This document shows, one piece after another, positions 1 through 64,000 of a DNA stretch of 64,000 bases. Origin of the DNA: Nodosilinea sp. PGN35 (GTDB lineage Bacteria > Cyanobacteriota > Cyanobacteriia > Phormidesmidales > Phormidesmidaceae); the NCBI RefSeq assembly GCF_029109325.1, contig NZ_JAQKQJ010000003.1:124001-188000 (forward strand), given 5' to 3'. Below the pieces are notes generated by a model, which was not told the origin of the DNA, did not search any database, and worked only from the letters and a program-made list of their open reading frames with translations. Each line of letters opens with the position of its first letter. Within the stretch, counting starts at the first letter, position 1. Made by a program: the position numbers and the translations under genes.

Positions 1-474
1 CCCATTCGGGGGCGATCGCGCCTCTACCCCGACACCGTGGGCATTGCCCAGTACGCCATCGACTTTCACCCCTGCATGCGCGACTACCCCGCCGAGGCCC
101 CCGGCAACATTGAGCGCCCCGGCGTGCGCCAGGCCCACGGCCAGGCCTACCCCGCCCAAATTCCCCTGCGAGCGATGATTCCCCAACGGGTCGACAACAT
201 GCTGGTGGCCAGCAAGAGCATTGCCGCCAGCACCATCGCCGCCGCCGCCTACCGGGTGCACTCCTTTGAGTGGTCGGTGGGGGCCGCCGCTGCCCACACC
301 ATCGATTTCTCGCTGCGTAACGGGGTACTGCCCTACGAAATGGTGGACAACCTGCCCAGCTACGAGCCGCTGCTCGACCAGCTGCGGGCCGAGCTAGACG
401 CCAGCGGCAACCCGACGAAGTTTCCCAACACGTCGATCTTCAACGAAGACTGGGGCAACTGGCGACCCTGGTAG
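1..474 (+). CDS. FAD-dependent oxidoreductase, C-terminal part (5' truncated)
   Basis: The frame is open from the first base, so only the C-terminal ~157 residues are in the window. The stretch reading PQRVDNMLVASKSIAAS, followed by an AYRVHS segment and a conserved Gly/Ala helix (SVGAAAAHTIDFSL), is typical of the C-terminal FAD-contacting part of the large FAD-dependent oxidoreductase family found next to secreted or polysaccharide-related enzymes in bacteria. The substrate cannot be told from this fragment. The gene ends in TAG and is followed by a strong rho-independent terminator at 598-638, so it is probably the last gene of its transcript. Confidence 0.7.
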   Translation, partial: PIRGRSRLYPDTVGIAQYAIDFHPCMRDYPAEAPGNIERPGVRQAHGQAYPAQIPLRAMIPQRVDNMLVASKSIAASTIAAAAYRVHSFEWSVGAAAAHTIDFSLRNGVLPYEMVDNLPSYEPLLDQLRAELDASGNPTKFPNTSIFNEDWGNWRPW

Positions 475-597
475 GCGATCGCGCCACCGGTCAACCAAAG
501 TAGGGGCAAACGGTCGTTTGCCCCCACGAGAGACGTTGCAGGTTAGATTCGTACCTGTGTCCAGCAACGCCGACGACACCAATCGGCACTGCTCAAT

Positions 598-638
598 AGG
601 GTTCAGGATCGCTCAAGATCCTGAACCCTGCTGTTTTT
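598..638 (+). terminator. Rho-independent terminator
   Basis: A perfect 13-bp inverted repeat (AGGGTTCAGGATC, 6-nt loop, GATCCTGAACCCT) is followed at once by GCTGTTTTT. Stem plus T-run is the classic intrinsic terminator and it lies downstream of the truncated oxidoreductase on the + strand. Confidence 0.85.
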
Positions 639-692
639 GAGAACCTGTAGTCCTACGTATAAAATTAGAAATCGAGACCTGGGGTTTGAACT

Positions 693-1331
693 ATGGTGCA
701 GACTATCGCCGCAAACACAGCAACCCTGCACGATCTCAAACAGGCTTTGGGGCTACAGCAATCCCTAGATCCAGATTTTTTCCCTGAGTGGCAGCAAGAA
801 ATAGCCGACCTAAGCGAGGCCGACCAGCACCTGCTCGATCGCGTCAAAGCCAATTTCACGGCTTTAATGGAAGATCCACCAATGCTAGAAAACAGCGTCA
901 AGATGGTGGTACTGTCTCCCCTGCTTGATTTAGCTGGGTTCTACCAAAAGCCCTTTCGTATTGAAACTGAAACCAGCATTGATTTAGAGCTCAAGGATGA
1001 CGACACCGTGATTCGTGGCCGCATTGATGTGCTGGTCTTGAAGGAGCAGTTTTGGCTGTTGGTGATTGAATCTAAACGCAGCGATTTTGCGGTTACACGC
1101 GCTATTCCCCAGGCTCTGGCCTACATGTTGAGCAATCCAAGCCTGGCTCGACCCACTTTTGGCTTAATTACCAACGGTAACGAGTTTCTATTTCTTAAGG
1201 CGACTCGGCAGCCCACAGCCCAGTACGCTAACTCTCGGCTGTTTTCATTGGTGAATCCCAACAACGATCTTTACGCTGTGCTGCAAGTTCTCAAGCAGTG
1301 GGGTTTACAGGTCTTAGACGCCGAAAGTTAA
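693..1331 (+). CDS. HsdR_N-like PD-(D/E)XK protein
   Basis: This 212-residue protein resembles the type I restriction HsdR N-terminal family, which in cyanobacteria often occurs as a stand-alone protein. The nuclease-fold core is visible: Asp112 in GRIDVLV, then the E-x-K pair Glu126/Lys128 in VIESKRSDF, with a preceding Glu66 helix. There is no helicase motor and no HsdM/HsdS neighbour, so it is not part of a complete restriction system. It may be a nuclease or a degenerate nuclease-fold protein of unknown role. It stands alone between the terminator at 598-638 and clpB. Confidence 0.65.
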   Translation: MVQTIAANTATLHDLKQALGLQQSLDPDFFPEWQQEIADLSEADQHLLDRVKANFTALMEDPPMLENSVKMVVLSPLLDLAGFYQKPFRIETETSIDLELKDDDTVIRGRIDVLVLKEQFWLLVIESKRSDFAVTRAIPQALAYMLSNPSLARPTFGLITNGNEFLFLKATRQPTAQYANSRLFSLVNPNNDLYAVLQVLKQWGLQVLDAES

Positions 1332-1450
1332 GTCAAAGACGGCAACCCGCCTGAGAACAATCGTGAACACCGATCCTGCTGGGCGGGCCACTCTTCCTAC
1401 AATGCAACCATACAGAGATTTTATGGAGTAACCCCGGGAGAGCGGAGCCT

Positions 1451-4060
<2,610 letters not shown>

Positions 4061-4446
4061 GGCGCTAAATCCCAGGGAGGGTGGCCCTTCCCCTTCCCTG
4101 GCCCCTTCCCTGGCCCCTTCCCTGAGATGTGAATCTTTGAAACAAGCCGCAGCGATTTAGAAAGCTACGGTTGCGGGGCTCCCGCTCGGTTTGGCAATAT
4201 AGCGATATGGGCATTTCTACTGGCAGCGCTAGTATAGGTGCAAAAGCGGTTTTCCGTAAGTTTTCGGTATCCATTGGGCACACTGTTAGTAGCACGGCAC
4301 GCCGACCGAGGTGGTTATGTCTCGTATCCCTACGCTAGTCTGTGGGTTAGGCGTGTCCGTAGTTGGTCACCAATCAGGAGCATCCTAGCGGCGGGCCGGA
4401 ACTTTCCGGAGGAGCGCTGGTTTATCAATATCAAGTGGGGTTCCCT
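4061..4446. other. Intergenic region between clpB and the ComFB-like gene
   Basis: At 4078-4125 a C/T-rich stretch holds about three tandem copies of a CCTTCCCTGGCC unit just after the clpB stop. The rest contains no convincing ORF. Near 4395-4415 there is a short hairpin (CCGGAA-CT-TTCCGG) that would lie in the 5' leader of the downstream gene. I see no recognisable riboswitch. Confidence 0.5.
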
Positions 4447-5085
4447 ATGAAAATCGATCACGACGTTCCAAGACACGCTTACACAAATGTGATGGAACTG
4501 CTCGTCTCTGAAGAGGTGGAAAAGCAGGTCAAAACCATGCAGCCTCGCGTACTTAAGTACCTCAAGCGAGTAGAAGTCGAAACCTACGCCCTCAACCGTC
4601 TGCCCTCGCTCTACGCCTCCAGCGAAAAGGGCTGGCAGCTTCAGTACGAAAAGGCGAAGCGCGAACTCCACAATCAAATCAAGAGCGCCGTGCGTCAGGC
4701 GTTTGCCGCTGTGCAGGTCGATCCCATTCGGTCGTCTGAGCCCCTGCGCAACCAGCAGGAAGATGCCGCTACCGTGGCCCTCAACGCCCTTAGGGATCTG
4801 CTCAAGCAGCCCGACCTCAACTGGGAGGGGGCGATCAACCGCCTGCGCTCTGTCCTGGGGCGGCGTCCAGACCAAATTTCCACCGCCCCGCCCCAGGAGT
4901 CGTCCCATCGCACTCGCTATCGCAACGAAGCCTCTGATATGACCACCGCTGAGAAGCCTGAGCACGGTCACTACTGGCGGCCCGGTACCTACGGTTCTGA
5001 GGTCTCGTGGAAGAAGAACCACAGTCCGTCTTCGAGCCCCAGCAGCGCTCAGTTTGACTGGAACGACAACCGCTATTCTAAATAG
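4447..5085 (+). CDS. ComFB family protein (possible c-di-GMP receptor)
   Basis: The ATG at 4447 starts the conserved part of this 212-residue protein. Residues 10-90 carry the ComFB pattern: NVMELLVSEEVEKQ, then Tyr/Leu-rich YLKRVEVETYALNRLPSLYASSEKGW. Stand-alone ComFB-domain proteins of cyanobacteria have been reported as cyclic-di-GMP receptors affecting cell size and transcription; applying that here is inference. The C-terminal 120 residues are low-complexity, Ser/Pro/Asn-rich and probably disordered. It is monocistronic, with a hairpin overlapping the stop codon. The reading frame is open upstream of 4447, but ATG at the conserved N-terminus is the better start. Confidence 0.8.
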   Translation: MKIDHDVPRHAYTNVMELLVSEEVEKQVKTMQPRVLKYLKRVEVETYALNRLPSLYASSEKGWQLQYEKAKRELHNQIKSAVRQAFAAVQVDPIRSSEPLRNQQEDAATVALNALRDLLKQPDLNWEGAINRLRSVLGRRPDQISTAPPQESSHRTRYRNEASDMTTAEKPEHGHYWRPGTYGSEVSWKKNHSPSSSPSSAQFDWNDNRYSK

Positions 5086-5100
5086 CTACGCGGTAGCTAT
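5082..5100 (+). terminator. Hairpin overlapping the ComFB-like gene stop
   Basis: A perfect stem ATAGCTAC-GCG-GTAGCTAT begins at the stop codon. No T-run follows, so it may act as an mRNA 3'-end stabiliser or a weak terminator between two convergent genes. Confidence 0.45.
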
Positions 5101-5130
5101 GCGCTTAAATAGCCCTGCGATCGCAGTAAG

Positions 5131-6366
5131 CTAAACAAAGCCCGCCTGAGCCAGCAGCAGCGGCGAGATGCCTAGGGAGCTAACACCCTGGCGCAGGCTG
5201 TGGGCGGTGTCGGGGTCGGTGACCTCGTAGAGGGCAATGGCCCGCTGAAAGGCTTGCAGGGCCTCGGGCAGCTGCCCCAGCTTAAACAGGGCCACCCCCA
5301 GGTTTTGGTGGGCTTCAGCGTAGCTGGGGTTGAGGGCGATCGCCTGGCGGTAGGCGGCAATGGCCTCATCGAGATAGCCTCTGGCGCGATGGGCGGTACC
5401 CAGGTTGTAGTGGGCGATCGCCAGCGTCGGGTCAGCCGCGATCGCCTGCTCAAACAATGCAATCGCCCCCTCCAGATCGCCCTGGGCCTTCTTCACACTG
5501 CCGTAGTTGATCCAAGCGCCCAGCTTGAGCCTGGGGGGCACGGCCTCAGCCAGGGCGGCTTCGTAGTCGCGGGCGGCTTGAGCGGGTTGCTCAACGTGAG
5601 CCAGGGCGCGGTGGTAGTGCAGCTCGTAGCGGGTCAGCTCGTCTAGGGTGTTGGCCTGCTCTAGGGCGCGATCGAGCAGGGGGAGGGCCAGATCGGCCTG
5701 GTCAGACTCGACGTAGAGGGCCGCCAGCTTATTCAGCAGGTAGCCGTCGTCGGGGTGCTCTGCCAGATAGCCTGCCATGATGCTGCGGGCGCGATCGAAC
5801 TTGCCCCGCTCCACGACCACGGCGGGGTCATAGCCGGTGTGGTGAATGGCCACTTCGCCCAGGGTAATCACCTGCCAACGAGGGGTTTGGGCCTGCAGCG
5901 CCGCTACGCTGTCATCCACGGTTTCGTGATACGGACGGTTAAAGGTAATTTCTGGCAGACGGCGGAAGCAGCGGGTGATCAGCGTGTAGGGGGCCTGGGG
6001 GGCACCCAGCTCCAGGCGCAGCAGGTTCACGGCCAGAACATCTTCAGCGGCAACATCTCCCAGGGGCTGCCCGTCATCGAGCTGTTGCAGTACCTGGGCG
6101 GTTTCCCTCAGCAGCACCTCGTCGGCGTCGAGCACCAGCACCCAGTCGCCGGTAGCGTGGCGCAGCGATTCGTTGCGGGCGGCGGCGAAGTCGTTTTCCC
6201 AGGTAAAGCTGTGCACTTTGGCCCCGTGGGCTTGGGCGATCGCCACGGTGTCATCGGTTGACCCCGTATCGACCACCACAATTTCGCCCACCACGCCCTG
6301 CACAGACTCAAGGGTGCGGGCCAGGGTAGCGGCCTCATCTTTGACGATCATGCAGAGGCTCAGCAT
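5131..6366 (-). CDS. Glycosyltransferase family 2 protein with C-terminal TPRs
   Basis: The N-terminal ~200 residues form a GT-A glycosyltransferase: MIVKDEAATL at the start, VDTGSTD at 32-38 and the metal-binding DAD motif at 80-82. The C-terminal half is a set of tetratricopeptide repeats; the clearest is at about 300-375 with the PxxAxAHYNLGTA pattern. This GT2-TPR architecture is common in cyanobacteria and is presumed to glycosylate a protein or envelope glycan, with the TPRs choosing the partner. Its ATG overlaps the argH stop by one base (TGATG), so the two genes are translationally coupled. The acceptor is unknown. Confidence 0.88.
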   Translation of the reverse strand: MLSLCMIVKDEAATLARTLESVQGVVGEIVVVDTGSTDDTVAIAQAHGAKVHSFTWENDFAAARNESLRHATGDWVLVLDADEVLLRETAQVLQQLDDGQPLGDVAAEDVLAVNLLRLELGAPQAPYTLITRCFRRLPEITFNRPYHETVDDSVAALQAQTPRWQVITLGEVAIHHTGYDPAVVVERGKFDRARSIMAGYLAEHPDDGYLLNKLAALYVESDQADLALPLLDRALEQANTLDELTRYELHYHRALAHVEQPAQAARDYEAALAEAVPPRLKLGAWINYGSVKKAQGDLEGAIALFEQAIAADPTLAIAHYNLGTAHRARGYLDEAIAAYRQAIALNPSYAEAHQNLGVALFKLGQLPEALQAFQRAIALYEVTDPDTAHSLRQGVSSLGISPLLLAQAGFV

Positions 6367-7760
6367 CAGCCTTCTCCCAGGGTTTGGGTGGCCCGCGCGA
6401 TCGCCTGGCGCACCTGCTCAAAGCCGGTGCCGCCGTAGCTGTTGCGGGCCGAGACCACCTGCTGGGGGGCGATCGCCCCGTAGATATCGTCCTCAAAGGC
6501 GGGGTGAATCGCCTGCCATTCTTCTAGGGTGAGCTCCCGCAGCAGCTTGCCCGCCGCCAAAGACGTCTTCACCACCTTGCCCACCAGGTTGTAGGCTTCC
6601 CGGAAAGGCACCCCCTTGGCGGCCAGGTAGTCGGCCACATCGGTGGCGTTGGCGTAGTCTTCGTTCACCGCCTGGCGCAGGCGCGGCACCCTAAAGTTGA
6701 CCCCCTCGGCCAGCAAAATAGTCATCGCCTCGATACAGCCGCGCACGGTGTTAACCGTGTCAAAGATCGCCTCTTTGTCCTCTTGGAGGTCTTTGTTGTA
6801 GGCCAACGGCAGGCCCTTCATCATCACCAGCAGCCCCTGCAGGTGGCCAAACACGCGCCCCGTCTTGCCCCGCACCAGCTCGGGCACGTCGGGGTTTTTC
6901 TTCTGGGGCATGATGCTGGAGCCGGTAGAGCAGCTGTCGTTGAGGGTGACAAAGCTAAACTCCTCCGACGCCCAGAGGATCATTTCCTCCGACAGGCGCG
7001 ACAGGTGCACCATAATCAGGCTGGCGGCGCAGGCAAACTCAATGGCAAAGTCGCGATCGCTCACCCCATCCAGACTGTTGCCGTAGACCCGCTCAAACCC
7101 CAGCAGCTCGGCAGCATACTGGCGATCGATGGGAAAAGTCGTCCCCGCCAGGGCACCGCAGCCCAGGGGCGAAATGTTTACCCGCTTTTGCAAATCGTGG
7201 AGCCGTTCCCAGTCGCGCTGGGCCATGTCGAAGTAGGCCAGCAGGTGGTGGGCCAGACTCAGCGGCTGCGCCCGCTGGAGGTGGGTATAGCCCGGAATCA
7301 GAGTCTCCACGTGCTCTTCGGCCAGGCTCAGCAGGGTTTGCTGGTACTGGCGCAGCTGGGCCTGGATGGCCTCGATCTGGGCGCGCAGGTAGAGGCGCAG
7401 ATCGGTGCCCACCTGGTCGTTGCGGCTGCGGGCGGTGTGCAGCTTTTTGCCCACGTCGCCAATTAGCTCCGTCAGCCGCCGCTCCACGGCGAAGTGCACG
7501 TCTTCGGCCTCCACGCCGGGGTTGAAGTCGCCCCGGCGGTACTCCTGGCGAATGGTTTCGAGCCCGGTGACGATCGCCTCACCCTCCTCAGGGCTGAGGA
7601 TCTCAGTTTTGACCAGCATTTTGGCGTGGGCCTCAGAGCCGGTGAGGTCGTACTCAATCAGCGCAATGTCGAAGCCAATGCTGGCGTTAAAGCGCGCGAT
7701 CGCCGGGTGCAGCGCCGTCTCAAAGCGCTGGCTCCAGGTTTGGGGAAGGGGCGTTTGCAT
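6366..7760 (-). CDS. argH: Argininosuccinate lyase
   Basis: The 464-residue protein has the fumarase/aspartase superfamily layout. The N-terminal conserved stretch includes [12 protein letters not shown] (about 110-120), the catalytic-His region is [10 protein letters not shown] (about 157-166), and the signature loop [11 protein letters not shown] lies near 280-290. It releases fumarate from argininosuccinate to give arginine in the cytosol. It is followed by the overlapping GT2-TPR gene and preceded by a small membrane-protein ORF on the same strand. Nothing is abnormal in length or motifs. Confidence 0.98.
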
Positions 7761-7775
7761 TGTTGTGCGGCGGGT

Positions 7776-8105
7776 TTAGAAGGCGGTCAGGTTGCGGATG
7801 AAATATCCCAGCACAATACCGAAGAGCAGCGCCCACAACTGTCCTGACTCAACAAAATTGTTCCAAATATCGACCATGTCCCCCAGAATGTCTTGATCAA
7901 ACTGCTGGGCTAGCACGGGCGAAAGGGCTTCTGGATGGGTGGTGAACCCAGATACTCCAGCCAGGCCGGGCACCTCGGCTCCGGTAAGATAGCGACTGTA
8001 GCTGTCGCCATCGCTGAGGGTAATGGGACGCAGAAGCGTGTCTACAGAAACAGGCAGGGAAGCACTTTGCAGAAGATGACCGTAAGGCTGGGATATAGCG
8101 TCCAT
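7776..8105 (-). CDS. Small single-span membrane protein, start uncertain
   Basis: The 109-codon frame ends with VESGQLWALLFGIVLGYFIRNLTAF, a clear transmembrane helix with a short basic tail. The N-terminal 75 residues are low in recognisable features. A later ATG at 7877 would give a 33-residue protein made up almost entirely of the helix, and that may be the true product. It lies 15 bp upstream of argH on the same strand and could be co-transcribed. The stretch between 7877 and 8105 could instead be promoter or leader, since a divergent gene starts at 8126. Confidence 0.5.
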   Translation of the reverse strand: MDAISQPYGHLLQSASLPVSVDTLLRPITLSDGDSYSRYLTGAEVPGLAGVSGFTTHPEALSPVLAQQFDQDILGDMVDIWNNFVESGQLWALLFGIVLGYFIRNLTAF

Positions 8106-8125
8106 GGCACCGTGACGACCTGAAC

Positions 8126-9862
8126 ATGGTTAACACCCAACAGACTATCACCATACCGCTGCGACCGAGCCTCTGGAACCCAAAAACCGTCAGTGCTCTG
8201 GGGATTTTGGTCGCCCTTAGCTTAGCCGCCTACCAGTCGGGCCTGGGGCGGCCTGGGGTAGATCTGATCAATCTGGCTGGCTGGCCCCAGCTGCGGGAGT
8301 TTTTGGTCGCCAGTCTGCGCCCCGATCTCAGCCCCGAGTTTGTGGCGCTGATGGGCCGTGCCGCCCTGGTCACCCTGGCCTACGCGGTGCTGGGCACGGC
8401 CCTCAGCGTGGGGCTGGGCCTGGTGGGGGGCCTGCTCTCCTCGGCGGTGTGGTGGCAGACGGTGCTCCCTGGCCATAGCGCGGGCCTGCGCCGCAGTCTG
8501 TGGCTCGGGGCGCGGGGGCTCTTGGCCTTTCCCCGCGCCATCCACGAGCTGATCTGGGGGCTGGTGCTGCTGCAAGTGCTGGGGCTCAACCCGCTGGTGG
8601 GGGTGCTGGCGATCGCGATTCCCTTTGGGGCGATCGTCGCCAAGGTCTTCTCCGAAATTTTGGACGAGACCCCCGCCGAACCGCTCCACGCCCTGCTCAA
8701 TGCTGGCACGCCGCCCCTCGCCGCCTTTGTCTACGGGCTGCTGCCCCAGGCGCTGCCCAACCTGCTCTCCTACACCTTTTACCGGTTTGAATGCTCCCTC
8801 AGATCCTCTGCCGTTTTAGGCATTATCGGGGCCGGGGGGCTGGGCTACGAGATTTTTCTCAGTCTGCAATCCCTGCGCTACGAGCAACTGTGGACGGGGT
8901 TCTACGCGCTGATTGTGCTCAACGGCGCGGTGGACGGCTGGAGTGCCGTGGTGCGCCGCCGCATGGGCTTCACCAGCCGCCTCGACATCAACCGCAAACC
9001 AGGCAGTGTTTCCCCTCGGCCCGCCCTCAAAGCTCCTCGCCAGGATAGGTTCCTAATGCTGTCCTGGGTGGGGGCGATCGCGGCGATTCCCCTGAGCTGG
9101 GGGTGGCTGCGGCTGGATATAGGGGTGCTGTGGTCGGCCCGCACCCAGCGCCTCTTGGGGGAACTGCTCGACACCGGCTGGCCGCCCCCGCCCACCTGGG
9201 CCGAGCTAGTGAATTTGGCCCGGCTCTCCTGGCTGACGGTGGCGATGTCAATGGTGGCGATCGCCCTGGCCGGTCTCGGCGGCATGCTCATCTCGCTGCC
9301 CGCCGCCCAAAACGTTCTGCTGCCGGGGGGGCTGCTGCGCCCCATCGGCCAGCGGGGAGAATCGGCCTGGATAGCCTATATACTGCTGGGTCTAAGCCGC
9401 CTGGTGCTGCTGATCAGCCGCGCCATCCCCGCCCCCATCTGGGCGCTGGTGCTGCTCTACATGCTGTTCCCCGGCGTGCTGCCGGGGGCCCTGGCCCTGG
9501 CCCTGCACAACTTCGGCATCCTCGGTCGCCTGATGGCCGAGGTCAACGAAAACCTCGACGATCGCCCCGTCCGCGCCCTCAGTACCCTGGGGGCCAGCCC
9601 CAGTGCCGTCGTGGCCTACGGTATCTTGCCCCAAAACCTGGGCCGCTTCCTGGCCTACATTCTCTACCGCTGGGAAGTCTGCCTGCGTGAAACCGTGATC
9701 GTGGGCCTGGTGGGGGCTGGAGGGCTGGGCCGCCTGCTCACCGAGCAGATCAGCAGCTTCGACTACAGCGGCGTGACGGTGACTTTGGGAGTTTTCGTCG
9801 TGCTCACCTTTGCGGTAGATGCGGTGAGTCAGCGGCTGCGGGGAGTTTTGCGGGAGGGGTAG
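8126..9862 (+). CDS. Fused tandem PhnE-type ABC transporter permease
   Basis: The 578 residues contain two complete copies of a PhnE-like permease. The first core is at about 70-275 with the cytoplasmic EAA-type loop ILDETPAEPLHALLNAG and GIIGAGGLGYEI. The second is at about 365-575 with ENLDDRPVRALSTLGAS and GLVGAGGLGRLL. Each copy has about six hydrophobic segments. PhnE permeases import phosphonate or phosphite with PhnC (ATPase) and PhnD (binding protein); neither is adjacent. The gene is divergent from the small membrane ORF with only 20 bp between starts. The substrate is inferred from family resemblance only. Confidence 0.85.
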   Translation: MVNTQQTITIPLRPSLWNPKTVSALGILVALSLAAYQSGLGRPGVDLINLAGWPQLREFLVASLRPDLSPEFVALMGRAALVTLAYAVLGTALSVGLGLVGGLLSSAVWWQTVLPGHSAGLRRSLWLGARGLLAFPRAIHELIWGLVLLQVLGLNPLVGVLAIAIPFGAIVAKVFSEILDETPAEPLHALLNAGTPPLAAFVYGLLPQALPNLLSYTFYRFECSLRSSAVLGIIGAGGLGYEIFLSLQSLRYEQLWTGFYALIVLNGAVDGWSAVVRRRMGFTSRLDINRKPGSVSPRPALKAPRQDRFLMLSWVGAIAAIPLSWGWLRLDIGVLWSARTQRLLGELLDTGWPPPPTWAELVNLARLSWLTVAMSMVAIALAGLGGMLISLPAAQNVLLPGGLLRPIGQRGESAWIAYILLGLSRLVLLISRAIPAPIWALVLLYMLFPGVLPGALALALHNFGILGRLMAEVNENLDDRPVRALSTLGASPSAVVAYGILPQNLGRFLAYILYRWEVCLRETVIVGLVGAGGLGRLLTEQISSFDYSGVTVTLGVFVVLTFAVDAVSQRLRGVLREG

Positions 9863-9863
9863 G

Positions 9864-9948
9864 GAGTTTTGAGTGCTTAGTTTTGAGTTTTGAGTTGCTG
9901 TACCCGACCAAACTCAAAATTCAAAACTTAAAATTCAAAACTTTTCCA
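9864..9948. repeat. Intergenic AGTTTTGAGTTTT inverted repeat, copy 1
   Basis: GTTTTGAGTTTTGAGTTG is followed by an inverted counterpart (AACTCAAAATTCAAAACTT) between two convergent genes. The same family recurs at 13166-13253, also between convergent genes. It probably works as a bidirectional transcription end or is a passive palindromic repeat. Confidence 0.65.
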
Positions 9949-9953
9949 CTTCC

Positions 9954-10235
9954 CTACCCCTCACCCCGCCAGTCAGGACACCCCCCCGGCCCCGGCCACC
10001 CCTGGGGATGGATGGCGCACACCAGGGTGCAGCGCTTAGCTCGACTGGTGCCGTAGGCGATGCCGTGGTAGTTGGCGCAGCCCTGACAGCGGGAGGGACG
10101 CGTGGGCGGTAGGGATTGAAAGCCGACCTGCGATCGCAAAATCTGCTGCTTGCTCTGCTTGCGGTGCCACTGTTCGTAGGCCCGGCGGCGGCATAGATCG
10201 TTGGCCCGGTGAAAGAGTTCGTCGGTCACGCTCAT
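9954..10235 (-). CDS. Small cysteine-rich conserved cyanobacterial protein
   Basis: I take the start as the ATG at 10235 (MSVTDELFH), which has an SD-like GGAGAA about 6 nt upstream, giving 93 residues. The C-terminal half has four or more spaced cysteines (RCQGCANYHG ... RCTLVCAIHPQG ... GGCPDW), a pattern expected of a small metal-binding fold. I recognise the CxxC-NYHG...C.IHP...C.D pattern from unannotated cyanobacterial proteins but know no function. It is convergent with the PhnE-like permease. Confidence 0.7.
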   Translation of the reverse strand: MSVTDELFHRANDLCRRRAYEQWHRKQSKQQILRSQVGFQSLPPTRPSRCQGCANYHGIAYGTSRAKRCTLVCAIHPQGWPGPGGCPDWRGEG

Positions 10236-10709
10236 GACCTGTTCTCCCTGTAGGGGGTAGATGGCGCGGGTTGACACCAGCAACGACGGAGGCTGAAGCT
10301 AAAGGAGTGGGCCTGCCAACCCGGGCAGTCCTAGGTCTAGACTACCCAACCCCACCCGACGATGCCAAAAATTTAAAGGGTTGCAATGTCAAGCTCCTGG
10401 CCCTGCCCCTCCAGCTAAAATCTAAGACCTTGCGCAGGCTTTTGGGGCCGCTTAACACCCTTCTATGCGATTTTCGCATAAGGTTTGGTCAAATCTGCAT
10501 ATTACAGGGTTGTCACACTCGAGAGTGTGGTAACAGCTAAAATTACAGCATTTGTTAATGGCACCGCCCGAAGATTAAGGCGAGAATAAGCGAGAGCTGC
10601 TAGCCAAATCCTAAAAAGTATCAGTAAACTGGGATACGGAATCTAAAGATTCTTGTCTGGCAAGCCTGACTTTTGCCTTTGCAGCTCCTCGTTGTTACTG
10701 GGTTTAGCT
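10236..10709. promoter_or_regulatory. Long intergenic leader with palindromic operator-like site
   Basis: No convincing gene lies in these 474 bp. A near-perfect palindrome, CACACTC-GA-GAGTGTG, lies at 10514-10529, about 180 bp before the DUF4327 start, and could be an operator or hairpin. A TTGACA -35-like hexamer is at about 10272. An 89-codon frame at 10271-10540 has no recognisable features and overlaps the divergent promoter region. Confidence 0.35.
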
Positions 10710-10931
10710 ATGCTTCAGTCCCTTCACTACTCTATCGACATCATCCGTGACGAAGCTCGACAGCTGGTTCAAAAGGGTGTGGTCAGCCGTCAGCAGCCGA
10801 TTTATACCCTCTGTCGCCACATCCCTGCCCGCGAGTGGGCGCTGGTGGAAACCGAGCTAGAATCTTCCGGATTCTTGCTGCGCGATCGCGTCGGCGATCT
10901 GATGGGCCGTGAAGATTGGGAGAACGACTAG
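10710..10931 (+). CDS. DUF4327 family protein
   Basis: The 73-residue protein starting MLQSLHYSIDIIRDEA matches the cyanobacterial DUF4327 family almost end to end: KGVVSRQQPIYTLC, IPAREW, FLLRDRVGDLMGREDWEND. The longer upstream frame (from 10653) adds residues not shared by the family, so ATG 10710 is preferred. The function is unknown. It is monocistronic and followed by an element of the dispersed palindromic repeat family. Confidence 0.88.
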   Translation: MLQSLHYSIDIIRDEARQLVQKGVVSRQQPIYTLCRHIPAREWALVETELESSGFLLRDRVGDLMGREDWEND

Positions 10932-10972
10932 CTATTCCTGAGGCTTGGCTAAGACAGGGCCATCTATTGCAC

Positions 10973-11059
10973 TGAACCGAATGGCTAGGATAGTTTCTCT
11001 AAAAGCGTTTGAACGTTCAAACGGTTCTAAGTGTCTTAAACCAGTTGACTAGGGCTACA
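10973..11059 (+). repeat. MITE-like palindromic element, copy A
   Basis: The core AAAAGCGTTTGAACGTTC contains a perfect 18-bp palindrome (CGTTTGAAC/GTTCAAACG). The right arm TGTCTTAAACCAGTTGACTA matches the right arm of copies C-E. It ends at the stop codon of the DUF72 gene. See copy D for the best-preserved termini. Confidence 0.7.
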
Positions 11060-11956
11060 TCATCCAAACAAACTGAGCTGGGCCGAGGAGTTGTCTTCCT
11101 CGGCCCTTTGTTGTTCGGCCACATCCCAGGGCAGCTCGGGCAGGTTGGCCCCGGCCTGCTGAAGCCGGTGGTAGACCGCGCGGGCCACCGCTGGCGACCT
11201 AGCCTCCTGAGGGCAGTGGGCAAAGAAGTACACGTCGGTACCGGCCTCAAGCCACTGGTGCAGCCGGGGTACCCATTCCTCAACATAGGGCTGGTTGTAG
11301 GCCAGATCGGGATGGCTGATGTAGCGAACAATGGTGAAGGGGGCCGTCACCGCAGGCTGGAGCGGCACCCTGGGTTTCTTGCGCTCGGAGCCGATCTGGG
11401 GGTCGTCGCTGGGGGTGTTGATGCAGTCGTAGATGGGGCGCGTATCCAGCAGTACGCGACCGACGCCCAGGCTGGTGAGCATCTGGTTAAGGCGGGTGGC
11501 CTGGGGTTCGGTAAACCAGTCGAGATGGCGCACTTCCACGGCGATCGGGTGGGTTTGTCGGGGCCAGCGAGCCAGAAATTCCCTCAAATCACCCATTTGA
11601 TCGGGGCTATAGGTGGGCGGTAGCTGAATGAACAACGGCCCCAGGCGGTCTCCCAGGGGCATGAGGGTTTGCAGAAAGCGGTGAGACGCCTCAACAAAGG
11701 GCACCAGCCTGCCCTGGTGGGAGAAGGCGCGGGGCAGCTTGGGGCAAAAGCGAAAACCGGGGGGCATGGTGGTCGCCCAGCGATCGATGGTTTTGGCGTC
11801 GGGCATGGAGTAGAAGGTGGTGTTGCCCTCGACAGCGGTGAGGCGATCGCCGTAGAGCCGCAAAAAATCCCCTGCCTTGCTGCCCCTGGGGTAGAAGCTG
11901 CCCACCCAGTCCTTAAACGCCCACACCGCGCACCCGGTAAAGTAAGTTCCCACCAT
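11060..11956 (-). CDS. DUF72 domain-containing protein
   Basis: The start at 11956 (MVGTYFTGCAVWAFKDW) has an SD-like GGGGGAGA upstream and gives 298 residues, normal for DUF72 (YecE-like TIM barrel). Conserved stretches are VEGNTTFYSMPDAKTIDRWA near the N-terminus, FRFCPKLPRAFSH, and LFIQLPPTYSP mid-protein; late stretches include VYFFAHCPQEARSP. The biochemical function of DUF72 is not established. The gene is bracketed by two inverted copies of the palindromic repeat (A at its 3' side, B at its 5' side). The C-terminal SSAQLSLFG is typical of the family. Confidence 0.88.
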   Translation of the reverse strand: MVGTYFTGCAVWAFKDWVGSFYPRGSKAGDFLRLYGDRLTAVEGNTTFYSMPDAKTIDRWATTMPPGFRFCPKLPRAFSHQGRLVPFVEASHRFLQTLMPLGDRLGPLFIQLPPTYSPDQMGDLREFLARWPRQTHPIAVEVRHLDWFTEPQATRLNQMLTSLGVGRVLLDTRPIYDCINTPSDDPQIGSERKKPRVPLQPAVTAPFTIVRYISHPDLAYNQPYVEEWVPRLHQWLEAGTDVYFFAHCPQEARSPAVARAVYHRLQQAGANLPELPWDVAEQQRAEEDNSSAQLSLFG

Positions 11957-12259
11957 ATCTGTCTCCCCCGATTGTTGGCCCTGTTCCAATTCTGACTTAA
12001 GCCGAATGATTCACGGAAACCGGCCAGCAGTGACTGTCCTTCCCAGGTGGCACCTCCCTGGGGCAATGGTTAAGGGTTGAGACAGATCCAGGGCCGACCC
12101 AGCCAGGTTAGCTATGCTTTAGACCACATCCCAGGGATATAGCCATGGCCACCTGGATTAGAACCATCAAAAACCTCGGCAGCAGCTGAACGTTCAACCG
12201 TTGCCAAGACCAATGCCTTAAACAGACTGGCTACAGCTATCGCTCCTACCACCCCGCCC
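11957..12259. other. Divergent intergenic region DUF72/ppk2
   Basis: These 303 bp separate divergent genes and hold the inverted repeat copy B (12138-12240). The repeat ends 19 bp before the ppk2 ATG, so the promoter of ppk2 must lie inside or upstream of the element. No ORF is credible here. Confidence 0.5.
12138..12240 (-). repeat. MITE-like palindromic element, copy B (inverted)
   Basis: It starts TATAGCCATGGCCACCTGG and ends GACTGGCTACAGCTAT, the reverse complement of the ends of copy D. The core GAACGTTCAACCGTT is a degenerate form of the central palindrome. Confidence 0.7.
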
Positions 12260-13153
12260 ATGGACTCTAAATCGTTTCTTGCCGCCCTCAACCCAGACTC
12301 AATGGTGGTTAAGCCCAGCCACCGCGTCAGGCTCAAAGACTTTGACCCCGGCTTTACCGGCGATTTTAAGAAAAAAGAAGCCAAAGCCCTGCTTCAGCAA
12401 GGGGTTGAAGAACTGGCCCGCTACCAGGACATGCTCTACGCCCAAAATACCTACGCCCTGCTGCTGATTTTTCAAGCCATGGATGCGGCGGGCAAAGACA
12501 GCACCATCAAGCATGTTATGTCGGGCATTAACCCCCAGGGCTGTCAGGTGTATAGCTTTAAGCAGCCCTCCGTCGAAGAGCTGGATCACGACTACCTGTG
12601 GCGATCGTTTAAAGCTCTGCCCGAGCGCGGCAACATCGGCATTTTTAACCGCTCGTACTACGAAGAGGTGCTGGTGGTGCGGGTGCGGCCCGAACTGCTG
12701 GCTCAGCAGCAGCTACCCCTCAGCACCCGAGGCGACCACATCTGGCAGCAGCGCTTTGAAGAGATCAACAATTTCGAGAAGTACCTGGTCAGCAACGGCA
12801 TCGTGGTGATGAAGTTCTTTCTCAATGTGTCAAAGGAAGAGCAGAAAAACCGCTTTCTAGACCGCATCGATCGCCCCGAAAAGAACTGGAAATTTTCCGT
12901 CGCCGATGTCAAAGAGCGGGGTCGCTGGGACGACTACATGGCCGCCTACGAGGATATGTTTAGCCACACCAGCACCCCCTGGGCACCCTGGCACATTATC
13001 CCCGCCGACAGCAAGTGGTTTACCCGCCTGGCCGTGGCCAGCTTCATCCACCAAAAGCTGAAATCCCTCAATCTGGCCTACCCCGTGCTGGAGGACAACC
13101 ATCTAGAACGGCTGCGGGAGGCGAGGGTGATGTTGGAGAGGGAGGGGGAGTAG
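12260..13153 (+). CDS. ppk2: Polyphosphate kinase 2 family protein
   Basis: The 297-residue protein carries the PPK2 P-loop AMDAAGKDS at 73-81 and Walker B region IGIFNRSYYEEV near 127-138. Further signatures are DRIDRPEKNWKFS and the lid/substrate segment YEDMFSHTSTPWAPWHIIPAD. PPK2 enzymes transfer phosphate between polyphosphate and nucleoside mono- or diphosphates in the cytosol. The length and motifs fit the single-domain polyphosphate:ADP/AMP phosphotransferase group; class I versus III cannot be decided by eye. It is monocistronic, divergent from DUF72, and preceded at close range by repeat copy B. Confidence 0.93.
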   Translation: MDSKSFLAALNPDSMVVKPSHRVRLKDFDPGFTGDFKKKEAKALLQQGVEELARYQDMLYAQNTYALLLIFQAMDAAGKDSTIKHVMSGINPQGCQVYSFKQPSVEELDHDYLWRSFKALPERGNIGIFNRSYYEEVLVVRVRPELLAQQQLPLSTRGDHIWQQRFEEINNFEKYLVSNGIVVMKFFLNVSKEEQKNRFLDRIDRPEKNWKFSVADVKERGRWDDYMAAYEDMFSHTSTPWAPWHIIPADSKWFTRLAVASFIHQKLKSLNLAYPVLEDNHLERLREARVMLEREGE

Positions 13154-13165
13154 GGGGTGGGGAGA

Positions 13166-13253
13166 GTAAGTTTTGAGTTTTAAGTTTTAAGTTTTGAGTT
13201 GATGGTTGAGTAGTGAACTGAGAACTCAAAATTTATAACTCAAAACTCTCCCC
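13166..13253. repeat. Intergenic AGTTTTGAGTTTT inverted repeat, copy 2
   Basis: AAGTTTTGAGTTTTAAGTTT lies upstream of an inverted AACTCAAAATTTATAACTC. It is flanked by a GGGGGAGTAGGGGG-type G-rich stretch on one side and its C-rich counterpart on the other, so the whole spacer is symmetrical. It sits between the convergent ppk2 and atzE genes, and its 3' end overlaps the very end of the amidase frame. Confidence 0.6.
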
Positions 13254-14628
13254 CACTCCTTACCCCTACCCCCCTACCCGCCAACCCTGCCGCCACCCGA
13301 AACACCTTCGCCTCCTGGTACGGTGCGGCGATCAGCTGAATCCCCACGGGGAGGTGGCCGGGGCGGTGGATAGGCACCGATAGCACGGGCAACCCAATAA
13401 ACGAAAGTGGCTGGGTGTAGAAGCCCAGGTGGGGGCGCAGGGGGTAGGTGGTGCCGTCGATCTCCAGGGTGGTTTGGTCGAGGGGTGGGGCCACGCAGGG
13501 GGTGGTGGGGGCGATCAGCACATCGTAGTGCTGGAAGAGGTCGCGGACGCGATCGCGGTACCACCTTCTCAACCGCTGCGCCTGCACGTACCAGGCGGCA
13601 GGAATCATCGCTCCAGCCAGAAAGCGATCGCGGGTGGCCGGGTCAAACTCCATCGGGCTGTGGCGCAGGCGCTCCAGGTGCAGCTGGCTGCCCTCGCAGG
13701 CGGTGATGATGTAGGCGGCGGCTCTGGCCCGGTGGGTTTCAGGAAATTCCACCACGTCCGAGACCTCCAGGGCCTGGAGCACCTCAGCCAGCACGTCCCG
13801 CACGAAAGGCTCCATCCCCCGCGCAAAATGCCCGCCGAGTTGGGCGATCCGCAGTCCTTCGATGCCCTGGGTGAGCACGGGGGCGACGGCATCTGGGGGC
13901 CGTTGGGTACAGACGGGGTCGGCTGGGTCTGGCCCCTGCATGAGGTCGTAGACGGTGGCGAGGTCGGCGAGCGATCGCGCCATTGGCCCCACGTGGTCTA
14001 AACTGCTGGAAAACAAAAACGCCCCGGCCCGCGACAGCCGCCCGTAGGTGGGTTTCAGCCCATAGACGCCGCACAGCGCAGCGGGCACCCGAATTGAGCC
14101 ATTGGTGTCTGAGCCCAGGCTAAAGGGCACCAGCCCCGCCGCCACCGCCGCCGCCGACCCGCCCGAGGAGCCGCCCGCCATCCGCGTGGGGTCGTGGGGG
14201 TTGGGCGTGGTGCCAAAGTGGGCGTTGATGGTGACAAAGCCGTAGGCGTACTCGTCCATATTCAGTGCGCCGACCAGCACCGCCCCGGCCTGCTGTAGGC
14301 GGGCGATCGCCGTGGCATCCTGCACCGCTGGGGGATTGCCCTGATTCAGCTTGGCCCCCGCGATCGTGGTAATGCCCTCGATGTCGAACAGGTTTTTGAC
14401 GGCAAAGGGGACGCCTGCCAGGGGGCCAGGATCTTGGCCTGCGGCGATCGCATTGTCGATGGCCTGGGCCTGCGATCGCGCCCGTTCCGCCGTCACCTCA
14501 GTAAAGCAGTTGAGCGCTGGGTTGCGAGTAGCGATATCGGCCAGAGCGGCATTCACCACCGTCTCGGCAGATAGTTTTCCGGCGTTAACGGCAGCCGCTA
14601 GAGCCAGGGCGTCGGGCGGTTGGGTCAT
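13240..14628 (-). CDS. atzE: AtzE-type amidohydrolase (amidase signature family)
   Basis: The 462 residues show the amidase-signature Ser-cisSer-Lys triad: Lys78 in PFAVKNLFD, cis-Ser in GGSSGGS (152-158) and the nucleophile Ser178 in SDTNGSIRVPA. AtzE removes the terminal amide of 1-carboxybiuret and is stabilised by the small AtzG subunit. The gene upstream, overlapping by 4 bp (ATGA), encodes a DUF4089/AtzG-like protein, which is the main reason to call this AtzE rather than GatA or a generic amidase. No cyanuric acid hydrolase (AtzD) or allophanate hydrolase (AtzF) gene is in the window, so the physiological substrate is open. Confidence 0.82.
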   Translation of the reverse strand: MTQPPDALALAAAVNAGKLSAETVVNAALADIATRNPALNCFTEVTAERARSQAQAIDNAIAAGQDPGPLAGVPFAVKNLFDIEGITTIAGAKLNQGNPPAVQDATAIARLQQAGAVLVGALNMDEYAYGFVTINAHFGTTPNPHDPTRMAGGSSGGSAAAVAAGLVPFSLGSDTNGSIRVPAALCGVYGLKPTYGRLSRAGAFLFSSSLDHVGPMARSLADLATVYDLMQGPDPADPVCTQRPPDAVAPVLTQGIEGLRIAQLGGHFARGMEPFVRDVLAEVLQALEVSDVVEFPETHRARAAAYIITACEGSQLHLERLRHSPMEFDPATRDRFLAGAMIPAAWYVQAQRLRRWYRDRVRDLFQHYDVLIAPTTPCVAPPLDQTTLEIDGTTYPLRPHLGFYTQPLSFIGLPVLSVPIHRPGHLPVGIQLIAAPYQEAKVFRVAAGLAGRGVGVRSGGEF

Positions 14629-14837
14629 GGCTCAAAGGTGGCAGCACTTTCCACCGTATCCGGCAACGGAAAGGTGAGCACGGGCTGGGCGATCGCCCAA
14701 ATATGCTCCACATTGGCCACCACCCCCGGCTTAATCTCATCGGGAATAGGGAGATCCAGGGCTTTGGCGATCGCATCAACATAATCGGTCAAGGCAATTG
14801 AGTCAGACGGCTCAGCACTCATATCACTCTGCATCAC
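14625..14837 (-). CDS. atzG: AtzG-like small subunit (DUF4089)
   Basis: The 70-residue protein has the DUF4089 pattern: a helix DYVDAIAKALDLPIPDE, then GVVANVEHIWAIAQPVLTFPLPDT. AtzG resembles GatC and forms a heterocomplex with AtzE, shaping and stabilising its active site. Its stop overlaps the atzE start by ATGA, implying coupled translation of the two subunits. The start may be either of two nearby ATGs (codons 1 and 2) or codon 6. Confidence 0.82.
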   Translation of the reverse strand: MMQSDMSAEPSDSIALTDYVDAIAKALDLPIPDEIKPGVVANVEHIWAIAQPVLTFPLPDTVESAATFEP

Positions 14838-14914
14838 TGGTAAATCCTGCCTCTATGATGAAACCATAGGCCGTTGCTAGTTACGTCTTTGACTATGGCT
14901 TCACCCTTGCCGGT

Positions 14915-15688
14915 ATGGATCCGTATCTTGAGCAGCCTGGGTTGTGGGCATTGTTTCACAGTCGATTGATTGTGGCTCTGGCCGATGCGATCGAGGTTGT
15001 ACTCAAGCCAGAGTATTACGTGGAGGTTGAGAGCCGAACATACCTCAGCGAAACTGAGGGTGGTCTGCTGATTGGCATTTCCGATGCGGTTGTCGCCGCT
15101 GCCCCCGCCAAGCCTGCGCCTTCAGCCGAAGCGCATAACAGCGCTCGGGTGGCAACGCAGGTTTGCCCCCAGCGAGTCAGGCTGCCCATGCCCGAAGAGA
15201 TTACTGAGCGCTATCTTGAAATTCGCGAGGTCAGAACGGGTGACGTCATTACGGCTATAGAAGTGCTCTCACCCAAAAATAAACAACCTGGCAAGGGCCG
15301 TTTGGTCTACGAAGAAACGCGCGCTCAGGTGCTCAGCAGTTTGACCAACCTGGTCGAAATTGACCTGCTCCGCCGGGGAAAACCGCTGACGCTGCTAGAC
15401 GGAACCAACCAGCAAGATTACTGCATCTTAGTCAGCGCCAGCGACCAACGCCCCACTGCCGACCTCTATTCATTCACCATACGGCAGCCGCTACCCGATA
15501 TCCCCATCCCGCTCAGGTCAGGGGATAAGCCTATCGTGGTGCCGTTGCAGACCATTGTTGCCGGGGTCTACGAACGGGGCCGCTACCACACTCGCATCGA
15601 CTACACTCAACCACCCTCACCTCCTTCACTCTCAGAGGCTGACCAAACCTGGCTACGAAAGTTACTAAGGGAGCAGGCCAATTCATAA
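14915..15688 (+). CDS. DUF4058 family protein with disrupted 5' end
   Basis: The frame from ATG 14915 encodes 257 residues beginning MDPYLEQPGLW and matches DUF4058 through its length (LIGISDAVV, ERYLEIREV, VITAIEVLSPKNKQPGKGR, LVEIDLLRRG). Family members normally start M(P/A)SPFPGMDPYLE. Here an ATG at 14895 begins MASPLP in another frame and reaches the GGTATGGAT codons one base short, as expected from a single-base deletion at about 14909-14912. The gene may now start at 14915, or the deletion may be a sequence error. The function of DUF4058 is unknown; a PD-(D/E)XK-like core is suspected from the E-V-x-x-K arrangement. Confidence 0.8.
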   Translation: MDPYLEQPGLWALFHSRLIVALADAIEVVLKPEYYVEVESRTYLSETEGGLLIGISDAVVAAAPAKPAPSAEAHNSARVATQVCPQRVRLPMPEEITERYLEIREVRTGDVITAIEVLSPKNKQPGKGRLVYEETRAQVLSSLTNLVEIDLLRRGKPLTLLDGTNQQDYCILVSASDQRPTADLYSFTIRQPLPDIPIPLRSGDKPIVVPLQTIVAGVYERGRYHTRIDYTQPPSPPSLSEADQTWLRKLLREQANS

Positions 15689-15736
15689 TCTATGATGATC
15701 GTATAGAACAACTCCTACCGTCTCGTTGGAAACGCG

Positions 15737-16141
15737 TTGTCGAGATTCGAGTTCATAGTTGATGGCCCACCCGTGTCACAACAGACCCGTAGGCGTGAAC
15801 GTCTTAGAGCCTGGCAAAGTGTAGTACGTCAAGAAGCGGAAAAATATTGGGCATCGGGGCAAAGTGCTGTCACAGGTCTAGTTATGTTGCAAGTAACCTA
15901 TTTCTACGATTCTGTTGCAATAGACGTGGACAATATCGTCAAGCCCATTCAGGATGCCATAATTGGATTAGCGTATATTGATGATGATCAAGTAACGGAT
16001 GTTCTTGTCAGGAAGCGAAATTTGTCGGGCAACTTTAAAGTCGAGAATATGACCTCAATCCTAGCAGAGGGCTTTTCTCGAGGAAACGAATTTTTGCACG
16101 TTGTCGTAATTGATGCTCCTGACCAAGAGGTACTGATCTGA
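15737..16141 (+). CDS. RusA-like Holliday-junction resolvase family protein
   Basis: The 134-residue protein carries the RusA acidic motif: Asp63-x-Asp65-Asn66, Lys69, Asp73 in AIDVDNIVKPIQDAI, then an acidic IDDDQV loop (81-86). RusA-type enzymes cut four-way DNA junctions and are usually phage-borne. The start is TTG at 15737, giving MSRFEFIVDGPPVS, because no in-frame ATG fits. Base composition is A+T-richer than neighbouring genes. Its stop overlaps the next gene's ATG by one base (TGATGG), so the pair is co-translated, suggesting an acquired two-gene cassette. Confidence 0.75.
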   Translation: MSRFEFIVDGPPVSQQTRRRERLRAWQSVVRQEAEKYWASGQSAVTGLVMLQVTYFYDSVAIDVDNIVKPIQDAIIGLAYIDDDQVTDVLVRKRNLSGNFKVENMTSILAEGFSRGNEFLHVVVIDAPDQEVLI

Positions 16142-16821
16142 TGGCAACTCCAACTGTAAATTTGGAAAGAGAGCGATTACTGCAGCTGGCGGAAGAATAT
16201 CGCAATAATGGATACGAGGTTGCATTTCATCCTGGCCTTGAAGACCTACCTGATTTCCTTAGAAATTATCGCCCTGATATGATTGCAAGACGAGGGGATG
16301 AAGCCGTAATTGTTGAGGTAAAGTCACGTCATTTACTGGGTTCTTCTCAAGGGCAATATTTACAGGATTTAGCTCAAGCTGTAGAGCAAAATCCTGGTTG
16401 GCGATTTGAGTTAGTAATGGCTAATCCAGAGGATGTTGTATATCCTCAAAATACCGAAGGTTCTCTTCAAAAACATGAAATAGAAGCAAGGCTACAAGTC
16501 GCGAAGCAATTTGCGTCGCAACATTCAGAGCCAGCCATCCTATATTCTTGGGCTCTTGCTGAAGCAGCTTTAAGGCTTGTTTCAGAGCATGAAGGACTGA
16601 GCCTGAAAAGATCCGATTCGCTTTATTTAGTGAAGCAACTAGTTATTGAGGGAGTGATTTCGCGTTCTGAATATCAGTTACTCATGGATTCACTTTCATT
16701 GCGTAATACAGTTGCTCATGGCTTTAAAACAACTCGAGTTACGCAAGAGCTTGTACATGAGTTAATTGATTTGATAGAGCAACTCTTGGGAACTTTGCAC
16801 ACTAGTTCCGACGCAGACTAG
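16141..16821 (+). CDS. REase_AHJR-like PD-(D/E)XK protein
   Basis: The 226 residues begin with a nuclease-like N-terminal domain: YRPDMIARRGDEAVIVEVKSR contains Asp46 and the E-x-K pair Glu59/Lys61. This agrees with the archaeal-Holliday-junction-resolvase-like restriction endonuclease family (AHJR). The C-terminal ~100 residues are all-helical and HEPN-like in feel (SLRNTVAHGF resembles the RxxxxH motif of HEPN RNases), a possible second toxic domain. It is A+T-rich and overlaps the RusA-like gene by one base. Together they look like a small mobile defence or repair pair, though neither role is proven. Confidence 0.62.
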   Translation: MATPTVNLERERLLQLAEEYRNNGYEVAFHPGLEDLPDFLRNYRPDMIARRGDEAVIVEVKSRHLLGSSQGQYLQDLAQAVEQNPGWRFELVMANPEDVVYPQNTEGSLQKHEIEARLQVAKQFASQHSEPAILYSWALAEAALRLVSEHEGLSLKRSDSLYLVKQLVIEGVISRSEYQLLMDSLSLRNTVAHGFKTTRVTQELVHELIDLIEQLLGTLHTSSDAD

Positions 16822-16824
16822 TAC

Positions 16825-16940
16825 TTCACGGCATAAATTTGTCTGCCGTCGCGCAAGCCTCTAGCTTGCCGCAGGCGAGACGCCTGCGCGACGATAGTCG
16901 GTAGATTTTTGCCCTCTGGTACTAGCAACTCCAGTGAAGT
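16825..16940. repeat. Palindromic intergenic repeat
   Basis: The spacer between two convergent genes contains GCAGGCG-AGA-CGCCTGC nested in CGTCGCGC...GCGCGACG arms, with outer ACTTCAC/GTGAAGT inverted ends. This is a typical cyanobacterial structured repeat, and its hairpins could terminate transcription from both sides. Confidence 0.6.
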
Positions 16941-16943
16941 AGT

Positions 16944-18692
16944 TCACTTGTTGGGGAGCTTATTGCTCCCCAACACATTTGAGCTAAACAGCCCCTCCGC
17001 CTCTTGCTTAATCGCGGTGTACTGGTCAATTACCGGCTGCACCGCCGCCTCTTCGCGCTCCACGTAGTCATAAAACTGGGTGAAAATGCGCTCCACCTCT
17101 TCGTAGATAATCCCCAGCTTTTCGTTGAGGCGGCTGGCTACTTCTTCTTGAAAGCGGTTTTTTTCGCTGTCGAGGGCGTTTTCAAACTTGGCGATGATGC
17201 GATTGCGCTGCCACAAAATACCGATCGCCAGCACTACCACCCCCACCCCGGCGAAGGCAATGCCGATCGCGCTCAAGATCGCCTCGGCCACCGCAAACTC
17301 AATGATGTGCAAAATGGTGCCCGCCACCGCCATCACTGCGCCGCCGACGATCTCGTTGGCCAGGTCGCCCGCCTGGGTGGCCAGCATATCCCCCAGGCCG
17401 TGGTCGGCCATCAGGTTATTCACCTTGGCCCGCACGCTGTCGATCACCTCCTGGCGGCGCTCCAGCACCTTGAGCGAAATGTGGCTGCTCTCCAGACGAT
17501 GGGTCTTAACACTGTCGAGATCTTGGTTGAGCCCGTCGAACAGCTGGCGAATGCCATCGACAAAGTGCTGTGCCCCCTCGCTCGACACCTCTTCTAACGA
17601 TTCGCGCAGATCGCGGGCGCAGCGCTCCTGAAAGTCGTCAATCCAGGCCTGCATGGAAGCATCCTGGTTGAACAGGCCGACGAACGATCGCCGCACCACC
17701 ATGGGCACCGTCAAACTCTGGCGAAAGTCGCGCTTGATGCGGGCCGAAATTACCTCGTAGCGGGCCGCCAGGCGATCGGCCAGGGTGTTGATCTCGTAGC
17801 GCGATCGCGCCCTGCCCGCGTCAATTTTGCTGCGAATGCTCTGGGCGGTGGCGCGATCGCTAGCCAGCTGCCGGTTCAGCCCCTCCACATCGCTATTCAG
17901 CAGGTCAATAATTTGCTGGGTGGTCTGGCTCACCGATCGCAGCTTAATTCTGTAGCTCTCCCCCGACGACACCATCGCCTGAATGTACTGCCGCACTGGC
18001 TCAAAGCCGCTATTCGCCGCATCGCCCTCCTGCTCCAGCGCCGCCGAGGTCGGGAAGATGATCGGCGCTTTAATCTGCTTCTGGTAGGCGTATTCCTTCA
18101 CCCGCTCCACGTTGGTGGCCAGGTCGGCGGGGCGCAGCAGATCAGCCTGCTGCAAAATAAACACCACCTTCTTGCGCCACTCGGCACTGACAAAATCGAG
18201 AAAATCCCAGGCGCTCTTTTGGTACGGGTTCTTAGCGAACAGCACAAAAAACGTCAGATCGCTGTTGGGAATGTAGCGCTCGGTGATGATCTGGTGCTCG
18301 GCAATCACCGTGTTGGTGCCCGGCGTATCCACAATTGAGATATCTTGCAGAATTGGGATGGGGCGACCAATCTTGCGCAGGCTCGGCTCTACCTGTTCAA
18401 CAAACTCCTGCTCGGCGTAGACAATCTGCTGAATCGAGTCGGTGCAGGGCTCAATGTCGGTAGCGCATACCTCAGCATCGAGCAGGGCGTTGACAAAGCT
18501 GCTCTTGCCCGCCTTCACCTCGCCCACCACCACAAACAAAAACGGCTCGTTGATGTTGCGGCGCAGGTTGTGGGTGGTGCGCTGTAGGTTGGGGTTGTTG
18601 ATGTCATTGGCCAGGGCTTGCACCCGCTCTAACAGGCGATCGAGGTCGTCACGATAGGCGTGGAGCTTTGCGTTGATGATTTGGCTGGCCAC
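16944..18692 (-). CDS. Bacterial dynamin-like GTPase
   Basis: The 582-residue protein has an N-terminal dynamin GTPase domain with G1 GEVKAGKSS (57-65), a G2-region Thr in EPCTDSIQ (about 84) and G3 DTPGT (122-126). Long helices follow, with an extended hydrophobic stretch at about 440-495 (GGAVMAVAGTILHIIEF to VVVLAIGIL) that probably inserts in the membrane like the paddle of BDLPs. The final ~70 residues are helical again. Bacterial dynamins remodel or fuse membranes; some act in membrane-stress or phage defence. It stands alone and diverges from the spore-photoproduct-lyase-like gene. The G4 motif is weak (QQAD). Confidence 0.85.
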   Translation of the reverse strand: MASQIINAKLHAYRDDLDRLLERVQALANDINNPNLQRTTHNLRRNINEPFLFVVVGEVKAGKSSFVNALLDAEVCATDIEPCTDSIQQIVYAEQEFVEQVEPSLRKIGRPIPILQDISIVDTPGTNTVIAEHQIITERYIPNSDLTFFVLFAKNPYQKSAWDFLDFVSAEWRKKVVFILQQADLLRPADLATNVERVKEYAYQKQIKAPIIFPTSAALEQEGDAANSGFEPVRQYIQAMVSSGESYRIKLRSVSQTTQQIIDLLNSDVEGLNRQLASDRATAQSIRSKIDAGRARSRYEINTLADRLAARYEVISARIKRDFRQSLTVPMVVRRSFVGLFNQDASMQAWIDDFQERCARDLRESLEEVSSEGAQHFVDGIRQLFDGLNQDLDSVKTHRLESSHISLKVLERRQEVIDSVRAKVNNLMADHGLGDMLATQAGDLANEIVGGAVMAVAGTILHIIEFAVAEAILSAIGIAFAGVGVVVLAIGILWQRNRIIAKFENALDSEKNRFQEEVASRLNEKLGIIYEEVERIFTQFYDYVEREEAAVQPVIDQYTAIKQEAEGLFSSNVLGSNKLPNK

Positions 18693-18921
18693 GGCAACGT
18701 CTCCTTAATACCCACGAGGCCGCAACTGGGCTGGCCTGCCCTTAAATTATCGCACGGCCAGATTTTTGGGCTGTCTCTCGTTTGGGCAGCATCCGCCCGC
18801 CAGAACCCTAGCCGATCTGGCGTATCCATCCCTATACCCCAGGCGGGTACGTGACTCCCCCCCTCAAGGGGCGGTTCTCTTTCACCGACAACACCTTACC
18901 TTGCGCCTACCTTGAAAGGGT

Positions 18922-19569
18922 ATGAGGCTTAAGGTACTTCCTTTGACGACATCGCTGCAATCTCCCTCCCTCCCATCGAGTGACCTGGCTCGGCTACTGA
19001 ACATTCAAGAGATTTACTACGAACCCGCTGCGCTGGATTACCCTCGCGGCCAGGACATGCTGGCTAAGTATCCCGACGCACAGCTGATTGAGGTTGCTTC
19101 CCATTGGAATATCCCAGACCTGCACGGCAATGAGGGCTCCGTAGAAGACTGGAATCGCATCAAGCGCACGGTGCTGGTGCTGGGAGTGAAGAAGTCGCTG
19201 CAAGCGCGCCCCAACAGCCGCAGCTCCGATTTCGTGGCCCCGTCCCATGCCAACGGGTGCGCGATGGCATGCGCCTACTGTGTGGTTTCCGGCACGCTAA
19301 TTTCTACTCCGAAAGGCCCAGTACCCGTTGAGCAAATTCGGGATGGAGACGAAGTATTTGCCTACGATAGTTCTTCGGCACAGCTCGTAGTAGCTGTCGT
19401 TTCTGGAACGGCTGAACGGGTCGTTGACGAAGTGCTTGAAATTCAGGTTGGTGACACAGTACTTCGTGTAACGGCTGAGCACCCTGTAATGACTCGTAGA
19501 GGGTGGGTAAAAGCAGGAGATCTAACTGAAGACGATGAAGTTCTGTGTGATGATGACCACATAGAGTGA
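18922..19569 (+). CDS. Spore photoproduct lyase-family protein, N-extein half fused to split-intein IntN
   Basis: Residues 1-119 are the N-terminal part of a cyanobacterial SPL-family radical-SAM protein (YYEPAALDYPRG, SSDFVAPSHANGCAMACAY). They supply only the first two cysteines (113 and 117) of CX3CX2C. Residue 120 is Cys1 of an intein N-fragment that runs to the stop. The protein therefore cannot hold its 4Fe-4S cluster alone and is presumed to trans-splice with the product of the gene at 20152-21033. An SD-like GAAAGGG precedes the ATG. The last 266 bp overlap an antisense HNH endonuclease frame. No in-frame continuation to the C-half exists, because the + strand between 19570 and 20151 has multiple stops. 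Confidence 0.9.
   Translation: MRLKVLPLTTSLQSPSLPSSDLARLLNIQEIYYEPAALDYPRGQDMLAKYPDAQLIEVASHWNIPDLHGNEGSVEDWNRIKRTVLVLGVKKSLQARPNSRSSDFVAPSHANGCAMACAYCVVSGTLISTPKGPVPVEQIRDGDEVFAYDSSSAQLVVAVVSGTAERVVDEVLEIQVGDTVLRVTAEHPVMTRRGWVKAGDLTEDDEVLCDDDHIE
19279..19566 (+). other. Split intein N-fragment (IntN, 96 aa)
   Basis: The fragment begins CVVSGTLISTPKGPVPVEQI, intein block A with catalytic Cys1. It contains block B as VTAEHPV (Thr65-x-x-His68) and ends in an acidic tail DLTEDDEVLC...DDDHIE. The 96-residue length and the position of the break after block B are like known natural IntN fragments (about 90-125 residues). Confidence 0.92.
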
Positions 19570-20122
19570 TGCCATTATCTACAGCCAAAGCAAATTGCGG
19601 AAATAAGGCAACTGGAATGATGTGGTGAGCTTGTAAAATCTCAGTGCTACTGCAGCATCGACAAAGAGTGTCTCGCTGAATTACGCTTCCAGACCACTGT
19701 TTTCCAGCCTTTCTATGCCTGAATGTTTGTTTAGCACTGCCATCTACAAAATTAGGATTGCCATTTGATCGGTGCTTATTAGAAATGATTTTTGCTTGTG
19801 CTTTTCTGCCCTCACCAGCCTTGGAGCAAATAGGACAATAGTTATTTCTGTTCTCGTGAGCCTTGAATCCTTGGTCGCAAACCTTACAGTGCTGTAGTTT
19901 TACATGGAGGTTCAGTAGAGACTTGTCAATTGAAAACAGAACTCCCTCGTACTGACGGATGCTTCTTACATCCTTGCCAAGATATTGGCTAGCCTGACGG
20001 TAGGAGTAAAAGCTGCGGAAAGGCTTGGCTAGCATCTCCCCATGAAGACTACGACAAAGAGAACTGCAAAAGTTTTCCTGTGTTGCGTGCTTTCCACACC
20101 AAACACAATTGTGTCTAATCAT
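19304..20122 (-). CDS. HNH endonuclease, antisense between the intein halves
   Basis: The 272-codon frame lies on the opposite strand between the two split-gene halves. Paired cysteines suggest two zinc knuckles (C6/C9/C19/C23 and C79/C82/C96/C99), followed by an HNH module: CRCC 154-157, AHHI with His166/167, VDNG Asn183, LCGHHHTELH 187-196. It is A+T-richer than flanking genes, as expected for a mobile nuclease. The HNH fold ends at about 19535. The remaining ~75 codons read antisense through IntN and may be only a by-product of overlap. A plausible promoter (TTGTAA, 18 bp, TAAGAT) lies within IntC coding DNA on this strand. The presumed role is homing of the IntN-HNH-IntC block. Confidence 0.85.
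   Translation of the reverse strand: MIRHNCVWCGKHATQENFCSSLCRSLHGEMLAKPFRSFYSYRQASQYLGKDVRSIRQYEGVLFSIDKSLLNLHVKLQHCKVCDQGFKAHENRNNYCPICSKAGEGRKAQAKIISNKHRSNGNPNFVDGSAKQTFRHRKAGKQWSGSVIQRDTLCRCCSSTEILQAHHIIPVALFPQFALAVDNGITLCGHHHTELHRLQLDLLLLPTLYESLQGAQPLHEVLCHQPEFQALRQRPVQPFQKRQLLRAVPKNYRRQILRLHPEFAQRVLGLSE
20103..20114. promoter_or_regulatory. 12-bp perfect palindrome near the endonuclease start
   Basis: ACACAATTGTGT is a perfect palindrome located in the first codons of the HNH gene and about 40 bp before the IntC-gene ATG. Its position between two opposed gene starts suits an operator or autoregulatory site. This is inference from symmetry and place only. Confidence 0.25.
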
Positions 20123-20151
20123 CGATCGAGAAGTACAACCGATCTAATCTT

Positions 20152-20268
20152 ATGCCAAGTTACAAGAAGATTACAAGTATTAAACGGATTCAAGCGACTA
20201 CAAAAGTCCACAACTTTCATGTGCCAGGACACGAATCTTATGTGGCTAATGGAATCGTCACCCATAAC
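20152..20268 (+). other. Split intein C-fragment (IntC, 39 aa)
   Basis: The fragment has block F (VHNFHVPGHESYVANGI) and block G (VTHN) with penultimate His38 and terminal Asn39, followed by Cys at +1. It starts directly with ATG. A 35-40-residue IntC with its own start codon is the hallmark of natural split inteins. Confidence 0.93.
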
Positions 20269-21033
20269 TGTTACGTAGCCCGCAGAAAAGGCTTTGCCAA
20301 CCCGATCACCACCTTTGTCAACATTGAGCAGAATCTGCGCTACATTCGCCGCCATGCCGGGCGACAGGGCACCAAGCCAGAACCCAACCAGGTCGACCCC
20401 CAGTACTGGGTGTACGAGATCGGTGAGAACAGCGACTGTTCGGTCGATGCCGCCCTCTGCGACAACGTGAAGGACCTGATGGCGCTGTTTCGCGATCTGC
20501 CCAACGCGAAGGCCACCTTTGCGACCAAGCGCGTGAACCGCGAGTTGTTGACCTACGACCCCCAGGGCAAGACCCGCCTTCGCTTTAGCCTGATGCCCCA
20601 GTCGAAGGCAGCGGTGGTCGATATTCGAACGTCGCCGATTAGCGATCGCATTGCCGCCATCAACGACTTTGTCGATGCTGGCTACGAGGTGCACGTCAAC
20701 TTCGCGCCCGTGATCTACTACGAGGACTGGCTGGCCGACTACCGGCAGCTGTTTGCAGAAATCGACGATACCCTTTCACCCCAGGCCAAAGCGCAGCTCC
20801 AGGCCGAGGTCATTTTCCTGACCCACAACGATCGCCTGCACGAGGTCAACCTCGGCTGGCATCCCCAAGCCGAAGACCTGCTGTGGCAGCCCGGTTTACA
20901 GGAGACCAAATTCTCCCAGACCGGCGGCAAGAATGTGCGCTACAGGCGCGGCCTGAAGGGCACGCTGGTCGACGGGCTACGGGAGCTGCTGGAGCAGCAA
21001 TTGCCCTACTGCACCATCCGCTACGCCTTTTAG
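20152..21033 (+). CDS. Split-intein IntC fused to the C-extein half of the spore photoproduct lyase-family protein
   Basis: ATG 20152 starts a 293-residue protein. Residues 1-39 are IntC; from Cys40 onward the SPL-family C-part begins CYVARRKGFANP. Cys40 is both the +1 splicing nucleophile and the third cysteine of the radical-SAM CX3CX2C motif. The C-extein (254 aa) plus N-extein (119 aa) make a 373-residue protein, close to the usual length of this family. SPL-family enzymes use S-adenosylmethionine radical chemistry, classically to reverse the spore photoproduct in DNA; the cyanobacterial version has no demonstrated substrate that I know of. No strong SD is visible before this ATG, so expression may be weak or coupled in some other way. 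Confidence 0.9.
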   Translation: MPSYKKITSIKRIQATTKVHNFHVPGHESYVANGIVTHNCYVARRKGFANPITTFVNIEQNLRYIRRHAGRQGTKPEPNQVDPQYWVYEIGENSDCSVDAALCDNVKDLMALFRDLPNAKATFATKRVNRELLTYDPQGKTRLRFSLMPQSKAAVVDIRTSPISDRIAAINDFVDAGYEVHVNFAPVIYYEDWLADYRQLFAEIDDTLSPQAKAQLQAEVIFLTHNDRLHEVNLGWHPQAEDLLWQPGLQETKFSQTGGKNVRYRRGLKGTLVDGLRELLEQQLPYCTIRYAF

Positions 21034-21042
21034 CTGCCTGGG

Positions 21043-21549
21043 CTACTCGGCAAAGCAAAATTCCCTGGCCAACTCCCACGGCCCCCTGCGGTAGTACCAC
21101 AGCAACAGGCCCTCGCCCCGCCCCCTCAGAGATTGCCACTGCGCGTTTAGATCTTCGTAGAACTGGCGGGCCGTTTCGGGCTTTACTTTGTTTTGAATGG
21201 TGATGTGGGGGCAGTAGCCCTGGCGATCCTGGGGAATGAGCCATTCGTCCCAGGTGGTGGCCAGGGTGCTGTGTAGCTGCATCAGCTCCGGGGCGCTAAC
21301 GCCGATGGCGACGCCGTTGCCAAAGAACTGGAGCGACGGCAAGGCCACAGGAAAAGGCTGAGTCTGGGCGCACAGGGTGCTCAGGGTGTGGGCAATAGCC
21401 GTTTCCTGGTCGCCCGGCAGCTGATGAAACAGCATGATGTGGGCAGGTACCACATTGCGCTCTGGGGGAAAGTGCTGCTGGCGCAACTGGTTGGCTCGCT
21501 CAAAGGTAGGTTGATCTAATTTCAGCGTCAAAAGCAGAGAAGTACTCAT
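21043..21549 (-). CDS. 2'-5' RNA ligase/LigT-like phosphoesterase family protein
   Basis: The 168-residue protein has the 2H fold pattern. The second motif is intact (PHITIQ, His115-x-Thr117). The first reads AHIMLFH (His37-x-Met39), so the usual Thr/Ser of the first HxT is replaced. 2H enzymes act on 2',3'-cyclic phosphate or 2'-5' linked RNA ends. The altered first motif, if real, could change the activity. It is convergent with the split SPL gene, with only 9 bp between stops. Confidence 0.82.
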   Translation of the reverse strand: MSTSLLLTLKLDQPTFERANQLRQQHFPPERNVVPAHIMLFHQLPGDQETAIAHTLSTLCAQTQPFPVALPSLQFFGNGVAIGVSAPELMQLHSTLATTWDEWLIPQDRQGYCPHITIQNKVKPETARQFYEDLNAQWQSLRGRGEGLLLWYYRRGPWELAREFCFAE

Positions 21550-21939
21550 CGGGCCACGAACTCAGAGAAAACCAAGGGAGGGGTAGGAGTAATACCTATT
21601 GTCGCGGTTGGCCGGTGCAGGCGAGTCAGCCAGGAGAAGGGGATAGAACCGACCCACACTTTTCTAACCGCCTGCTTTGCCGACACTCTGCCGTCTAGGC
21701 CGATCCGCAGCGTAGAAGGTTGGGAAAAATCAAGGGTGAACGGGGTAATTATCCAGCCAAGTAATCGGGAAGCCTAGGGCAAGGCAGCCGGTGCGACGAC
21801 CAGGCAAGTGTCACAGTCAACTGTCATACAGACCAAGGGGCGCTTACGTTCGTAACCAAGGTGCATTGAGAACAAGTGGTGGCCCTTTGGTGACGACTGC
21901 TTGTTTTGCGGCTTGCTACTCTCTTCTCCCTGTTTTTCT
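21550..21939. other. Intergenic region upstream of the KAS III-like fusion gene
   Basis: This 390-bp divergent spacer carries no credible gene. A frame starting at 21791 is an out-of-frame shadow. The stretch GTGTCACAGTCAACTGTCAT near 21807 is partly symmetrical. No recognised riboswitch or terminator was seen. Confidence 0.4.
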
Positions 21940-23877
21940 ATGTCACAGACCTATATCACCCACCTGGGCAAGTTTTTGCCGGGGGAGCCGATTGACAACG
22001 ACCAGATGGAAGCCTACCTCGGCCTAATCAACGGCAAACCCTCCAGGGTTAAGCGCCGAATTTTAGCCAGCAACGGCATCCGTCAGCGCCACTATGCCCT
22101 CGACCAGCAGCAGCAAACCACCCATCTCAACCACCAAATGGCAGCGGCAGCGGTGCGGCATGCCCTGGATAACGGCGATCTCGATCCGGCAGCGGTGGAT
22201 TTGCTCTGCGCCGCCACCACCTGGCCCGACCTGCTCGTTCCGGGCTTTGCCAGTATGGTGCATGGAGAACTGCCCGAGTTTGCGCCCCTGGAAGCCACCA
22301 GCCATCAAGGGGTGTGCTGTGCCGGGGTGGCGGCGTTGAAGTATGCCGCAACTCAGGTCAGCCAGGGCCAGAAGCGCTGCGCCGTGGCGGTGGCGTCAGA
22401 GCTGGCTTCGCGCCTGTTTAAGCACACCCAGTTTGAGGCCCAGCCCGATATCCGAGCGGGCAAGGCCGTCCCCTTTGACACGGAGTTTTTGCGCTGGATG
22501 CTGTCGGATGGGGCCGGGGCCATGGTGTTGCGCAATCGCCCCAGGGCCGAAGGCCTCAGCCTGCGGCTGGACTGGATTGAGCTGGTATCCCACGCCAATG
22601 CCCATCCGATGTGTATGTATGCCGGGGCAGAGCACGCCCAGGGAACTCAAAGCTGGATGGACTACCCCAGCGTGGCCGATGCGGCAGCGGCGGGGGCGAC
22701 CCACCTGCGGCAAAATATTCGGCTGCTAGACCAGGTGGTACAGCTGGGGGTAGAAGGCTGGCTGCGGCTGATTGAAGCAGGCCGAATTCGCCCGGCAGAC
22801 ATTGACTGGCTGCTGTGCCACTACTCCTCTCACTTTTTTCGCAGTCAGATTGTCGAGCTGCTGGAAAAAGCCAACGCCATGATTCCCGAAGAGCGCTGGT
22901 TTACGAACCTCTACACCAGGGGCAATACCGGCTGCGCCTCAATTTATCTAATGCTGGAAGAACTGTTCCACAGCGGCAAGCTTCAGCCGGGACAGACGAT
23001 CTTTTGCTTCGTGCCCGAGAGCGGCCGCTTTACCACGGCCTATCTCAAGCTCACGGTGGTGGATGGAACGGTACCGTTGCAACCAGTTTCAGCGGCTCAC
23101 CCAGCGGCGGCGATGTTTGAGTCGCAAGGGGGTGCCCTTGGCCCGCGGCCTGGGACGGGGCTAAGCCCGGAGGATAGGGAGTTGGGGGTGACTGACGCGT
23201 CAGCTCCCCCGGCTGGGGTGGATGTGCACGCTGAACTGCTCCGACAGCTAACGCTGACTTGGCTGGAGTTTGAGCGTCAGCTCCAGTCAGTTCCACTAAT
23301 TCGTCAGCTGAATCGCGGCGAGTTTACCCTCGACAGCTACCGGGCGCTGCTGCGGAATTTGCGGCCTCAGGTGGTGGAGGGGGCGCGCTGGATTGCGCGG
23401 GCGGCGTCGAATATGGAGAACTTTCAGGTGCGATCGCACTTTATTGGCCATGCCCAGGCAGAACACCGAGATTTTCAAATGCTGGAGCACAACTACGTGG
23501 CGGTGGGGGGTAGCTTAGCCGATATCGTCAACGCTGAGCAAAACCTGGGCAGCGAGGCCCTGTCTGCTTTCATTTTCCACCGGGCGTCTCAGCTAAACCC
23601 AGTAGATTTAATCGGCAGCATGTTCATTGTTGAGGGGTTGGGCAGTCGCCTGGCGAGACGGTGGGCGGAGCAAATTCAGCAGCAGCTGGGGCTAACCAGG
23701 GATCAGGTTTCTTTTTTGGCCTACCACAGCGAAAACGATGACAGCCATACCGATAAGCTCAACGCGATTTTTCAGGCGGAGTGGATTACGGCGGAGATGG
23801 CGGCCCGAATTGTTAAAACGGCTCAGGTGACGGCGCGGCTATATCGGCTTCAGCTAGAAGAGATTGTGACTGACTAA
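21940..23877 (+). CDS. KAS III-like ketosynthase fused to a haem-oxygenase-like domain
   Basis: The 645-residue protein starts MSQTYITHLGKFLPG. Residues 1-375 form a thiolase-fold KAS III domain with the full Cys-His-Asn triad: Cys127 (VCCAGVAALK), His294 (LLCHYSSH) and Asn329 (RGNTGCAS). A ~50-residue Pro/Gly linker is followed by residues 430-645, an all-helical domain of the iron-containing haem-oxygenase-like (HDO/TENA) superfamily with possible metal ligands Glu480 and the HFIGHAQAEH cluster (500-509). The pairing suggests acyl condensation followed by oxidative tailoring or cleavage of the acyl chain. The product is unknown. It is followed by a membrane-associated conserved gene after a repeat element. 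Confidence 0.82.
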   Translation: MSQTYITHLGKFLPGEPIDNDQMEAYLGLINGKPSRVKRRILASNGIRQRHYALDQQQQTTHLNHQMAAAAVRHALDNGDLDPAAVDLLCAATTWPDLLVPGFASMVHGELPEFAPLEATSHQGVCCAGVAALKYAATQVSQGQKRCAVAVASELASRLFKHTQFEAQPDIRAGKAVPFDTEFLRWMLSDGAGAMVLRNRPRAEGLSLRLDWIELVSHANAHPMCMYAGAEHAQGTQSWMDYPSVADAAAAGATHLRQNIRLLDQVVQLGVEGWLRLIEAGRIRPADIDWLLCHYSSHFFRSQIVELLEKANAMIPEERWFTNLYTRGNTGCASIYLMLEELFHSGKLQPGQTIFCFVPESGRFTTAYLKLTVVDGTVPLQPVSAAHPAAAMFESQGGALGPRPGTGLSPEDRELGVTDASAPPAGVDVHAELLRQLTLTWLEFERQLQSVPLIRQLNRGEFTLDSYRALLRNLRPQVVEGARWIARAASNMENFQVRSHFIGHAQAEHRDFQMLEHNYVAVGGSLADIVNAEQNLGSEALSAFIFHRASQLNPVDLIGSMFIVEGLGSRLARRWAEQIQQQLGLTRDQVSFLAYHSENDDSHTDKLNAIFQAEWITAEMAARIVKTAQVTARLYRLQLEEIVTD

Positions 23878-23898
23878 CCGGCTTATAGGGTTTCCGAC

Positions 23899-23984
23899 TA
23901 TAGCTGTAGCCAGTCCGGTTGAGATATTGCCCGTATAAACGTGCGAACGTTTTGGATGTCCTAACCAGCGTGACTATGGCTATA
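23899..23984 (+). repeat. MITE-like palindromic element, copy C
   Basis: It starts TATAGCTGTAGCCAGTCCGG and ends GCGTGACTATGGCTATA, giving good terminal inverted repeats. The core ACGTGCGAACGTTTT is shorter and degenerate compared with copies D and E. Confidence 0.8.
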
Positions 23985-24137
23985 AAACGCTTATCCAAAA
24001 TCTCATTGAGACTGGCCCAGCGAGCCGAGGTCGCGTCCCTGCAAAAGAGGTTTATTTGCTTGGAATGCTCTGAGGTTGCGATCAGGGTCTACCGCTTGAT
24101 CGCTTGATATTCCTTTCATTAATCGATCTATTTACCT

Positions 24138-25025
24138 ATGACTTTCTATCAACCTCAACCCTATAACCGCCTCGACCCTGACGGGTGGGATGTGCTGTAC
24201 CTCGACCAGGCGATTCCGCTTGACCCAATTGCCAAGGGCCACATGGTCAATGACCTGCGCAGTTTTAGCCGGGTGTATTTGCTCAACCCCATTCGGCTGA
24301 TTGCCAATCTGCTGCTGGGGCTGATCTTGATTTTGAAGCGGCTGCTGCCGTTTGAGTTTAAGGCCTATGGCCCTATGCACCGTAGCGCAGCCTGGTTTCT
24401 CGAAACGTGGGTGCAGCCAGAGGCCTGCTATCTGATCGTGCGCCATCTGGGGCTGGGCTCTAATGTGGTCAATTTCTTGATCGACAACGGCCCCGATCGC
24501 AGCATTCCTAAATCTCAGCTCTATCCTCAAACCGTAGCTGATTTGGCCAACAACGCCTTTCTTGAACACGACTTGATTCTCTACAACTTTGTCTACGACT
24601 ATCACCAGGCCCAGGCCCAAAACCCGAACTGGCTGGCCCAGGTGCAGCAGCAGGGAATTTGCTTTGACAGCCTGCGACCGGTACAGCCCCAGATTGACTT
24701 CACGCACCGCTGGCACCAGATTTTAGACCTGGAGTCGGCGATTGAGTTATTCAAGGTGTTTTACTCCCTCTGTTTGACTACTAAGGAGTTTGAACGGGCG
24801 GTGCTGTCTCTGCAGTTTGACGAAAACTTTGGCTGTTATATCAGCGCTATTACCAACGACTATCGCTGGAATCATGTGATTCTCAACCGCCATCCGCTGG
24901 CCCCCAACAGTCCCTTTTCGGCGGCTCGGGCGCTGCTGCTACACGGCCTGACGACTGAGTACCTGCACCGCTACCTGGAGTTGACAGCGGCCCAAGCCTT
25001 GGGGAGTCGTAGCACATCTGGTTAA
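24138..25025 (+). CDS. Conserved cyanobacterial protein (probably DUF6999)
   Basis: This 295-residue protein has one hydrophobic segment at about 52-70 (LIANLLLGLILILKRLLPF) and otherwise soluble, aromatic- and His-rich sequence (EHDLILYNFVYDYHQ; FTHRWHQIL). I associate it with the DUF6999 family but am not sure, and no function is known to me. It follows the KAS III-HDO fusion on the same strand after 260 bp that contain repeat copy C. It may act on the same lipid product, but distance and repeat make co-transcription uncertain. Confidence 0.7.
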   Translation: MTFYQPQPYNRLDPDGWDVLYLDQAIPLDPIAKGHMVNDLRSFSRVYLLNPIRLIANLLLGLILILKRLLPFEFKAYGPMHRSAAWFLETWVQPEACYLIVRHLGLGSNVVNFLIDNGPDRSIPKSQLYPQTVADLANNAFLEHDLILYNFVYDYHQAQAQNPNWLAQVQQQGICFDSLRPVQPQIDFTHRWHQILDLESAIELFKVFYSLCLTTKEFERAVLSLQFDENFGCYISAITNDYRWNHVILNRHPLAPNSPFSAARALLLHGLTTEYLHRYLELTAAQALGSRSTSG

Positions 25026-25315
25026 AGGCTCGTGGTTTAGGCTCAGCCCCAGGGCCGGTCACAGGCTTGGGGAGGCTCAACGGGTGAACGTTCAAAGGCT
25101 ATCCGGCGACAGGCTTGGGAACTAGAACAGGATATTCATCCTCAGTCTGGGATTATTCAAACGGATTTGATACCAGGCCACCTCGACATCGTGCTGGAAT
25201 TTGGCATAGTGCTCTAAACTGGCTGGGTGATAAAGCTCTGGGTTGGCTGAGCCGGGTTCAACTAAACCGGGAACTGCCGCTATGATAAGTGCACATGATC
25301 TAGTGTCCCTGACCT

Positions 25316-28300
25316 GTGACTGAGCCTGCGATTCGCGAAGCGATCCGTTCCGGAAACGCCCCTTCTACCTCCCCCACCGCAACACCTGGCCTGCCGCGCC
25401 AGCGGTGGCAGGTGGCCATGGCAGATGCCCCCCTCGCGACTTCCCTGGCCCAGGTCACGGGGCTGTCGCCGCTGCTCACCCAGGTGCTGGTCAACCGGGG
25501 CATTACCACTGCGGCTCAGGCTACCGATTTTCTTGACCCCGAGCGGCAGCAGTTGCCCTCACCCCTGGCGGAGTTCCCTGACCTGGCGGCGAGTTTGGAG
25601 CTGTTGGTGGCAGCGATTGACACCCAGCAGGCGATCGCCATCTGCGGCGACTACGATGCCGACGGTATGACCAGCACCGCCCTGCTGCTGCGGGCGCTGC
25701 GGGCGCTGGGGGCGCAGGTGAGCTACACCATCCCCAGCCGCATGGCCGAGGGCTACGGCCTCAACACCCGCATCGTCGAAGACTGTTACGCCGAGGGGGT
25801 GAGCATCATTCTCACGGTGGACAACGGCATTGCGGCGGTGGCCCCGATCGCCCGCGCCCGCGAGCTGGGCCTGGCGGTAATCGTCACCGACCACCACGAC
25901 ATTCCCCCGGAGATTCCGCCCGCCAACGCGATTTTGAACCCCAAGCTGCTGAGCGAGGCTTCGCCCTACCGGGGGGTAGCGGGGGTGGGGGTGGCCTACA
26001 TTTTGGCGGTGTGCCTGGCCCAGGCCCTGGGGCGCACCCAGGATTTGACCGGGCCGCTGCTGGAGCTGTTTACCCTGGGCACCATTGCCGATCTGGCCCC
26101 GCTGACGGGGGTAAACCGCCGCTGGGTGCGGCGGGGGCTGGGGCTATTGCCCAGGTCGCGCCTGTTTGGCATTCAGGCGCTGATTCAGGTGGCGGGGCTG
26201 GCGGATCAGAGCAAGCCGCTCAAGCCCGAGCACATCGGCTTTCGCCTGGGGCCGCGCATCAACGCCGTGGGCCGGATTGCCGATCCGCAGATCGTCATCG
26301 ATCTGCTCACCACCGACGACGTGGGGGTAGCCCTGGAGCGGGCCATGCAGTGCGAGCAGATCAACGGCACCCGCCAAGATCTCTGCCAGAGCATTGAGCA
26401 GGAGGCGATCGCCTGGTGTGAGCAGCAGCGGGCGATCGGTGCGGTGGACATTGAGCGCGATCGCGTGCTGGTGGTGGTGCAGCCGGGCTGGCACCACGGC
26501 GTCATCGGCATTGTGGCCTCGCGGCTGGTGGAGCGCTACGGGGTGCCCGTGTTCATCGGCACCTACGAGGACGACGACCACAAAATCATTCGCGGTTCGG
26601 CGCGGGGCATCCCTGAGTTTGACGTGTTTGCCGCCCTACAAACCTGCCACGACCTGATGGAAAAGTTTGGCGGCCACCGGGCGGCGGGGGGCTTCTCGTT
26701 TTTGGCCAACCGGCTGCGCCAGGTGACCACGCGGCTGTCCCACTACGCCTGCCAGACCCTCTCGGTCGATCTCCTCAAACCGCTGGTGAAAATCGACAGT
26801 CAGGCCAGCCTGGGGGAGGTAGACCAGGAGTTATTTGACCAGATCGACCACCTGCACCCCTGCGGCATTGAGAACCCCGATCCCGTATTTTGGACGCCGA
26901 ATGTGCGGGTGCTGGAGCAGCAGACCGTGGGCCGCAACCGCGACCACCTGAAGCTGGTGCTGGCCGAAGCGGGAGGCAATACGACCATCAAGGCGATCGC
27001 CTGGCGCTGGGGCGAATATTACCCCCTGCCCAGCCACCTCGATGTGGCCTATAAACTCAAGCAGAACGAGTGGCAGGGCAGCACCAGCGTGGAGCTAGAG
27101 CTAGTCGGCGTGCGGCTGGCGGCGGGGGCTCCACCACTCGAGGTTCAAAATACGGGCCATGGGGCTAGCCCAGATGGGCCGCTGCCGACCCGCCTGGCCG
27201 GGCCATCGCTGCCCAGGGTCACGGTTCCCCTGGCGGCCAGGGCCGGAGAAAGGCTGACCCTGCGGGAGGCCGAGCTGCCCCCAGATGCTGCGCCATCCCT
27301 GGTGGAAAGCGAGCTAGAGGCGATTCCGGGACGGATCGCTCCGCGAATCGCCCCCCCGGATCCGGCTGTCCCCGACCCAGCCCCCCCGGCTCCAGCGGCC
27401 CCCCATGCCGCCGAATTCATCTACAGCAACCGCCGCTACTCGGCGACCACCAAAATCTCCCCCCAAACCGAGCCAGCGACCACTACGTTGACTATCAGCA
27501 ACCCCGAGGGCCAGCGGCTGGTCGTCAACCGGGGAGATCAGCAGGGCTGGCTCTACCTGCCCGGAGAATCGGCCAAACCCGTTGACCTCAGCGAGCCCCA
27601 CTACGGCAACCTGGTGCGGGCCGGGGCGGCGGCGGTCGAGCTTCAGAAGCTGGCGCAGCAGCTGGCGGCGGCCACCGCCCAGCTGGCCGAGCAGGACGCC
27701 CTCCTGGCAGAACAGAAGGCTCTACTCACCCAAAAAGAGGCTCAGCTCAGCGAGGTAAAGGCTGAGCATGCGGCCCTCCTCAAGGCCCAAATTCAGGGGA
27801 GACAGTCCCAGCCCGCTCCCGCTGACCATGGGAAGGTAGGGGGCACCCAGACTCCGGCCATACCGGTTCAGCCCGCTGCGGCCCCCCCAGCTGTCGCGCC
27901 CACCGAACTCTCCCCCGCCGCCGCGCCTCCCCCTCAGTCGCCGTCGCCCGCCAGGGGGTCGCCCGCCCCAGTTCAGGCGGCCCCCAGGGCCGCCTCCAGA
28001 GCCGCCCCGCCGCCCAGGGTAGAACTATCAGGGGCGGCGGCCCCAGCTGCCGCTCCACCGCTAAAGCTTGACGAGGCCAAGCAGCAGGTGCGCCAGGGCT
28101 TGAGCGATCGCGTCTGGTATTGTCTCAGCGCCGACAGCCAAACAGACCTGGCCCTGGCGGTAGCCCACCTGGCCACCGCCAGCGGCCCTCAGGCCGATGC
28201 CGCTGCCGTAGCCGGGCTGGCCACGGTGCTTGAACGCGAGCTGTTGCAGCCCCTGCTGAGCGACTTTGCCAGCTATGGCGATCAGACCGGCGATCGCGAT

Positions 28301-28702
28301 CTGGCCGCCCTGGCCAGCGACCTGGCCGAGGCATCGAGCCTGGCGGCGCTGCCGCCCCTGCTGAGCGAAACCTGGCGATCGCTGACTGCCAAAGCCCTGG
28401 CCGCCGCCAACAAACCCCGCAAAGCCCTGCACGAAACCACCCACGCCGACACCAGCGCCACCCCCTTCCCCATTGACGACAGCCACCGGGTGATGCTCGA
28501 CGAATTTCTCCAGGGGTGGGATCACCCCATTGCCCGCTGGCTGACCGGGGGCGGGGCCGAAGCTGCCTCTGACCTGGCCCAGGTGGCCCAGTTGCAGCAG
28601 CGGGCTAGGGGCTCTCTGCCGCTGTGGCAAGGGCAAATGCTGCAACATTTAGTGCTGGGGCAGCGTCAAAAAAAGGGAATTTTACAGAAAATTTTTGGGT
28701 AA
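25316..28702 (+). CDS. recJ: RecJ single-stranded-DNA exonuclease with long C-terminal extension
   Basis: The N-terminal ~600 residues form a complete RecJ: DYDADG (112-117), VDNG (168-171), TDHHDIP (191-197), then the DHHA1 glycine-rich GGHRAAGGF motif (about 457) and an OB-like region. RecJ degrades 5' ends of ssDNA in recombination and mismatch repair. Typical RecJ is 550-800 aa; this one is 1128. The extra ~500 residues comprise a Pro/Ala-rich linker, a short folded piece (about 700-770), a coiled coil (about 775-826), a second Pro/Ala linker (about 835-920) and a helical C-terminal domain ending in QKKGILQKIFG. The GTG start is used because an upstream ATG is blocked by a stop. Confidence 0.92.
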   Translation: MTEPAIREAIRSGNAPSTSPTATPGLPRQRWQVAMADAPLATSLAQVTGLSPLLTQVLVNRGITTAAQATDFLDPERQQLPSPLAEFPDLAASLELLVAAIDTQQAIAICGDYDADGMTSTALLLRALRALGAQVSYTIPSRMAEGYGLNTRIVEDCYAEGVSIILTVDNGIAAVAPIARARELGLAVIVTDHHDIPPEIPPANAILNPKLLSEASPYRGVAGVGVAYILAVCLAQALGRTQDLTGPLLELFTLGTIADLAPLTGVNRRWVRRGLGLLPRSRLFGIQALIQVAGLADQSKPLKPEHIGFRLGPRINAVGRIADPQIVIDLLTTDDVGVALERAMQCEQINGTRQDLCQSIEQEAIAWCEQQRAIGAVDIERDRVLVVVQPGWHHGVIGIVASRLVERYGVPVFIGTYEDDDHKIIRGSARGIPEFDVFAALQTCHDLMEKFGGHRAAGGFSFLANRLRQVTTRLSHYACQTLSVDLLKPLVKIDSQASLGEVDQELFDQIDHLHPCGIENPDPVFWTPNVRVLEQQTVGRNRDHLKLVLAEAGGNTTIKAIAWRWGEYYPLPSHLDVAYKLKQNEWQGSTSVELELVGVRLAAGAPPLEVQNTGHGASPDGPLPTRLAGPSLPRVTVPLAARAGERLTLREAELPPDAAPSLVESELEAIPGRIAPRIAPPDPAVPDPAPPAPAAPHAAEFIYSNRRYSATTKISPQTEPATTTLTISNPEGQRLVVNRGDQQGWLYLPGESAKPVDLSEPHYGNLVRAGAAAVELQKLAQQLAAATAQLAEQDALLAEQKALLTQKEAQLSEVKAEHAALLKAQIQGRQSQPAPADHGKVGGTQTPAIPVQPAAAPPAVAPTELSPAAAPPPQSPSPARGSPAPVQAAPRAASRAAPPPRVELSGAAAPAAAPPLKLDEAKQQVRQGLSDRVWYCLSADSQTDLALAVAHLATASGPQADAAAVAGLATVLERELLQPLLSDFASYGDQTGDRDLAALASDLAEASSLAALPPLLSETWRSLTAKALAAANKPRKALHETTHADTSATPFPIDDSHRVMLDEFLQGWDHPIARWLTGGGAEAASDLAQVAQLQQRARGSLPLWQGQMLQHLVLGQRQKKGILQKIFG

Positions 28703-28781
28703 TCTCCCTGATCCTACGGTTGCTCAGGGTAAGGTGGTTTGAAAGCTGCCCCCAGCCCCGAGACAATCGTTGCTTCCTCCG

Positions 28782-29735
28782 ATGGTCAATCTGCCCTTGA
28801 AGCCCCAATTTTTGCTCGTTTGCGGCCTCTCGGCGGCGCTGGTGTCCTGCACGGGCGAGGGGCAGGGCAGCAGCGGCCCGACTCGGTTTGTCAGCATTCA
28901 GCCCATTCAGGTGTGCGACGACTTCGGCATCTTCTGCGCCGATCTGGCCACCTTTGAAGAAGCCACCCGCAAAATCTGGGCCCAGGCCAACCTCGACATC
29001 AGCTTTTTGGCCCCCAACCGGCTCAACGCCAGCCGCTTTCTCACCATCGACAACCAGGACGAATTTGCCGAGCTGTCGTTTGCGGGTGGGGCCGGAGCCT
29101 TTGGCCGCAACCCGCTTTCGACCCGCACCTCCGGCCCTATCAACATGTGGTTTGTGGAGAGCATCTTTCCCTTTCAGGGGATGGAAACCCTCGGCCTCGC
29201 CTGGATTGACCAAAACGGCATTTTAATTGACGACGATATTCTCACTTTCAATAACGGCGTTGGCCGCCTCGACACCGTGGCCCACGAAATTGGCCACAAC
29301 CTGGGCCTCACCCACGAGGGCTTTGGGGCCGGTGGGGCAAACAACCTGATGACCGACGGCAGCTTTCGCAACTCACCCAGTACCATCGGCGACATTACCC
29401 CCGACGGCGCAAACCTCGATCGCCTCACCGCTCGCCAGATTGAGGTGGCCCGCCGCAGTGGCCTGACTCGGGCCAATCCAGCGCTGGCGGGAGACATCCC
29501 GCCAGCGGGAGCCGCCACTCAGCCGCTACTGGCCGACAGCTCGGCCCTTTCCCCCGATACCCTGCCTCCCAGCCCCGCCCTGGACACCCTGCCCCCGGTC
29601 ACCTACCTGGCCCTCCAGCCCGAAGCGGCCTTTGCGGCCCCAGCGGCCCCGCGCCCCATTCCCGACGGCCCTGCCATGGGCTGGATGACGGCGGTGCTGC
29701 TGGCGGGATACCTGGGCTGGCGGCGGAGGTCATAA
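28782..29735 (+). CDS. Secreted zinc metalloprotease lipoprotein with C-terminal anchor
   Basis: The 317-residue protein starts MVNLPLKPQFLLVCG and has a lipobox-like LVSC (Cys23). The metzincin motif HEIGHNLGLTH (168-178) supplies three zinc-binding His and the catalytic Glu, suggesting an M10/M12-like protease. A Pro-rich spacer (about 230-290) leads to a C-terminal hydrophobic helix followed by three arginines (GYLGWRRRS), like the tail of PEP-CTERM-type sorted proteins, although the Pro-Glu-Pro box itself is not present. It could be held at the membrane at both ends. It overlaps the next gene by one base (TAATG). Confidence 0.8.
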   Translation: MVNLPLKPQFLLVCGLSAALVSCTGEGQGSSGPTRFVSIQPIQVCDDFGIFCADLATFEEATRKIWAQANLDISFLAPNRLNASRFLTIDNQDEFAELSFAGGAGAFGRNPLSTRTSGPINMWFVESIFPFQGMETLGLAWIDQNGILIDDDILTFNNGVGRLDTVAHEIGHNLGLTHEGFGAGGANNLMTDGSFRNSPSTIGDITPDGANLDRLTARQIEVARRSGLTRANPALAGDIPPAGAATQPLLADSSALSPDTLPPSPALDTLPPVTYLALQPEAAFAAPAAPRPIPDGPAMGWMTAVLLAGYLGWRRRS

Positions 29736-30337
29736 TGTTGGCGGGCTTGATCGGCAGTCTGCTGTGGGGCCAGCTTGCGATCGCCCCTGCCCCGGCCCTG
29801 CCCCGGCCCGCTTTCACTCTGCTGTCGCTGCCTATGCTGGGCCGAGATGCCATTCCCTACCCGCCCCTGCTGCGCCAGGCGTCGTCGCCCGCCGGGGTCT
29901 ACCACCTGATTCTGACCCTGGAGCAAGACCCGTCCGGTGGGCGGCATACCGCAGCGAGCCTGTTTGAAACCAGGGGCGATCGCTGCCAGCGGGTCTGGGC
30001 GCACACGCTGCCCCACAGCTACGGCCCCCGTCTGGCCCTGGTGAACGACGGCGGCACCGTCGTGCTGCTTGACGAGTGGATCAACGTCGCCAGCCCCCGC
30101 GCCATCGTGGTGATGGGTCGTACTGGCGCGGTCGAGGCTGAGTATGGCTTTGACGACATTGTGCGAGTCACGGGGCAAACCCGAGCAGCGGTGGTCGAAC
30201 AGGCCGCCCAGGGCTTTTGGCTCAGCGGTCAGCCACACCTGGAGCGCGGCGGCTTGCGGGTGGCCATTCCCGCCGCCGGGGGGCATCTCGCCCTCAATCT
30301 GGCCACCGGAGAGCTGACCTTTGATTCCGAATCCTGA
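29735..30337 (+). CDS. Secreted protein of unknown function
   Basis: The 200-residue protein has an N-terminal hydrophobic signal-like stretch (MLAGLIGSLLWGQLAIAPAPA). The body alternates beta-like segments such as VYHLILTLEQDPSGG, RLALVNDGGTVVLLDEW and RAIVVMGRTG, suggestive of a beta-propeller or beta-sandwich fragment. I do not recognise the family. Its start codon overlaps the metalloprotease stop, so the two are co-expressed and the protein may be a partner, inhibitor or substrate of the protease. Confidence 0.65.
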   Translation: MLAGLIGSLLWGQLAIAPAPALPRPAFTLLSLPMLGRDAIPYPPLLRQASSPAGVYHLILTLEQDPSGGRHTAASLFETRGDRCQRVWAHTLPHSYGPRLALVNDGGTVVLLDEWINVASPRAIVVMGRTGAVEAEYGFDDIVRVTGQTRAAVVEQAAQGFWLSGQPHLERGGLRVAIPAAGGHLALNLATGELTFDSES

Positions 30338-30350
30338 TACCGTCTTTGAC

Positions 30351-30454
30351 CACAGCTGTAGCCAGTCTGGTTAGGACAGTTTCCCTAAAAACGTTTGAGC
30401 GTTCAAACGTTTCTAAAGCTTCTGATTGTCCTAATCCAGGTGACTATGGCTATA
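30351..30454 (+). repeat. MITE-like palindromic element, copy D
   Basis: This is the best-defined copy. The left end CAGCTGTAGCCAGTCTGG and right end CCAGGTGACTATGGCTATA form imperfect terminal inverted repeats, each continuing into TTAGGACA/TGTCCTAA. The centre is an ACGTTTGA...TCAAACGT palindrome. About 104 bp, no coding capacity. Confidence 0.82.
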
Positions 30455-30488
30455 TCCCACAAGATGCTGCCAGCTCTCCCCGATGCCA

Positions 30489-30632
30489 CTAGTGTTCAGT
30501 CAAGTATTTATTGACGAGCTAACGGGGTGACGGTCTACGGTAAACGGTTCACGGCTCGCCTTAAACCGCTTACCGTGAACCGTGAACCCTGAAGCCACGT
30601 CCCCCGTCATTGTTTTTTTGACTAAACACTAG
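30489..30632. repeat. Second MITE-like inverted-repeat element, 144 bp
   Basis: The terminal inverted repeats are CTAGTGTTCAGTCAA and TTGACTAAACACTAG. Inside lie nested symmetrical parts: CGGGGTGACG against CGTCCCCCGTCA and GGTAAACGGTTCACGG against CCGTGAACCGTGAACC. It is unrelated to the neighbouring copy D element. The region from 30338 to the next gene is thus almost entirely repeat DNA. Confidence 0.75.
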
Positions 30633-30749
30633 ATACATTCCGCCTAGACCATGGGGCGGCTGAATAGAGCCGAGCTTCTAAGGTGGGAATGTCCGCCCCC
30701 TCGAACCGCGAATGGGGCTGCTATAAAGAAAAGAAACGGTTCAACAGCT

Positions 30750-31454
30750 ATGGCCAAGGGCGATCAAATCTACGTGCTGCGCGATCTGGCCGGGGTGCCG
30801 GGGCTATACCAGCACCACGGCATCGACTGCGGCGACGACACCGTCATCCACTACAGCAAAGCTCGAGAAATTGCTGAAATTGCCCGCACCAGCTACGAGG
30901 CGTTCTCCTGGGGCAAGGCGGTCTATCCGGTGCGGCAGTCCATCATTTACCCGCCTGACACCGTGGTCGAGCGGGCTACCAGCCGCCTGGGCGAGCGTCA
31001 GTACGACCTGCTACTCAACAACTGCGAACACTTCGCCAACTGGTGCACCACCGGACGCAGCGAGAGTCGCCAGCTGGCTAGTTTTGGCCTCCAGCCCGGC
31101 CAGCTCAACCTGCCCGAACTGCGGCGGCTGGCCGAGCGCGACCACCACGTCACCACCCCTGAGCAAGCCCGCGCCAACTTTCGCAAAGCCCTGGGCGACA
31201 TCGCCACCGCCTACAACACCACCCTCGCCGACCAGCAGGCGGCCTACAAAACCGCCGAGGAGTGGCACCGCGTTGCCCAAAAAGCCCTGGCCATCAACCG
31301 CGAAGACCTGGCCCGCGCCGCCCTGCACCGCAAAGTTGCCGCCAACCAGCGGATCGAAACTCTCACTGCCCAGCTGGGTGAGCTGGTGGAGCTAGAGCTG
31401 AACCTTCAGCGGAATCGGGCGTTTGCGGAGCGGCAGGGGGGAGTAGGGGGGTAG
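30750..31454 (+). CDS. LRAT-domain (NlpC/P60-superfamily) protein
   Basis: The start at ATG 30750 (MAKGDQIYVL) gives 234 residues. The N-terminal ~100 residues have the lecithin:retinol-acyltransferase layout: the QHHGIDCGDDTVIHY stretch with His23 and His34, and the catalytic NCEHFANWC motif with Cys92. LRAT-like bacterial enzymes transfer acyl groups or cleave ester/thioester bonds; the substrate is unknown. The C-terminal ~110 residues are helical and charged, probably coiled-coil. The gene is bracketed by copies D and E of the palindromic element and has no operon partner. Confidence 0.82.
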   Translation: MAKGDQIYVLRDLAGVPGLYQHHGIDCGDDTVIHYSKAREIAEIARTSYEAFSWGKAVYPVRQSIIYPPDTVVERATSRLGERQYDLLLNNCEHFANWCTTGRSESRQLASFGLQPGQLNLPELRRLAERDHHVTTPEQARANFRKALGDIATAYNTTLADQQAAYKTAEEWHRVAQKALAINREDLARAALHRKVAANQRIETLTAQLGELVELELNLQRNRAFAERQGGVGG

Positions 31455-31492
31455 GGAGTAGGGGGGTGGGGAGTGGGGAGTAGGGGGTGTGG
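31436..31492. repeat. G-rich heptamer-type tandem repeat
   Basis: Variable units of GGGGAGTAGGGG/GGGGAGT overlap the 3' end of the LRAT-like gene. The complementary CTACCCCC repeat occurs at 36470-36511, and shorter forms are at 13141-13165. Confidence 0.6.
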
Positions 31493-31530
31493 GAGAAACC
31501 CTTCTGTTTTCTCGGTAGGTTTGGCTTTGT

Positions 31531-31649
31531 TGTAGCTGTAGCCAGCTTGGTCAGGACAATTCTGGTCAGGACAATTTCCCCAGGAACGTTCAAACGTTTG
31601 AACGTTCCTGGGGTTGCTGAATGTCTTAACCCAATTGACCATGGCTGTA
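31531..31649 (+). repeat. MITE-like palindromic element, copy E with perfect 36-bp palindrome
   Basis: The left end TGTAGCTGTAGCCAGCTTGG and right end CCAATTGACCATGGCTGTA match copy D. Its centre, 31578-31613, is a perfect 36-bp palindrome (CCCCAGGAACGTTCAAAC and its exact reverse complement). The sequence GGTCAGGACAATT is partly duplicated at the left (31549 and 31564), making this the longest copy. Confidence 0.82.
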
Positions 31650-31714
31650 CAAAATCTTTACTCCACCAGTTTCTACTGCACCAAGTTTTGCGCTGGGCAA
31701 CTAAACCCTTGCCC

Positions 31715-32626
31715 CTACGGGGTGTTTTCGACCCACAGAATTGATTTCACCGGTCGCTGTACCAGTTCGCCGCTGGCATTGAGGCGACCGTAGTGGGTGG
31801 TGCCGTCAACCACCAGCGTTGAGGAGCTGCCGCCGTCGAGGTTGAGGGCCTGCACCACGCCGCGATCGCCCAAAAACGCCGCCATCTCCGCCATGGTCAT
31901 GCCGCTGGGCGACACCCCCGGCACCTGGGCCGCCATCGCCAGCACCACGCCGCCGTCAGCCGTCAGCCCCACCGCCGATCGCGCGTTGAGCGACTGACTG
32001 CCCAGGGCATCGCGCCCGGCGGCGCGATCCACAAAGCCCTCTGCCACCGATGTATCTTGGGGCAGCAGCTGGGGGCCAGCCCCCACCGCATCGACCAGGG
32101 TGCAGCCCGCTGGCACGGGTTCGCTGTGCAGGGCGATGGCGTAGCTGGGGGTGCCGCCGCAGTCGTAGCGGCGAAATTCTGAACGGTTGAGAATGCGATC
32201 CATATAGCTGGCCAGGTCTGGATTGCCCACCAGCCGCTCGTTTTGGCTGGGGTCGGCCACCAGCGCCCCGTCTATCACCACGTGGGAGGTCGTCAGGCCG
32301 TTGTTGGGGTCAAAAAAACCGGCGTTGATGGCAGCCGCGACGCACCCTGCGCCCTCACACACCTGGGCCGCAATCTGCTCTACCCGCGCCAGTTCATCCA
32401 CCGCAGCCGCCCGCACCGGGTAGCGCGCCGGATCGGCGATCGTCACCAGGTGCACCGTGGCGCTGGCTAGGGCGACGGTTTCGTAGCTCGGCGGCACAGG
32501 CAGGGCTTCGAGGGTGCCGGCCCCCTCCATCGCGGCATCGGCGTCAGTGGGGACGGGGGCACAGCCCAGCAGCCCTGCGGTTGTGACCAGACCAAGGGCA
32601 AAGCATGGCAACGGGATAGAACGCAT
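31715..32626 (-). CDS. Phosphodiester glycosidase (NAGPA-like) family lipoprotein
   Basis: The 303-residue protein begins with a signal peptide ending in lipobox LLGC (Cys22). The NAGPA/phosphodiester-glycosidase core is recognisable from AAINAGFFDPNNG (about 98-110) and the near-C-terminal ALNLDGGSSSTLVVDG. Members cleave GlcNAc-1-phosphodiester bonds; in bacteria the substrate is probably an exopolysaccharide or wall polymer. It is likely anchored in the outer-membrane or periplasmic space. It diverges from a pair of glycosyltransferase genes, consistent with a surface-glycan theme. Confidence 0.87.
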   Translation of the reverse strand: MRSIPLPCFALGLVTTAGLLGCAPVPTDADAAMEGAGTLEALPVPPSYETVALASATVHLVTIADPARYPVRAAAVDELARVEQIAAQVCEGAGCVAAAINAGFFDPNNGLTTSHVVIDGALVADPSQNERLVGNPDLASYMDRILNRSEFRRYDCGGTPSYAIALHSEPVPAGCTLVDAVGAGPQLLPQDTSVAEGFVDRAAGRDALGSQSLNARSAVGLTADGGVVLAMAAQVPGVSPSGMTMAEMAAFLGDRGVVQALNLDGGSSSTLVVDGTTHYGRLNASGELVQRPVKSILWVENTP

Positions 32627-32746
32627 AGGGCCGCACTCACAGGGGTTGCGTTCAGCAGTATAACGGCTGGATCAGCGACTTAGCGGTTCTGCCGCCGCGA
32701 CATGCGGCGGCGGGATGGGCATACTGGAACCAGCTTGCGCAACGGA

Positions 32747-32772
32747 TTACTTAGCGAATTACTTAGCGAATT
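32747..32772. promoter_or_regulatory. Tandem 12-bp repeat upstream of glycosyltransferase pair
   Basis: TTACTTAGCGAA occurs twice in direct succession, ending 13 bp before the ATG of the GT2 gene. Its place in the 5' leader suggests a regulatory or translational role, but short duplications of this kind also arise by slippage. Confidence 0.3.
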
Positions 32773-32784
32773 GTGTGACGGGCA

Positions 32785-33777
32785 ATGACGGTTCCCACTG
32801 TGACGACGGCGGCGGCTCAGCCGAGGGTCTATCCTTCGGTGTCGGTGATCGTGCCGATCTACAACGGTGAGGCCGACCTGCCGGCCCTAGTTGAGCGGCT
32901 GCTGGCTCAGCAATACCCTGGTGATCGCGTCGAGATTTTGCTGGTGGATAACGGCAGCGGCGATCGCACCCCCTCCCTGCTGCAAGCCGCCGTCGCCGCC
33001 GCCGCCGCCCGGGGGGTCTGCCTGCGCGCCCTGCCCTACAGCGCCATCCAAAGCTCCTACGCCGCCCGCAATGCGGGTATTGCCGCCGCCAGAGGAGATA
33101 TTCTTGCCTTTACCGATGCCGACTGTCAGCCAGAGCCGGGCTGGCTGGCTGCCCTGGTGCAGCCCTTTAGCAACCCAGCGGTCGGCCTGGTGGCCGGAGA
33201 GATCAACGCCTTGGCCAGCCACAACTGGCTGGAGCGCTACGCCGATCGCCAGGGCACCCTCTCCCAGCGCAACACCCTCAACCACGGCTTTTTGCCCTAC
33301 GGCCAGACGGCGAACCTGGCGGTGCGGGCCGAGATTTTGGGTACAGTTGGGTGCTTTCGTCCCCACCTGACCACGGGCGGGGACGCCGACCTGTGCTGGC
33401 GCATTCAGCAGGGCACCGACTGGCGGCTTGTCCACGCTGCCGATGCGATTGTCTACCATCGCCATCGAGATACCCTAGACGGCCTCCGCCACCAGTGGCA
33501 CCGCTACGGCTGCTCCAACCGCTACCTGCACGAGCTGCACGGGGTAGACCTGATGCGCCCCCTCACCGCCAAAGAAATTCGCTATCGGCTGCTGCGCTGG
33601 GGGCTCAAGGAACTGCCCCAGGCCGCCGTCAAGCTGCTGCTCGGCCAGGGTACGGCGCTGGAACTGGCGATTACGCCGCTCGATCTCTGGTGCGCCCGCG
33701 CCCGCACCCAGGGGCAGGCTGAGACCCGGCTGGTTGACCAGGCCCGCACCATCGCCTATCTGGGAGAACCGATCTGA
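32785..33777 (+). CDS. Glycosyltransferase family 2
   Basis: The 330-residue protein opens with the GT-A nucleotide-binding region: SVIVPIYNGEADLPAL, DNGSGDRTP and DADCQPEPGW (DxD metal site near residue 113). The C-terminal third has the GGDADLCWRIQ acceptor-side motif (EDxDL-like). No transmembrane helices are evident, so it acts at the cytosolic face of the membrane. Its stop overlaps the next gene's ATG by one base (TGATG), so it is coupled with the GT4 gene. The donor sugar and acceptor are unknown. Confidence 0.9.
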   Translation: MTVPTVTTAAAQPRVYPSVSVIVPIYNGEADLPALVERLLAQQYPGDRVEILLVDNGSGDRTPSLLQAAVAAAAARGVCLRALPYSAIQSSYAARNAGIAAARGDILAFTDADCQPEPGWLAALVQPFSNPAVGLVAGEINALASHNWLERYADRQGTLSQRNTLNHGFLPYGQTANLAVRAEILGTVGCFRPHLTTGGDADLCWRIQQGTDWRLVHAADAIVYHRHRDTLDGLRHQWHRYGCSNRYLHELHGVDLMRPLTAKEIRYRLLRWGLKELPQAAVKLLLGQGTALELAITPLDLWCARARTQGQAETRLVDQARTIAYLGEPI

Positions 33778-35015
33778 TGCGAATTCTGATGATTTCCGCC
33801 ACGTTTCCCTACCCGCCGACCCTGGGGGGCACCCAGATTCGCACCTTCTACCTGCTCAAGCACCTGAGCCAAACCCACGAGGTGACGCTGGTGACGCAGC
33901 GATCGCCCGAGGTGACCGACGACGAGGTCGCCACCCTATCGACCTACGTCGCCAAACTGGTCTGCTTTCCCCGCCCCACCGCCGCCGCCCTGGGGCCAGG
34001 GCCAGTGGGCAAAGTCAGCCGCTTTGCCCGCTTTGTCGCCACGGGCACGCCCCCCAGCACCGCCTACCTGCACACCCCCGCCATGCAGCGGTGGATCGAC
34101 GCCTGGGTGGAAGCGGGCCACTGCGATGCCATCACCTGCGAGCACAGCGTCAATGAAGTGTTTGTGCGGCCCAGCTACCGCCAGCGGGTGCAGACGGTGG
34201 TGGTCGATATTCACAGTTCGCTCTACGGCACCCTGGTGAACCAGCTGGAAACCGGCGCGGCGGAGAAGCCCCGGCGCGATCGCCTCAACCTGCCCCTGCT
34301 GCGCCGCTACGAACGCCGCTACGCCCAAAAGTTCACCGACCTGGTGATTACCACCGAAGAAGACCGGCAGTTCTTTGCGCCCGTTGCTGGAGGTACCCCC
34401 CTCCACGTGGTGCCCAACGGCGTCGATCTGGTGCAGTTTCCCTACCGCAGCACCGACCCCGGCGGCCACAGCCTGGTGTTTGTGGGTGCGATGGACTACA
34501 TCGCCAATGTAGATACGGCGAAATTTCTGGCCCACGACATTCTGCCGCCCCTGCGCCAGCGCTACCCCGACGCCACCCTGTACCTGGTGGGCAACAAACC
34601 CACGGCAGAGGTGCAGGCTTTGGGGAACTTACCGGGGGTGAGGGTGACCGGGCGGGTGCCCTCGGTGGCCGAGTACCTGCACCGGGCGACGGTGTGCGTG
34701 GTGCCCATGCGCATTGGCTTTGGCATTAAAAACAAAACCCTGGAGGCGATGGCGGCCGGGGTGCCGGTGGTGGCCAGCGATCGCGGCCTTGAGGGTCTGG
34801 CGGTAGATCAGCCCCAGCGGGCGCTGCGGGCCAACAGCGTAGCGGAGTATGTCGAGGCGATCGGTCAGCTCTTTGAGCAGCCCGACCGGCGGGCCACCCT
34901 CTCAGCGCGGGGCCGCGAACTGATTGAGACCAGCTTCACCTGGGAACGGGCCGGGCAGGCTTACGCAGCGGTGGTGGCTGGCAGCCTAGAGCAGTCCTGT
35001 ATGAATCCTGCATAA
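33777..35015 (+). CDS. Glycosyltransferase family 4
   Basis: The 412-residue protein has two Rossmann domains (GT-B). The N-terminal acceptor domain starts MRILMISATFPYPPTLGGTQ. The C-terminal donor domain has VPNGVDLVQFPY, LVFVGAMDYIANVD and the E-x7-E-type motif IGFGIKNKTLEAMAAGVPVVAS. The DYIANVDTAKFL segment recalls the GT4 proteins of the PEP-CTERM/exopolysaccharide-associated group (TIGR03087-like). It forms a two-gene unit with the preceding GT2 by a one-base overlap. Confidence 0.9.
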   Translation: MRILMISATFPYPPTLGGTQIRTFYLLKHLSQTHEVTLVTQRSPEVTDDEVATLSTYVAKLVCFPRPTAAALGPGPVGKVSRFARFVATGTPPSTAYLHTPAMQRWIDAWVEAGHCDAITCEHSVNEVFVRPSYRQRVQTVVVDIHSSLYGTLVNQLETGAAEKPRRDRLNLPLLRRYERRYAQKFTDLVITTEEDRQFFAPVAGGTPLHVVPNGVDLVQFPYRSTDPGGHSLVFVGAMDYIANVDTAKFLAHDILPPLRQRYPDATLYLVGNKPTAEVQALGNLPGVRVTGRVPSVAEYLHRATVCVVPMRIGFGIKNKTLEAMAAGVPVVASDRGLEGLAVDQPQRALRANSVAEYVEAIGQLFEQPDRRATLSARGRELIETSFTWERAGQAYAAVVAGSLEQSCMNPA

Positions 35016-35190
35016 AGCGCGAACAGCCGTTCGCCTGTACGGGCAACATGCCCCTTCTACCGGCAGAAGTCAATCTGCTACAGACATCAGCCGCCCTTGA
35101 GGGGCGATCGCCGTCGGTACGGCAAAAGCGCCCGAAAACCCTATTGATGGGCGATCGGGCGGTCAAAGCAGGCTCTACAATCGTAGGCAA

Positions 35191-35263
35191 CGAGCATGGC
35201 AGGATTCGAACCTGCGACACCTAGAACCGGAATCTAGTGCTCTATCCACTGAGCTACATGCCC
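35191..35263 (-). tRNA. tRNA-Arg (anticodon CCG)
   Basis: The minus strand reads GGGCATG...CATGCTC with a fully paired 7-bp acceptor stem (one G-U). It has a D-arm GCTC...GAGC, anticodon stem CTAGA/TCTAG with loop TTCCGGT (anticodon CCG) and T-arm GCAGG-TTCGAAT-CCTGC. The discriminator is G and no CCA is encoded. Confidence 0.96.
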
Positions 35264-35333
35264 TTAGGCTGCATTATTCTAGCAGATGCTAGAGGTGTTA
35301 TCACGCCGACTCATCCTCAACCCACAACTAGGT

Positions 35334-35732
35334 ATGGCCAACACCGTCACCCCATTTCTCATGTTTGAAGGCTCTGCTGAGAAGGCCATGACCCTATACA
35401 CCTCGGTGTTTAGCGGCTGCCAGGTGGGCGAGATCGAGTTTTATGGTGCCGGTGAGCTAGGCCCAGAGGGGTCGGTTAAGCAGGCCACCTTGACCGTGGG
35501 CGGGCTGACTATCATGTGCACCGACAGCCCCATATCGCACGACTTTTCATTTACCCCCGCGATGTCGCTATTTGTCGATTGCACCAGTGCCGCTGAGCTG
35601 GAACGGGCCTTTGAGCAGCTTTCGGCCGGTGGCGAAGTGCTGATGCCGCTGGATGACTACGGCTTTAGCCAGCGCTTTGGCTGGGTGAACGATCGCTTTG
35701 GCGTGTCGTGGCAGCTTAATCTGGCTAAATAG
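35334..35732 (+). CDS. VOC family protein (PhnB-like)
   Basis: The start at ATG 35334 gives 132 residues beginning MANTVTPFLMFEGSAEKAM. The sequence follows the PhnB/3-demethylubiquinone-methyltransferase-like VOC subgroup: FLMFEGSAEKAMTLYTSVF, then LMPLDDYGFSQRFGWVNDRFGVSWQLN at the end. VOC folds bind metals for isomerase, lyase or dioxygenase chemistry; this subgroup has no settled function. The protein is probably a homodimer. It stands between the tRNA and cobO. Confidence 0.88.
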   Translation: MANTVTPFLMFEGSAEKAMTLYTSVFSGCQVGEIEFYGAGELGPEGSVKQATLTVGGLTIMCTDSPISHDFSFTPAMSLFVDCTSAAELERAFEQLSAGGEVLMPLDDYGFSQRFGWVNDRFGVSWQLNLAK

Positions 35733-35792
35733 GGCAGAACCCCTATAGTCCCACGCGGCTGTTCTACAGTTTTTCCCCTTACCTGAGACCCC

Positions 35793-36470
35793 ATGACCCA
35801 ACCCACCGACGCCGCCCACCCCCTCGATGCCGCCGCCGCCGCCCTAACCCAGGAGGCCGAGGCGGCGGGTCTATCTGAAGAGCAGTATCGCCGCAAAATG
35901 CAGCGCCGTCAGGGGGTGCAGCAGCAGCGCATCGCCGATCGCACCGTCGAAAAGGGCCTGGTGATCGTTCACACCGGCAACGGCAAGGGCAAGACCACTG
36001 CCGCTCTGGGCATGGTGCTGCGCTCCCTCGGCCACGGCTACCGGGTGGCGATCGTGCAGTTTATCAAGGGCGCGTGGGAACCGGCAGAAAAGGCGATGCT
36101 CGAGCGCTTTGGCGACCAGCTCAGCTTTCACGCCATGGGCGAAGGCTTTACCTGGGACACGCAGGATCGCGATCGCGACACCCGCACCGCCCAAGCCGCC
36201 TGGGAAACCGCCCTGGGCTACATCCGCAACCCCCAGGTCAAAACCATTCTGCTCGACGAGATCAACATTGCCCTCAAGCACGGCTTTCTCAGCGTTGAGC
36301 AAGTGCTGGCCGGGCTGGCCGAAAAGCCAGAGATGACCCACGTCATTCTCACCGGGCGCGGCGCACCCCAGGCGCTGATCGATCGCGCCGACCTGGTGAC
36401 AGAAATGACCCTGCTCAAACACCCCTTCCGCGAGCAGGGCGTCAAGGCCCAGCCCGGCATCGAATACTAA
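35793..36470 (+). CDS. cobO: Cob(I)yrinic acid a,c-diamide adenosyltransferase
   Basis: The 225-residue protein has the CobO/BtuR P-loop HTGNGKGKTTAALG (60-73), unusual in binding ATP for adenosyl transfer. It also shows VQFIKGAWEPAEK, the FTWDTQDRDRD motif and VILTGRGAPQALIDRADLVTEM near the C-terminus. It adds the 5'-deoxyadenosyl group to cobalt in B12 (pseudocobalamin in cyanobacteria) synthesis or salvage. The N-terminal ~50 residues are an Ala-rich extension. No cobalamin riboswitch fits in the 60-bp spacer upstream, and no other cob genes are adjacent. Confidence 0.96.
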   Translation: MTQPTDAAHPLDAAAAALTQEAEAAGLSEEQYRRKMQRRQGVQQQRIADRTVEKGLVIVHTGNGKGKTTAALGMVLRSLGHGYRVAIVQFIKGAWEPAEKAMLERFGDQLSFHAMGEGFTWDTQDRDRDTRTAQAAWETALGYIRNPQVKTILLDEINIALKHGFLSVEQVLAGLAEKPEMTHVILTGRGAPQALIDRADLVTEMTLLKHPFREQGVKAQPGIEY

Positions 36471-36511
36471 CCCCACCCCCCTACCCCCCTACCCCCCTAC
36501 CCGCCACCCCC
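36470..36511. repeat. CTACCCCC tandem repeat
   Basis: Three or more units of CTACCCCC fill the 40-bp gap between cobO and the next ATG. No Shine-Dalgarno is present before that ATG, so the repeat occupies the place of a ribosome binding site. Confidence 0.65.
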
Positions 36512-36513
36512 CC

Positions 36514-37368
36514 ATGGATCGCTACGCCACCCTCCGCCGCATCCAGCGCCTCGACCCCGAGCGCGACCACCAAGAGATCTGCTGCCTGCTGGCGGGCTAC
36601 GAGTTCCCCTGGGATATTACCCGCGCCCTAGAGGTTGCCCTGCTGCGGACGTTTTGCATCCCCAGTGTGTCGGCGCTGCTCGATCAAACCGGGGAGTTTC
36701 GCCACCATGCCCAAAAGCGCTACGACGACACCGGCATTGTGGTGTCGGAGGTGCTCAAGCACGGCTACGACAGCCCCCGCGGCGCGGCGTTTATTGGCCG
36801 CATGAACGCGATTCACCGCCACTACGCCATCGGCAACCGCGACTACCTCTACGTGCTCTCCACCTTTGTGTACGAGCCGGTGCGGTGGTGCGATCGCTTT
36901 GGCTGGCGGCCCTTTTGTGAGCAGGAGCGGCTGGCCTGCTACTACTTCTGGCGGGCGGTGGGCGATCGCATGGGTATCCAAGACATCCCTGCTACCTATG
37001 AAGCGTTTGAGCAGTTTAACCGCGAGTTTGAGGCCGAGCAGTTTGCCTACGCCCCCGCCAACCAGCGGGTCGCCGACGCCACCCGCCACATGCTGCTGTC
37101 GTGGTTTCCCGCCGTCACCCGCCCTCTGGTGGACTGGGGTCTGCCCTGCCTGCTCGACCCGCCGCTGCTGGTGGCGCTGGGCTGGTCGCCCACCCCCGTA
37201 GCCGTGCAGCGGATTGCTGCTGCGGGCCTCAAAGCCCGCAGCGGTCTATTGCGCCGCCTGCCGCCGCGCACCGAGCCCGATTTCTTTGTCGATCAATCCA
37301 TCCGCAGCTACCCCGAGGGCTACACCCTGGACGACATTGGGCCAGAGGCGCTGCGATCGCGCCTGTAG
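36514..37368 (+). CDS. Oxygenase MpaB family protein (DUF2236-like)
   Basis: The 284-residue helical protein matches the MpaB/latex-clearing-protein superfamily. Conserved stretches are YEFPWDITRALEVALLRTF, RYDDTGIVVSEVLKHGYDS, RMNAIHRHYAIGNRDYLYVL and STFVYEPVRWCDRFGW. Members are histidine-ligated haem oxygenases in characterised cases; here His-rich stretches such as NAIHRHYAI could serve that role. The reaction is unknown. The start at 36514 lacks an SD and is preceded by the C-rich repeat, so translation may depend on the upstream gene or be leaderless. Confidence 0.85.
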   Translation: MDRYATLRRIQRLDPERDHQEICCLLAGYEFPWDITRALEVALLRTFCIPSVSALLDQTGEFRHHAQKRYDDTGIVVSEVLKHGYDSPRGAAFIGRMNAIHRHYAIGNRDYLYVLSTFVYEPVRWCDRFGWRPFCEQERLACYYFWRAVGDRMGIQDIPATYEAFEQFNREFEAEQFAYAPANQRVADATRHMLLSWFPAVTRPLVDWGLPCLLDPPLLVALGWSPTPVAVQRIAAAGLKARSGLLRRLPPRTEPDFFVDQSIRSYPEGYTLDDIGPEALRSRL

Positions 37369-37443
37369 AAGATTTTTCATCGCCAACGCTACGCCTGGGG
37401 TTATGCACTATCATCAGAAGCCATAACCGCTACCGGTAGCCCC

Positions 37444-38034
37444 ATGCCCGACTATCAACCCTCCCTGCTCTCCGACGCCGATCTGCGGGCGGCGGATTTG
37501 TCGTGGGCCTACAACCGGCCAGCAGGGGCGACCATGGCCATCGACGAACTCCAGGGCTGGAAGCAGCGGGTAGCCCAGTTTCAGGCCACCGTCCAGGCTG
37601 ACCCGGCGGTGCAGGGCACGCTATTCGATACGGTGAACGACTCCCCGGCGGAGACCCTCGACCCCTTTGCCCTGCCGCCCCGCAATGCCGAGTTTTGGCG
37701 AGGGCAGTTCCAGGAGTCGGGGGTGCCCGCCCTGTACTTTGTGGTCGATCACGAGGCGGCGGTGCTGCTCTACGTGGGCGAGACCGTCAAGTCAAACCAG
37801 CGCTGGAAGGGAGTGCACGACTGCAAGCGCTACATTCTCAGCTACGTGGAGGCCCACCGGGTGCACGATCTGCCGGTGGCGGTAAATATTGGCTTTTGGC
37901 CCCACGCCGAGCGCGATCGCAAAGCCCGCCAGGCCTTAGAACTGGCGCTGATTCGCCGCTGGCGATCGCCCTTTAATAAAGAAAACTGGGCGATCTGGAG
38001 CACCCCCTTCGTCGGCGGCAAGCTAGAGGTCTAG
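37444..38034 (+). CDS. GIY-YIG-like nuclease-fold protein
   Basis: The 196-residue protein has a C-terminal domain with a diverged GIY-YIG pattern: ALYFVVDHEAAVLLYVGETVKSNQRW (LYF...LYVGET), then a conserved KGVHDCKRYILSY helix and a final ALIRRWRSPFNKENW with the Asn-Lys end motif. The N-terminal ~90 residues are poorly conserved. Canonical nucleases have GIY and YIG; here they read LYF and YVG, so activity is uncertain. Cyanobacterial proteins of this type are annotated as GIY-YIG family without known role. It is monocistronic. Confidence 0.7.
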   Translation: MPDYQPSLLSDADLRAADLSWAYNRPAGATMAIDELQGWKQRVAQFQATVQADPAVQGTLFDTVNDSPAETLDPFALPPRNAEFWRGQFQESGVPALYFVVDHEAAVLLYVGETVKSNQRWKGVHDCKRYILSYVEAHRVHDLPVAVNIGFWPHAERDRKARQALELALIRRWRSPFNKENWAIWSTPFVGGKLEV

Positions 38035-38174
38035 TACCGCTGCGCGGCATTCAAAAGGCAAAAATCAAAGGGAAAAATCCTTGGCTTATGGGCGTTTCAA
38101 GCTCTCTAATCATGGGTCTTGTGGCTGCCTTCCTACCCCAGGGTAGCTTCCACTCTCTAGCACCGTAGCAATGG

Positions 38175-38600
38175 CTAGCGGCTCTGAAAACCTGGGCCTT
38201 GCAGGTAGTTAATCAGGGCCACCCCCAAGGCTCCTAGTAGGGCATAGACGAGCATGGCGATTAGATTGTTGACATCGAAAATACGCGTGGCGTCAGCGCT
38301 GGTGGGGCTGATAAACAGGGTCGAAAACGGCCGCATAAACGGCTCAGACAGGGTATAAATCGTCTGAGCAAAGGGATTGTCAGGGTTAGCGTTGGTCAAC
38401 CGCAGAAACAGCCGCAGACACAGCAGAATCTCCAGGGCACCCACCAGCAAAATAATAGTGTTGCGTACCCAGGCCAGCCGCGCCCGTCGCTGGGCTAACC
38501 GCAGACGCTCATGCTCCTGCCTGAGGCGATAGACCTCCTGGTTGTGAATGAGTTCTCGGTCGCGTTCAAACTCATTGCGTCCGTTGGGTGTTTGGCTCAT
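38175..38600 (-). CDS. YggT family membrane protein
   Basis: The 141-residue protein has a charged cytosolic N-terminus (about 1-45, Arg/Glu-rich helix), then two hydrophobic segments. The first (about 48-66) is followed by LRLTNANPDNPFAQTIYTLSEPFMRPF, the characteristic YggT loop. The second is at about 113-133. YggT proteins are linked to osmotic tolerance in bacteria and to chloroplast nucleoid/division functions in phototrophs. No direct assay informs this one. Confidence 0.87.
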   Translation of the reverse strand: MSQTPNGRNEFERDRELIHNQEVYRLRQEHERLRLAQRRARLAWVRNTIILLVGALEILLCLRLFLRLTNANPDNPFAQTIYTLSEPFMRPFSTLFISPTSADATRIFDVNNLIAMLVYALLGALGVALINYLQGPGFQSR

Positions 38601-39045
38601 GGGGTTTTATCGCCTGCAATTAACGGTTCTTGGTGCTAGAGCCGCCGCTACGGTAGCTAAAACCTGGCGGGGTTTGGCTAGCGCTGGAGTTTGGCTAGCG
38701 CTACAGAGTTGCCTCACTCTATATAGGGTATGGCTCATGGGCTATCCGTGGCAGAGATATTACTAAACCAGCAACAATAGTGCCTACAGCCAAAGTGCCT
38801 ACAGCCAACGAACAAAGGTAGAAGCACTAAAAATGAGCAGCATCCCCGCCTGGCTCGAAGTGTGGCCTCTGGGGCTGCTCTCCAGCCTTCATCTGCTGCA
38901 CCACTGTAGACAAATACTATAGGAACTCCATAGGAAGACGGCCCAGGGGTAGCTGGGCAGAGTTGGTCATCGAGGGGCGATCGCGCCATATCGCCCCCGG
39001 TCAACCAGCTCTGGTGCGGCTGTCTGTCTGGCCAAAGCTCCTGAC
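38601..39045. other. Intergenic region with two short tandem duplications
   Basis: GTTTGGCTAGCGCT occurs at 38672-38685 and 38689-38702. AGTGCCTACAGCCAA is directly repeated at 38779-38793 and 38794-38808. No gene in the 445 bp has coding character; an 89-codon minus frame is featureless. Confidence 0.5.
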
Positions 39046-40227
39046 CTAAACAGCGCTGGCAAAGCGAATTTTTAGGTAGTCGTCTTCCATCTTGGCCCCG
39101 GCGGGTTGTAGGGCCGCCAACGCCTGAGGCAGCACCAGGTTGCGGCGGTGGTTGCCGATGCGCACGTTCAGCTCGTCGGCAGACTTGCTCAGCTCAATCT
39201 GGTCTTTGGGAATGCCCGGCAGGTAGAGCTCCAGGCTGTAGTTGCCCTCCTCCTGCACCACGCGCAGGGTGGTCTCTTTGTAGTAGACCTGGGTGGGGTC
39301 TTCGTCGGCGTAGAGGGTTTCCTTCAGTCGCTGCAGCGACTCCAGCCCGCACAGTTCCTCCGAGAACAGGGGCACCTCCTTGACCGGCAGGGGGCGGAAG
39401 TTTTCGTGAATTTCGTGCTTGTACTGCTGCTGCTTGTCCTTCATGGTTTGAAAGAATGGATCCTGCACCGTGTCGGGGATGATCCGGTTGGCAATCACCA
39501 GGTCGGTGCCCACATTGTAGAGGCTGAGGTAGGCGTGGGCCCGCAGCGACTCTTTAATCACCATTTTTTCGGGGTTGGTGACCAGGCGCACCGAGGTGGT
39601 ACCGGCGTCGGTGAGCACCTTCTCTAGCTCGATCAGCTGCTCGTAAAACTCGTAGGGGGCGTCCATCACCTCTTTGGTGGGCAGGTTAAAGCCCGCCACC
39701 GGGCGAAAGAAGGGCTGCACCAGGGGCCGCAGCGCCTCGGAGACGGCCTGGAAGGGTTTATAGAGCTTGCGCATGTACCAGCCCGCCACCTCCGGCAGAC
39801 TGAGCAGGCGCAGGGCGGTGCCCGTGGGGGCCGAGTCGATGATCAGCACGTCGTACTCGCCCTCGTCGTGGTGGCGCTTCATGCGCACCAGGCTAAAGAT
39901 CTCGTCCATGCCAGGCAGAATGGCCAGCTCTTCGGCCTCAATGCCCTCCAGCCCCCGCGCCTGGAGCACATCGGTGATGTAGCGCTTCACCGCGCCCCAG
40001 TTGCCTTCGAGTTCCATCAGGGCGTCGAGTTCGGCCCCCCACAGGTTGGGCTGCACCAGTCGGGGGTCGTGGCCCAGCTCCATGTCAAAGCTGTCGGCCA
40101 GGGAGTGGGCCGGATCGGTGCTCAGCACCAGGGTCTTATAGCCCAGTTCGGCGCAGCGCAGCCCTGTGGCAGCAGCCACGGAAGTCTTGCCGACGCCGCC
40201 TTTGCCGGTCAATAGCAATACCCGCAT
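39046..40227 (-). CDS. ArsA/Get3-type ATPase with C-terminal HSP20-like domain
   Basis: The 393 residues start with the deviant Walker [16 protein letters not shown] (8-22), then the switch region [13 protein letters not shown] and [19 protein letters not shown]. Residues ~305-393 are a beta-rich ArsA-HSP20-like domain ([29 protein letters not shown]). The zinc CxxC of eukaryotic Get3 is absent and no ars genes are near. In phototrophs such proteins are candidates for tail-anchored-protein targeting or a holdase role rather than arsenite export. The 5' leader has an A+T-rich TATAGATTATAG stretch fitting a promoter and a GAGGAC SD. Confidence 0.9.
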
Positions 40228-40446
40228 GTGGGTGTCCTCGTTTTTCCTTATGGTTCCCTATTTCTATAATCTATAGGGTTTTTGAGGTTTCCGCAGGGCG
40301 GTTAGAGAGAGCTTGTTGGGGCGTGATCCCCAAAATCGTCATGAAACGGGTCTGTCGGTTGCATCAGCTCTGTGGTTCCGGCGACCCATTCAGGTACTGT
40401 CTGGCGTTGAGTAGGGTGGGCGTTGCCCACCATTGACCCCGCCCTC

Positions 40447-41223
40447 CTAGGCTGCGATCGCATCCATCAGCTCCTCGGCCATATCGAAGTTGGCGGTGAC
40501 CGACTGCACGTCGTCGAGGTCTTCGAGGGCGTCCATCAGCTTGACCAGCAGGCGGGCCTGGTCGGGGTCATCGACGGTGAGGGTGTTGCTGGGGATCCAG
40601 CGCAGCTCGGTTTGGTAGACGGTCAGCCCCTGGGCCTTGAGGTCGGTATCCAGGGCTTCCAGGTCGGCGGGGGCGCAGAACAGGTCGGCGGCGGCGATTT
40701 CTTCGTCGCGGCGACCCAGCACCGTAGTGAGGTCGTAGGTTTCAGCGCCGGCTTCCATGGCGGCTTCCAGCAGGGTTTCTTCGTCGCCGGGGTGCAGGAT
40801 GGTGACGACGCCCTTTTGCTCAAACATCCAGCCCACGCAGCCGGTTTCCCCCAGGTTGCCGTTGCTCTTGCTGAAGGCGGCGCGCAGGTCGGCGGCGGTG
40901 CGGTTGCGGTTGTCGGTCAGCGCCTCAATCAAAATGGCGACGCCGCCAGGGCCGTAGCCCTCGTAGCGGATGGCCTCGAAGCTGTTGTCGGCACTGAGGT
41001 TGCCGGAACCCTTGGCGATCGCCCGGTCGATGTTGTCGTTGGGTACCCCCGCCGCCTTGGCCTTGTCAATGGCCGTGCGCAGCTGAAAGTTGCCCGCCGG
41101 GTCACCCCCCAGCCGAGCCGCCACGATAATCTCCCGCGACATCTTGGCGAAGATTTTGCCCTTAACGGCATCGACTCTCGCCTTTTGGCGCTTGATGTTG
41201 GCCCACTTGCTATGTCCTGCCAT
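40447..41223 (-). CDS. YebC/PmpR family regulator or translation factor
   Basis: The 258-residue protein is a standard YebC: MAGHSKWANIKRQKARVDAVKGKIF at the start, then GGDPAGNFQLRTAIDKAKAAGVPNDNIDRAIAKG, YEGYGPGGVAILIEALTDN, and a C-terminal domain ending DDVQSVTANFDM. Members were described as transcriptional regulators and more recently as factors that help ribosomes through difficult peptide stretches. The SD-like GAGGT directly abuts the ATG, an unusually short spacing. Confidence 0.96.
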   Translation of the reverse strand: MAGHSKWANIKRQKARVDAVKGKIFAKMSREIIVAARLGGDPAGNFQLRTAIDKAKAAGVPNDNIDRAIAKGSGNLSADNSFEAIRYEGYGPGGVAILIEALTDNRNRTAADLRAAFSKSNGNLGETGCVGWMFEQKGVVTILHPGDEETLLEAAMEAGAETYDLTTVLGRRDEEIAAADLFCAPADLEALDTDLKAQGLTVYQTELRWIPSNTLTVDDPDQARLLVKLMDALEDLDDVQSVTANFDMAEELMDAIAA

Positions 41224-41544
41224 ACCTCACAGACGAATGCACTGCATGCCTGATTTTAGCTGCTGAGGGGGTGCTGAGGGCTAATCAACTTGCCCGCAGG
41301 CAAAAGAGCACATAGCTCTCCTACGAAACTTGCATCAAATCTATGCAATAAGGCGCAAACTAAACTAACCCGTTTAGTTGCTGAAAGTGATTTCTTCTCT
41401 GAACTCAAGCCGGAGATTTCTTGGGTAAAACAAGCAGGTCATGTAAAGTATTTTCAATTTTGGCTATGGCGCGAAAAAATAGAGATACTTTTGACTATCG
41501 TTTACGCACTCTCCCGCAGCAATCACCCCAGGAGAGTCTGACTT
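41224..41544. other. Intergenic region and left edge of A+T-richer block
   Basis: No convincing gene lies here; an 83-codon frame from 41290 has no features and no SD. From about 41330 the DNA becomes visibly A+T-richer, marking the left side of the accessory block. A GGAGAG SD precedes the tpsB-like ATG at 41545. Confidence 0.5.
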
Positions 41545-43836
41545 ATGCATCTACGCAGTCCCCTGGTTTTATTGACATGTGTTTTCTGGCTGAGCAGTTT
41601 CTCTCTCAGCTTTTCTCGAAACATTGAAGTAGCTTTGGGGGCAGATAGCGCAGGCGATCGAAGTAATTCAAATTTTTCCGATTCTTTTCAGAATAGGGCC
41701 GAAGCACGATCCGTCTCCAGCAATTTTGGCTGGTTTGAGAGCTATAGAGACGCAATCATGGATGCTCTGGAGGGTGACAGTTATTTTCGTTTGCCCTCTC
41801 AGCTACAGCTATTGACGGTGCCTCCTCCTGACTCAGCCCAGGCTGAATTGCAGATCATTCCTACCCTAAGGGGCTCAGGCTTAACAATTAATTTAAAGTT
41901 CTGCGCCCAGCAGCTGGAGTCAGACTGCACAGTAGGTCACTTTTCTACAAATTCTCTAGGGTCAGAAGCGGCTCAACTGGCGATGGAGGAGCACCGCTCT
42001 GTCGGCTATCCGATCACGTTGGCTCCCGATGTACAGGCCCATTTTCGAGAATATCGAGACGGCGCTGTGGCCTATGCCTCGGTCATGTGGCAGCAGGATG
42101 GCCAGTTTTATCGGGTGCAATTTCCGACGGCTGAGCGGCAAAATATGCTCTATATGGCCCTGGAGATGGCCAATAGCTCACCTTTGACCGGCAGGGCGAA
42201 TTCTTCTCTGACGAGGCAAAGTGATTTGTCAGGTTTTAGGGGTGAGGGGACAAGCTATACCGCCGTTAGCCCCTCCGTTGCCCCACCTTTGGCGGCCACC
42301 GATGCCCCCCACCCCCCTGCGCCAGTTGACCTGGCCACCCTGCAAATACTAGAGAGCCGGGTTTTTAGCCCCTCTGAGATTCAGCAGATGCTGGCGCAGT
42401 TGCAGACCACCCCTGTGCCCTCCACCGTTGAGGATGTTCTCGATCGCCTCACCCAGGAGTACCTCAACCGGGGCTACATCACCTCCAGGGCGGTGCTGAC
42501 GGACATTCCCGGCAGTGACCAGCCCGCCGTCGGCTTTGTGGAGGGCTTTCTCTCAGATATTGAGATCACCGGTACCCAGAGGGTAAACGAGAGCTACATT
42601 CGCTCGCGCCTGGAGCAGGTTGAGGGGCCGCCCCTCAATTTAGATATCTTGGAGGAGCGACTGAGGCTGCTGCGGGTTGATCCGCTGTTTAATAATGTCG
42701 AGGCGACCCTGCGCCCTGACCCCAGCGGCAATCCGGGGGGCAGCATTCTAGCTGTTGTGGTGAGCGAGGCCGACCCCATTGTCTACGGTCTGAGCCTCAA
42801 CAACGAATCGGCCCCGAGCATTGGGGCTGAGCAGTTTAGGTTAAACGTTGCCCATTTCAATCTCAGCGGTGTGGGCGATCGCCTCTCCGCTGGCTATTCT
42901 CGCTCTTTTGCAGGCGGGCTCAGCCATTTCGAGGCGGCCTACCAGGTTCCCATCAGCCCTACCGACGGCACCCTGAGGTTTGCGGGCAATGTGATCAACA
43001 CCCGCGTGGTGGAGTCGCCTTTTGACAGGCTAGGGGTGCAGGGCAGCACCAGTCGCTATGCCCTGTGGCTGCGCCAACCCCTGATCCGCCGCCCCCAGGA
43101 AGAATTGGCACTTTCCCTGGGGTTTACCCATACTGCGGGTCAGACCTTTTTGTTTGACCGTCTACCGACGCCCTTTGGGTTTGGCCCTGATGCGGATGGG
43201 TTTAGCCGCACCAGCGTCATTGGCTTTGCCCAAGACTACGTCTACCGCGAGCCCTCGGGGGCCTGGGCCTTTAACTCCCAGTTCAACTTTGGCACTTCGC
43301 TGTTCGATGCCACCACCAACGACTACCCGATCCCCGACGGGCAGTTTTTGAGCTGGCAGGGTCTGGCCCAGCGGGTGCAGCGCCTGGGCAACAACCATCT
43401 GCTGATTGCGCAGTTTAATGTACAGCTCACCCCCGATGCCCTGCTGCCCTCGGAGAGTTTTACCATCGGCGGGGTTAACTCGGTGCGGGGCTACCGCCAG
43501 GGGGCGCGATCGGGCGACAACGGGCTGCGCTTTTCGCTCGAAGACCGGATCACGGTCAGGCGCGACGGGGCGGGGCGACCGATGGTGATTTTGTCGCCCT
43601 TTCTCGACTTGGGCTCGGTGTGGAACCACCCCGACAACCCCAACACGATTTTGGGCCAGTCGTTTTTGATGGGCAGCGGGCTGGGGCTACAGCTGCAAAA
43701 TCTGCCCTGGCTAGACGGCCTCAGCCTTAAATTCGACTATGGCCTGCCGCTGGTTTATTCGGGCGATCGCGGCAGCAATCTGCAAGACTACGGCTTTTAC
43801 TTCGGCATTAACTACAACTCCAACCAACGCCAGTGA
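41545..43836 (+). CDS. Two-partner secretion transporter (ShlB/FhaC/HecB family)
   Basis: The 763-residue protein has a signal peptide (MHLRSPLVLLTCVFWLSSF). An unusual ~230-residue N-terminal region precedes the POTRA part (about 264-345: LESRVFSPSEIQQMLAQL, YLNRGYITSRAVL, then IEITGTQRVNESYIRSRLEQ). A 16-strand FhaC-type barrel runs from about 400 to the end; FTIGGVNSVRGYRQGARSGDNG is the conserved surface motif. It exports the exoprotein encoded 8 bp downstream through the outer membrane. The N-terminal extra region is not a standard TpsB element. Confidence 0.92.
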   Translation: MHLRSPLVLLTCVFWLSSFSLSFSRNIEVALGADSAGDRSNSNFSDSFQNRAEARSVSSNFGWFESYRDAIMDALEGDSYFRLPSQLQLLTVPPPDSAQAELQIIPTLRGSGLTINLKFCAQQLESDCTVGHFSTNSLGSEAAQLAMEEHRSVGYPITLAPDVQAHFREYRDGAVAYASVMWQQDGQFYRVQFPTAERQNMLYMALEMANSSPLTGRANSSLTRQSDLSGFRGEGTSYTAVSPSVAPPLAATDAPHPPAPVDLATLQILESRVFSPSEIQQMLAQLQTTPVPSTVEDVLDRLTQEYLNRGYITSRAVLTDIPGSDQPAVGFVEGFLSDIEITGTQRVNESYIRSRLEQVEGPPLNLDILEERLRLLRVDPLFNNVEATLRPDPSGNPGGSILAVVVSEADPIVYGLSLNNESAPSIGAEQFRLNVAHFNLSGVGDRLSAGYSRSFAGGLSHFEAAYQVPISPTDGTLRFAGNVINTRVVESPFDRLGVQGSTSRYALWLRQPLIRRPQEELALSLGFTHTAGQTFLFDRLPTPFGFGPDADGFSRTSVIGFAQDYVYREPSGAWAFNSQFNFGTSLFDATTNDYPIPDGQFLSWQGLAQRVQRLGNNHLLIAQFNVQLTPDALLPSESFTIGGVNSVRGYRQGARSGDNGLRFSLEDRITVRRDGAGRPMVILSPFLDLGSVWNHPDNPNTILGQSFLMGSGLGLQLQNLPWLDGLSLKFDYGLPLVYSGDRGSNLQDYGFYFGINYNSNQRQ

Positions 43837-43844
43837 GGTGCACC

Positions 43845-46800
43845 ATGACTCGTTTTCTCTACGCTGGTCTGGCCCTGGGAATTTCGGGCCTGTGGGCTAG
43901 CCCAGTGCTGGCCCAGGCCATTCTGCCTAGCAGCGATGGCACGGGCACCCAGGTGATCCTCAACGGCAGCCAGTTTGATATTTACGGGGGGGCGCTGTCC
44001 GCCGACCAGCTCAACCTGTTTCACAGCTTCCAGCAGTTTGGCCTGAGTGAGGGGCAGATCGCCAACTTTTTAGCTAACCCTGCCCTGCGAAACATCGTTA
44101 CCCAGGTGGTGGGTGGCGATCCGTCGGTGATCAACGGCCTGCTCCAGGTCACGGGCGGCAACCCTAATTTTTATCTAATGAATCCCTCGGGCATTGTGTT
44201 TGGAGCCAATGCCCAGCTCAACCTGCCCGCCAGCTTTGCGGCGACGACAGCGACGGGAATGCAGTTCGGCGATCGCTGGCTCCAGGCCGCTGGCTCCAAT
44301 GACTACTCGGCCCTGCTGGGGGATCCGACGGCCTTTGGCTTTGGCAATGCGGTTTCGGGGGCGATCGTCAACGGGGGCAACCTGGCGGTAGGCACGGGCT
44401 CTACCCTATCGCTGCTGGGCGGTACGGTGATCAACACGGGCCAGCTCACCGCCCCCGCCGGGCAAATCCTAATCACCGCCGTGCCCGGCGAAAGCACCGT
44501 TCGCCTGGCTCTGCCGGGCTACATTCTGGCCCTGGAGCTAGATGCCCCCGTGGTAGAGGGCGACCAGCCCCAGACCTGGCAGTTGCCGATCACCGCTCTG
44601 CCGGAGTTGCTCACCACAGGACTCTCATCCGCTTCCCTGGGCCTGGCGGTCAGCGAAGGGGGAGCGGTACAACTGGCCAACGGCACTGCCGTGCCCAATT
44701 ACCCCGGCACCACTATTGTGTCGGGCAGGGTTGATGTGTCGGGTGAGCAGGGGGGGACGGCGGCGGTGTTAGGCGATCGCATCGGCCTGGTCGGTGCCCA
44801 AATTGACGCCAGCGGCACCAACGACGACGGCGGCCAAATTCTTGTCGGCGGCGAGTTTCAAGGCAATGGCCCCCTACCAAATGCCCAACGCACTTACGTC
44901 GATGCCAACACCACCCTCAACGCCGACGCTGGCCCCACAGGCAACGGCGGCAGAATCATCATCTGGGCCGACGAAGCCACCGGCTTCTATGGCAACCTCA
45001 CCGCCCGTGGCGGCCAACTCTCCGGCGACGGCGGCTTCGCCGAAGTGTCAGGTAGAGACTATTTACAGTTTGATGGTACCGCTGACTTATCAAGTTCAAC
45101 TGGAGAAAACGGAACTCTATTGCTCGATCCCATCAATATTACTATCAGCAACACTAATGAAAGTCCTGTCGGTGTCAGAGATTTTCTAGGAGAAACTTGC
45201 GTTAGTAGATTCGTTTGTTCAATTTTAGATGGAACCTTTGGTAATCAGACCGACTTTCCAGGGCAGTCTGTGACTATCAACCAAGATACTCTAAGGGGAC
45301 TGGATGGGAACGTAAATCTTGTTTTACAAGCAAGTGAAAACATCATTATTGGGCCTCTTGACAATGGAACCGATCAGAATGGTACGGCATTGCCGCTTTT
45401 ACTCTTCGCTCAAGGGAACGGCAATATCAATCTTTTGGCTGGAGGCGATTTTCAAATGAGTCCTAATGCGGCAATAATTGCTTCCAGCGGAGTACCCATT
45501 CAAGGCCTTAACTCAGAAAGGACTCTTCTTATTCAGGCTACTAATATTACCTTGGGAGACATCAGCACACGCGGTGGGCCATTACCTGGTGGAAATGTAG
45601 TTCTTCGTGCATCTGGAAACATTCAAACCGGCGACATAGCTACTTTTGCCGACTTTGATAACACTGGCGCAACAATAAATCCTTATAATGCTGGCAGCAT
45701 TACAATCTCTGGCATTCCTGGAATCAACAACGGTCTTCCTAATACTATTGACACTAGCAGAGGTCACTTAGCAGCAGGGGCTGCACAAGGGGGTGGAAAT
45801 GATATCTTTCTTCATGCCAGAGGCGATATTTCAACTGCCTTTATTGGGGCCAGTACTGTTGCGAGTGGCAATGTCACAAGAGGAGGCAATGTCACAATAA
45901 TAAGTGAGTCGGGCAATATTATTGCCAATAACAATGCACCCTCTATTACAAATCCTACCGTAATCGTGGGTGCTCAGATTATTACAGGGGGAAATGCAAA
46001 TTTTGGCGGGAATATCCGACTTGAAGCCCCAAATGGAAGAATTACTATTCCAGGAGTGGGATCTGGAGCAGAGAATAGTGGTGGGTCAATTAGCATAACA
46101 GCCAACGAAATAGAAATTCGGCGCGATCCAGTGCTTAACGAGCCAGCGGTTCAATTGGCTGTTTCGTCTGCTCCAAGCCAAGGCTCCGTCAGTGGTAGTA
46201 TCAATTTAAATGGAAATATCGTCATTGGCAATGATGTTAGCCTCACTACAAGTTCATCGAATGCTGCTGAAGCAGGCGATATAGTAGTAAATGGAAGTAT
46301 CAACAGTAGAAGTGCCTCAATCTATAATTTAACAATCAATTCTGGACAGGGCACTGCTCAAGTGAATGGCTCCATAGGAACCATAAATCCAATCGGGAAT
46401 TTAACAGTTGATTCTCAGCAAACTATCCTTGTCAGTAGTGTGAGAACAGCGGATAGACCAGTCACCTTCAATTCACCCGTATTACTCAATAGCACCTCCC
46501 AGCTAACCTTTAACTCAGGTACAGCATCGATCAGCCTCAATGGACTCAATGCTGGCAATACTCCCTTATCCCTGATAGCGAACGATACCAACTTGTCTGG
46601 TACCCTTCAGGGAAACAGTACCCTCACAATTCAGCCTTCTATTCTTAGCCGTGGCATCACCCTAGGCAACGCCGATACTAACACGCTCAATCTCAGCCCT
46701 ACTGAACTTTCTGCACTACAGGGGTTTAGCACTGTCACCATTGGCGGTGGCAGTGGTGACATTACAGTGAATGCTCCCGTTACGTTTAATACCTCAACCC

Positions 46801-49133
46801 AACTGACTACCGCTGGAAACATTACTAGTACAGGTGACATCAACAGCAACAGCGGCAATATTGCTCTCAGCGGCAATACCGTCAACACCAATGCCATCAC
46901 CACCAACGGTAGCATCAACGTCACAGGTGCTGGAGCTGTCTCTGTAACTAACATCACCAGCAATGGAGGAAATATAGCTCTGTCGGCCCAGCAAGGTCGC
47001 CTCAGCGTGAATAACGCCACTAGCAATGGTGGCAGCATTGGCCTCAGCAGTACCGTTGATGGCATTACTGTCAACACCCTTTCCTCCGCCTCTGGCACTG
47101 GTGCCGGGGGCAACATCACCATTAGCAACCCCAACGCCATCACCGCCACCGGCCCCATAAACGCCTCAGGAGCTACCACTGGCGGCAACATCACCCTCAG
47201 CGCTGGCGGCAGCAATCCCACCGGAACCGTGACCACCAATAACCTGACCGCTACAGGGGTAGCCAATGGCGGCAACATCACAGCCCTCGCTCGCGACAGC
47301 ATCACCGCAGGTGCAATCAACACCAGCGCCAGTGCGGGTCGCGGCGGCAACGTCTTCCTCGATCCCTTTGGGGACGTTGAGGTGAGCTTTATCAACGCCC
47401 AAGGTGGCTTCGCTGGAACTGGTGGCGATGTCACCATTGAATCCATCGATCGCTTCTTTAGGGCTACAGGAGCCTTCACCGATCAAAACGGGATTTTAGC
47501 CAGCATTTCTGCAGCTGGCGGCGGTGGCGAAGGCACGATTACCATTACCCACAATGGCGGTGCAGCCGATGTTTTAGTTCCATTCACTATCTCTACTGCG
47601 TCCCAGAATGGTACCGCTGGCGCATTGACTACCGGGCCTAATGCTATTTCTACGCTTTCCTTTCGCTCGTTTCTCGGCCCCTTTACCCAGAATAATATTC
47701 GCATTATCACCCGTCCACAGGCTACTCTAGCCGCTGATGCAGCCTTACCGGACACTCTTCCCGAAGAAGTTCAACCCGCCGATACCGATAATCGGCCCTT
47801 CTGGCTCGACGAATACTTTACTCGCCGCACAGAGGACTTTCTTGGTCTTGGGTCAGAAACTCCAGTTAAAAGCTTAGAGCAAATTCAAGATGATTTGCGT
47901 CGCGTCGAAGAACTTACTGGGGTAAAGCCTGCTCTCATCTATGTGGTTTTTGAGCCTGAAGAAGTGCTCCGCACGATCGCAGAAGAAGGTCGATTTAACC
48001 CTGAAGACATGATCAATCAAGGATCGCTTATACGTTTTCGGGAGCAGGCAAGCGATTCATTGGAGCTCATTCTTGTAACTTCTGAAGGTCAACCGATTTT
48101 GAGAAGGCCTGATGATAGAACGGCGACACGCCAGGTAGTGCCAGATCTTGTTAATACATTTAGAACTAATCTATTGTTTGATTTCAGAACAGGGGATTAT
48201 CAATCTGAAACTTATCTGCAAGAGGCGCAAACATTATACGAATGGCTAGTTAAGCCTCTGGAAAATGACTTATCTGAACAGGGGATAAGCAATCTTGTTT
48301 TTATTATGGATGCAGGGTTGCGTTCCACGCCCTTAGCGACTCTGTCAGCCATGCACAATGGAAACGAGTATATTATTGAAAACTATAGTGTTGGCCTTAT
48401 GCCAAGCTTTAGTTTGACAGATATTCGATATACTGATATCCGAGATTCAAGAATATTGGCCATGGGACTTAGTAATTTTGAAGAGTATCCAGAATTTAGA
48501 AATTTGCCTGGTGTTGTTGACGAAATAAGAATCATTTCACAAGAAATTTGGCCTAGCTCACAAAATGATTTAAATGATTTTTTGGATTCAGGCTTTACAC
48601 CAGAGAATTTGTTGGCACAAAGGCAGGCAAACCCTGTAAATATTATTCATCTGGCAACCCACACTAAATTTGATTCCGGCTCTCCCGAAAATTCTTTCAT
48701 TCAGTTCTTTAATGAGCAGATTAGCTTTAATGAATTACGCACTTTGGGATTTAATAATCCAACTGTAAATCTCCTGGTATTAAGTGCTTGTACGACAGCT
48801 TTAACTCCAGATGATGAAAGTGCTGAATTAGGCTTTGCAGGCATTGCTGTTCAATCTGGTGCTCAGTCTTCTTTAGCCAGTTTGTGGAAGGTGAATGATA
48901 TTGGAACATTAGGATTGATGCTGGAATTTTATAGTCAGCTACAAAATTCTGTCATCAAAGCCGAAGCTTTGAGGCAAGCTCAACTCTCGATGCTAAGAGA
49001 AGAAGTGTTCATTCAAGAAGGCACTATCCATTGGACAGGGGGAGACTCCGTTCTCAGTTTCTCTATGCCTAATGGAGTTTTATCTCACCCGGCTTACTGG
49101 GCCGCCTTTACAATTGTTGGCAGCCCTTGGTAG
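43845..49133 (+). CDS. TpsA exoprotein: filamentous-haemagglutinin N-terminus with C-terminal CHAT protease domain
   Basis: ATG 43845 (SD GAGGTG) gives 1762 residues: signal peptide (to about 23), FHA/TPS secretion domain (about 25-270; NPNFYLMNPSGIVFGANAQLN), then a beta-helix of Gly/Asn/Ser-rich repeats to about 1300. A linker and C-terminal CHAT domain follow. The caspase-like dyad is visible as His1606 (HLATH) and Cys1649 (LSACTTAL). The 5' ~1.2 kb is G+C-rich while the rest is markedly A+T-richer, suggesting a conserved head joined to an exchanged body. CHAT proteases cleave partner proteins in several bacterial defence and death systems; here the domain would be exported or surface-exposed. 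Confidence 0.93.
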   Translation: MTRFLYAGLALGISGLWASPVLAQAILPSSDGTGTQVILNGSQFDIYGGALSADQLNLFHSFQQFGLSEGQIANFLANPALRNIVTQVVGGDPSVINGLLQVTGGNPNFYLMNPSGIVFGANAQLNLPASFAATTATGMQFGDRWLQAAGSNDYSALLGDPTAFGFGNAVSGAIVNGGNLAVGTGSTLSLLGGTVINTGQLTAPAGQILITAVPGESTVRLALPGYILALELDAPVVEGDQPQTWQLPITALPELLTTGLSSASLGLAVSEGGAVQLANGTAVPNYPGTTIVSGRVDVSGEQGGTAAVLGDRIGLVGAQIDASGTNDDGGQILVGGEFQGNGPLPNAQRTYVDANTTLNADAGPTGNGGRIIIWADEATGFYGNLTARGGQLSGDGGFAEVSGRDYLQFDGTADLSSSTGENGTLLLDPINITISNTNESPVGVRDFLGETCVSRFVCSILDGTFGNQTDFPGQSVTINQDTLRGLDGNVNLVLQASENIIIGPLDNGTDQNGTALPLLLFAQGNGNINLLAGGDFQMSPNAAIIASSGVPIQGLNSERTLLIQATNITLGDISTRGGPLPGGNVVLRASGNIQTGDIATFADFDNTGATINPYNAGSITISGIPGINNGLPNTIDTSRGHLAAGAAQGGGNDIFLHARGDISTAFIGASTVASGNVTRGGNVTIISESGNIIANNNAPSITNPTVIVGAQIITGGNANFGGNIRLEAPNGRITIPGVGSGAENSGGSISITANEIEIRRDPVLNEPAVQLAVSSAPSQGSVSGSINLNGNIVIGNDVSLTTSSSNAAEAGDIVVNGSINSRSASIYNLTINSGQGTAQVNGSIGTINPIGNLTVDSQQTILVSSVRTADRPVTFNSPVLLNSTSQLTFNSGTASISLNGLNAGNTPLSLIANDTNLSGTLQGNSTLTIQPSILSRGITLGNADTNTLNLSPTELSALQGFSTVTIGGGSGDITVNAPVTFNTSTQLTTAGNITSTGDINSNSGNIALSGNTVNTNAITTNGSINVTGAGAVSVTNITSNGGNIALSAQQGRLSVNNATSNGGSIGLSSTVDGITVNTLSSASGTGAGGNITISNPNAITATGPINASGATTGGNITLSAGGSNPTGTVTTNNLTATGVANGGNITALARDSITAGAINTSASAGRGGNVFLDPFGDVEVSFINAQGGFAGTGGDVTIESIDRFFRATGAFTDQNGILASISAAGGGGEGTITITHNGGAADVLVPFTISTASQNGTAGALTTGPNAISTLSFRSFLGPFTQNNIRIITRPQATLAADAALPDTLPEEVQPADTDNRPFWLDEYFTRRTEDFLGLGSETPVKSLEQIQDDLRRVEELTGVKPALIYVVFEPEEVLRTIAEEGRFNPEDMINQGSLIRFREQASDSLELILVTSEGQPILRRPDDRTATRQVVPDLVNTFRTNLLFDFRTGDYQSETYLQEAQTLYEWLVKPLENDLSEQGISNLVFIMDAGLRSTPLATLSAMHNGNEYIIENYSVGLMPSFSLTDIRYTDIRDSRILAMGLSNFEEYPEFRNLPGVVDEIRIISQEIWPSSQNDLNDFLDSGFTPENLLAQRQANPVNIIHLATHTKFDSGSPENSFIQFFNEQISFNELRTLGFNNPTVNLLVLSACTTALTPDDESAELGFAGIAVQSGAQSSLASLWKVNDIGTLGLMLEFYSQLQNSVIKAEALRQAQLSMLREEVFIQEGTIHWTGGDSVLSFSMPNGVLSHPAYWAAFTIVGSPW

Positions 49134-49139
49134 AGTATC

Positions 49140-49805
49140 TCATTGACCAATAATTTCTTGCTCGCTGAGATGAGCTAATCCAAGCTTTCTTAACAAATCA
49201 TTCCAAGCCGTTGGTGAACCTTGGCGTTTAAGGTCAGCAGCTTCTTTCAGCCCATCGTAAAAATGATTTCCTGGATCGCCCGAAGCTTCCAGCCGAATAG
49301 AGCTGCTTCTCAAAAAGGAATGATCTGTGGAATTACTCCTTGTAGGGTCATTACAAAAAGTTTCAAAAAACCACTGATAATTTTGCCCTATTTGTAATTG
49401 CTGACTAAGTGATATTTCTAATATTCCGCCGTTAGGAGCATTTGAAAAATGCTGTTGTTCTACAATGCGTCCATTTTCAGCTCTTAATGTAAACATACCT
49501 GGATCCCGAGTTCGTAAGGCAAATGGAACATAGACGTAAAATCGAGGAGACCCGCTGCTAGTCGTTAGGGAACTTATATCATTAGAAACAATTAATGTAG
49601 GTAGAGTATTGTAAGTCTCGGGGCGATCGCACTCTCCCCGGCTTGCTCCCGGCCTACTTTCCTCAGGAATTGGTTGGTCACTCCCCCCCAACTGGGCGTT
49701 TATGGGGGTCGCATTCCAAAAAGAAGAGAACCCACTCAGCACAAGTGCCAGAGAGATAGAAATAGATTTTTGGTTGAACTGAACCATAGCTTTTATCGAT
49801 CTCAT
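49140..49805 (-). CDS. DUF928 family secreted protein
   Basis: The 221-residue protein has a signal peptide (to about 38, ending TPINAQ). It shows the DUF928 pattern: PTLIVSNDISSLTTSSGSPRFYVYVPF, QLQIGQNYQWFFETFCNDP, and a C-terminal helical part with FYDGLKEAADLKRQGSPTAWNDLLRKLGL. DUF928 genes commonly accompany CHAT/TPS and CHASE2 genes in cyanobacteria; the function is unknown. The first ATG (49805) has a good SD (GGAGATAGGA). It is convergent with the CHAT exoprotein gene, with 6 bp between stops, and lies downstream of the kinase gene on its own strand. Confidence 0.88.
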   Translation of the reverse strand: MRSIKAMVQFNQKSISISLALVLSGFSSFWNATPINAQLGGSDQPIPEESRPGASRGECDRPETYNTLPTLIVSNDISSLTTSSGSPRFYVYVPFALRTRDPGMFTLRAENGRIVEQQHFSNAPNGGILEISLSQQLQIGQNYQWFFETFCNDPTRSNSTDHSFLRSSSIRLEASGDPGNHFYDGLKEAADLKRQGSPTAWNDLLRKLGLAHLSEQEIIGQ

Positions 49806-49844
49806 AGTCCTATCTCCATTTAGTATTCAAGACTTGTAAGGCTC

Positions 49845-52025
49845 TTACTTAGTTGGCTGGTTAGGTTGAAGTAATGCTGTTGCTTTGCCCACATTGGTAA
49901 CTATGGACATCAACAACTTCGGCATGCCTCGCCAGGGCAAAATCTTCTTTTGCTTCCAATATCTGGAATTTGTTGTCGAAGATTTCAGGATAAATTTACT
50001 ACCAAAGGTTAAAAGCAGTACAAGGGAAGCCATTGTAGGGATCAAGGGCAGAAAAATAGTCTGAGCGGTAAAAGCAGCATAGGCTAAAACAAATGATAAG
50101 GCCATTAGTACAAGGCTGCCAGAGACTATTTTTTCAAGTATTGCGCCACGCTTTAAGCCGATCATGCTTAGCAGCGAGAAAAGAAAAATCCAACCAAACT
50201 CTGTCCTTCTTGGCAGAAAGTAAATTTCTTTTCGCCCATCTAAGGCTACGCTCACTAGACTACTAACCTGATGAGCCTGGAGGATAATTCCAGCTTGTCT
50301 GCCATAGGGAGTTGAATGTTTATCGGTAGAGTTTCCATCGGTGGTGCCGATCAAAACAATTTTGCCAGTTACCATTGCTCGTAGCTGGTTAGCGTCAATT
50401 TTGCCGTCTAAAATGTCATATAGACGAACAACAGTTGCAGCCTCTCGATGGGTTCTGTAGTTTAGCAGCGTTTGATAGCCAGAGTCGTCAATGTCGGCGT
50501 ACAACGCCTGATGCTTTCTTAGCCGTTGTACAGGTTTATTGTTTATCTGTAGCTGCTCATTTTCGGAGATGGGGATATTGCGAGCTGTGAGGTAGGCTTT
50601 GGTTACCTGGTAGCTAAATGCGTAGGTCGGATTACAGTAGTCTGCGCCAGCGCCAGCGATAAGTTGCCGTCTAACGCGATCGCCTGGATCAAGGGGCATA
50701 TCAAAAAAACCCACTTGATCTACGGATGTCTCTGGTGGAGGTGACGCCCTAAAGTCTGAGGTAATCGAGCAGCCTGTGATGACGTTATTGCCCGCATTGG
50801 CGGGAAGGGCCTCTTCCCGATAAATGTCAATCCCAACCACCGCCGGTTCGTAGGGCTGAATGATGTCGAGCAATTGCCTTAGGGCAGTATTGGATAAAGA
50901 GCTGTAGTCTCTAATCTTCAGTTCCTGCTGTCGCTGCACATCGTCTAGGGTAACTTCGATGATCAACATTCTAGGGTCTGGCCCTTCGGTGTCAGGGCGC
51001 AGGCGCACAAGCTGGTCGTAGACATACAGTTCCAAAGGTTGCAGGAACCCCAGAGATTTTGCGCCCATGACGAGTCCGGCGATCGCCAAGCTAAATAGAG
51101 TCAGGGTTGCAGCTGAAGCGACATGCCGCACCAGGGGCGATCGGCGATCGGCAAAGTAGGTTTCGACAATGTCGTTTACCCGTTGCTTTAGGGTAGGTGC
51201 ATCAGCCAGACGATAGCCAATGGAATAGTCGGTCATCTCCTCTAGGAGCCGCTTTAGCTCTGGGGAAATGTGGGGAGCAATGTCTGCCCACCGCCAGCCG
51301 CCTTCGTCGTCTTCGGCCACCTGTTCCGGGGGGCAGTGAGCTAGGGCCTGAACCATTGTGCGGCCTAGGGCATAAATGTCGGACTGCCCAATTGGTTTGC
51401 CCTGCCTTTGCTCTGGGGCCATGTACCAGGTGGTACCGGCTCGGCGATGGAGCGGTTCGCCAGAGTCTACCAGCTTGGTCAACAGGGTTTGAGAGATGGG
51501 GCGGGCAATACCAAAATCGATAAAAACTACCTCCCCCGTGGGCCGCACCATCAGGTTAGAGGGTTTGATATCCAGGTGCATGACTCGCTGCTGGCTGTGC
51601 AGAAAGTCGAGGATGTCGGCACACTGTCCTAGCCAGTCTAGAATTTGCTCCTCTGGAATAGATGTCTGCTGATCCAGGTAGTTTTCCAGCGTTGTGCCCG
51701 GTACTTTTTCTAAAACGACGCAGGGAAGACTACCGCGATCGCCCCTGTAGTCAAAGTCATCTAAATACCTGACAATCTGGGGATGGTTGAGGCGCTTGAG
51801 CAGCGCAACCTCGTTCCGAAAAAACTCCTCTGCGTCCGGTCGAGAGGAACCAAAAACATTGCAGACTTTGAGCACTTTGATCGCCCTTGACGGTAGCAAT
51901 CCAAAGACATTTTGAGTATTGAATTGCCTGGTATCGACTACCTCATAGATGAGGCTAAGCCCGTTTTCTTTGAGCGGGCGAAGGATGCGGTAGCGCTGGT
52001 TTAGCAGTGTGCCGATAGCTAGCAT
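49845..52025 (-). CDS. Serine/threonine kinase with CHASE2 sensor domain
   Basis: The 726-residue membrane protein starts with a Hanks-type kinase domain (1-285): ATP Lys in RAIKVLK (about 50), HLDIKPSN catalytic loop, IDFGIA, and WYMAPEQ activation-loop end. A first transmembrane helix (about 303-325) leads to a CHASE2 extracytoplasmic domain (about 335-590; VVGIDIYREEALP, GKIVLIGTTD). Three closely spaced helices (about 610-690) follow, and a short cytosolic tail. The kinase-first order suggests an external signal read by CHASE2 and passed inward. It is the middle gene of a minus-strand unit NB-ARC, kinase-CHASE2, DUF928. Confidence 0.93.
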   Translation of the reverse strand: MLAIGTLLNQRYRILRPLKENGLSLIYEVVDTRQFNTQNVFGLLPSRAIKVLKVCNVFGSSRPDAEEFFRNEVALLKRLNHPQIVRYLDDFDYRGDRGSLPCVVLEKVPGTTLENYLDQQTSIPEEQILDWLGQCADILDFLHSQQRVMHLDIKPSNLMVRPTGEVVFIDFGIARPISQTLLTKLVDSGEPLHRRAGTTWYMAPEQRQGKPIGQSDIYALGRTMVQALAHCPPEQVAEDDEGGWRWADIAPHISPELKRLLEEMTDYSIGYRLADAPTLKQRVNDIVETYFADRRSPLVRHVASAATLTLFSLAIAGLVMGAKSLGFLQPLELYVYDQLVRLRPDTEGPDPRMLIIEVTLDDVQRQQELKIRDYSSLSNTALRQLLDIIQPYEPAVVGIDIYREEALPANAGNNVITGCSITSDFRASPPPETSVDQVGFFDMPLDPGDRVRRQLIAGAGADYCNPTYAFSYQVTKAYLTARNIPISENEQLQINNKPVQRLRKHQALYADIDDSGYQTLLNYRTHREAATVVRLYDILDGKIDANQLRAMVTGKIVLIGTTDGNSTDKHSTPYGRQAGIILQAHQVSSLVSVALDGRKEIYFLPRRTEFGWIFLFSLLSMIGLKRGAILEKIVSGSLVLMALSFVLAYAAFTAQTIFLPLIPTMASLVLLLTFGSKFILKSSTTNSRYWKQKKILPWRGMPKLLMSIVTNVGKATALLQPNQPTK

Positions 52026-52068
52026 AGTGTAGATGTGCCTGGAAGGCTGATGGAAAGATAGTCAAATC

Positions 52069-53523
52069 TTAGGAAGACAAATACTTTTTCACAGCAGACT
52101 GTAGTTGATACTGGGGAGCATCCTGACTGGGGCCGGTGATCAGCTCTATGAGCGATCGCTCCCGAAGCCCTTGTAGACCAGCAACCAGATCGCTATACCG
52201 AGTGCCCTTGGGTAGACCAGATTGGAGCTCTTGCATAGACAAGGAAGCACCAGCACGGGCCAGGCACTGGGCGATCTGCTGCTCAATGGGCGTCAACCGT
52301 TGCCACTGGCCCTCGATAAGATTGCGCATGGGCTGATTTAAAAACACTGTATTGAGTTGAGCTAGGGCAGTTAAACTACCATCAAAAATATCTTTAATGT
52401 TGGGGGCTAGTAAGCGAATAAATTGGGGATTGCCGCTGTAGGTTTGCACTACCTGCCCCAAATCTTTAGCATTGTCAACGCGCAGCTGGAGATGCTTTAG
52501 AAGTTTGCCCGTATCCTGTACTGAGAGACCCTCTACCCGCACCGATTGCACCGGTAGCCCTCGTCCCTCTAATACACTCAAGTTAGTAATGGGCTCACTG
52601 CTGGTGACGATCATGGCCCCACGGTGGTCGAGCTCGCACAACTGCCGAAATAGCGGGGAATAGTCCTGGTAGGCGGGTAAAAACTTACCGCGATCGAGCA
52701 AGGTTTCCATAGCGTCTAGCACAATCAACCAAGGAGATGACGATACCTGTTGCAGCAGTGCCGCAAAAGTTGCCTCCAGTGTGGGGGTTGCTAGCTGGGT
52801 TTGAATACCCCACAGACGTTGGATTTTATCTAGCCACGTAGGGATCGAGGGGGTCGTGGCGATCGAAATCCAAAATACGGCGTAGTGTTGCTCTTCAGCT
52901 AACTGCCGGGCTAGCTGCACCGCCAAAGAGGTTTTGCCCATGCCCTCAGCTCCAGTGAGGTGAAGAATGCGCTGGTTTTGCGCCGCGATCGCTTGGGCTA
53001 GCTCGTTTAATAAATCATCGCGACCAAATAGTTTATCGGGGGTGGGTGCCCCCACCCAGCTCGAGGGCAGCTCAACGGGTTCGGCAGACTGTAGCTGACG
53101 CTTGTAACCGAGCTGTTCAAGGAGCTGAGCCACCTTAGACCAGTGGGTGATCTCGGCTTCTACCCCAGTTTTTTGGTAAACGAGCAGCTTGACGTAGGGA
53201 TAGATGCGATCGCTAAGACAACTCCGCACCGTTCCGTCTGCGACAACGCACCGCTGGGCAATCTCTTTGGGGCTGCAATTGCTCAAAACACCGTGGAGGT
53301 ATAGCCGCTCGGCTTTAGAGAGTTGATGGCCAGGGGAGCGATCCGAGATGCTCTTGGCCTGGGAGAGATCGGTATGAAGTCGTCCTAGATCCCAAAACTC
53401 ACCCACCTCGGCAAACTGGTTAGAATCAGTCACAACCTGCACCCCACTGTCTTTTTTGACACACGCCGCCTCAGTATCATAACGGACAACCCCTGTAGGG
53501 CTAATCCGCTGGATCGTATCCAA
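52069..53523 (-). CDS. NB-ARC ATPase with N-terminal helix-turn-helix
   Basis: The 484-residue protein has a LuxR-like helix-turn-helix at about 66-110 (LSKAERLYLHGVLSNCSPKEIAQ). An NB-ARC/STAND ATPase core follows: P-loop GAEGMGKT (191-198), Walker B WLIVLDAMETLL (about 262-273), a sensor TSSEP and a winged-helix end. No TPR, WD40 or LRR sensor follows; the protein stops after the winged helix. STAND ATPases oligomerise on ligand binding to activate a partner. Here the partner could be the kinase encoded next (44 bp downstream) or, if the signal crosses the envelope, the CHAT exoprotein system. This is inference from context. Confidence 0.88.
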   Translation of the reverse strand: MDTIQRISPTGVVRYDTEAACVKKDSGVQVVTDSNQFAEVGEFWDLGRLHTDLSQAKSISDRSPGHQLSKAERLYLHGVLSNCSPKEIAQRCVVADGTVRSCLSDRIYPYVKLLVYQKTGVEAEITHWSKVAQLLEQLGYKRQLQSAEPVELPSSWVGAPTPDKLFGRDDLLNELAQAIAAQNQRILHLTGAEGMGKTSLAVQLARQLAEEQHYAVFWISIATTPSIPTWLDKIQRLWGIQTQLATPTLEATFAALLQQVSSSPWLIVLDAMETLLDRGKFLPAYQDYSPLFRQLCELDHRGAMIVTSSEPITNLSVLEGRGLPVQSVRVEGLSVQDTGKLLKHLQLRVDNAKDLGQVVQTYSGNPQFIRLLAPNIKDIFDGSLTALAQLNTVFLNQPMRNLIEGQWQRLTPIEQQIAQCLARAGASLSMQELQSGLPKGTRYSDLVAGLQGLRERSLIELITGPSQDAPQYQLQSAVKKYLSS

Positions 53524-53616
53524 CGTCTAGCACTTAACTCGGTACATAAAGCCCTTAGGGAATAGAGTGCCCGGCTCATAGGCTGTATTCATCCGCAGCC
53601 GACGGAGATCAGGCAA

Positions 53617-53871
53617 ATGACGGTTCAGCCTACAACCCATTGGTTTTCACAACCCCATCGAGGTGTTGTCGAAGAGACCATTACCCAAGGCGGTCGGGGA
53701 CGCGTAAAGTACGAGGCCACTTCCTGGCCTGCCGAACTTGCGCCCTCTGCCAAGGATGCTTCTCTCCCACCCAAAGCAGCAGTGCTGGTAGTGGGACGGA
53801 CAGGGTTGGTTCTGCTAGTCATGCCTGCCGAAGTCGCAGTTCAAGGCTCTGCTGTAGCAAATAGCTCGTAA
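53617..53871 (+). CDS. NfeD C-terminal-like small protein
   Basis: The 84-residue protein resembles the OB-fold of NfeD C-terminal domains: GVVEETITQGGRGRVKYEATSWPAEL, then PPKAAVLVVGRTGLVLLVMP. Small free-standing versions are frequently encoded next to NB-ARC, CHAT or AAA modules in cyanobacteria. It has no transmembrane segment or protease domain. It diverges from the NB-ARC gene with a 93-bp spacer, and an SD-like GGAG lies before the ATG. It may be a scaffold or adaptor. Confidence 0.68.
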   Translation: MTVQPTTHWFSQPHRGVVEETITQGGRGRVKYEATSWPAELAPSAKDASLPPKAAVLVVGRTGLVLLVMPAEVAVQGSAVANSS

Positions 53872-53958
53872 AGAATACCAACAACGGCATCTAACCAGGC
53901 ACTGGGTAGCAAAACCCAACAGGCTGCGGCAAACAATTACAAAAAGGAACATCAAAGG

Positions 53959-54309
53959 ATGAAACATAAACAGTTTGGGATAGGCTGTCTTGCCCTAGGA
54001 ATTTGCTCTGGACTTAGCTTTGCGTGCCTTATATCTGAAGCCAACGCAGCTGGATTTGATGACCTGTCGGGTTACTCAACTTATCCAGATGCCAATGGGA
54101 TCATTCATAACTCTTCGAGAGATTTCCAAGGTTTTGAGAGACCTGTGGCTAATTCCAGCGACCAATCTCGCGGTGAGGTCTCCTCAGAACCTATTTTGAC
54201 CTGGAGAAACTGGAGTGAGTCCTACCCCCAAGGCGAGGCAACCTGTCGCGAAAACAACGGCAACATTGTTTGCCTATCTCCAGCGTCAGCGAGACATATG
54301 CGCTGGTGA
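53959..54309 (+). CDS. Small secreted protein of unknown function
   Basis: The 116-residue protein has a clear signal peptide (MKHKQFGIGCLALGICSGLSFACLISEANA, cleavage near 31) and a mature part rich in Ser, Asn and aromatic residues with two cysteines near the end (ATCRENNGNIVCLS), possibly a disulfide. An AAGGA SD precedes the ATG. I do not recognise the family. It sits 62 bp upstream of the lectin/CHAP gene on the same strand and may be its partner or immunity-like protein; this is inference. Confidence 0.65.
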   Translation: MKHKQFGIGCLALGICSGLSFACLISEANAAGFDDLSGYSTYPDANGIIHNSSRDFQGFERPVANSSDQSRGEVSSEPILTWRNWSESYPQGEATCRENNGNIVCLSPASARHMRW

Positions 54310-54371
54310 CCTACTGCAATATCTCCTGAATTGCTATTCCGCGAACTCGACATCCTACCAAACCTACCACC

Positions 54372-55751
54372 ATGAAGAACACCACTCTGACTCGTTCCGC
54401 ATTGACTATTGCCACTCTTATTGCGGTTACCTTGCCTATCAATATGGGAAGTGCCCAGGCACAAGCTTGGGAGACTTTTTCAGTCAATGGCGGTATGGCT
54501 CTAAACACCAACAACAACTTCCGTCGCATTGACGGACAGCCGCGCATGACTATATGGCGACACAACAAAAACGATGGGGATCAACAATTCGAACGGATTG
54601 CTCAACCTGATGGCTCCTTTTTGCTACGACATCGCTCAACAAATAAGTGCCTAAATGCTCATCGGTTGAGCAATGGTGCTGAGATGAATGTTTGGAATTG
54701 TAACGGTAATGATCCTGATCAAAAATTCAGATTGACTCATCTAGGTAATGCGGTTTGGCAAATCAAACGCAATGGCACTAATCTATGCGTAGATTCGCCT
54801 ACCCGTAGTAACGGAGGAGTTGTTTATCTTTGGGAATGCAATACCAGTAACGCAAACCAGAGATGGCAAAGCTCGTTAACTCCGCCGCCACCGTCTGGCA
54901 GTTTAAGCATCCGACCAACTCAACAATACCCTAGAAATACTCAGCTAAGGGCAAACAATGGTTACAGGCTGAGCTTTCAATCTGACGGAAATCTGGTTCT
55001 CTACACTCCTAATAATTATGCGGTCTGGGCGACTGGAACAAATGGTAGTCGCGCTGCAAAGCTGGCAATGCAGAGTGATGGAAATGTCGTTTTGTACGAC
55101 AACAACAATCGACCTATGTGGGCAAGCAATACAGCTGGAAATTCAGGAGCCTTCCTGGCAATCCAAACCGATGGAAACATGGTTATTTATACACGCGATA
55201 GCCTTCGGCCCATTTTCGCCACCAATACTGTAGGGGGTGTCCGAAGGACTCTAAACGCTGCTGCTGAGTGGGCACGAACCCCCGATCCTATATCTCGTCA
55301 GCCCATCTTGTCACAGGTTGATGCAAGTTACTTTCGTAATCGGCCTCAATTTTATATGCGGGAAGGTAATGGCTATGCTAGTGCTGGGTTCGGTTCTTCA
55401 CTGCTTGGGAATGGTAGTACTCAAGGGAACTGTACCTGGTATGCCTATGGACGACTCAAAGAGTTAGGCTTCAATCCAAATGACATCATGAATGGGTTTC
55501 CTAATGCAAACCAGTGGACTCCATTGCGGAACGGCGCTAGAGTACTTGCCCGTGGAGAAACTCCCCAAATAGGTGATGTAGCACAATGGTATCTAGGTGA
55601 TCAAAATCATGTCGCAATTGTTGAAAAAGTTGAAAATGGGAGAGTTACTTTATCTGAGTCACATTACTATGGCGGGAACAATGGCATTTTGCATCGTGTG
55701 GTTACTTATACTGTAGATAATCCACAACGCTATATTCGACTCGGAAAGTAG
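54372..55751 (+). CDS. Secreted ricin-lectin / bulb-lectin / CHAP-domain protein
   Basis: The 459-residue protein has a signal peptide (to about 31, AQAQA). A ricin-type beta-trefoil (about 35-170; QxW-like GDQQFERI, DPDQKFRL, NANQRWQS repeats) is followed by a bulb-type mannose lectin (about 180-290; LSFQSDGNLVLY, LAMQSDGNVVLYD, LAIQTDGNMVIY). A C-terminal CHAP peptidase (about 340-455) has Cys in GNCTWYAYGRL and His in NHVAIVEKV. CHAP domains cut peptide bonds in peptidoglycan or glutathionylspermidine. Two lectin modules on one hydrolase suggest a secreted cell-wall or surface-targeting lysin. The gene is A+T-rich and closed by a strong terminator. Confidence 0.9.
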   Translation: MKNTTLTRSALTIATLIAVTLPINMGSAQAQAWETFSVNGGMALNTNNNFRRIDGQPRMTIWRHNKNDGDQQFERIAQPDGSFLLRHRSTNKCLNAHRLSNGAEMNVWNCNGNDPDQKFRLTHLGNAVWQIKRNGTNLCVDSPTRSNGGVVYLWECNTSNANQRWQSSLTPPPPSGSLSIRPTQQYPRNTQLRANNGYRLSFQSDGNLVLYTPNNYAVWATGTNGSRAAKLAMQSDGNVVLYDNNNRPMWASNTAGNSGAFLAIQTDGNMVIYTRDSLRPIFATNTVGGVRRTLNAAAEWARTPDPISRQPILSQVDASYFRNRPQFYMREGNGYASAGFGSSLLGNGSTQGNCTWYAYGRLKELGFNPNDIMNGFPNANQWTPLRNGARVLARGETPQIGDVAQWYLGDQNHVAIVEKVENGRVTLSESHYYGGNNGILHRVVTYTVDNPQRYIRLGK

Positions 55752-55770
55752 GTTTGATTTTCCTGGGTTA

Positions 55771-55823
55771 ATGGCGACACGATAGGATTGGCTATCCTGT
55801 CGCCATCACATGTTTTGTTTTTC
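55771..55823 (+). terminator. Rho-independent terminator
   Basis: Arms ATGGCGACA-c-GATAG and CTATC-c-TGTCGCCAT, with a 6-nt loop, form a long stem at 55771-55806, followed by TGTTTTGTTTTTC. It ends the CHAP-gene transcript just before the GspE-like gene. Confidence 0.9.
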
Positions 55824-55840
55824 ATTTTCTAGGTTACATA

Positions 55841-57517
55841 ATGAAGAGCTCAATTCAGAAACGACTCAAGAAACGGCAAATAGCTTTTGAACAAGCGCTT
55901 TATAAATTAGATTTTGATTGCCGTGAAAACTTAAATCTTGATGATGTAGATTACGATTTGTGCCATCATTTCTTTCGGAAAACTAGACATATCTCTAGTA
56001 TTGCTCCGGTTTTGCCTTTGCTGCTTTGGCAGAATTGTTACTATCTTGGCTCTCCCAAGCTCTGGGATAATGAAGAAATTCTTCAACTAAGCCAAGCACT
56101 AGGTACTGATATTCAGATTCTCCCCATCTCTGAGGAAAGCTATCGTGCCTGGTTTAAGTACTACAACTCCGAGCAGCACCGCACCAGTGCCGAGATTCAG
56201 CGCGATCCGCTGACCGGGGAAGTGCTGCCGGAGAACATTCAGGAGACCGCGCAGCTGCACCTGTCGCAGATCGACGACCAGATTGAGCGGATCAAGACGC
56301 TAATTTTGAGTGCCTTGCGGAACCGGGCCAGCGACATTCACCTAGAGCCGACGCCCGATGGGTTGCGGGTGCGCTACCGCATTGACGGTATTTTGCGGGA
56401 GGTGATGACCTTCCCCGCCGATTTGGGGCGGCGGCTGGTGGTGGCGCTGAAGGTGATGTCGCAGATGGATATTGCCGACAGCCGCCGCCCCCAGGATGGG
56501 CGCATTGGTGAGAAATACCAGCTGGGGCAGCAGGATTATGGTTTGGATCTGCGGGTGAACACGCTGCCCTGCGTCAGCACCATCAAAGGAAAGGCCAGCG
56601 AAAAGGCGGTGCTGCGGCTGCTGAAGCAGAACAACTCCTTTGCCACTATTGAGGAGGTGGGCTTTACCAGAGCGACGCTGCCGGTGTATCAGGGGTGGCT
56701 GGCCCAGCCCCAGGGCATGATCATTCTCACGGGGCCGACGGGGTCGGGCAAGACCAGTACGCTCTATGCCAGTTTGAAGGCGATCGCCACCGAAGCGGTC
56801 AATGTCGTCACCGTCGAAGACCCGGTGGAGTATGTGCTGCCGGGCATTACCCAGACTCAGGTGAACGAGGCGGCGGGGATGACCTTTGCGGCGGGTCTGC
56901 GCTCCATTCTGCGGCAGGATCCAGACATCATTATGATTGGCGAGATTCGCGATCGCGAGACCGCCGAGACCGCTGTGCGAGCTGCCCTCACCGGGCACCT
57001 GGTCTTCACCACCCTGCACACCAACGATGCGGTGGGAGCCATTCCCCGACTCAAGGATATTGGCCCCGACCCAGGGCTAATTAGCGATGCGCTGCTGGGG
57101 GTGGTGGCCCAGCGACTGGTGCGGCGGGTGTGCCCCCACTGCGCCGAGCCCTACCGGCTGACCAGCGAAGATATGGCCGTGCTGGGCGTGAGCGGCCACC
57201 AGGTGGCCCAGAGTACACCGCGCCGGGGACAAGGGTGTGCCCAGTGCTTCAACTCGGGCTACCTGGGCCGAGAGGCGATCATCGAACTGCTGGATGTGGA
57301 CAGTCAGGTGCGTCAGATTATCTATGAGGGATCATTGACCCACCTGAATCGCTACCTGCGCAGCATTGAGTACCAGTCGTTTCGGCTGGCGGCGGCAGAG
57401 AAGGTGCTGGCGGGGCTAACCACTGCTGAGGAGGTCAGGCGGGTGCTGCCCGCCAGCGCCCTAAACTGGCTGCCGCGCGATGACCAGCGGGAAGACCTAG
57501 GCCGCCGGGCCAGTTAG
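55841..57517 (+). CDS. GspE/PilB family type II secretion/type IV pilus ATPase
   Basis: The 558-residue protein has the GspE core: RASDIHLEPT, P-loop GPTGSGKTST (about 298-307), Asp box VTVEDPVEY, Walker B DPDIIMIGEIRDRETAE, His box LVFTTLHTND, and a CPHC...CAQC zinc site (about 430-470). It powers assembly of a type IV pilus or secretion pseudopilus. The usual ~150-residue MshEN domain is missing; instead residues 1-110 are an unrelated A+T-rich head, and composition jumps to G+C-rich at about 56170 inside the gene. It looks like a chimera or the edge of an acquired block. No other pil/gsp genes are adjacent. Confidence 0.9.
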   Translation: MKSSIQKRLKKRQIAFEQALYKLDFDCRENLNLDDVDYDLCHHFFRKTRHISSIAPVLPLLLWQNCYYLGSPKLWDNEEILQLSQALGTDIQILPISEESYRAWFKYYNSEQHRTSAEIQRDPLTGEVLPENIQETAQLHLSQIDDQIERIKTLILSALRNRASDIHLEPTPDGLRVRYRIDGILREVMTFPADLGRRLVVALKVMSQMDIADSRRPQDGRIGEKYQLGQQDYGLDLRVNTLPCVSTIKGKASEKAVLRLLKQNNSFATIEEVGFTRATLPVYQGWLAQPQGMIILTGPTGSGKTSTLYASLKAIATEAVNVVTVEDPVEYVLPGITQTQVNEAAGMTFAAGLRSILRQDPDIIMIGEIRDRETAETAVRAALTGHLVFTTLHTNDAVGAIPRLKDIGPDPGLISDALLGVVAQRLVRRVCPHCAEPYRLTSEDMAVLGVSGHQVAQSTPRRGQGCAQCFNSGYLGREAIIELLDVDSQVRQIIYEGSLTHLNRYLRSIEYQSFRLAAAEKVLAGLTTAEEVRRVLPASALNWLPRDDQREDLGRRAS

Positions 57518-57520
57518 GAG

Positions 57521-58576
57521 TTAGGGCGCAGCAGCTCGCAGGGCTGCGCCGATCAGTCCTACCTGGGGATTGAGCACGATATGCACCGGCACCCGGTCGA
57601 GCAGATGGCTGACCCGGCCCTTGTGGGCCAGGGCGTCAAGGAACGTTCCTGCGGTCATGGCGTCGAGGTTTTTGGCGGCGATGCCCCCGGCGACGTAGAG
57701 GCCGCCGTAGGGCAGCAGCTTGAGGGCCAGGTTGCCCGCCTCGGCCCCGTAGGCGGAGACGAAAATTTCCATGGTTTTGTGGGAGAGGCGATCGCGGCAG
57801 CCCACGGCGGCCTGGGCAATGACGGCGGCGGGGTCAACGGTTTTGGTGGAGAGGCCGGTCTGGCGCTCCCAGGTGGTGATGGCTTCGGCAACCTCGGGGG
57901 TTTCGTGGGCAAATTCGCGATCGCGCAAAAACTGGTAGATCGCCACAATGCCCTGGCCCGACACCACCCGCTCCACCGACACTCGCGAGATCTGATGCTT
58001 GTCGAGCAGGTAGCGCATCAGCTGAAACTCCAGCTCTGAGCGAGGCGCAAAGTCGGCGTGCCCCCCCTCGGAGGGAAACACCAGGGGGCGGCCGCCCGTC
58101 GCCAGGGCAAACCCCTGCCCCAGCCCCGTACCCGCGCCGATAATGGCCACCGGAGCGTTACGGTCAGGATCCCCGGCTTGCAGGGTGTGGATGTCTTCGG
58201 GGGCGAGGCCAAACACGCCGTAGCCGACCGCTTCAAAGTCGTTGATCAGCTCTACCCGGTCGAGGTCGAGTTCTACCTGGAGGCGATCGCCCTCCAGGGA
58301 CCAGGCCAGGTTGGTGAGGCTGGAGGTGTTGTTGACCACCGGCCCGGCGATCGCGAAGCAGGCTCGCTCAGGATCGTAGGCCTGCCCGGCGTCGATGGCG
58401 GCCTGGTGCAAAAATTCTTTTACCATCGGCACCAGGTCGGGGTAGGCCTGGCTAGAGTAGGTGCGCTCAAACTCAGTTTTGAGAATCACCGGGGTGCTGG
58501 GGCTGGGCGCGCTGGCCTTGACCAGGCGCAGAATGGTTTTAGTGCCGCCAATATCACCGGCAAGCAGATAGGTCAT
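57521..58576 (-). CDS. glk: Glucokinase
   Basis: The start at 58576 (MTYLLAGDIGGTKT) gives 351 residues. The ASKHA phosphate motif LAGDIGGTKTILRLV opens the protein. CFAIAGPVVNN, LINDFEAVGYGV and IGAGTGLGQGFAL (adenosine-region Gly motif) follow, then VFPSEGGHADFAPRSE with the glucose-binding Glu-Gly-Gly-His. This is the bacterial glucokinase group that makes glucose-6-phosphate. The 5' end overlaps the 3' end of larE by 23 bp, so the two are co-transcribed. It is convergent with the GspE-like gene (3 bp). Confidence 0.96.
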   Translation of the reverse strand: MTYLLAGDIGGTKTILRLVKASAPSPSTPVILKTEFERTYSSQAYPDLVPMVKEFLHQAAIDAGQAYDPERACFAIAGPVVNNTSSLTNLAWSLEGDRLQVELDLDRVELINDFEAVGYGVFGLAPEDIHTLQAGDPDRNAPVAIIGAGTGLGQGFALATGGRPLVFPSEGGHADFAPRSELEFQLMRYLLDKHQISRVSVERVVSGQGIVAIYQFLRDREFAHETPEVAEAITTWERQTGLSTKTVDPAAVIAQAAVGCRDRLSHKTMEIFVSAYGAEAGNLALKLLPYGGLYVAGGIAAKNLDAMTAGTFLDALAHKGRVSHLLDRVPVHIVLNPQVGLIGAALRAAAP

Positions 58577-59411
58577 GGTGGGAACGTTCGGATGGGCTAA
58601 CAACAGCTGTGGGCAGCTCCTGGTTTAGCTTACCGCTGCGAAAGCCCTCCAGATCGAGGGTGACGTAGGTAAAACCGCAGTCTTGCAGCGCTTTGACCAG
58701 GGCTTTTAGATCGGCCGTAGCTACAAATTCTTTAATATTTTCGGCGGGAATTTCTATGCGGGCGGTGTCAGCCTGGGATCGCACCCTGAGCTGCCTGAGC
58801 CCCAGCTGCCGCAGGTACAGCTCGGCCTGGCCCACCCGCCGCAGCTTTTCTAGGGTGATGGCCTCGCCGTAGGGGAAGCGCGAGCTGAGGCAGGGCTGGG
58901 CCGGTTTGTCCCACCAGGGCAACCCCAGGGCGCGCGAGATCTCGCGCACCTCAAACTTGGTGATGCCCACCTCCGCTAGGGGTGAGCGGGCCCCCCGCTC
59001 CTGGGCCGCCTGGATGCCGGGGCGGTAGTCGCCCAGGTCGTCGGCGTTGACGCCATCGACCACGTAAGGGTAGCCCCGCCCCAGGGCCAGGGGCTTGAGG
59101 GTGTCGTGCAGCTCGCTTTTGCAGAAGTAGCAGCGGTTGACGGGGTTGGCGGCGTAGCTGGGGTTGTCGAGTTCGTGGGTGGCGACAATCTCGTGGGCGA
59201 TGCCAATGGCCGCCGCCTGTACCTGGGCCTCTTCTAGATCGGCGGGCAGCAGCGAAGGGGAGTTGGCGGTGACGGCCAGGGCGCGATCGCCCAGCACGTC
59301 GTAGGCGACCTTGGCCACCAGGGTGCTGTCAATGCCGCCCGAGTAGGCAATCAGCGCTCGATCCATCGCGGCGAACAGGGCTTTGAGCTGGTCAAGTTTT
59401 TGCGACACCAT
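58554..59411 (-). CDS. larE: ATP-dependent sacrificial sulfur transferase LarE
   Basis: The ATG at 59411 (MVSQKLDQL) gives 285 residues; an in-frame TTG at 59438 would add nine. The PP-loop ATPase motif is YSGGIDST near residue 15. NRCYFCKSELHD (about 91) supplies the sulfur-donating cysteine region, and DGVNADDLGDYRPG and QPCLSSRFPYGE follow. LarE provides sulfur for the nickel-pincer nucleotide cofactor of lactate racemase-like enzymes; in cyanobacteria larE often stands without larA. No larB/larC is adjacent. It overlaps glk by 23 bp. Confidence 0.94.
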   Translation of the reverse strand: MVSQKLDQLKALFAAMDRALIAYSGGIDSTLVAKVAYDVLGDRALAVTANSPSLLPADLEEAQVQAAAIGIAHEIVATHELDNPSYAANPVNRCYFCKSELHDTLKPLALGRGYPYVVDGVNADDLGDYRPGIQAAQERGARSPLAEVGITKFEVREISRALGLPWWDKPAQPCLSSRFPYGEAITLEKLRRVGQAELYLRQLGLRQLRVRSQADTARIEIPAENIKEFVATADLKALVKALQDCGFTYVTLDLEGFRSGKLNQELPTAVVSPSERSHHDLSACR

Positions 59412-59568
59412 GGGCTGTGGACGAGGGGTTGTGTTCAACGTTTATCCAAGATGGATTCATTAACTATTCATTACTATCCTAATGGGCCGAAAAAGCGGCG
59501 GTATCCAGGCCCGTCAGGAGGCTATCCACGACGGCATCCTGGCTAGGGTGGCTGGCTAAGGTAGCTGG

Positions 59569-60876
59569 CTAGAGCAGGCGCGATCGCTCCGGCTTGCGGC
59601 TGTCCCACGACAGCTCCAGGGCTTTGCGAAAGTCATCCATGGCCAGGTCGGCTCCGTAGCCCAGGCGAATGTGGGTGTGGCCTCGGCCAATGTAGGCTTC
59701 GGCCAGGGTAGGGCAAAGCTCAACGGCGCGGTTGAAGTCGTCGAGGGCCAGCGCCCACTCGTCGAGAAAGTAGAGGGCGTAGCCGCGATCGCAGTAGGCC
59801 AGAGCGTCGCTGTCGTTGAGTTCCAGGGCGCAGTCAAAGTCGGTGATCGCCGCCGGGTAGTCTTCCTGGCGGCTAAACACCCGGCCTCGGTTGGCCAAAA
59901 TGCGGCCGCTGCGGGGGTTAAAGCGCAGGGCCAGGGTGTAGTCGGCGATCGCCCCCTCCATATCGCCCACCTGGGCCCGCAGCAGCCCCCGGCTGTCGTA
60001 GAGATCGGCCAGGCGAAAGCGCAGGTTGAGCGGCGTGTCTTCGCTCAGGGTGGCGTCGGGGCTGTCGAGGGCCAGGCCCACCAGGGTCTGGTTGTAGGAG
60101 CGGTCTTGCAGATCGGGGTTGAGCTCTAGCACCGTGGTGTAGTCGGCGATCGCCCCTTGAAAATCGCCCAGCTCGTGGCGCAGCATGCCTCGGTTGATGT
60201 ACGCTTCGGCGTAGTCGATCTGGCAGTCGAGGGCGCGGTTGATGTCGAGGGTGGCCTGGTAGAGGTTGCGCAGCTGAAAGTAGGCCACCGCCCGATAGTT
60301 GTAGGCTTCGGCGTGGTGGGGCTGGCTTTGCAACAGCCGCGAAAAATCGCCGATGGCCGCCTGGTAGGCCTCGCGGCGGGGTTCAGCCAGGGCGGCGTGA
60401 GCCCCCTGCTTCAGGTAGGCCAGCCCCCGCCACAGCAAAATTTTGACAAACTTGGGCTGCTCCGCCAGCACCACCGAAAAGTCGGCGATCGCGCCGCCGT
60501 AGTCCTCTAGATCGAGCTTGATGCGGCCCCGGTTGCCGTAGGCCTTCACCGAGGCGGGCTGAAGCTCAATCGCCCGATCCAGGTCGCCCAGGGCGTCGCC
60601 CAGCTGACCCACCAGCCGGTAGACGCTGCCCCGGTTGATGTAGGCGTTGGCAAATTGTGGATCCAGCCGCAGCGCTGCAGAAAAGTCATCGATCGCTGCC
60701 CCGTGGCGACCCAGGTCGCGGTGGGCGCAACCCCGGTTGTAGAATGCCTTGGCGCAGGTGCTATCTAGGGCAATGGCCTGGGAAAATGGCGCGATCGCTG
60801 CCTCAAAATAGCCCAGGCGAGCCTGCTCAATACCGGCTTTGAGGAGGTCGCTAAGTTGCCGATTTTGAGTTGCCAT
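59569..60876 (-). CDS. TPR-repeat protein
   Basis: The 435-residue protein is almost wholly tetratricopeptide repeats. About ten 34-residue units follow the pattern of CAKAFYNRGCAHRDLGRHGA and FANAYINRGSVYRLVGQLGD, with the recurrent AxAxFxxALxLxP end. No signal peptide or transmembrane segment is visible, so it is a cytosolic protein-protein scaffold. Its partner is unknown. It is monocistronic between larE and the cysteine desulfurase, all on the minus strand. Confidence 0.9.
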   Translation of the reverse strand: MATQNRQLSDLLKAGIEQARLGYFEAAIAPFSQAIALDSTCAKAFYNRGCAHRDLGRHGAAIDDFSAALRLDPQFANAYINRGSVYRLVGQLGDALGDLDRAIELQPASVKAYGNRGRIKLDLEDYGGAIADFSVVLAEQPKFVKILLWRGLAYLKQGAHAALAEPRREAYQAAIGDFSRLLQSQPHHAEAYNYRAVAYFQLRNLYQATLDINRALDCQIDYAEAYINRGMLRHELGDFQGAIADYTTVLELNPDLQDRSYNQTLVGLALDSPDATLSEDTPLNLRFRLADLYDSRGLLRAQVGDMEGAIADYTLALRFNPRSGRILANRGRVFSRQEDYPAAITDFDCALELNDSDALAYCDRGYALYFLDEWALALDDFNRAVELCPTLAEAYIGRGHTHIRLGYGADLAMDDFRKALELSWDSRKPERSRLL

Positions 60877-61002
60877 AGGCCCGCCTGGGAATTCAACACT
60901 ACACCGTGCAAATCAAGCGTGGGCAATGCTCCAACCGCTGCTGCTGCCCCTGACCCCAAAGCTACCTATCATTATGCCCTATCTCGTCAACCGTGGTAGT
61001 AC

Positions 61003-62160
61003 CTAGCTGGCGACCTGGCGCAGCGCCTGCACCGTCGCCCTCACCCCCGCCCCCACCCGATCGATCTCATCGGCGGTGGTAAAGCGCCCCAGGCCGAAGC
61101 GCAGGGAGGCGTAGGCCAACTCGTCCTCTCGCCCCAGGGCCTTGAGCACCGGGGAAGGGGCCGTGCTGGCGGTGCTACAGGCCGCCCCCGACGACAGCGC
61201 CACGATGCCCCGCAGCCCCAGCAGCAGCGCCTGGCCATCGACCCCGGCAAAACTGACGTTGAGGTTGCCCAGCAGTCGGCGGGTCGCGTGGCCGTTGAGG
61301 TGCAGACCGCCCAGGGGTTGCAGGCTCTCCCACAGCCGCTGGCGCAGCGCCCCCAGTCGAGCCGATTCTGCCGCCATTTCAGCCAGGCCCAGCTCTACCG
61401 CCCTGGCAAAGCCGACGATCTGGGGCGGATACAGCGTGCCCGACCGCAGCCCCCGCTCGTGGCCACCGCCGTGGAGCTGGGGGGCCAGGGGCACCCGCGG
61501 TCGCCGCCGCACGTAGAGGGCACCGATGCCCTTGGGGCCATAGACCTTGTGGGCCGTCAGCGACAGCAGATCCAGGTGCATGGCCTCGACATCGAGGGGA
61601 ATTTTGGCGATCGCCTGGGCACCGTCGCTGTGGAAGAAAACGCGGCGATCGCGGCACCGCGCCCCAATCTCTGCCAGGGGTTGCAGCACCCCGATCTCGT
61701 TGTTGGCCGCCATCACCGACACCAGCACCGTATCGTCGCGAAAAGCTTTATCCAGGGCATCGAGATCGATCAACCCGTCGGGCTGCACGGACAGGTAGGT
61801 GACCTCAAAGCCCAGCGATTCGAGATACCGGCAGGGGTCGAGCACGGCGCTGTGCTCCGTTTGCACCGTAATGATGTGTCGTCCCCGGCTGAAGCAGGCT
61901 TCGGCAATGCCCTTGATCGCCAGGTTGTTGGCCTCGGTGGCCCCGCTGGTAAAGACAATCTCCTCGGGGCGGGCGCAGATGGCGGCGGCTATGGTTTCCC
62001 TGGCCCGGGTCACCGCCGCCTCGGCCTCCCAGCCGTAGGCGTGGGTGAGGCTGGCGGGGTTGCCAAAATGCTCGGTGAAAAACGGCAGCATCGCCTCCAC
62101 CACCCGTGGATCCACCGGAGTCGTCGCGTGGCAGTCGAGATAGATTGGCCGATGTACCAT
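61003..62160 (-). CDS. Cysteine desulfurase (NifS/IscS family)
   Basis: The start at ATG 62160 (MVHRPIYLDCHATTPVD) gives 385 residues. Signatures are NPASLTHAYGWEAE, FTSGATEANNLAIKG, the PLP-Lys loop SLTAHKVYGPKGIG (about residue 208), GGGHERGLRSGT and the catalytic Cys in LSSGAACSTAS (about 333). It removes sulfur from cysteine for Fe-S and tRNA thiolation pathways. It could also supply sulfur to nearby LarE chemistry, though LarE uses its own cysteine in the classic system. The start is only 6 bp from the start of the divergent membrane gene. Confidence 0.95.
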   Translation of the reverse strand: MVHRPIYLDCHATTPVDPRVVEAMLPFFTEHFGNPASLTHAYGWEAEAAVTRARETIAAAICARPEEIVFTSGATEANNLAIKGIAEACFSRGRHIITVQTEHSAVLDPCRYLESLGFEVTYLSVQPDGLIDLDALDKAFRDDTVLVSVMAANNEIGVLQPLAEIGARCRDRRVFFHSDGAQAIAKIPLDVEAMHLDLLSLTAHKVYGPKGIGALYVRRRPRVPLAPQLHGGGHERGLRSGTLYPPQIVGFARAVELGLAEMAAESARLGALRQRLWESLQPLGGLHLNGHATRRLLGNLNVSFAGVDGQALLLGLRGIVALSSGAACSTASTAPSPVLKALGREDELAYASLRFGLGRFTTADEIDRVGAGVRATVQALRQVAS

Positions 62161-62166
62161 AGCCCT

Positions 62167-62745
62167 ATGCATACTCCCAGTCACCTGATTCTGAATCTGG
62201 CGGCGCTGCGTCGTCCGGTGCCCCCGGCCATGACCTGGCCGATTTTAGTTGGCGCGCTAATTCCCGATGCGGCTCTGTTTGTATTCTACGGCTGGGCCAG
62301 GGGGCAGCGGTTGCCGTCGCAAACCATCTGGGGCGATGCCTACTACAGTCAGCCCTGGCAGGACATCTTTGCCGTGGGCAACTCCATACCCCTGGGGCTG
62401 CTGGGTGTGGCCCTCGGCTATGTCCTCAGAGGATTCCGGCTCGGCCCCTGGGTGGGATTTTTAGGAGCCAGCATGGTGCTGCACCACCTGGCCGACCTGC
62501 CCCTGCACCACGACGACGCCCACCAGCACTTTTGGCCCCTCAGCTCGGTGCGCCTGATCAGCCCCGTCTCCTACTGGGATGTAGACCACTTTGGTCGCCT
62601 GGGAGCCACAGTTGAACTGCTGCTGGTGTTGGTCGCGACCGCTCACCTTTGGCCCCGCCTCAGCTCCAGGGGCAGCCAGGGGCTGCTGGGAATCACCGCC
62701 GCACTGATCACCGTCGCCTGCGGCGTGCTGGTATTGCTGGGTTAG
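62167..62745 (+). CDS. Multi-span membrane protein, His-rich, unknown function
   Basis: ATG 62167 gives 192 residues with four or five hydrophobic helices. A histidine-rich segment between helices (MVLHHLADLPLHHDDAHQHF) could bind metal and is reminiscent of membrane-bound metal-dependent hydrolases of the YdjM/DUF457 type. The N-terminal MHTPSHLILNLAAL also fits that group, but I cannot confirm it. The long upstream open frame is antisense shadow of the desulfurase. The starts of the two divergent genes are 6 bp apart, so each promoter must lie inside the other's coding region. Confidence 0.72.
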   Translation: MHTPSHLILNLAALRRPVPPAMTWPILVGALIPDAALFVFYGWARGQRLPSQTIWGDAYYSQPWQDIFAVGNSIPLGLLGVALGYVLRGFRLGPWVGFLGASMVLHHLADLPLHHDDAHQHFWPLSSVRLISPVSYWDVDHFGRLGATVELLLVLVATAHLWPRLSSRGSQGLLGITAALITVACGVLVLLG

Positions 62746-62749
62746 GGTC

Positions 62750-64000
62750 TCAGGGTTTAAACACCTGGTACTGATTGCGCCCGGCGTCTTTGGCCGCGTA
62801 GAGAGCCTGATCCGCCGCCTCTAAAATGCCCTCCGCAGGACTGCCGGGGGTTGGCAAAACGGTGGCAATGCCGAAGCTGAGGGTAATCGTGTCGCCGCTG
62901 GGGCTGGCCCCGTGGGGCAGATCGAGGGTTTGCAGGTGGTGTCGCACCAGCTGCACCACGCGAATCGCCCCCCGGGCGTTGGTATCGGGCAGCACCAGGG
63001 CAAACTCCTCGCCGCCGTAGCGGGCGGCCAGGTCGGCGGGACGGCGAACGCCAAGGCGAATGGCGCTGGCAATCTCTGCCAAGCACTGGTCGCCCGCCGC
63101 GTGGCCGTAGGTGTCGTTGTAGGGTTTGAAGTAATCAACATCGGCCAGCACCACGCTCAGGGGTTTGCGCTCTCGGGCCAGCCGCTGCCACTCCTGGGCG
63201 AGGTATTCGTCGAGCCAGCGGCGGTTGGCCAACTGGGTGAGGCTATCGACCTTGGCAATGTGATCGAGCTCCTGGTTAGCGGCCTGGAGCTGGCGGTACA
63301 GCTCAGCCTGGTGCAGGGCCGTGTTGAGCTGGTCGGCAAAATGTTGCAGCATACTGGCCTCAAAGGACTGCCACTGGCGCTGTTCACCGCAGGCATGCAC
63401 CACTAAAATGCCCCACACCGGCTGGCGAACGCCCCCAAAGGGGTGGGCAATGGGGGCAATCATGGCCGACTTCACCTCTATGGCCGCGAGAAAGGCGTTC
63501 ACATCCGGCGGCCAGGGCTCTGCTCTATTGTCGTTGACGATGTAGGGTTGCCCGGTACGCAGTTTCTCCAGGTAGGCGGCGGGCAGTCGCCCCGACGGAA
63601 TCATGGCGTCGGTCAGGGTGTCGTACTCGGGTTTAGTGGCCTGCTGGGCGATGCGGCGATCGCCGTTGGCCAAAATTTGAAAGATCACCGCCCGATCGGC
63701 GTCAAACACCGTTTTGACACCAGCCACCGTGGCTCTCAAAATTGTGTTGAAGTCGAGGGTCTCGCGCACTCGGGCGGTGAGCCTGCGCAGCAGTTGCTCC
63801 TGGTCTACCCGACGGCTGAGAGCGGCTTCGGTTGCCTGCAAACTGGCCTGTAGCTGCCGCCGCTCCGTACAGTCTTCGGCCCAGCCCACCATGTAGCGAG
63901 GTTGATTTTGCTCGTCGTTGACCACTTGCACGTAGGCGTGTACCCACCGGACATCGCCGTCAGGGCGAACAATGCGATACTCCCGCCGCACAGAATTGCC
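62750..64000 (-). CDS. Diguanylate cyclase with PAS, GAF and GGDEF domains (5' truncated)
   Basis: The frame is open through the right window edge, so the N-terminus is missing. The visible part has the end of a PAS/PAC domain (EYRIVRPDGDVRWVHAYVQV), a GAF domain of phytochrome-like type (LNTILRATVAGVKTVFDADRAVIFQI-like, about 95-240 of the visible frame) and a GGDEF domain with active-site GGEEF (RYGGEEFALVLPDT). The I-site (RxxD) reads RRPAD four residues before the GGEEF. It makes c-di-GMP, and a ComFB-type candidate receptor lies at 4447-5085. It is convergent with the membrane protein gene, 4 bp apart. Confidence 0.92.
   Translation of the reverse strand, partial: GNSVRREYRIVRPDGDVRWVHAYVQVVNDEQNQPRYMVGWAEDCTERRQLQASLQATEAALSRRVDQEQLLRRLTARVRETLDFNTILRATVAGVKTVFDADRAVIFQILANGDRRIAQQATKPEYDTLTDAMIPSGRLPAAYLEKLRTGQPYIVNDNRAEPWPPDVNAFLAAIEVKSAMIAPIAHPFGGVRQPVWGILVVHACGEQRQWQSFEASMLQHFADQLNTALHQAELYRQLQAANQELDHIAKVDSLTQLANRRWLDEYLAQEWQRLARERKPLSVVLADVDYFKPYNDTYGHAAGDQCLAEIASAIRLGVRRPADLAARYGGEEFALVLPDTNARGAIRVVQLVRHHLQTLDLPHGASPSGDTITLSFGIATVLPTPGSPAEGILEAADQALYAAKDAGRNQYQVFKP

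Follow-up and report, generated by a model that had tools for sequence, protein, structure and literature searches.

A radical-SAM gene of the spore-photoproduct-lyase (SPL) family (TIGR03886), located at positions 18922-21033 of the window (the whole 64,000-nucleotide stretch of Nodosilinea sp. PGN35 DNA analysed here), is divided in two at the third cysteine of the CxxxCxxC motif. We consider it likely, at a probability of roughly 0.85, that this is a mobile fractured gene, in which a split intein would rejoin the two halves by trans-splicing and a predicted antisense HNH homing endonuclease overlaps the N-terminal intein half (IntN).

Organization of the split gene

The locus is built from the following elements:

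18922..19278, + strand: N-extein (119 aa) of the radical-SAM protein (SPL family), last residues NGCAMACAY; TIGR03886 154 bits, Pfam SPL 53.5 bits
19279..19566, + strand: IntN (96 aa), with C1 at 19279-19281 and block B TAEH at 19471-19482; gene stop at 19567-19569
19304..20122, - strand: HNH-type endonuclease ORF (272 aa) with 14 homologues; stop TAG at 19304-19306, tail antisense to IntN
19304..19566, both strands: overlap of IntN (+) and the last part of the HNH protein (-); the codons of H192 and H196 lie opposite IntN residues 90-91 and 86-87
20152..20268, + strand: IntC (39 aa) with its own start codon, ending in VTHN; TIGR01443 23.5 bits (cut-off 15.6)
20269..21030, + strand: C-extein (254 aa), starting with Cys+1, the third cluster cysteine; stop at 21031-21033

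As the initial annotation had described, the + strand carries two separate ORFs, 18922-19569 (215 aa, 119 + 96) and 20152-21033 (293 aa, 39 + 254). The N half covers positions 1-96 of the TIGR03886 profile and the C half positions 82-346. The C gene by itself belongs to the family (447.8 bits against a cut-off of 437.55), while the N-extein, corresponding to a part of the family profile, scores below this cut-off.

All residues expected of a class 1 intein are present, i.e., C1, the block B TxxH motif, the penultimate histidine, the terminal asparagine and Cys+1, the latter encoded directly after IntC at 20269-20271. The block A cysteine, TAEH and VTHN were thus correctly assigned from the outset. 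C1, T65 and H68 of IntN are invariant in an alignment of 17 rows and the HN-C junction at the end of IntC in one of 11 rows. IntN scores above the cut-offs of PT-HINT (37 bits) and Hint_2 (35 bits). The + frame stop at 19567-19569 rules out a contiguous cis-splicing product, also in agreement with the initial annotation, and each half has its own start. The proposal of a natural split intein surrounding an endonuclease ORF in an SPL-family gene is therefore borne out by the sequence, the splicing itself being putative. For a cis relative (P0099), the structure model combines an SPL fold (4fhc, target TM 0.89) with a DnaB-like intein (4o1r, target TM 0.90; Foldseek); its intein part superimposes on 4o1r with an rmsd of 1.5, a value that applies to this cis form and not to the two-chain form of the window.

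By definition, the two intein halves of a fractured gene are separated by a free-standing endonuclease gene, and such a gene is present here. Its HNH catalytic motif consists of HH166/167, N183 and H192/H196 and is kept in 20 of 21 aligned rows; a separate reading of the ORF in the remaining row (L167) shows the H-N-H residues as well. Pfam HNH_2 (20.1 bits, cut-off 21) and NUMOD1 both remain below their cut-offs, no NCBIfam endonuclease model matches the minus ORF of the window, and no Pfam HNH match was found in the two viral endonucleases scanned. The structure model has a mean pLDDT of 83.3, and a Foldseek search with it returned no confident match. A further minus-strand ORF at 20119-20694 (191 aa), unmatched in Pfam and NCBIfam, is considered spurious. 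A simple scan gave no promoter-like site, and the promoter and terminator scan was uninformative.

Alleles, hosts and mobility

In a C-extein tree, which left out rows shorter than 180 residues (L033 among these), split, cis mini-intein and intein-free intact states are interleaved. The exteins of the cis relative P0099 and the intact P0189 differ at a single position among 363 residues compared; P0125 and P0138 are further cis forms. In addition, a second radical-SAM host, the AmmeMemoRadiSam enzyme, carries IntN together with an antisense, frame-broken HNH. More than one radical-SAM host has the insertion exactly at a cluster cysteine.

Inteins have been discussed in the literature as sensors. 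This discussion, combined with the repeated insertion at an iron-sulfur cysteine, could suggest a domesticated switch in which splicing senses redox state or damage and the endonuclease is secondary. We regard this as unlikely, since the element is patchily distributed and close or near-identical exteins occur in split, cis and empty states, a pattern that rather resembles a mobile parasite.

Three genes flanking the split gene in the window were tried for each locus and gave no match in the stretches of nine other loci. The split loci are not syntenic with intact copies of the same genus, and whole-gene transfer is therefore indistinguishable from homing here. No match to the SPL C half was found in 50,697 named phage records, so that the viral side rests on IMG/VR. 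The endonuclease gave weak matches in six phage records, of which the one inspected was uninformative. On two viral contigs, four of the ten neighbouring ORFs tested have a PHROGs match. Among 16 plasmid matches to the N half, 15 stop at the extein or at most three residues past it; the remaining one is a Bacillus splB extending to residue 141.

Overlap of IntN and the endonuclease

The initial annotation placed the antisense endonuclease in the DNA between the two halves. The ORF indeed exists, but it is not confined to the gap: of the 288 nt that code for IntN it spans 263, and one stretch of DNA thus appears to encode both proteins.

This architecture recurs in at least 34 distinct IntN DNA sequences, five bacterial and at least 29 from IMG/VR contigs, the viral IntN scan having covered 80 of 151 loci. 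All 34 loci are split, with 943-1010 nt from C1 to Cys+1. Leptolyngbya sp. NIES-3755 is a carrier available in culture. They were chosen on their IntN and C-extein matches and not on the endonuclease, except for L169 and L173, which stem from an endonuclease scan. Four loci (L059, L064, L110 and L176) fall outside this set by an absent SPL C-extein match or a cut IntN; the endonuclease frame is also open through IntN in L059 and L176, and contig ends truncate L064 and L110. In total, 120 loci match IntN, 42 with and 78 without an endonuclease match; omission of 21 of the latter (short match or repeated sequence) left 57 controls.

All 34 split loci have an endonuclease frame that stays open across IntN, compared to none of the 57 other intein-like loci (Fisher 9e-26, for rows that are not independent). 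In 31 of the 34 loci the HNH stop begins 22 or 25 nt past the first base of C1. Under nulls that ignore shared ancestry, the probability of an open frame after synonymous recoding is 0-0.10 per locus (21 loci), and the identity of the antisense tail is 0.68-0.80 versus 0.30-0.39 expected (z 7.8-8.5) for five bacterial pairs, with a modest excess (z 2.1-3.3) between bacterial and viral loci. Agreement at fourfold sites is higher in IntN than in the exteins for 10/10 bacterial pairs (eight with p<0.05), 35/40 bacterial-viral pairs and 27/28 viral pairs; there is no excess in 6 of the 78 pairs. The synonymous-recoding nulls and the fourfold-site conservation support dual coding.

An accidental antisense frame over IntN, leaving a plain split intein with a shorter or dead endonuclease, has only a slim chance. 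For some database endonucleases the predicted start is indeed internal (242-250 aa; P0085, P0087-P0090), the N-terminal part of the endonuclease in G545 is out of frame, and in part of the controls another antisense frame happens to be open (o0 in 16/57, o1 in 5/57). However, the internal starts shorten the opposite end and not the tail overlapping IntN, the last histidines of the HNH motif lie inside the overlap, and the tail is modelled with confidence and is helical, with block means of 78-95 for residues 181-270. The 34/34 versus 0/57 distribution and the conservation of the tail beyond the synonymous null led us to reject chance.

Persistence of the split form

Of the 79 database proteins retrieved in a search with the N half, 78 have an IntN that is followed by neither IntC nor C-extein. 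As this search accepts proteins of 0.55-1.75 times the query length, full-length cis or intact forms are outside its reach; the 78 also include fragments. Nevertheless, 66 of the 78 end exactly 96 aa past C1, and the split is thus more than chance. Some of these N halves are named toxins in databases. Another search gave 105 matches: 45 split C halves, 20 cis and 40 intact forms, two of the 45 being ambiguous (P0104 and P0124: a long start and a fragment beginning inside IntN). The start codon is situated 38-40 aa before Cys+1 in most C halves listed, and further upstream in some.

A dead remnant, in which the halves of a decayed cis intein have lost the ability to splice, is a slimmer possibility still. 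Splicing activity is a prediction, and IntN scores 18.6 bits for TIGR01445, below the cut-off of 24.5. Against a remnant stand the exact and recurrent end of the N halves, the number of split C halves, the preserved splicing residues and the state of the genome (estimated 100% complete): the intact second copy considered in the initial annotation was not found there, this gene being the sole copy of its subfamily found, next to a distant paralogue. These points led us to reject a dead copy.

RNA-level joining of the halves through an intron, or a split created by misassembly, has a negligible probability and no supporting point: Rfam intron models identified no intron in 18700-21300 (one sub-threshold match is non-intron), and an assembly error, also raised in the initial annotation, is very unlikely because other genomes and contigs carry this arrangement too.

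Proposed mechanism

For the mobile fractured gene we propose the following cycle, in which expression, splicing, DNA cleavage and homing are all inferred from sequence. The two halves would be translated separately and rejoined by trans-splicing of the split intein, restoring the CxxxCxxC motif in a protein of 373 residues with the junction CAYCYVAR. The predicted HNH endonuclease, produced from the opposite strand, would cut intein-free copies of the gene, after which the whole module of split gene and endonuclease could be copied into the cut allele. The overlap may tie the endonuclease to the split form; on a return to the contiguous cis form the endonuclease gap would then be lost, which is the state of the cis mini-intein relatives.

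We lean slightly towards a more far-reaching version, an entangled element that would be locked in the split form while the nuclease is kept, repeatedly become a cis mini-intein upon nuclease loss, hop between FeS-cysteine motifs of radical-SAM proteins and shuttle between viruses and bacteria of several phyla. Here, intein and nuclease share one piece of DNA, each on its own strand, and catalytic histidines of the nuclease fall within it; neither could therefore decay freely without damage to the other.

Comparison with known systems

The fractured genes of Dassa et al. 2009 reportedly consist of a conserved enzyme gene, a split intein and a free-standing endonuclease gene between the halves, a layout shared by the present locus. 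The two differ in host and endonuclease family: the hosts there are said to be phage-like gp41, NrdA/J and IMPDH genes and the endonuclease to be of a different family, whereas the present element sits in a radical-SAM gene, both on chromosomes of bacteria and on IMG/VR contigs, and has an HNH-type endonuclease. Its endonuclease is also antisense and overlaps IntN. The DnaE intein is likewise a natural split intein on the cyanobacterial chromosome that acts by trans-splicing, but its halves are far apart on the chromosome, and it is not known to have an endonuclease or an antisense overlap. The Rv2578c-type intein-containing radical-SAM family NF038136 shows weak IntN similarity (22 bits, E 6e-5; cut-off 700 bits) inside a radical-SAM protein, yet it is a cis form, as its profile is one 574-residue protein.

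The initial annotation associated fractured genes with other hosts and other endonuclease families; the latter needs amending, as the polB gene of phage MIJ3 is described in PMC6892783 as having a split intein with an HNH homing endonuclease gene between its halves, as here. That HNH gene differs in being annotated on the same strand, with an overlap of only 8 nt with polB (LR588166). The enzyme of the window is HNH-type and not EDxHD/Vsr-like, and given the MIJ3 case we do not treat the latter family as defining for fractured genes. Overlap of a homing HNH frame with another coding frame is known from the ShiLan element, where a hidden out-of-frame HNH is read in the third frame of an insertion within a methylase; this insertion has no detectable splicing domain and thus no intein (PMC11855218). 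In T4-type split genes, insertion of a free-standing endonuclease at a critical site also results in two coding regions, but according to PMC2988022 no intein is involved when these halves reassemble, and the overlaps given for the upstream ORF are 11-24 bp. Fractured genes are thus already known, one with an HNH gene; what we rate as new is the apparent antisense entanglement.

Significance

If true, the element provides one case in which the decay otherwise expected of a homing endonuclease gene could be avoided, because the endonuclease frame is woven into a protein that the host gene needs. It would also offer a testable natural case of two enzymes in sense-antisense overlap. The 78 N-half database clusters, fragments included, represent a sizeable natural set of split inteins for protein engineering. 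Finally, database records may be corrected, with some N halves named toxins and gene callers probably missing the endonuclease gene that overlaps IntN.

The split gene in the window

In the window, a radical-SAM protein of the spore-photoproduct-lyase (SPL) family is encoded in two pieces on one strand, and an endonuclease frame (HNH ORF, 272 aa) runs on the other:

18922-19569, plus strand: N gene, an ORF of this SPL-family radical-SAM protein, N-extein of 119 aa followed by IntN of 96 aa
20122 down to the TAG at 19304-19306, minus strand: HNH ORF, overlapping 263 of the 288 nt of IntN
20152-21033, plus strand: C gene, an ORF for IntC of 39 aa followed by the C-extein of 254 aa, the rest of the SPL-family protein

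The two plus-strand genes of the initial annotation (119+96 and 39+254 aa) are thus ORFs as claimed, and the NCBIfam model TIGR03886 is found in both, with profile positions 1-96 in the N gene and 82-346 in the C gene, which alone exceeds the family cut-off. The antisense endonuclease that it placed in the intervening DNA is present on the minus strand, yet is not confined to the gap.

The insertion point lies inside the CxxxCxxC cluster (NGCAMACAY / intein / CYVARRKG). Cys+1 of splicing, the first residue of the C-extein, is the third cysteine of this cluster, and the full CxxxCxxC is therefore absent from each unspliced half. Comparison with sister strains, which had been proposed as a check, yielded an intact gene with uninterrupted NGCAMACSYCYVARRKG in four same-genus genomes. 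A search of the 6.39-Mb genome for an intact second copy, which had been named as a refuting finding, found none of this SPL subfamily, a distant paralogue being the sole relative. This paralogue (G000:C2:264656-265663) is uninterrupted and scores 80 bits to TIGR03886. The host is a cyanobacterium of the same class as genome G568, the C-extein of which is identical to a Leptolyngbya sp. NIES-3755 protein.

Recurrence in databases and genomes

The N-half search returned 79 proteins among 125 candidates; since it admits only 0.55-1.75 times the query length, full-length cis (contiguous mini-intein) and intact (intein-free) proteins could not appear in it. Apart from P0071, a cis form from a Ktedonobacteraceae record, 66 of the remaining 78 end exactly 96 aa past C1, the first IntN cysteine; named sources include Leptolyngbya, Oculatellaceae, Rubrobacter and Abditibacteriota records. 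The C-half search, with cis and intact proteins inside its size limits, gave 105 among 133 candidates: 45 C halves (two ambiguous), 20 cis mini-inteins and 40 intact genes. Among whole genomes IntN is rare, with a strong match in 2/386 of the phylum, 3/388 of the class and 1/63 of the order (the window's own, which is included in each count). A scan of 84,980 genomes, non-exhaustive since it matched just two short peptide patterns exactly, added one close locus.

The order N gene, antisense HNH, C gene is common to a Rubrobacter MAG (L033), three further cyanobacterial genomes (L136, L167, L168) and IMG/VR contigs, whose viral status rests on that database. Across the 34 different IntN DNA sequences that come with an SPL C-extein (5 bacterial, 29 viral-contig), the HNH stop codon starts 22 or 25 nt past the first C1 base in 31. 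PHROGs matches were obtained for 4 of the 10 neighbouring ORFs tested at viral loci L058 and L056, and no C-half match occurs in 50,697 named phage records.

Two N halves, P0008 and P0012, carry the database name 'polymorphic toxin-type HINT domain-containing protein', which seems to misannotate IntN. In 15 further IMG/VR loci (L081, L085, L087, L093, L096, L098, L100, L113, L114, L116, L117, L120, L128, L130 and L133) the ORF ends or is cut 87-100 aa past an intein-like C1; these are candidate split inteins in other genes, with an HNH-equivalent antisense frame open in 0/15.

Probable dual coding of IntN and the endonuclease

The HNH frame is open over IntN in all 34 loci, where either of the remaining antisense frames has 1-7 stops. 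In 57 controls, other intein-like N regions of 26-40% identity without a match to the HNH endonuclease and not all proven inteins, the equivalent frame is open in none (1-14 stops); for the remaining two antisense frames the counts of open controls are 16 and 5. When IntN was recoded synonymously at random with extein codon usage (21 loci), the HNH frame stayed open with a probability of 0-0.10. Against a null holding both IntN proteins fixed, antisense-tail identity reaches 0.68-0.80 versus 0.30-0.39 in the five bacterial pairs tested (z 7.8-8.5), and one viral pair gives z 7.9; z is just 2.1-3.3 in the other 9 of the 15 pairs, all of them either bacterial-viral or including the divergent viral L056.

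Fourfold sites were compared across 13 loci with a long C-extein, and p-values here are guides only, because related sequences are non-independent and the nulls ignore shared ancestry: agreement is higher in IntN than in the exteins in 10/10 bacterial pairs (8 at p<0.05), 35/40 bacterial-viral pairs (13 at p<0.05) and 27/28 viral pairs (21 at p<0.05), the excess being missing from the remaining 6, and for the window and L136 it amounts to 21/31 versus 14/80 (p 1.5e-6). GC3 in the window is 0.35 in IntN versus 0.69 and 0.80 in the exteins.

The predicted antisense HNH protein

The C-terminal part of the HNH ORF is kept in those homologues that cover it. The motif residues are HH166/167, N183, H192 and H196, and the codons of H192 and H196 lie opposite IntN residues 90-91 and 86-87, respectively. 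In the AlphaFold2 model (mean pLDDT 83.3) the antisense-encoded part is mostly helical, with block means of 78-95 over residues 181-270. The HNH label reflects the motif and sub-threshold matches, as the scans gave nothing firm: Pfam HNH_2 and NUMOD1 both score under their gathering thresholds, no NCBIfam endonuclease model matched, neither of the two viral endonuclease versions scanned gave an HNH match, and Foldseek returned no match under E 0.001.

Variants occur. At L179 (G545, 3664-4434) the N-terminal zinc-finger part and the remainder are in different frames, which may mark the onset of endonuclease decay or an error in the sequence. In viral L058 (4887-6718) and L056 (4984-6705) the HNH ORF overlaps the IntC gene start too; with an N-extein of just 38 aa from the listed start, the L058 SPL protein seems N-terminally truncated.

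Allele states and other hosts

Split, cis and intact forms intermingle in the C-extein tree (122 rows of at least 180 residues, several of them long, with bootstrap not settled and 29 inner branches open). The window's nearest relative is intact P0158 (92.9% in the C-extein and 89.2% in the N-extein), and cis P0099 shares 254/254 C-extein and 108/109 N-extein residues with intact P0189. The structural model of P0099 (mean pLDDT 84.0) matches two known structures, spore photoproduct lyase at target TM 0.89 (4fhc) and the NpuDnaB intein at target TM 0.90 (4o1r), which supports an intein inserted in the SPL fold. In the FastTree IntN tree, which has many weak forks, cis forms stand at several places amid split ones, e.g., P0099 by P0009 and P0125 by P0017. 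As the antisense frame has almost the same position and stop across the 34 loci, we infer that the split form with HNH came first and that loss of the gap gave rise to cis forms more than once. No synteny of the flanks with intact relatives was found, and whole-gene transfer is therefore possible at the window locus.

IntN is also common to four AmmeMemoRadiSam enzyme proteins (TIGR04337; P0072, P0073, P0074, P0078) and occurs in two proteins without family assignment (P0067, P0068), at a matching cysteine motif. On a 548-kb IMG/VR contig, L176 carries the N half of an AmmeMemoRadiSam gene (91.5 bits to TIGR04337 and 29.2 bits to TIGR01445), and no C half was seen nearby in the stretch examined:

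5824-7256, HNH antisense: L176 IntN with the antisense HNH broken into two frames

Relation to known fractured genes and proposed mechanism

The term 'fractured gene' was reportedly used by Dassa in 2009 for a split intein whose halves flank an endonuclease gene. Phage MIJ3 polB has such an arrangement with an HNH gene (PMC6892783), annotated there on the same strand with an 8-nt overlap with polB, whereas the window's is antisense with 263 nt over IntN. A hidden out-of-frame HNH without a splicing domain is likewise known (PMC11855218). Passages of PMC3229294, PMC6293099, PMC7090010, PMC3322345, PMC10448857, PMC3653736, PMC4031507, PMC7765530 and PMC2988022 do not describe the arrangement. 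The initial claim that none is known in an SPL-family gene agrees with searches of open-access journal papers: these gave no paper on spore photoproduct lyase with an intein or split intein, and broader searches showed no recognised description among the papers listed. Since fractured genes are known and no description of this one was found there, the kind is established and the window's version would be new.

The two halves, each present as an ORF, would be translated separately. The C gene may be read either from the message of the N gene or from a promoter within the gap, and a simple scan gave no promoter-like site. From their residues, trans-splicing is predicted to proceed through C1, TxxH of block B, the HN at the end of IntC and Cys+1. 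The HNH protein is predicted to cut the empty allele, and the overlap suggests that the endonuclease may be locked to the split form through the DNA they share.
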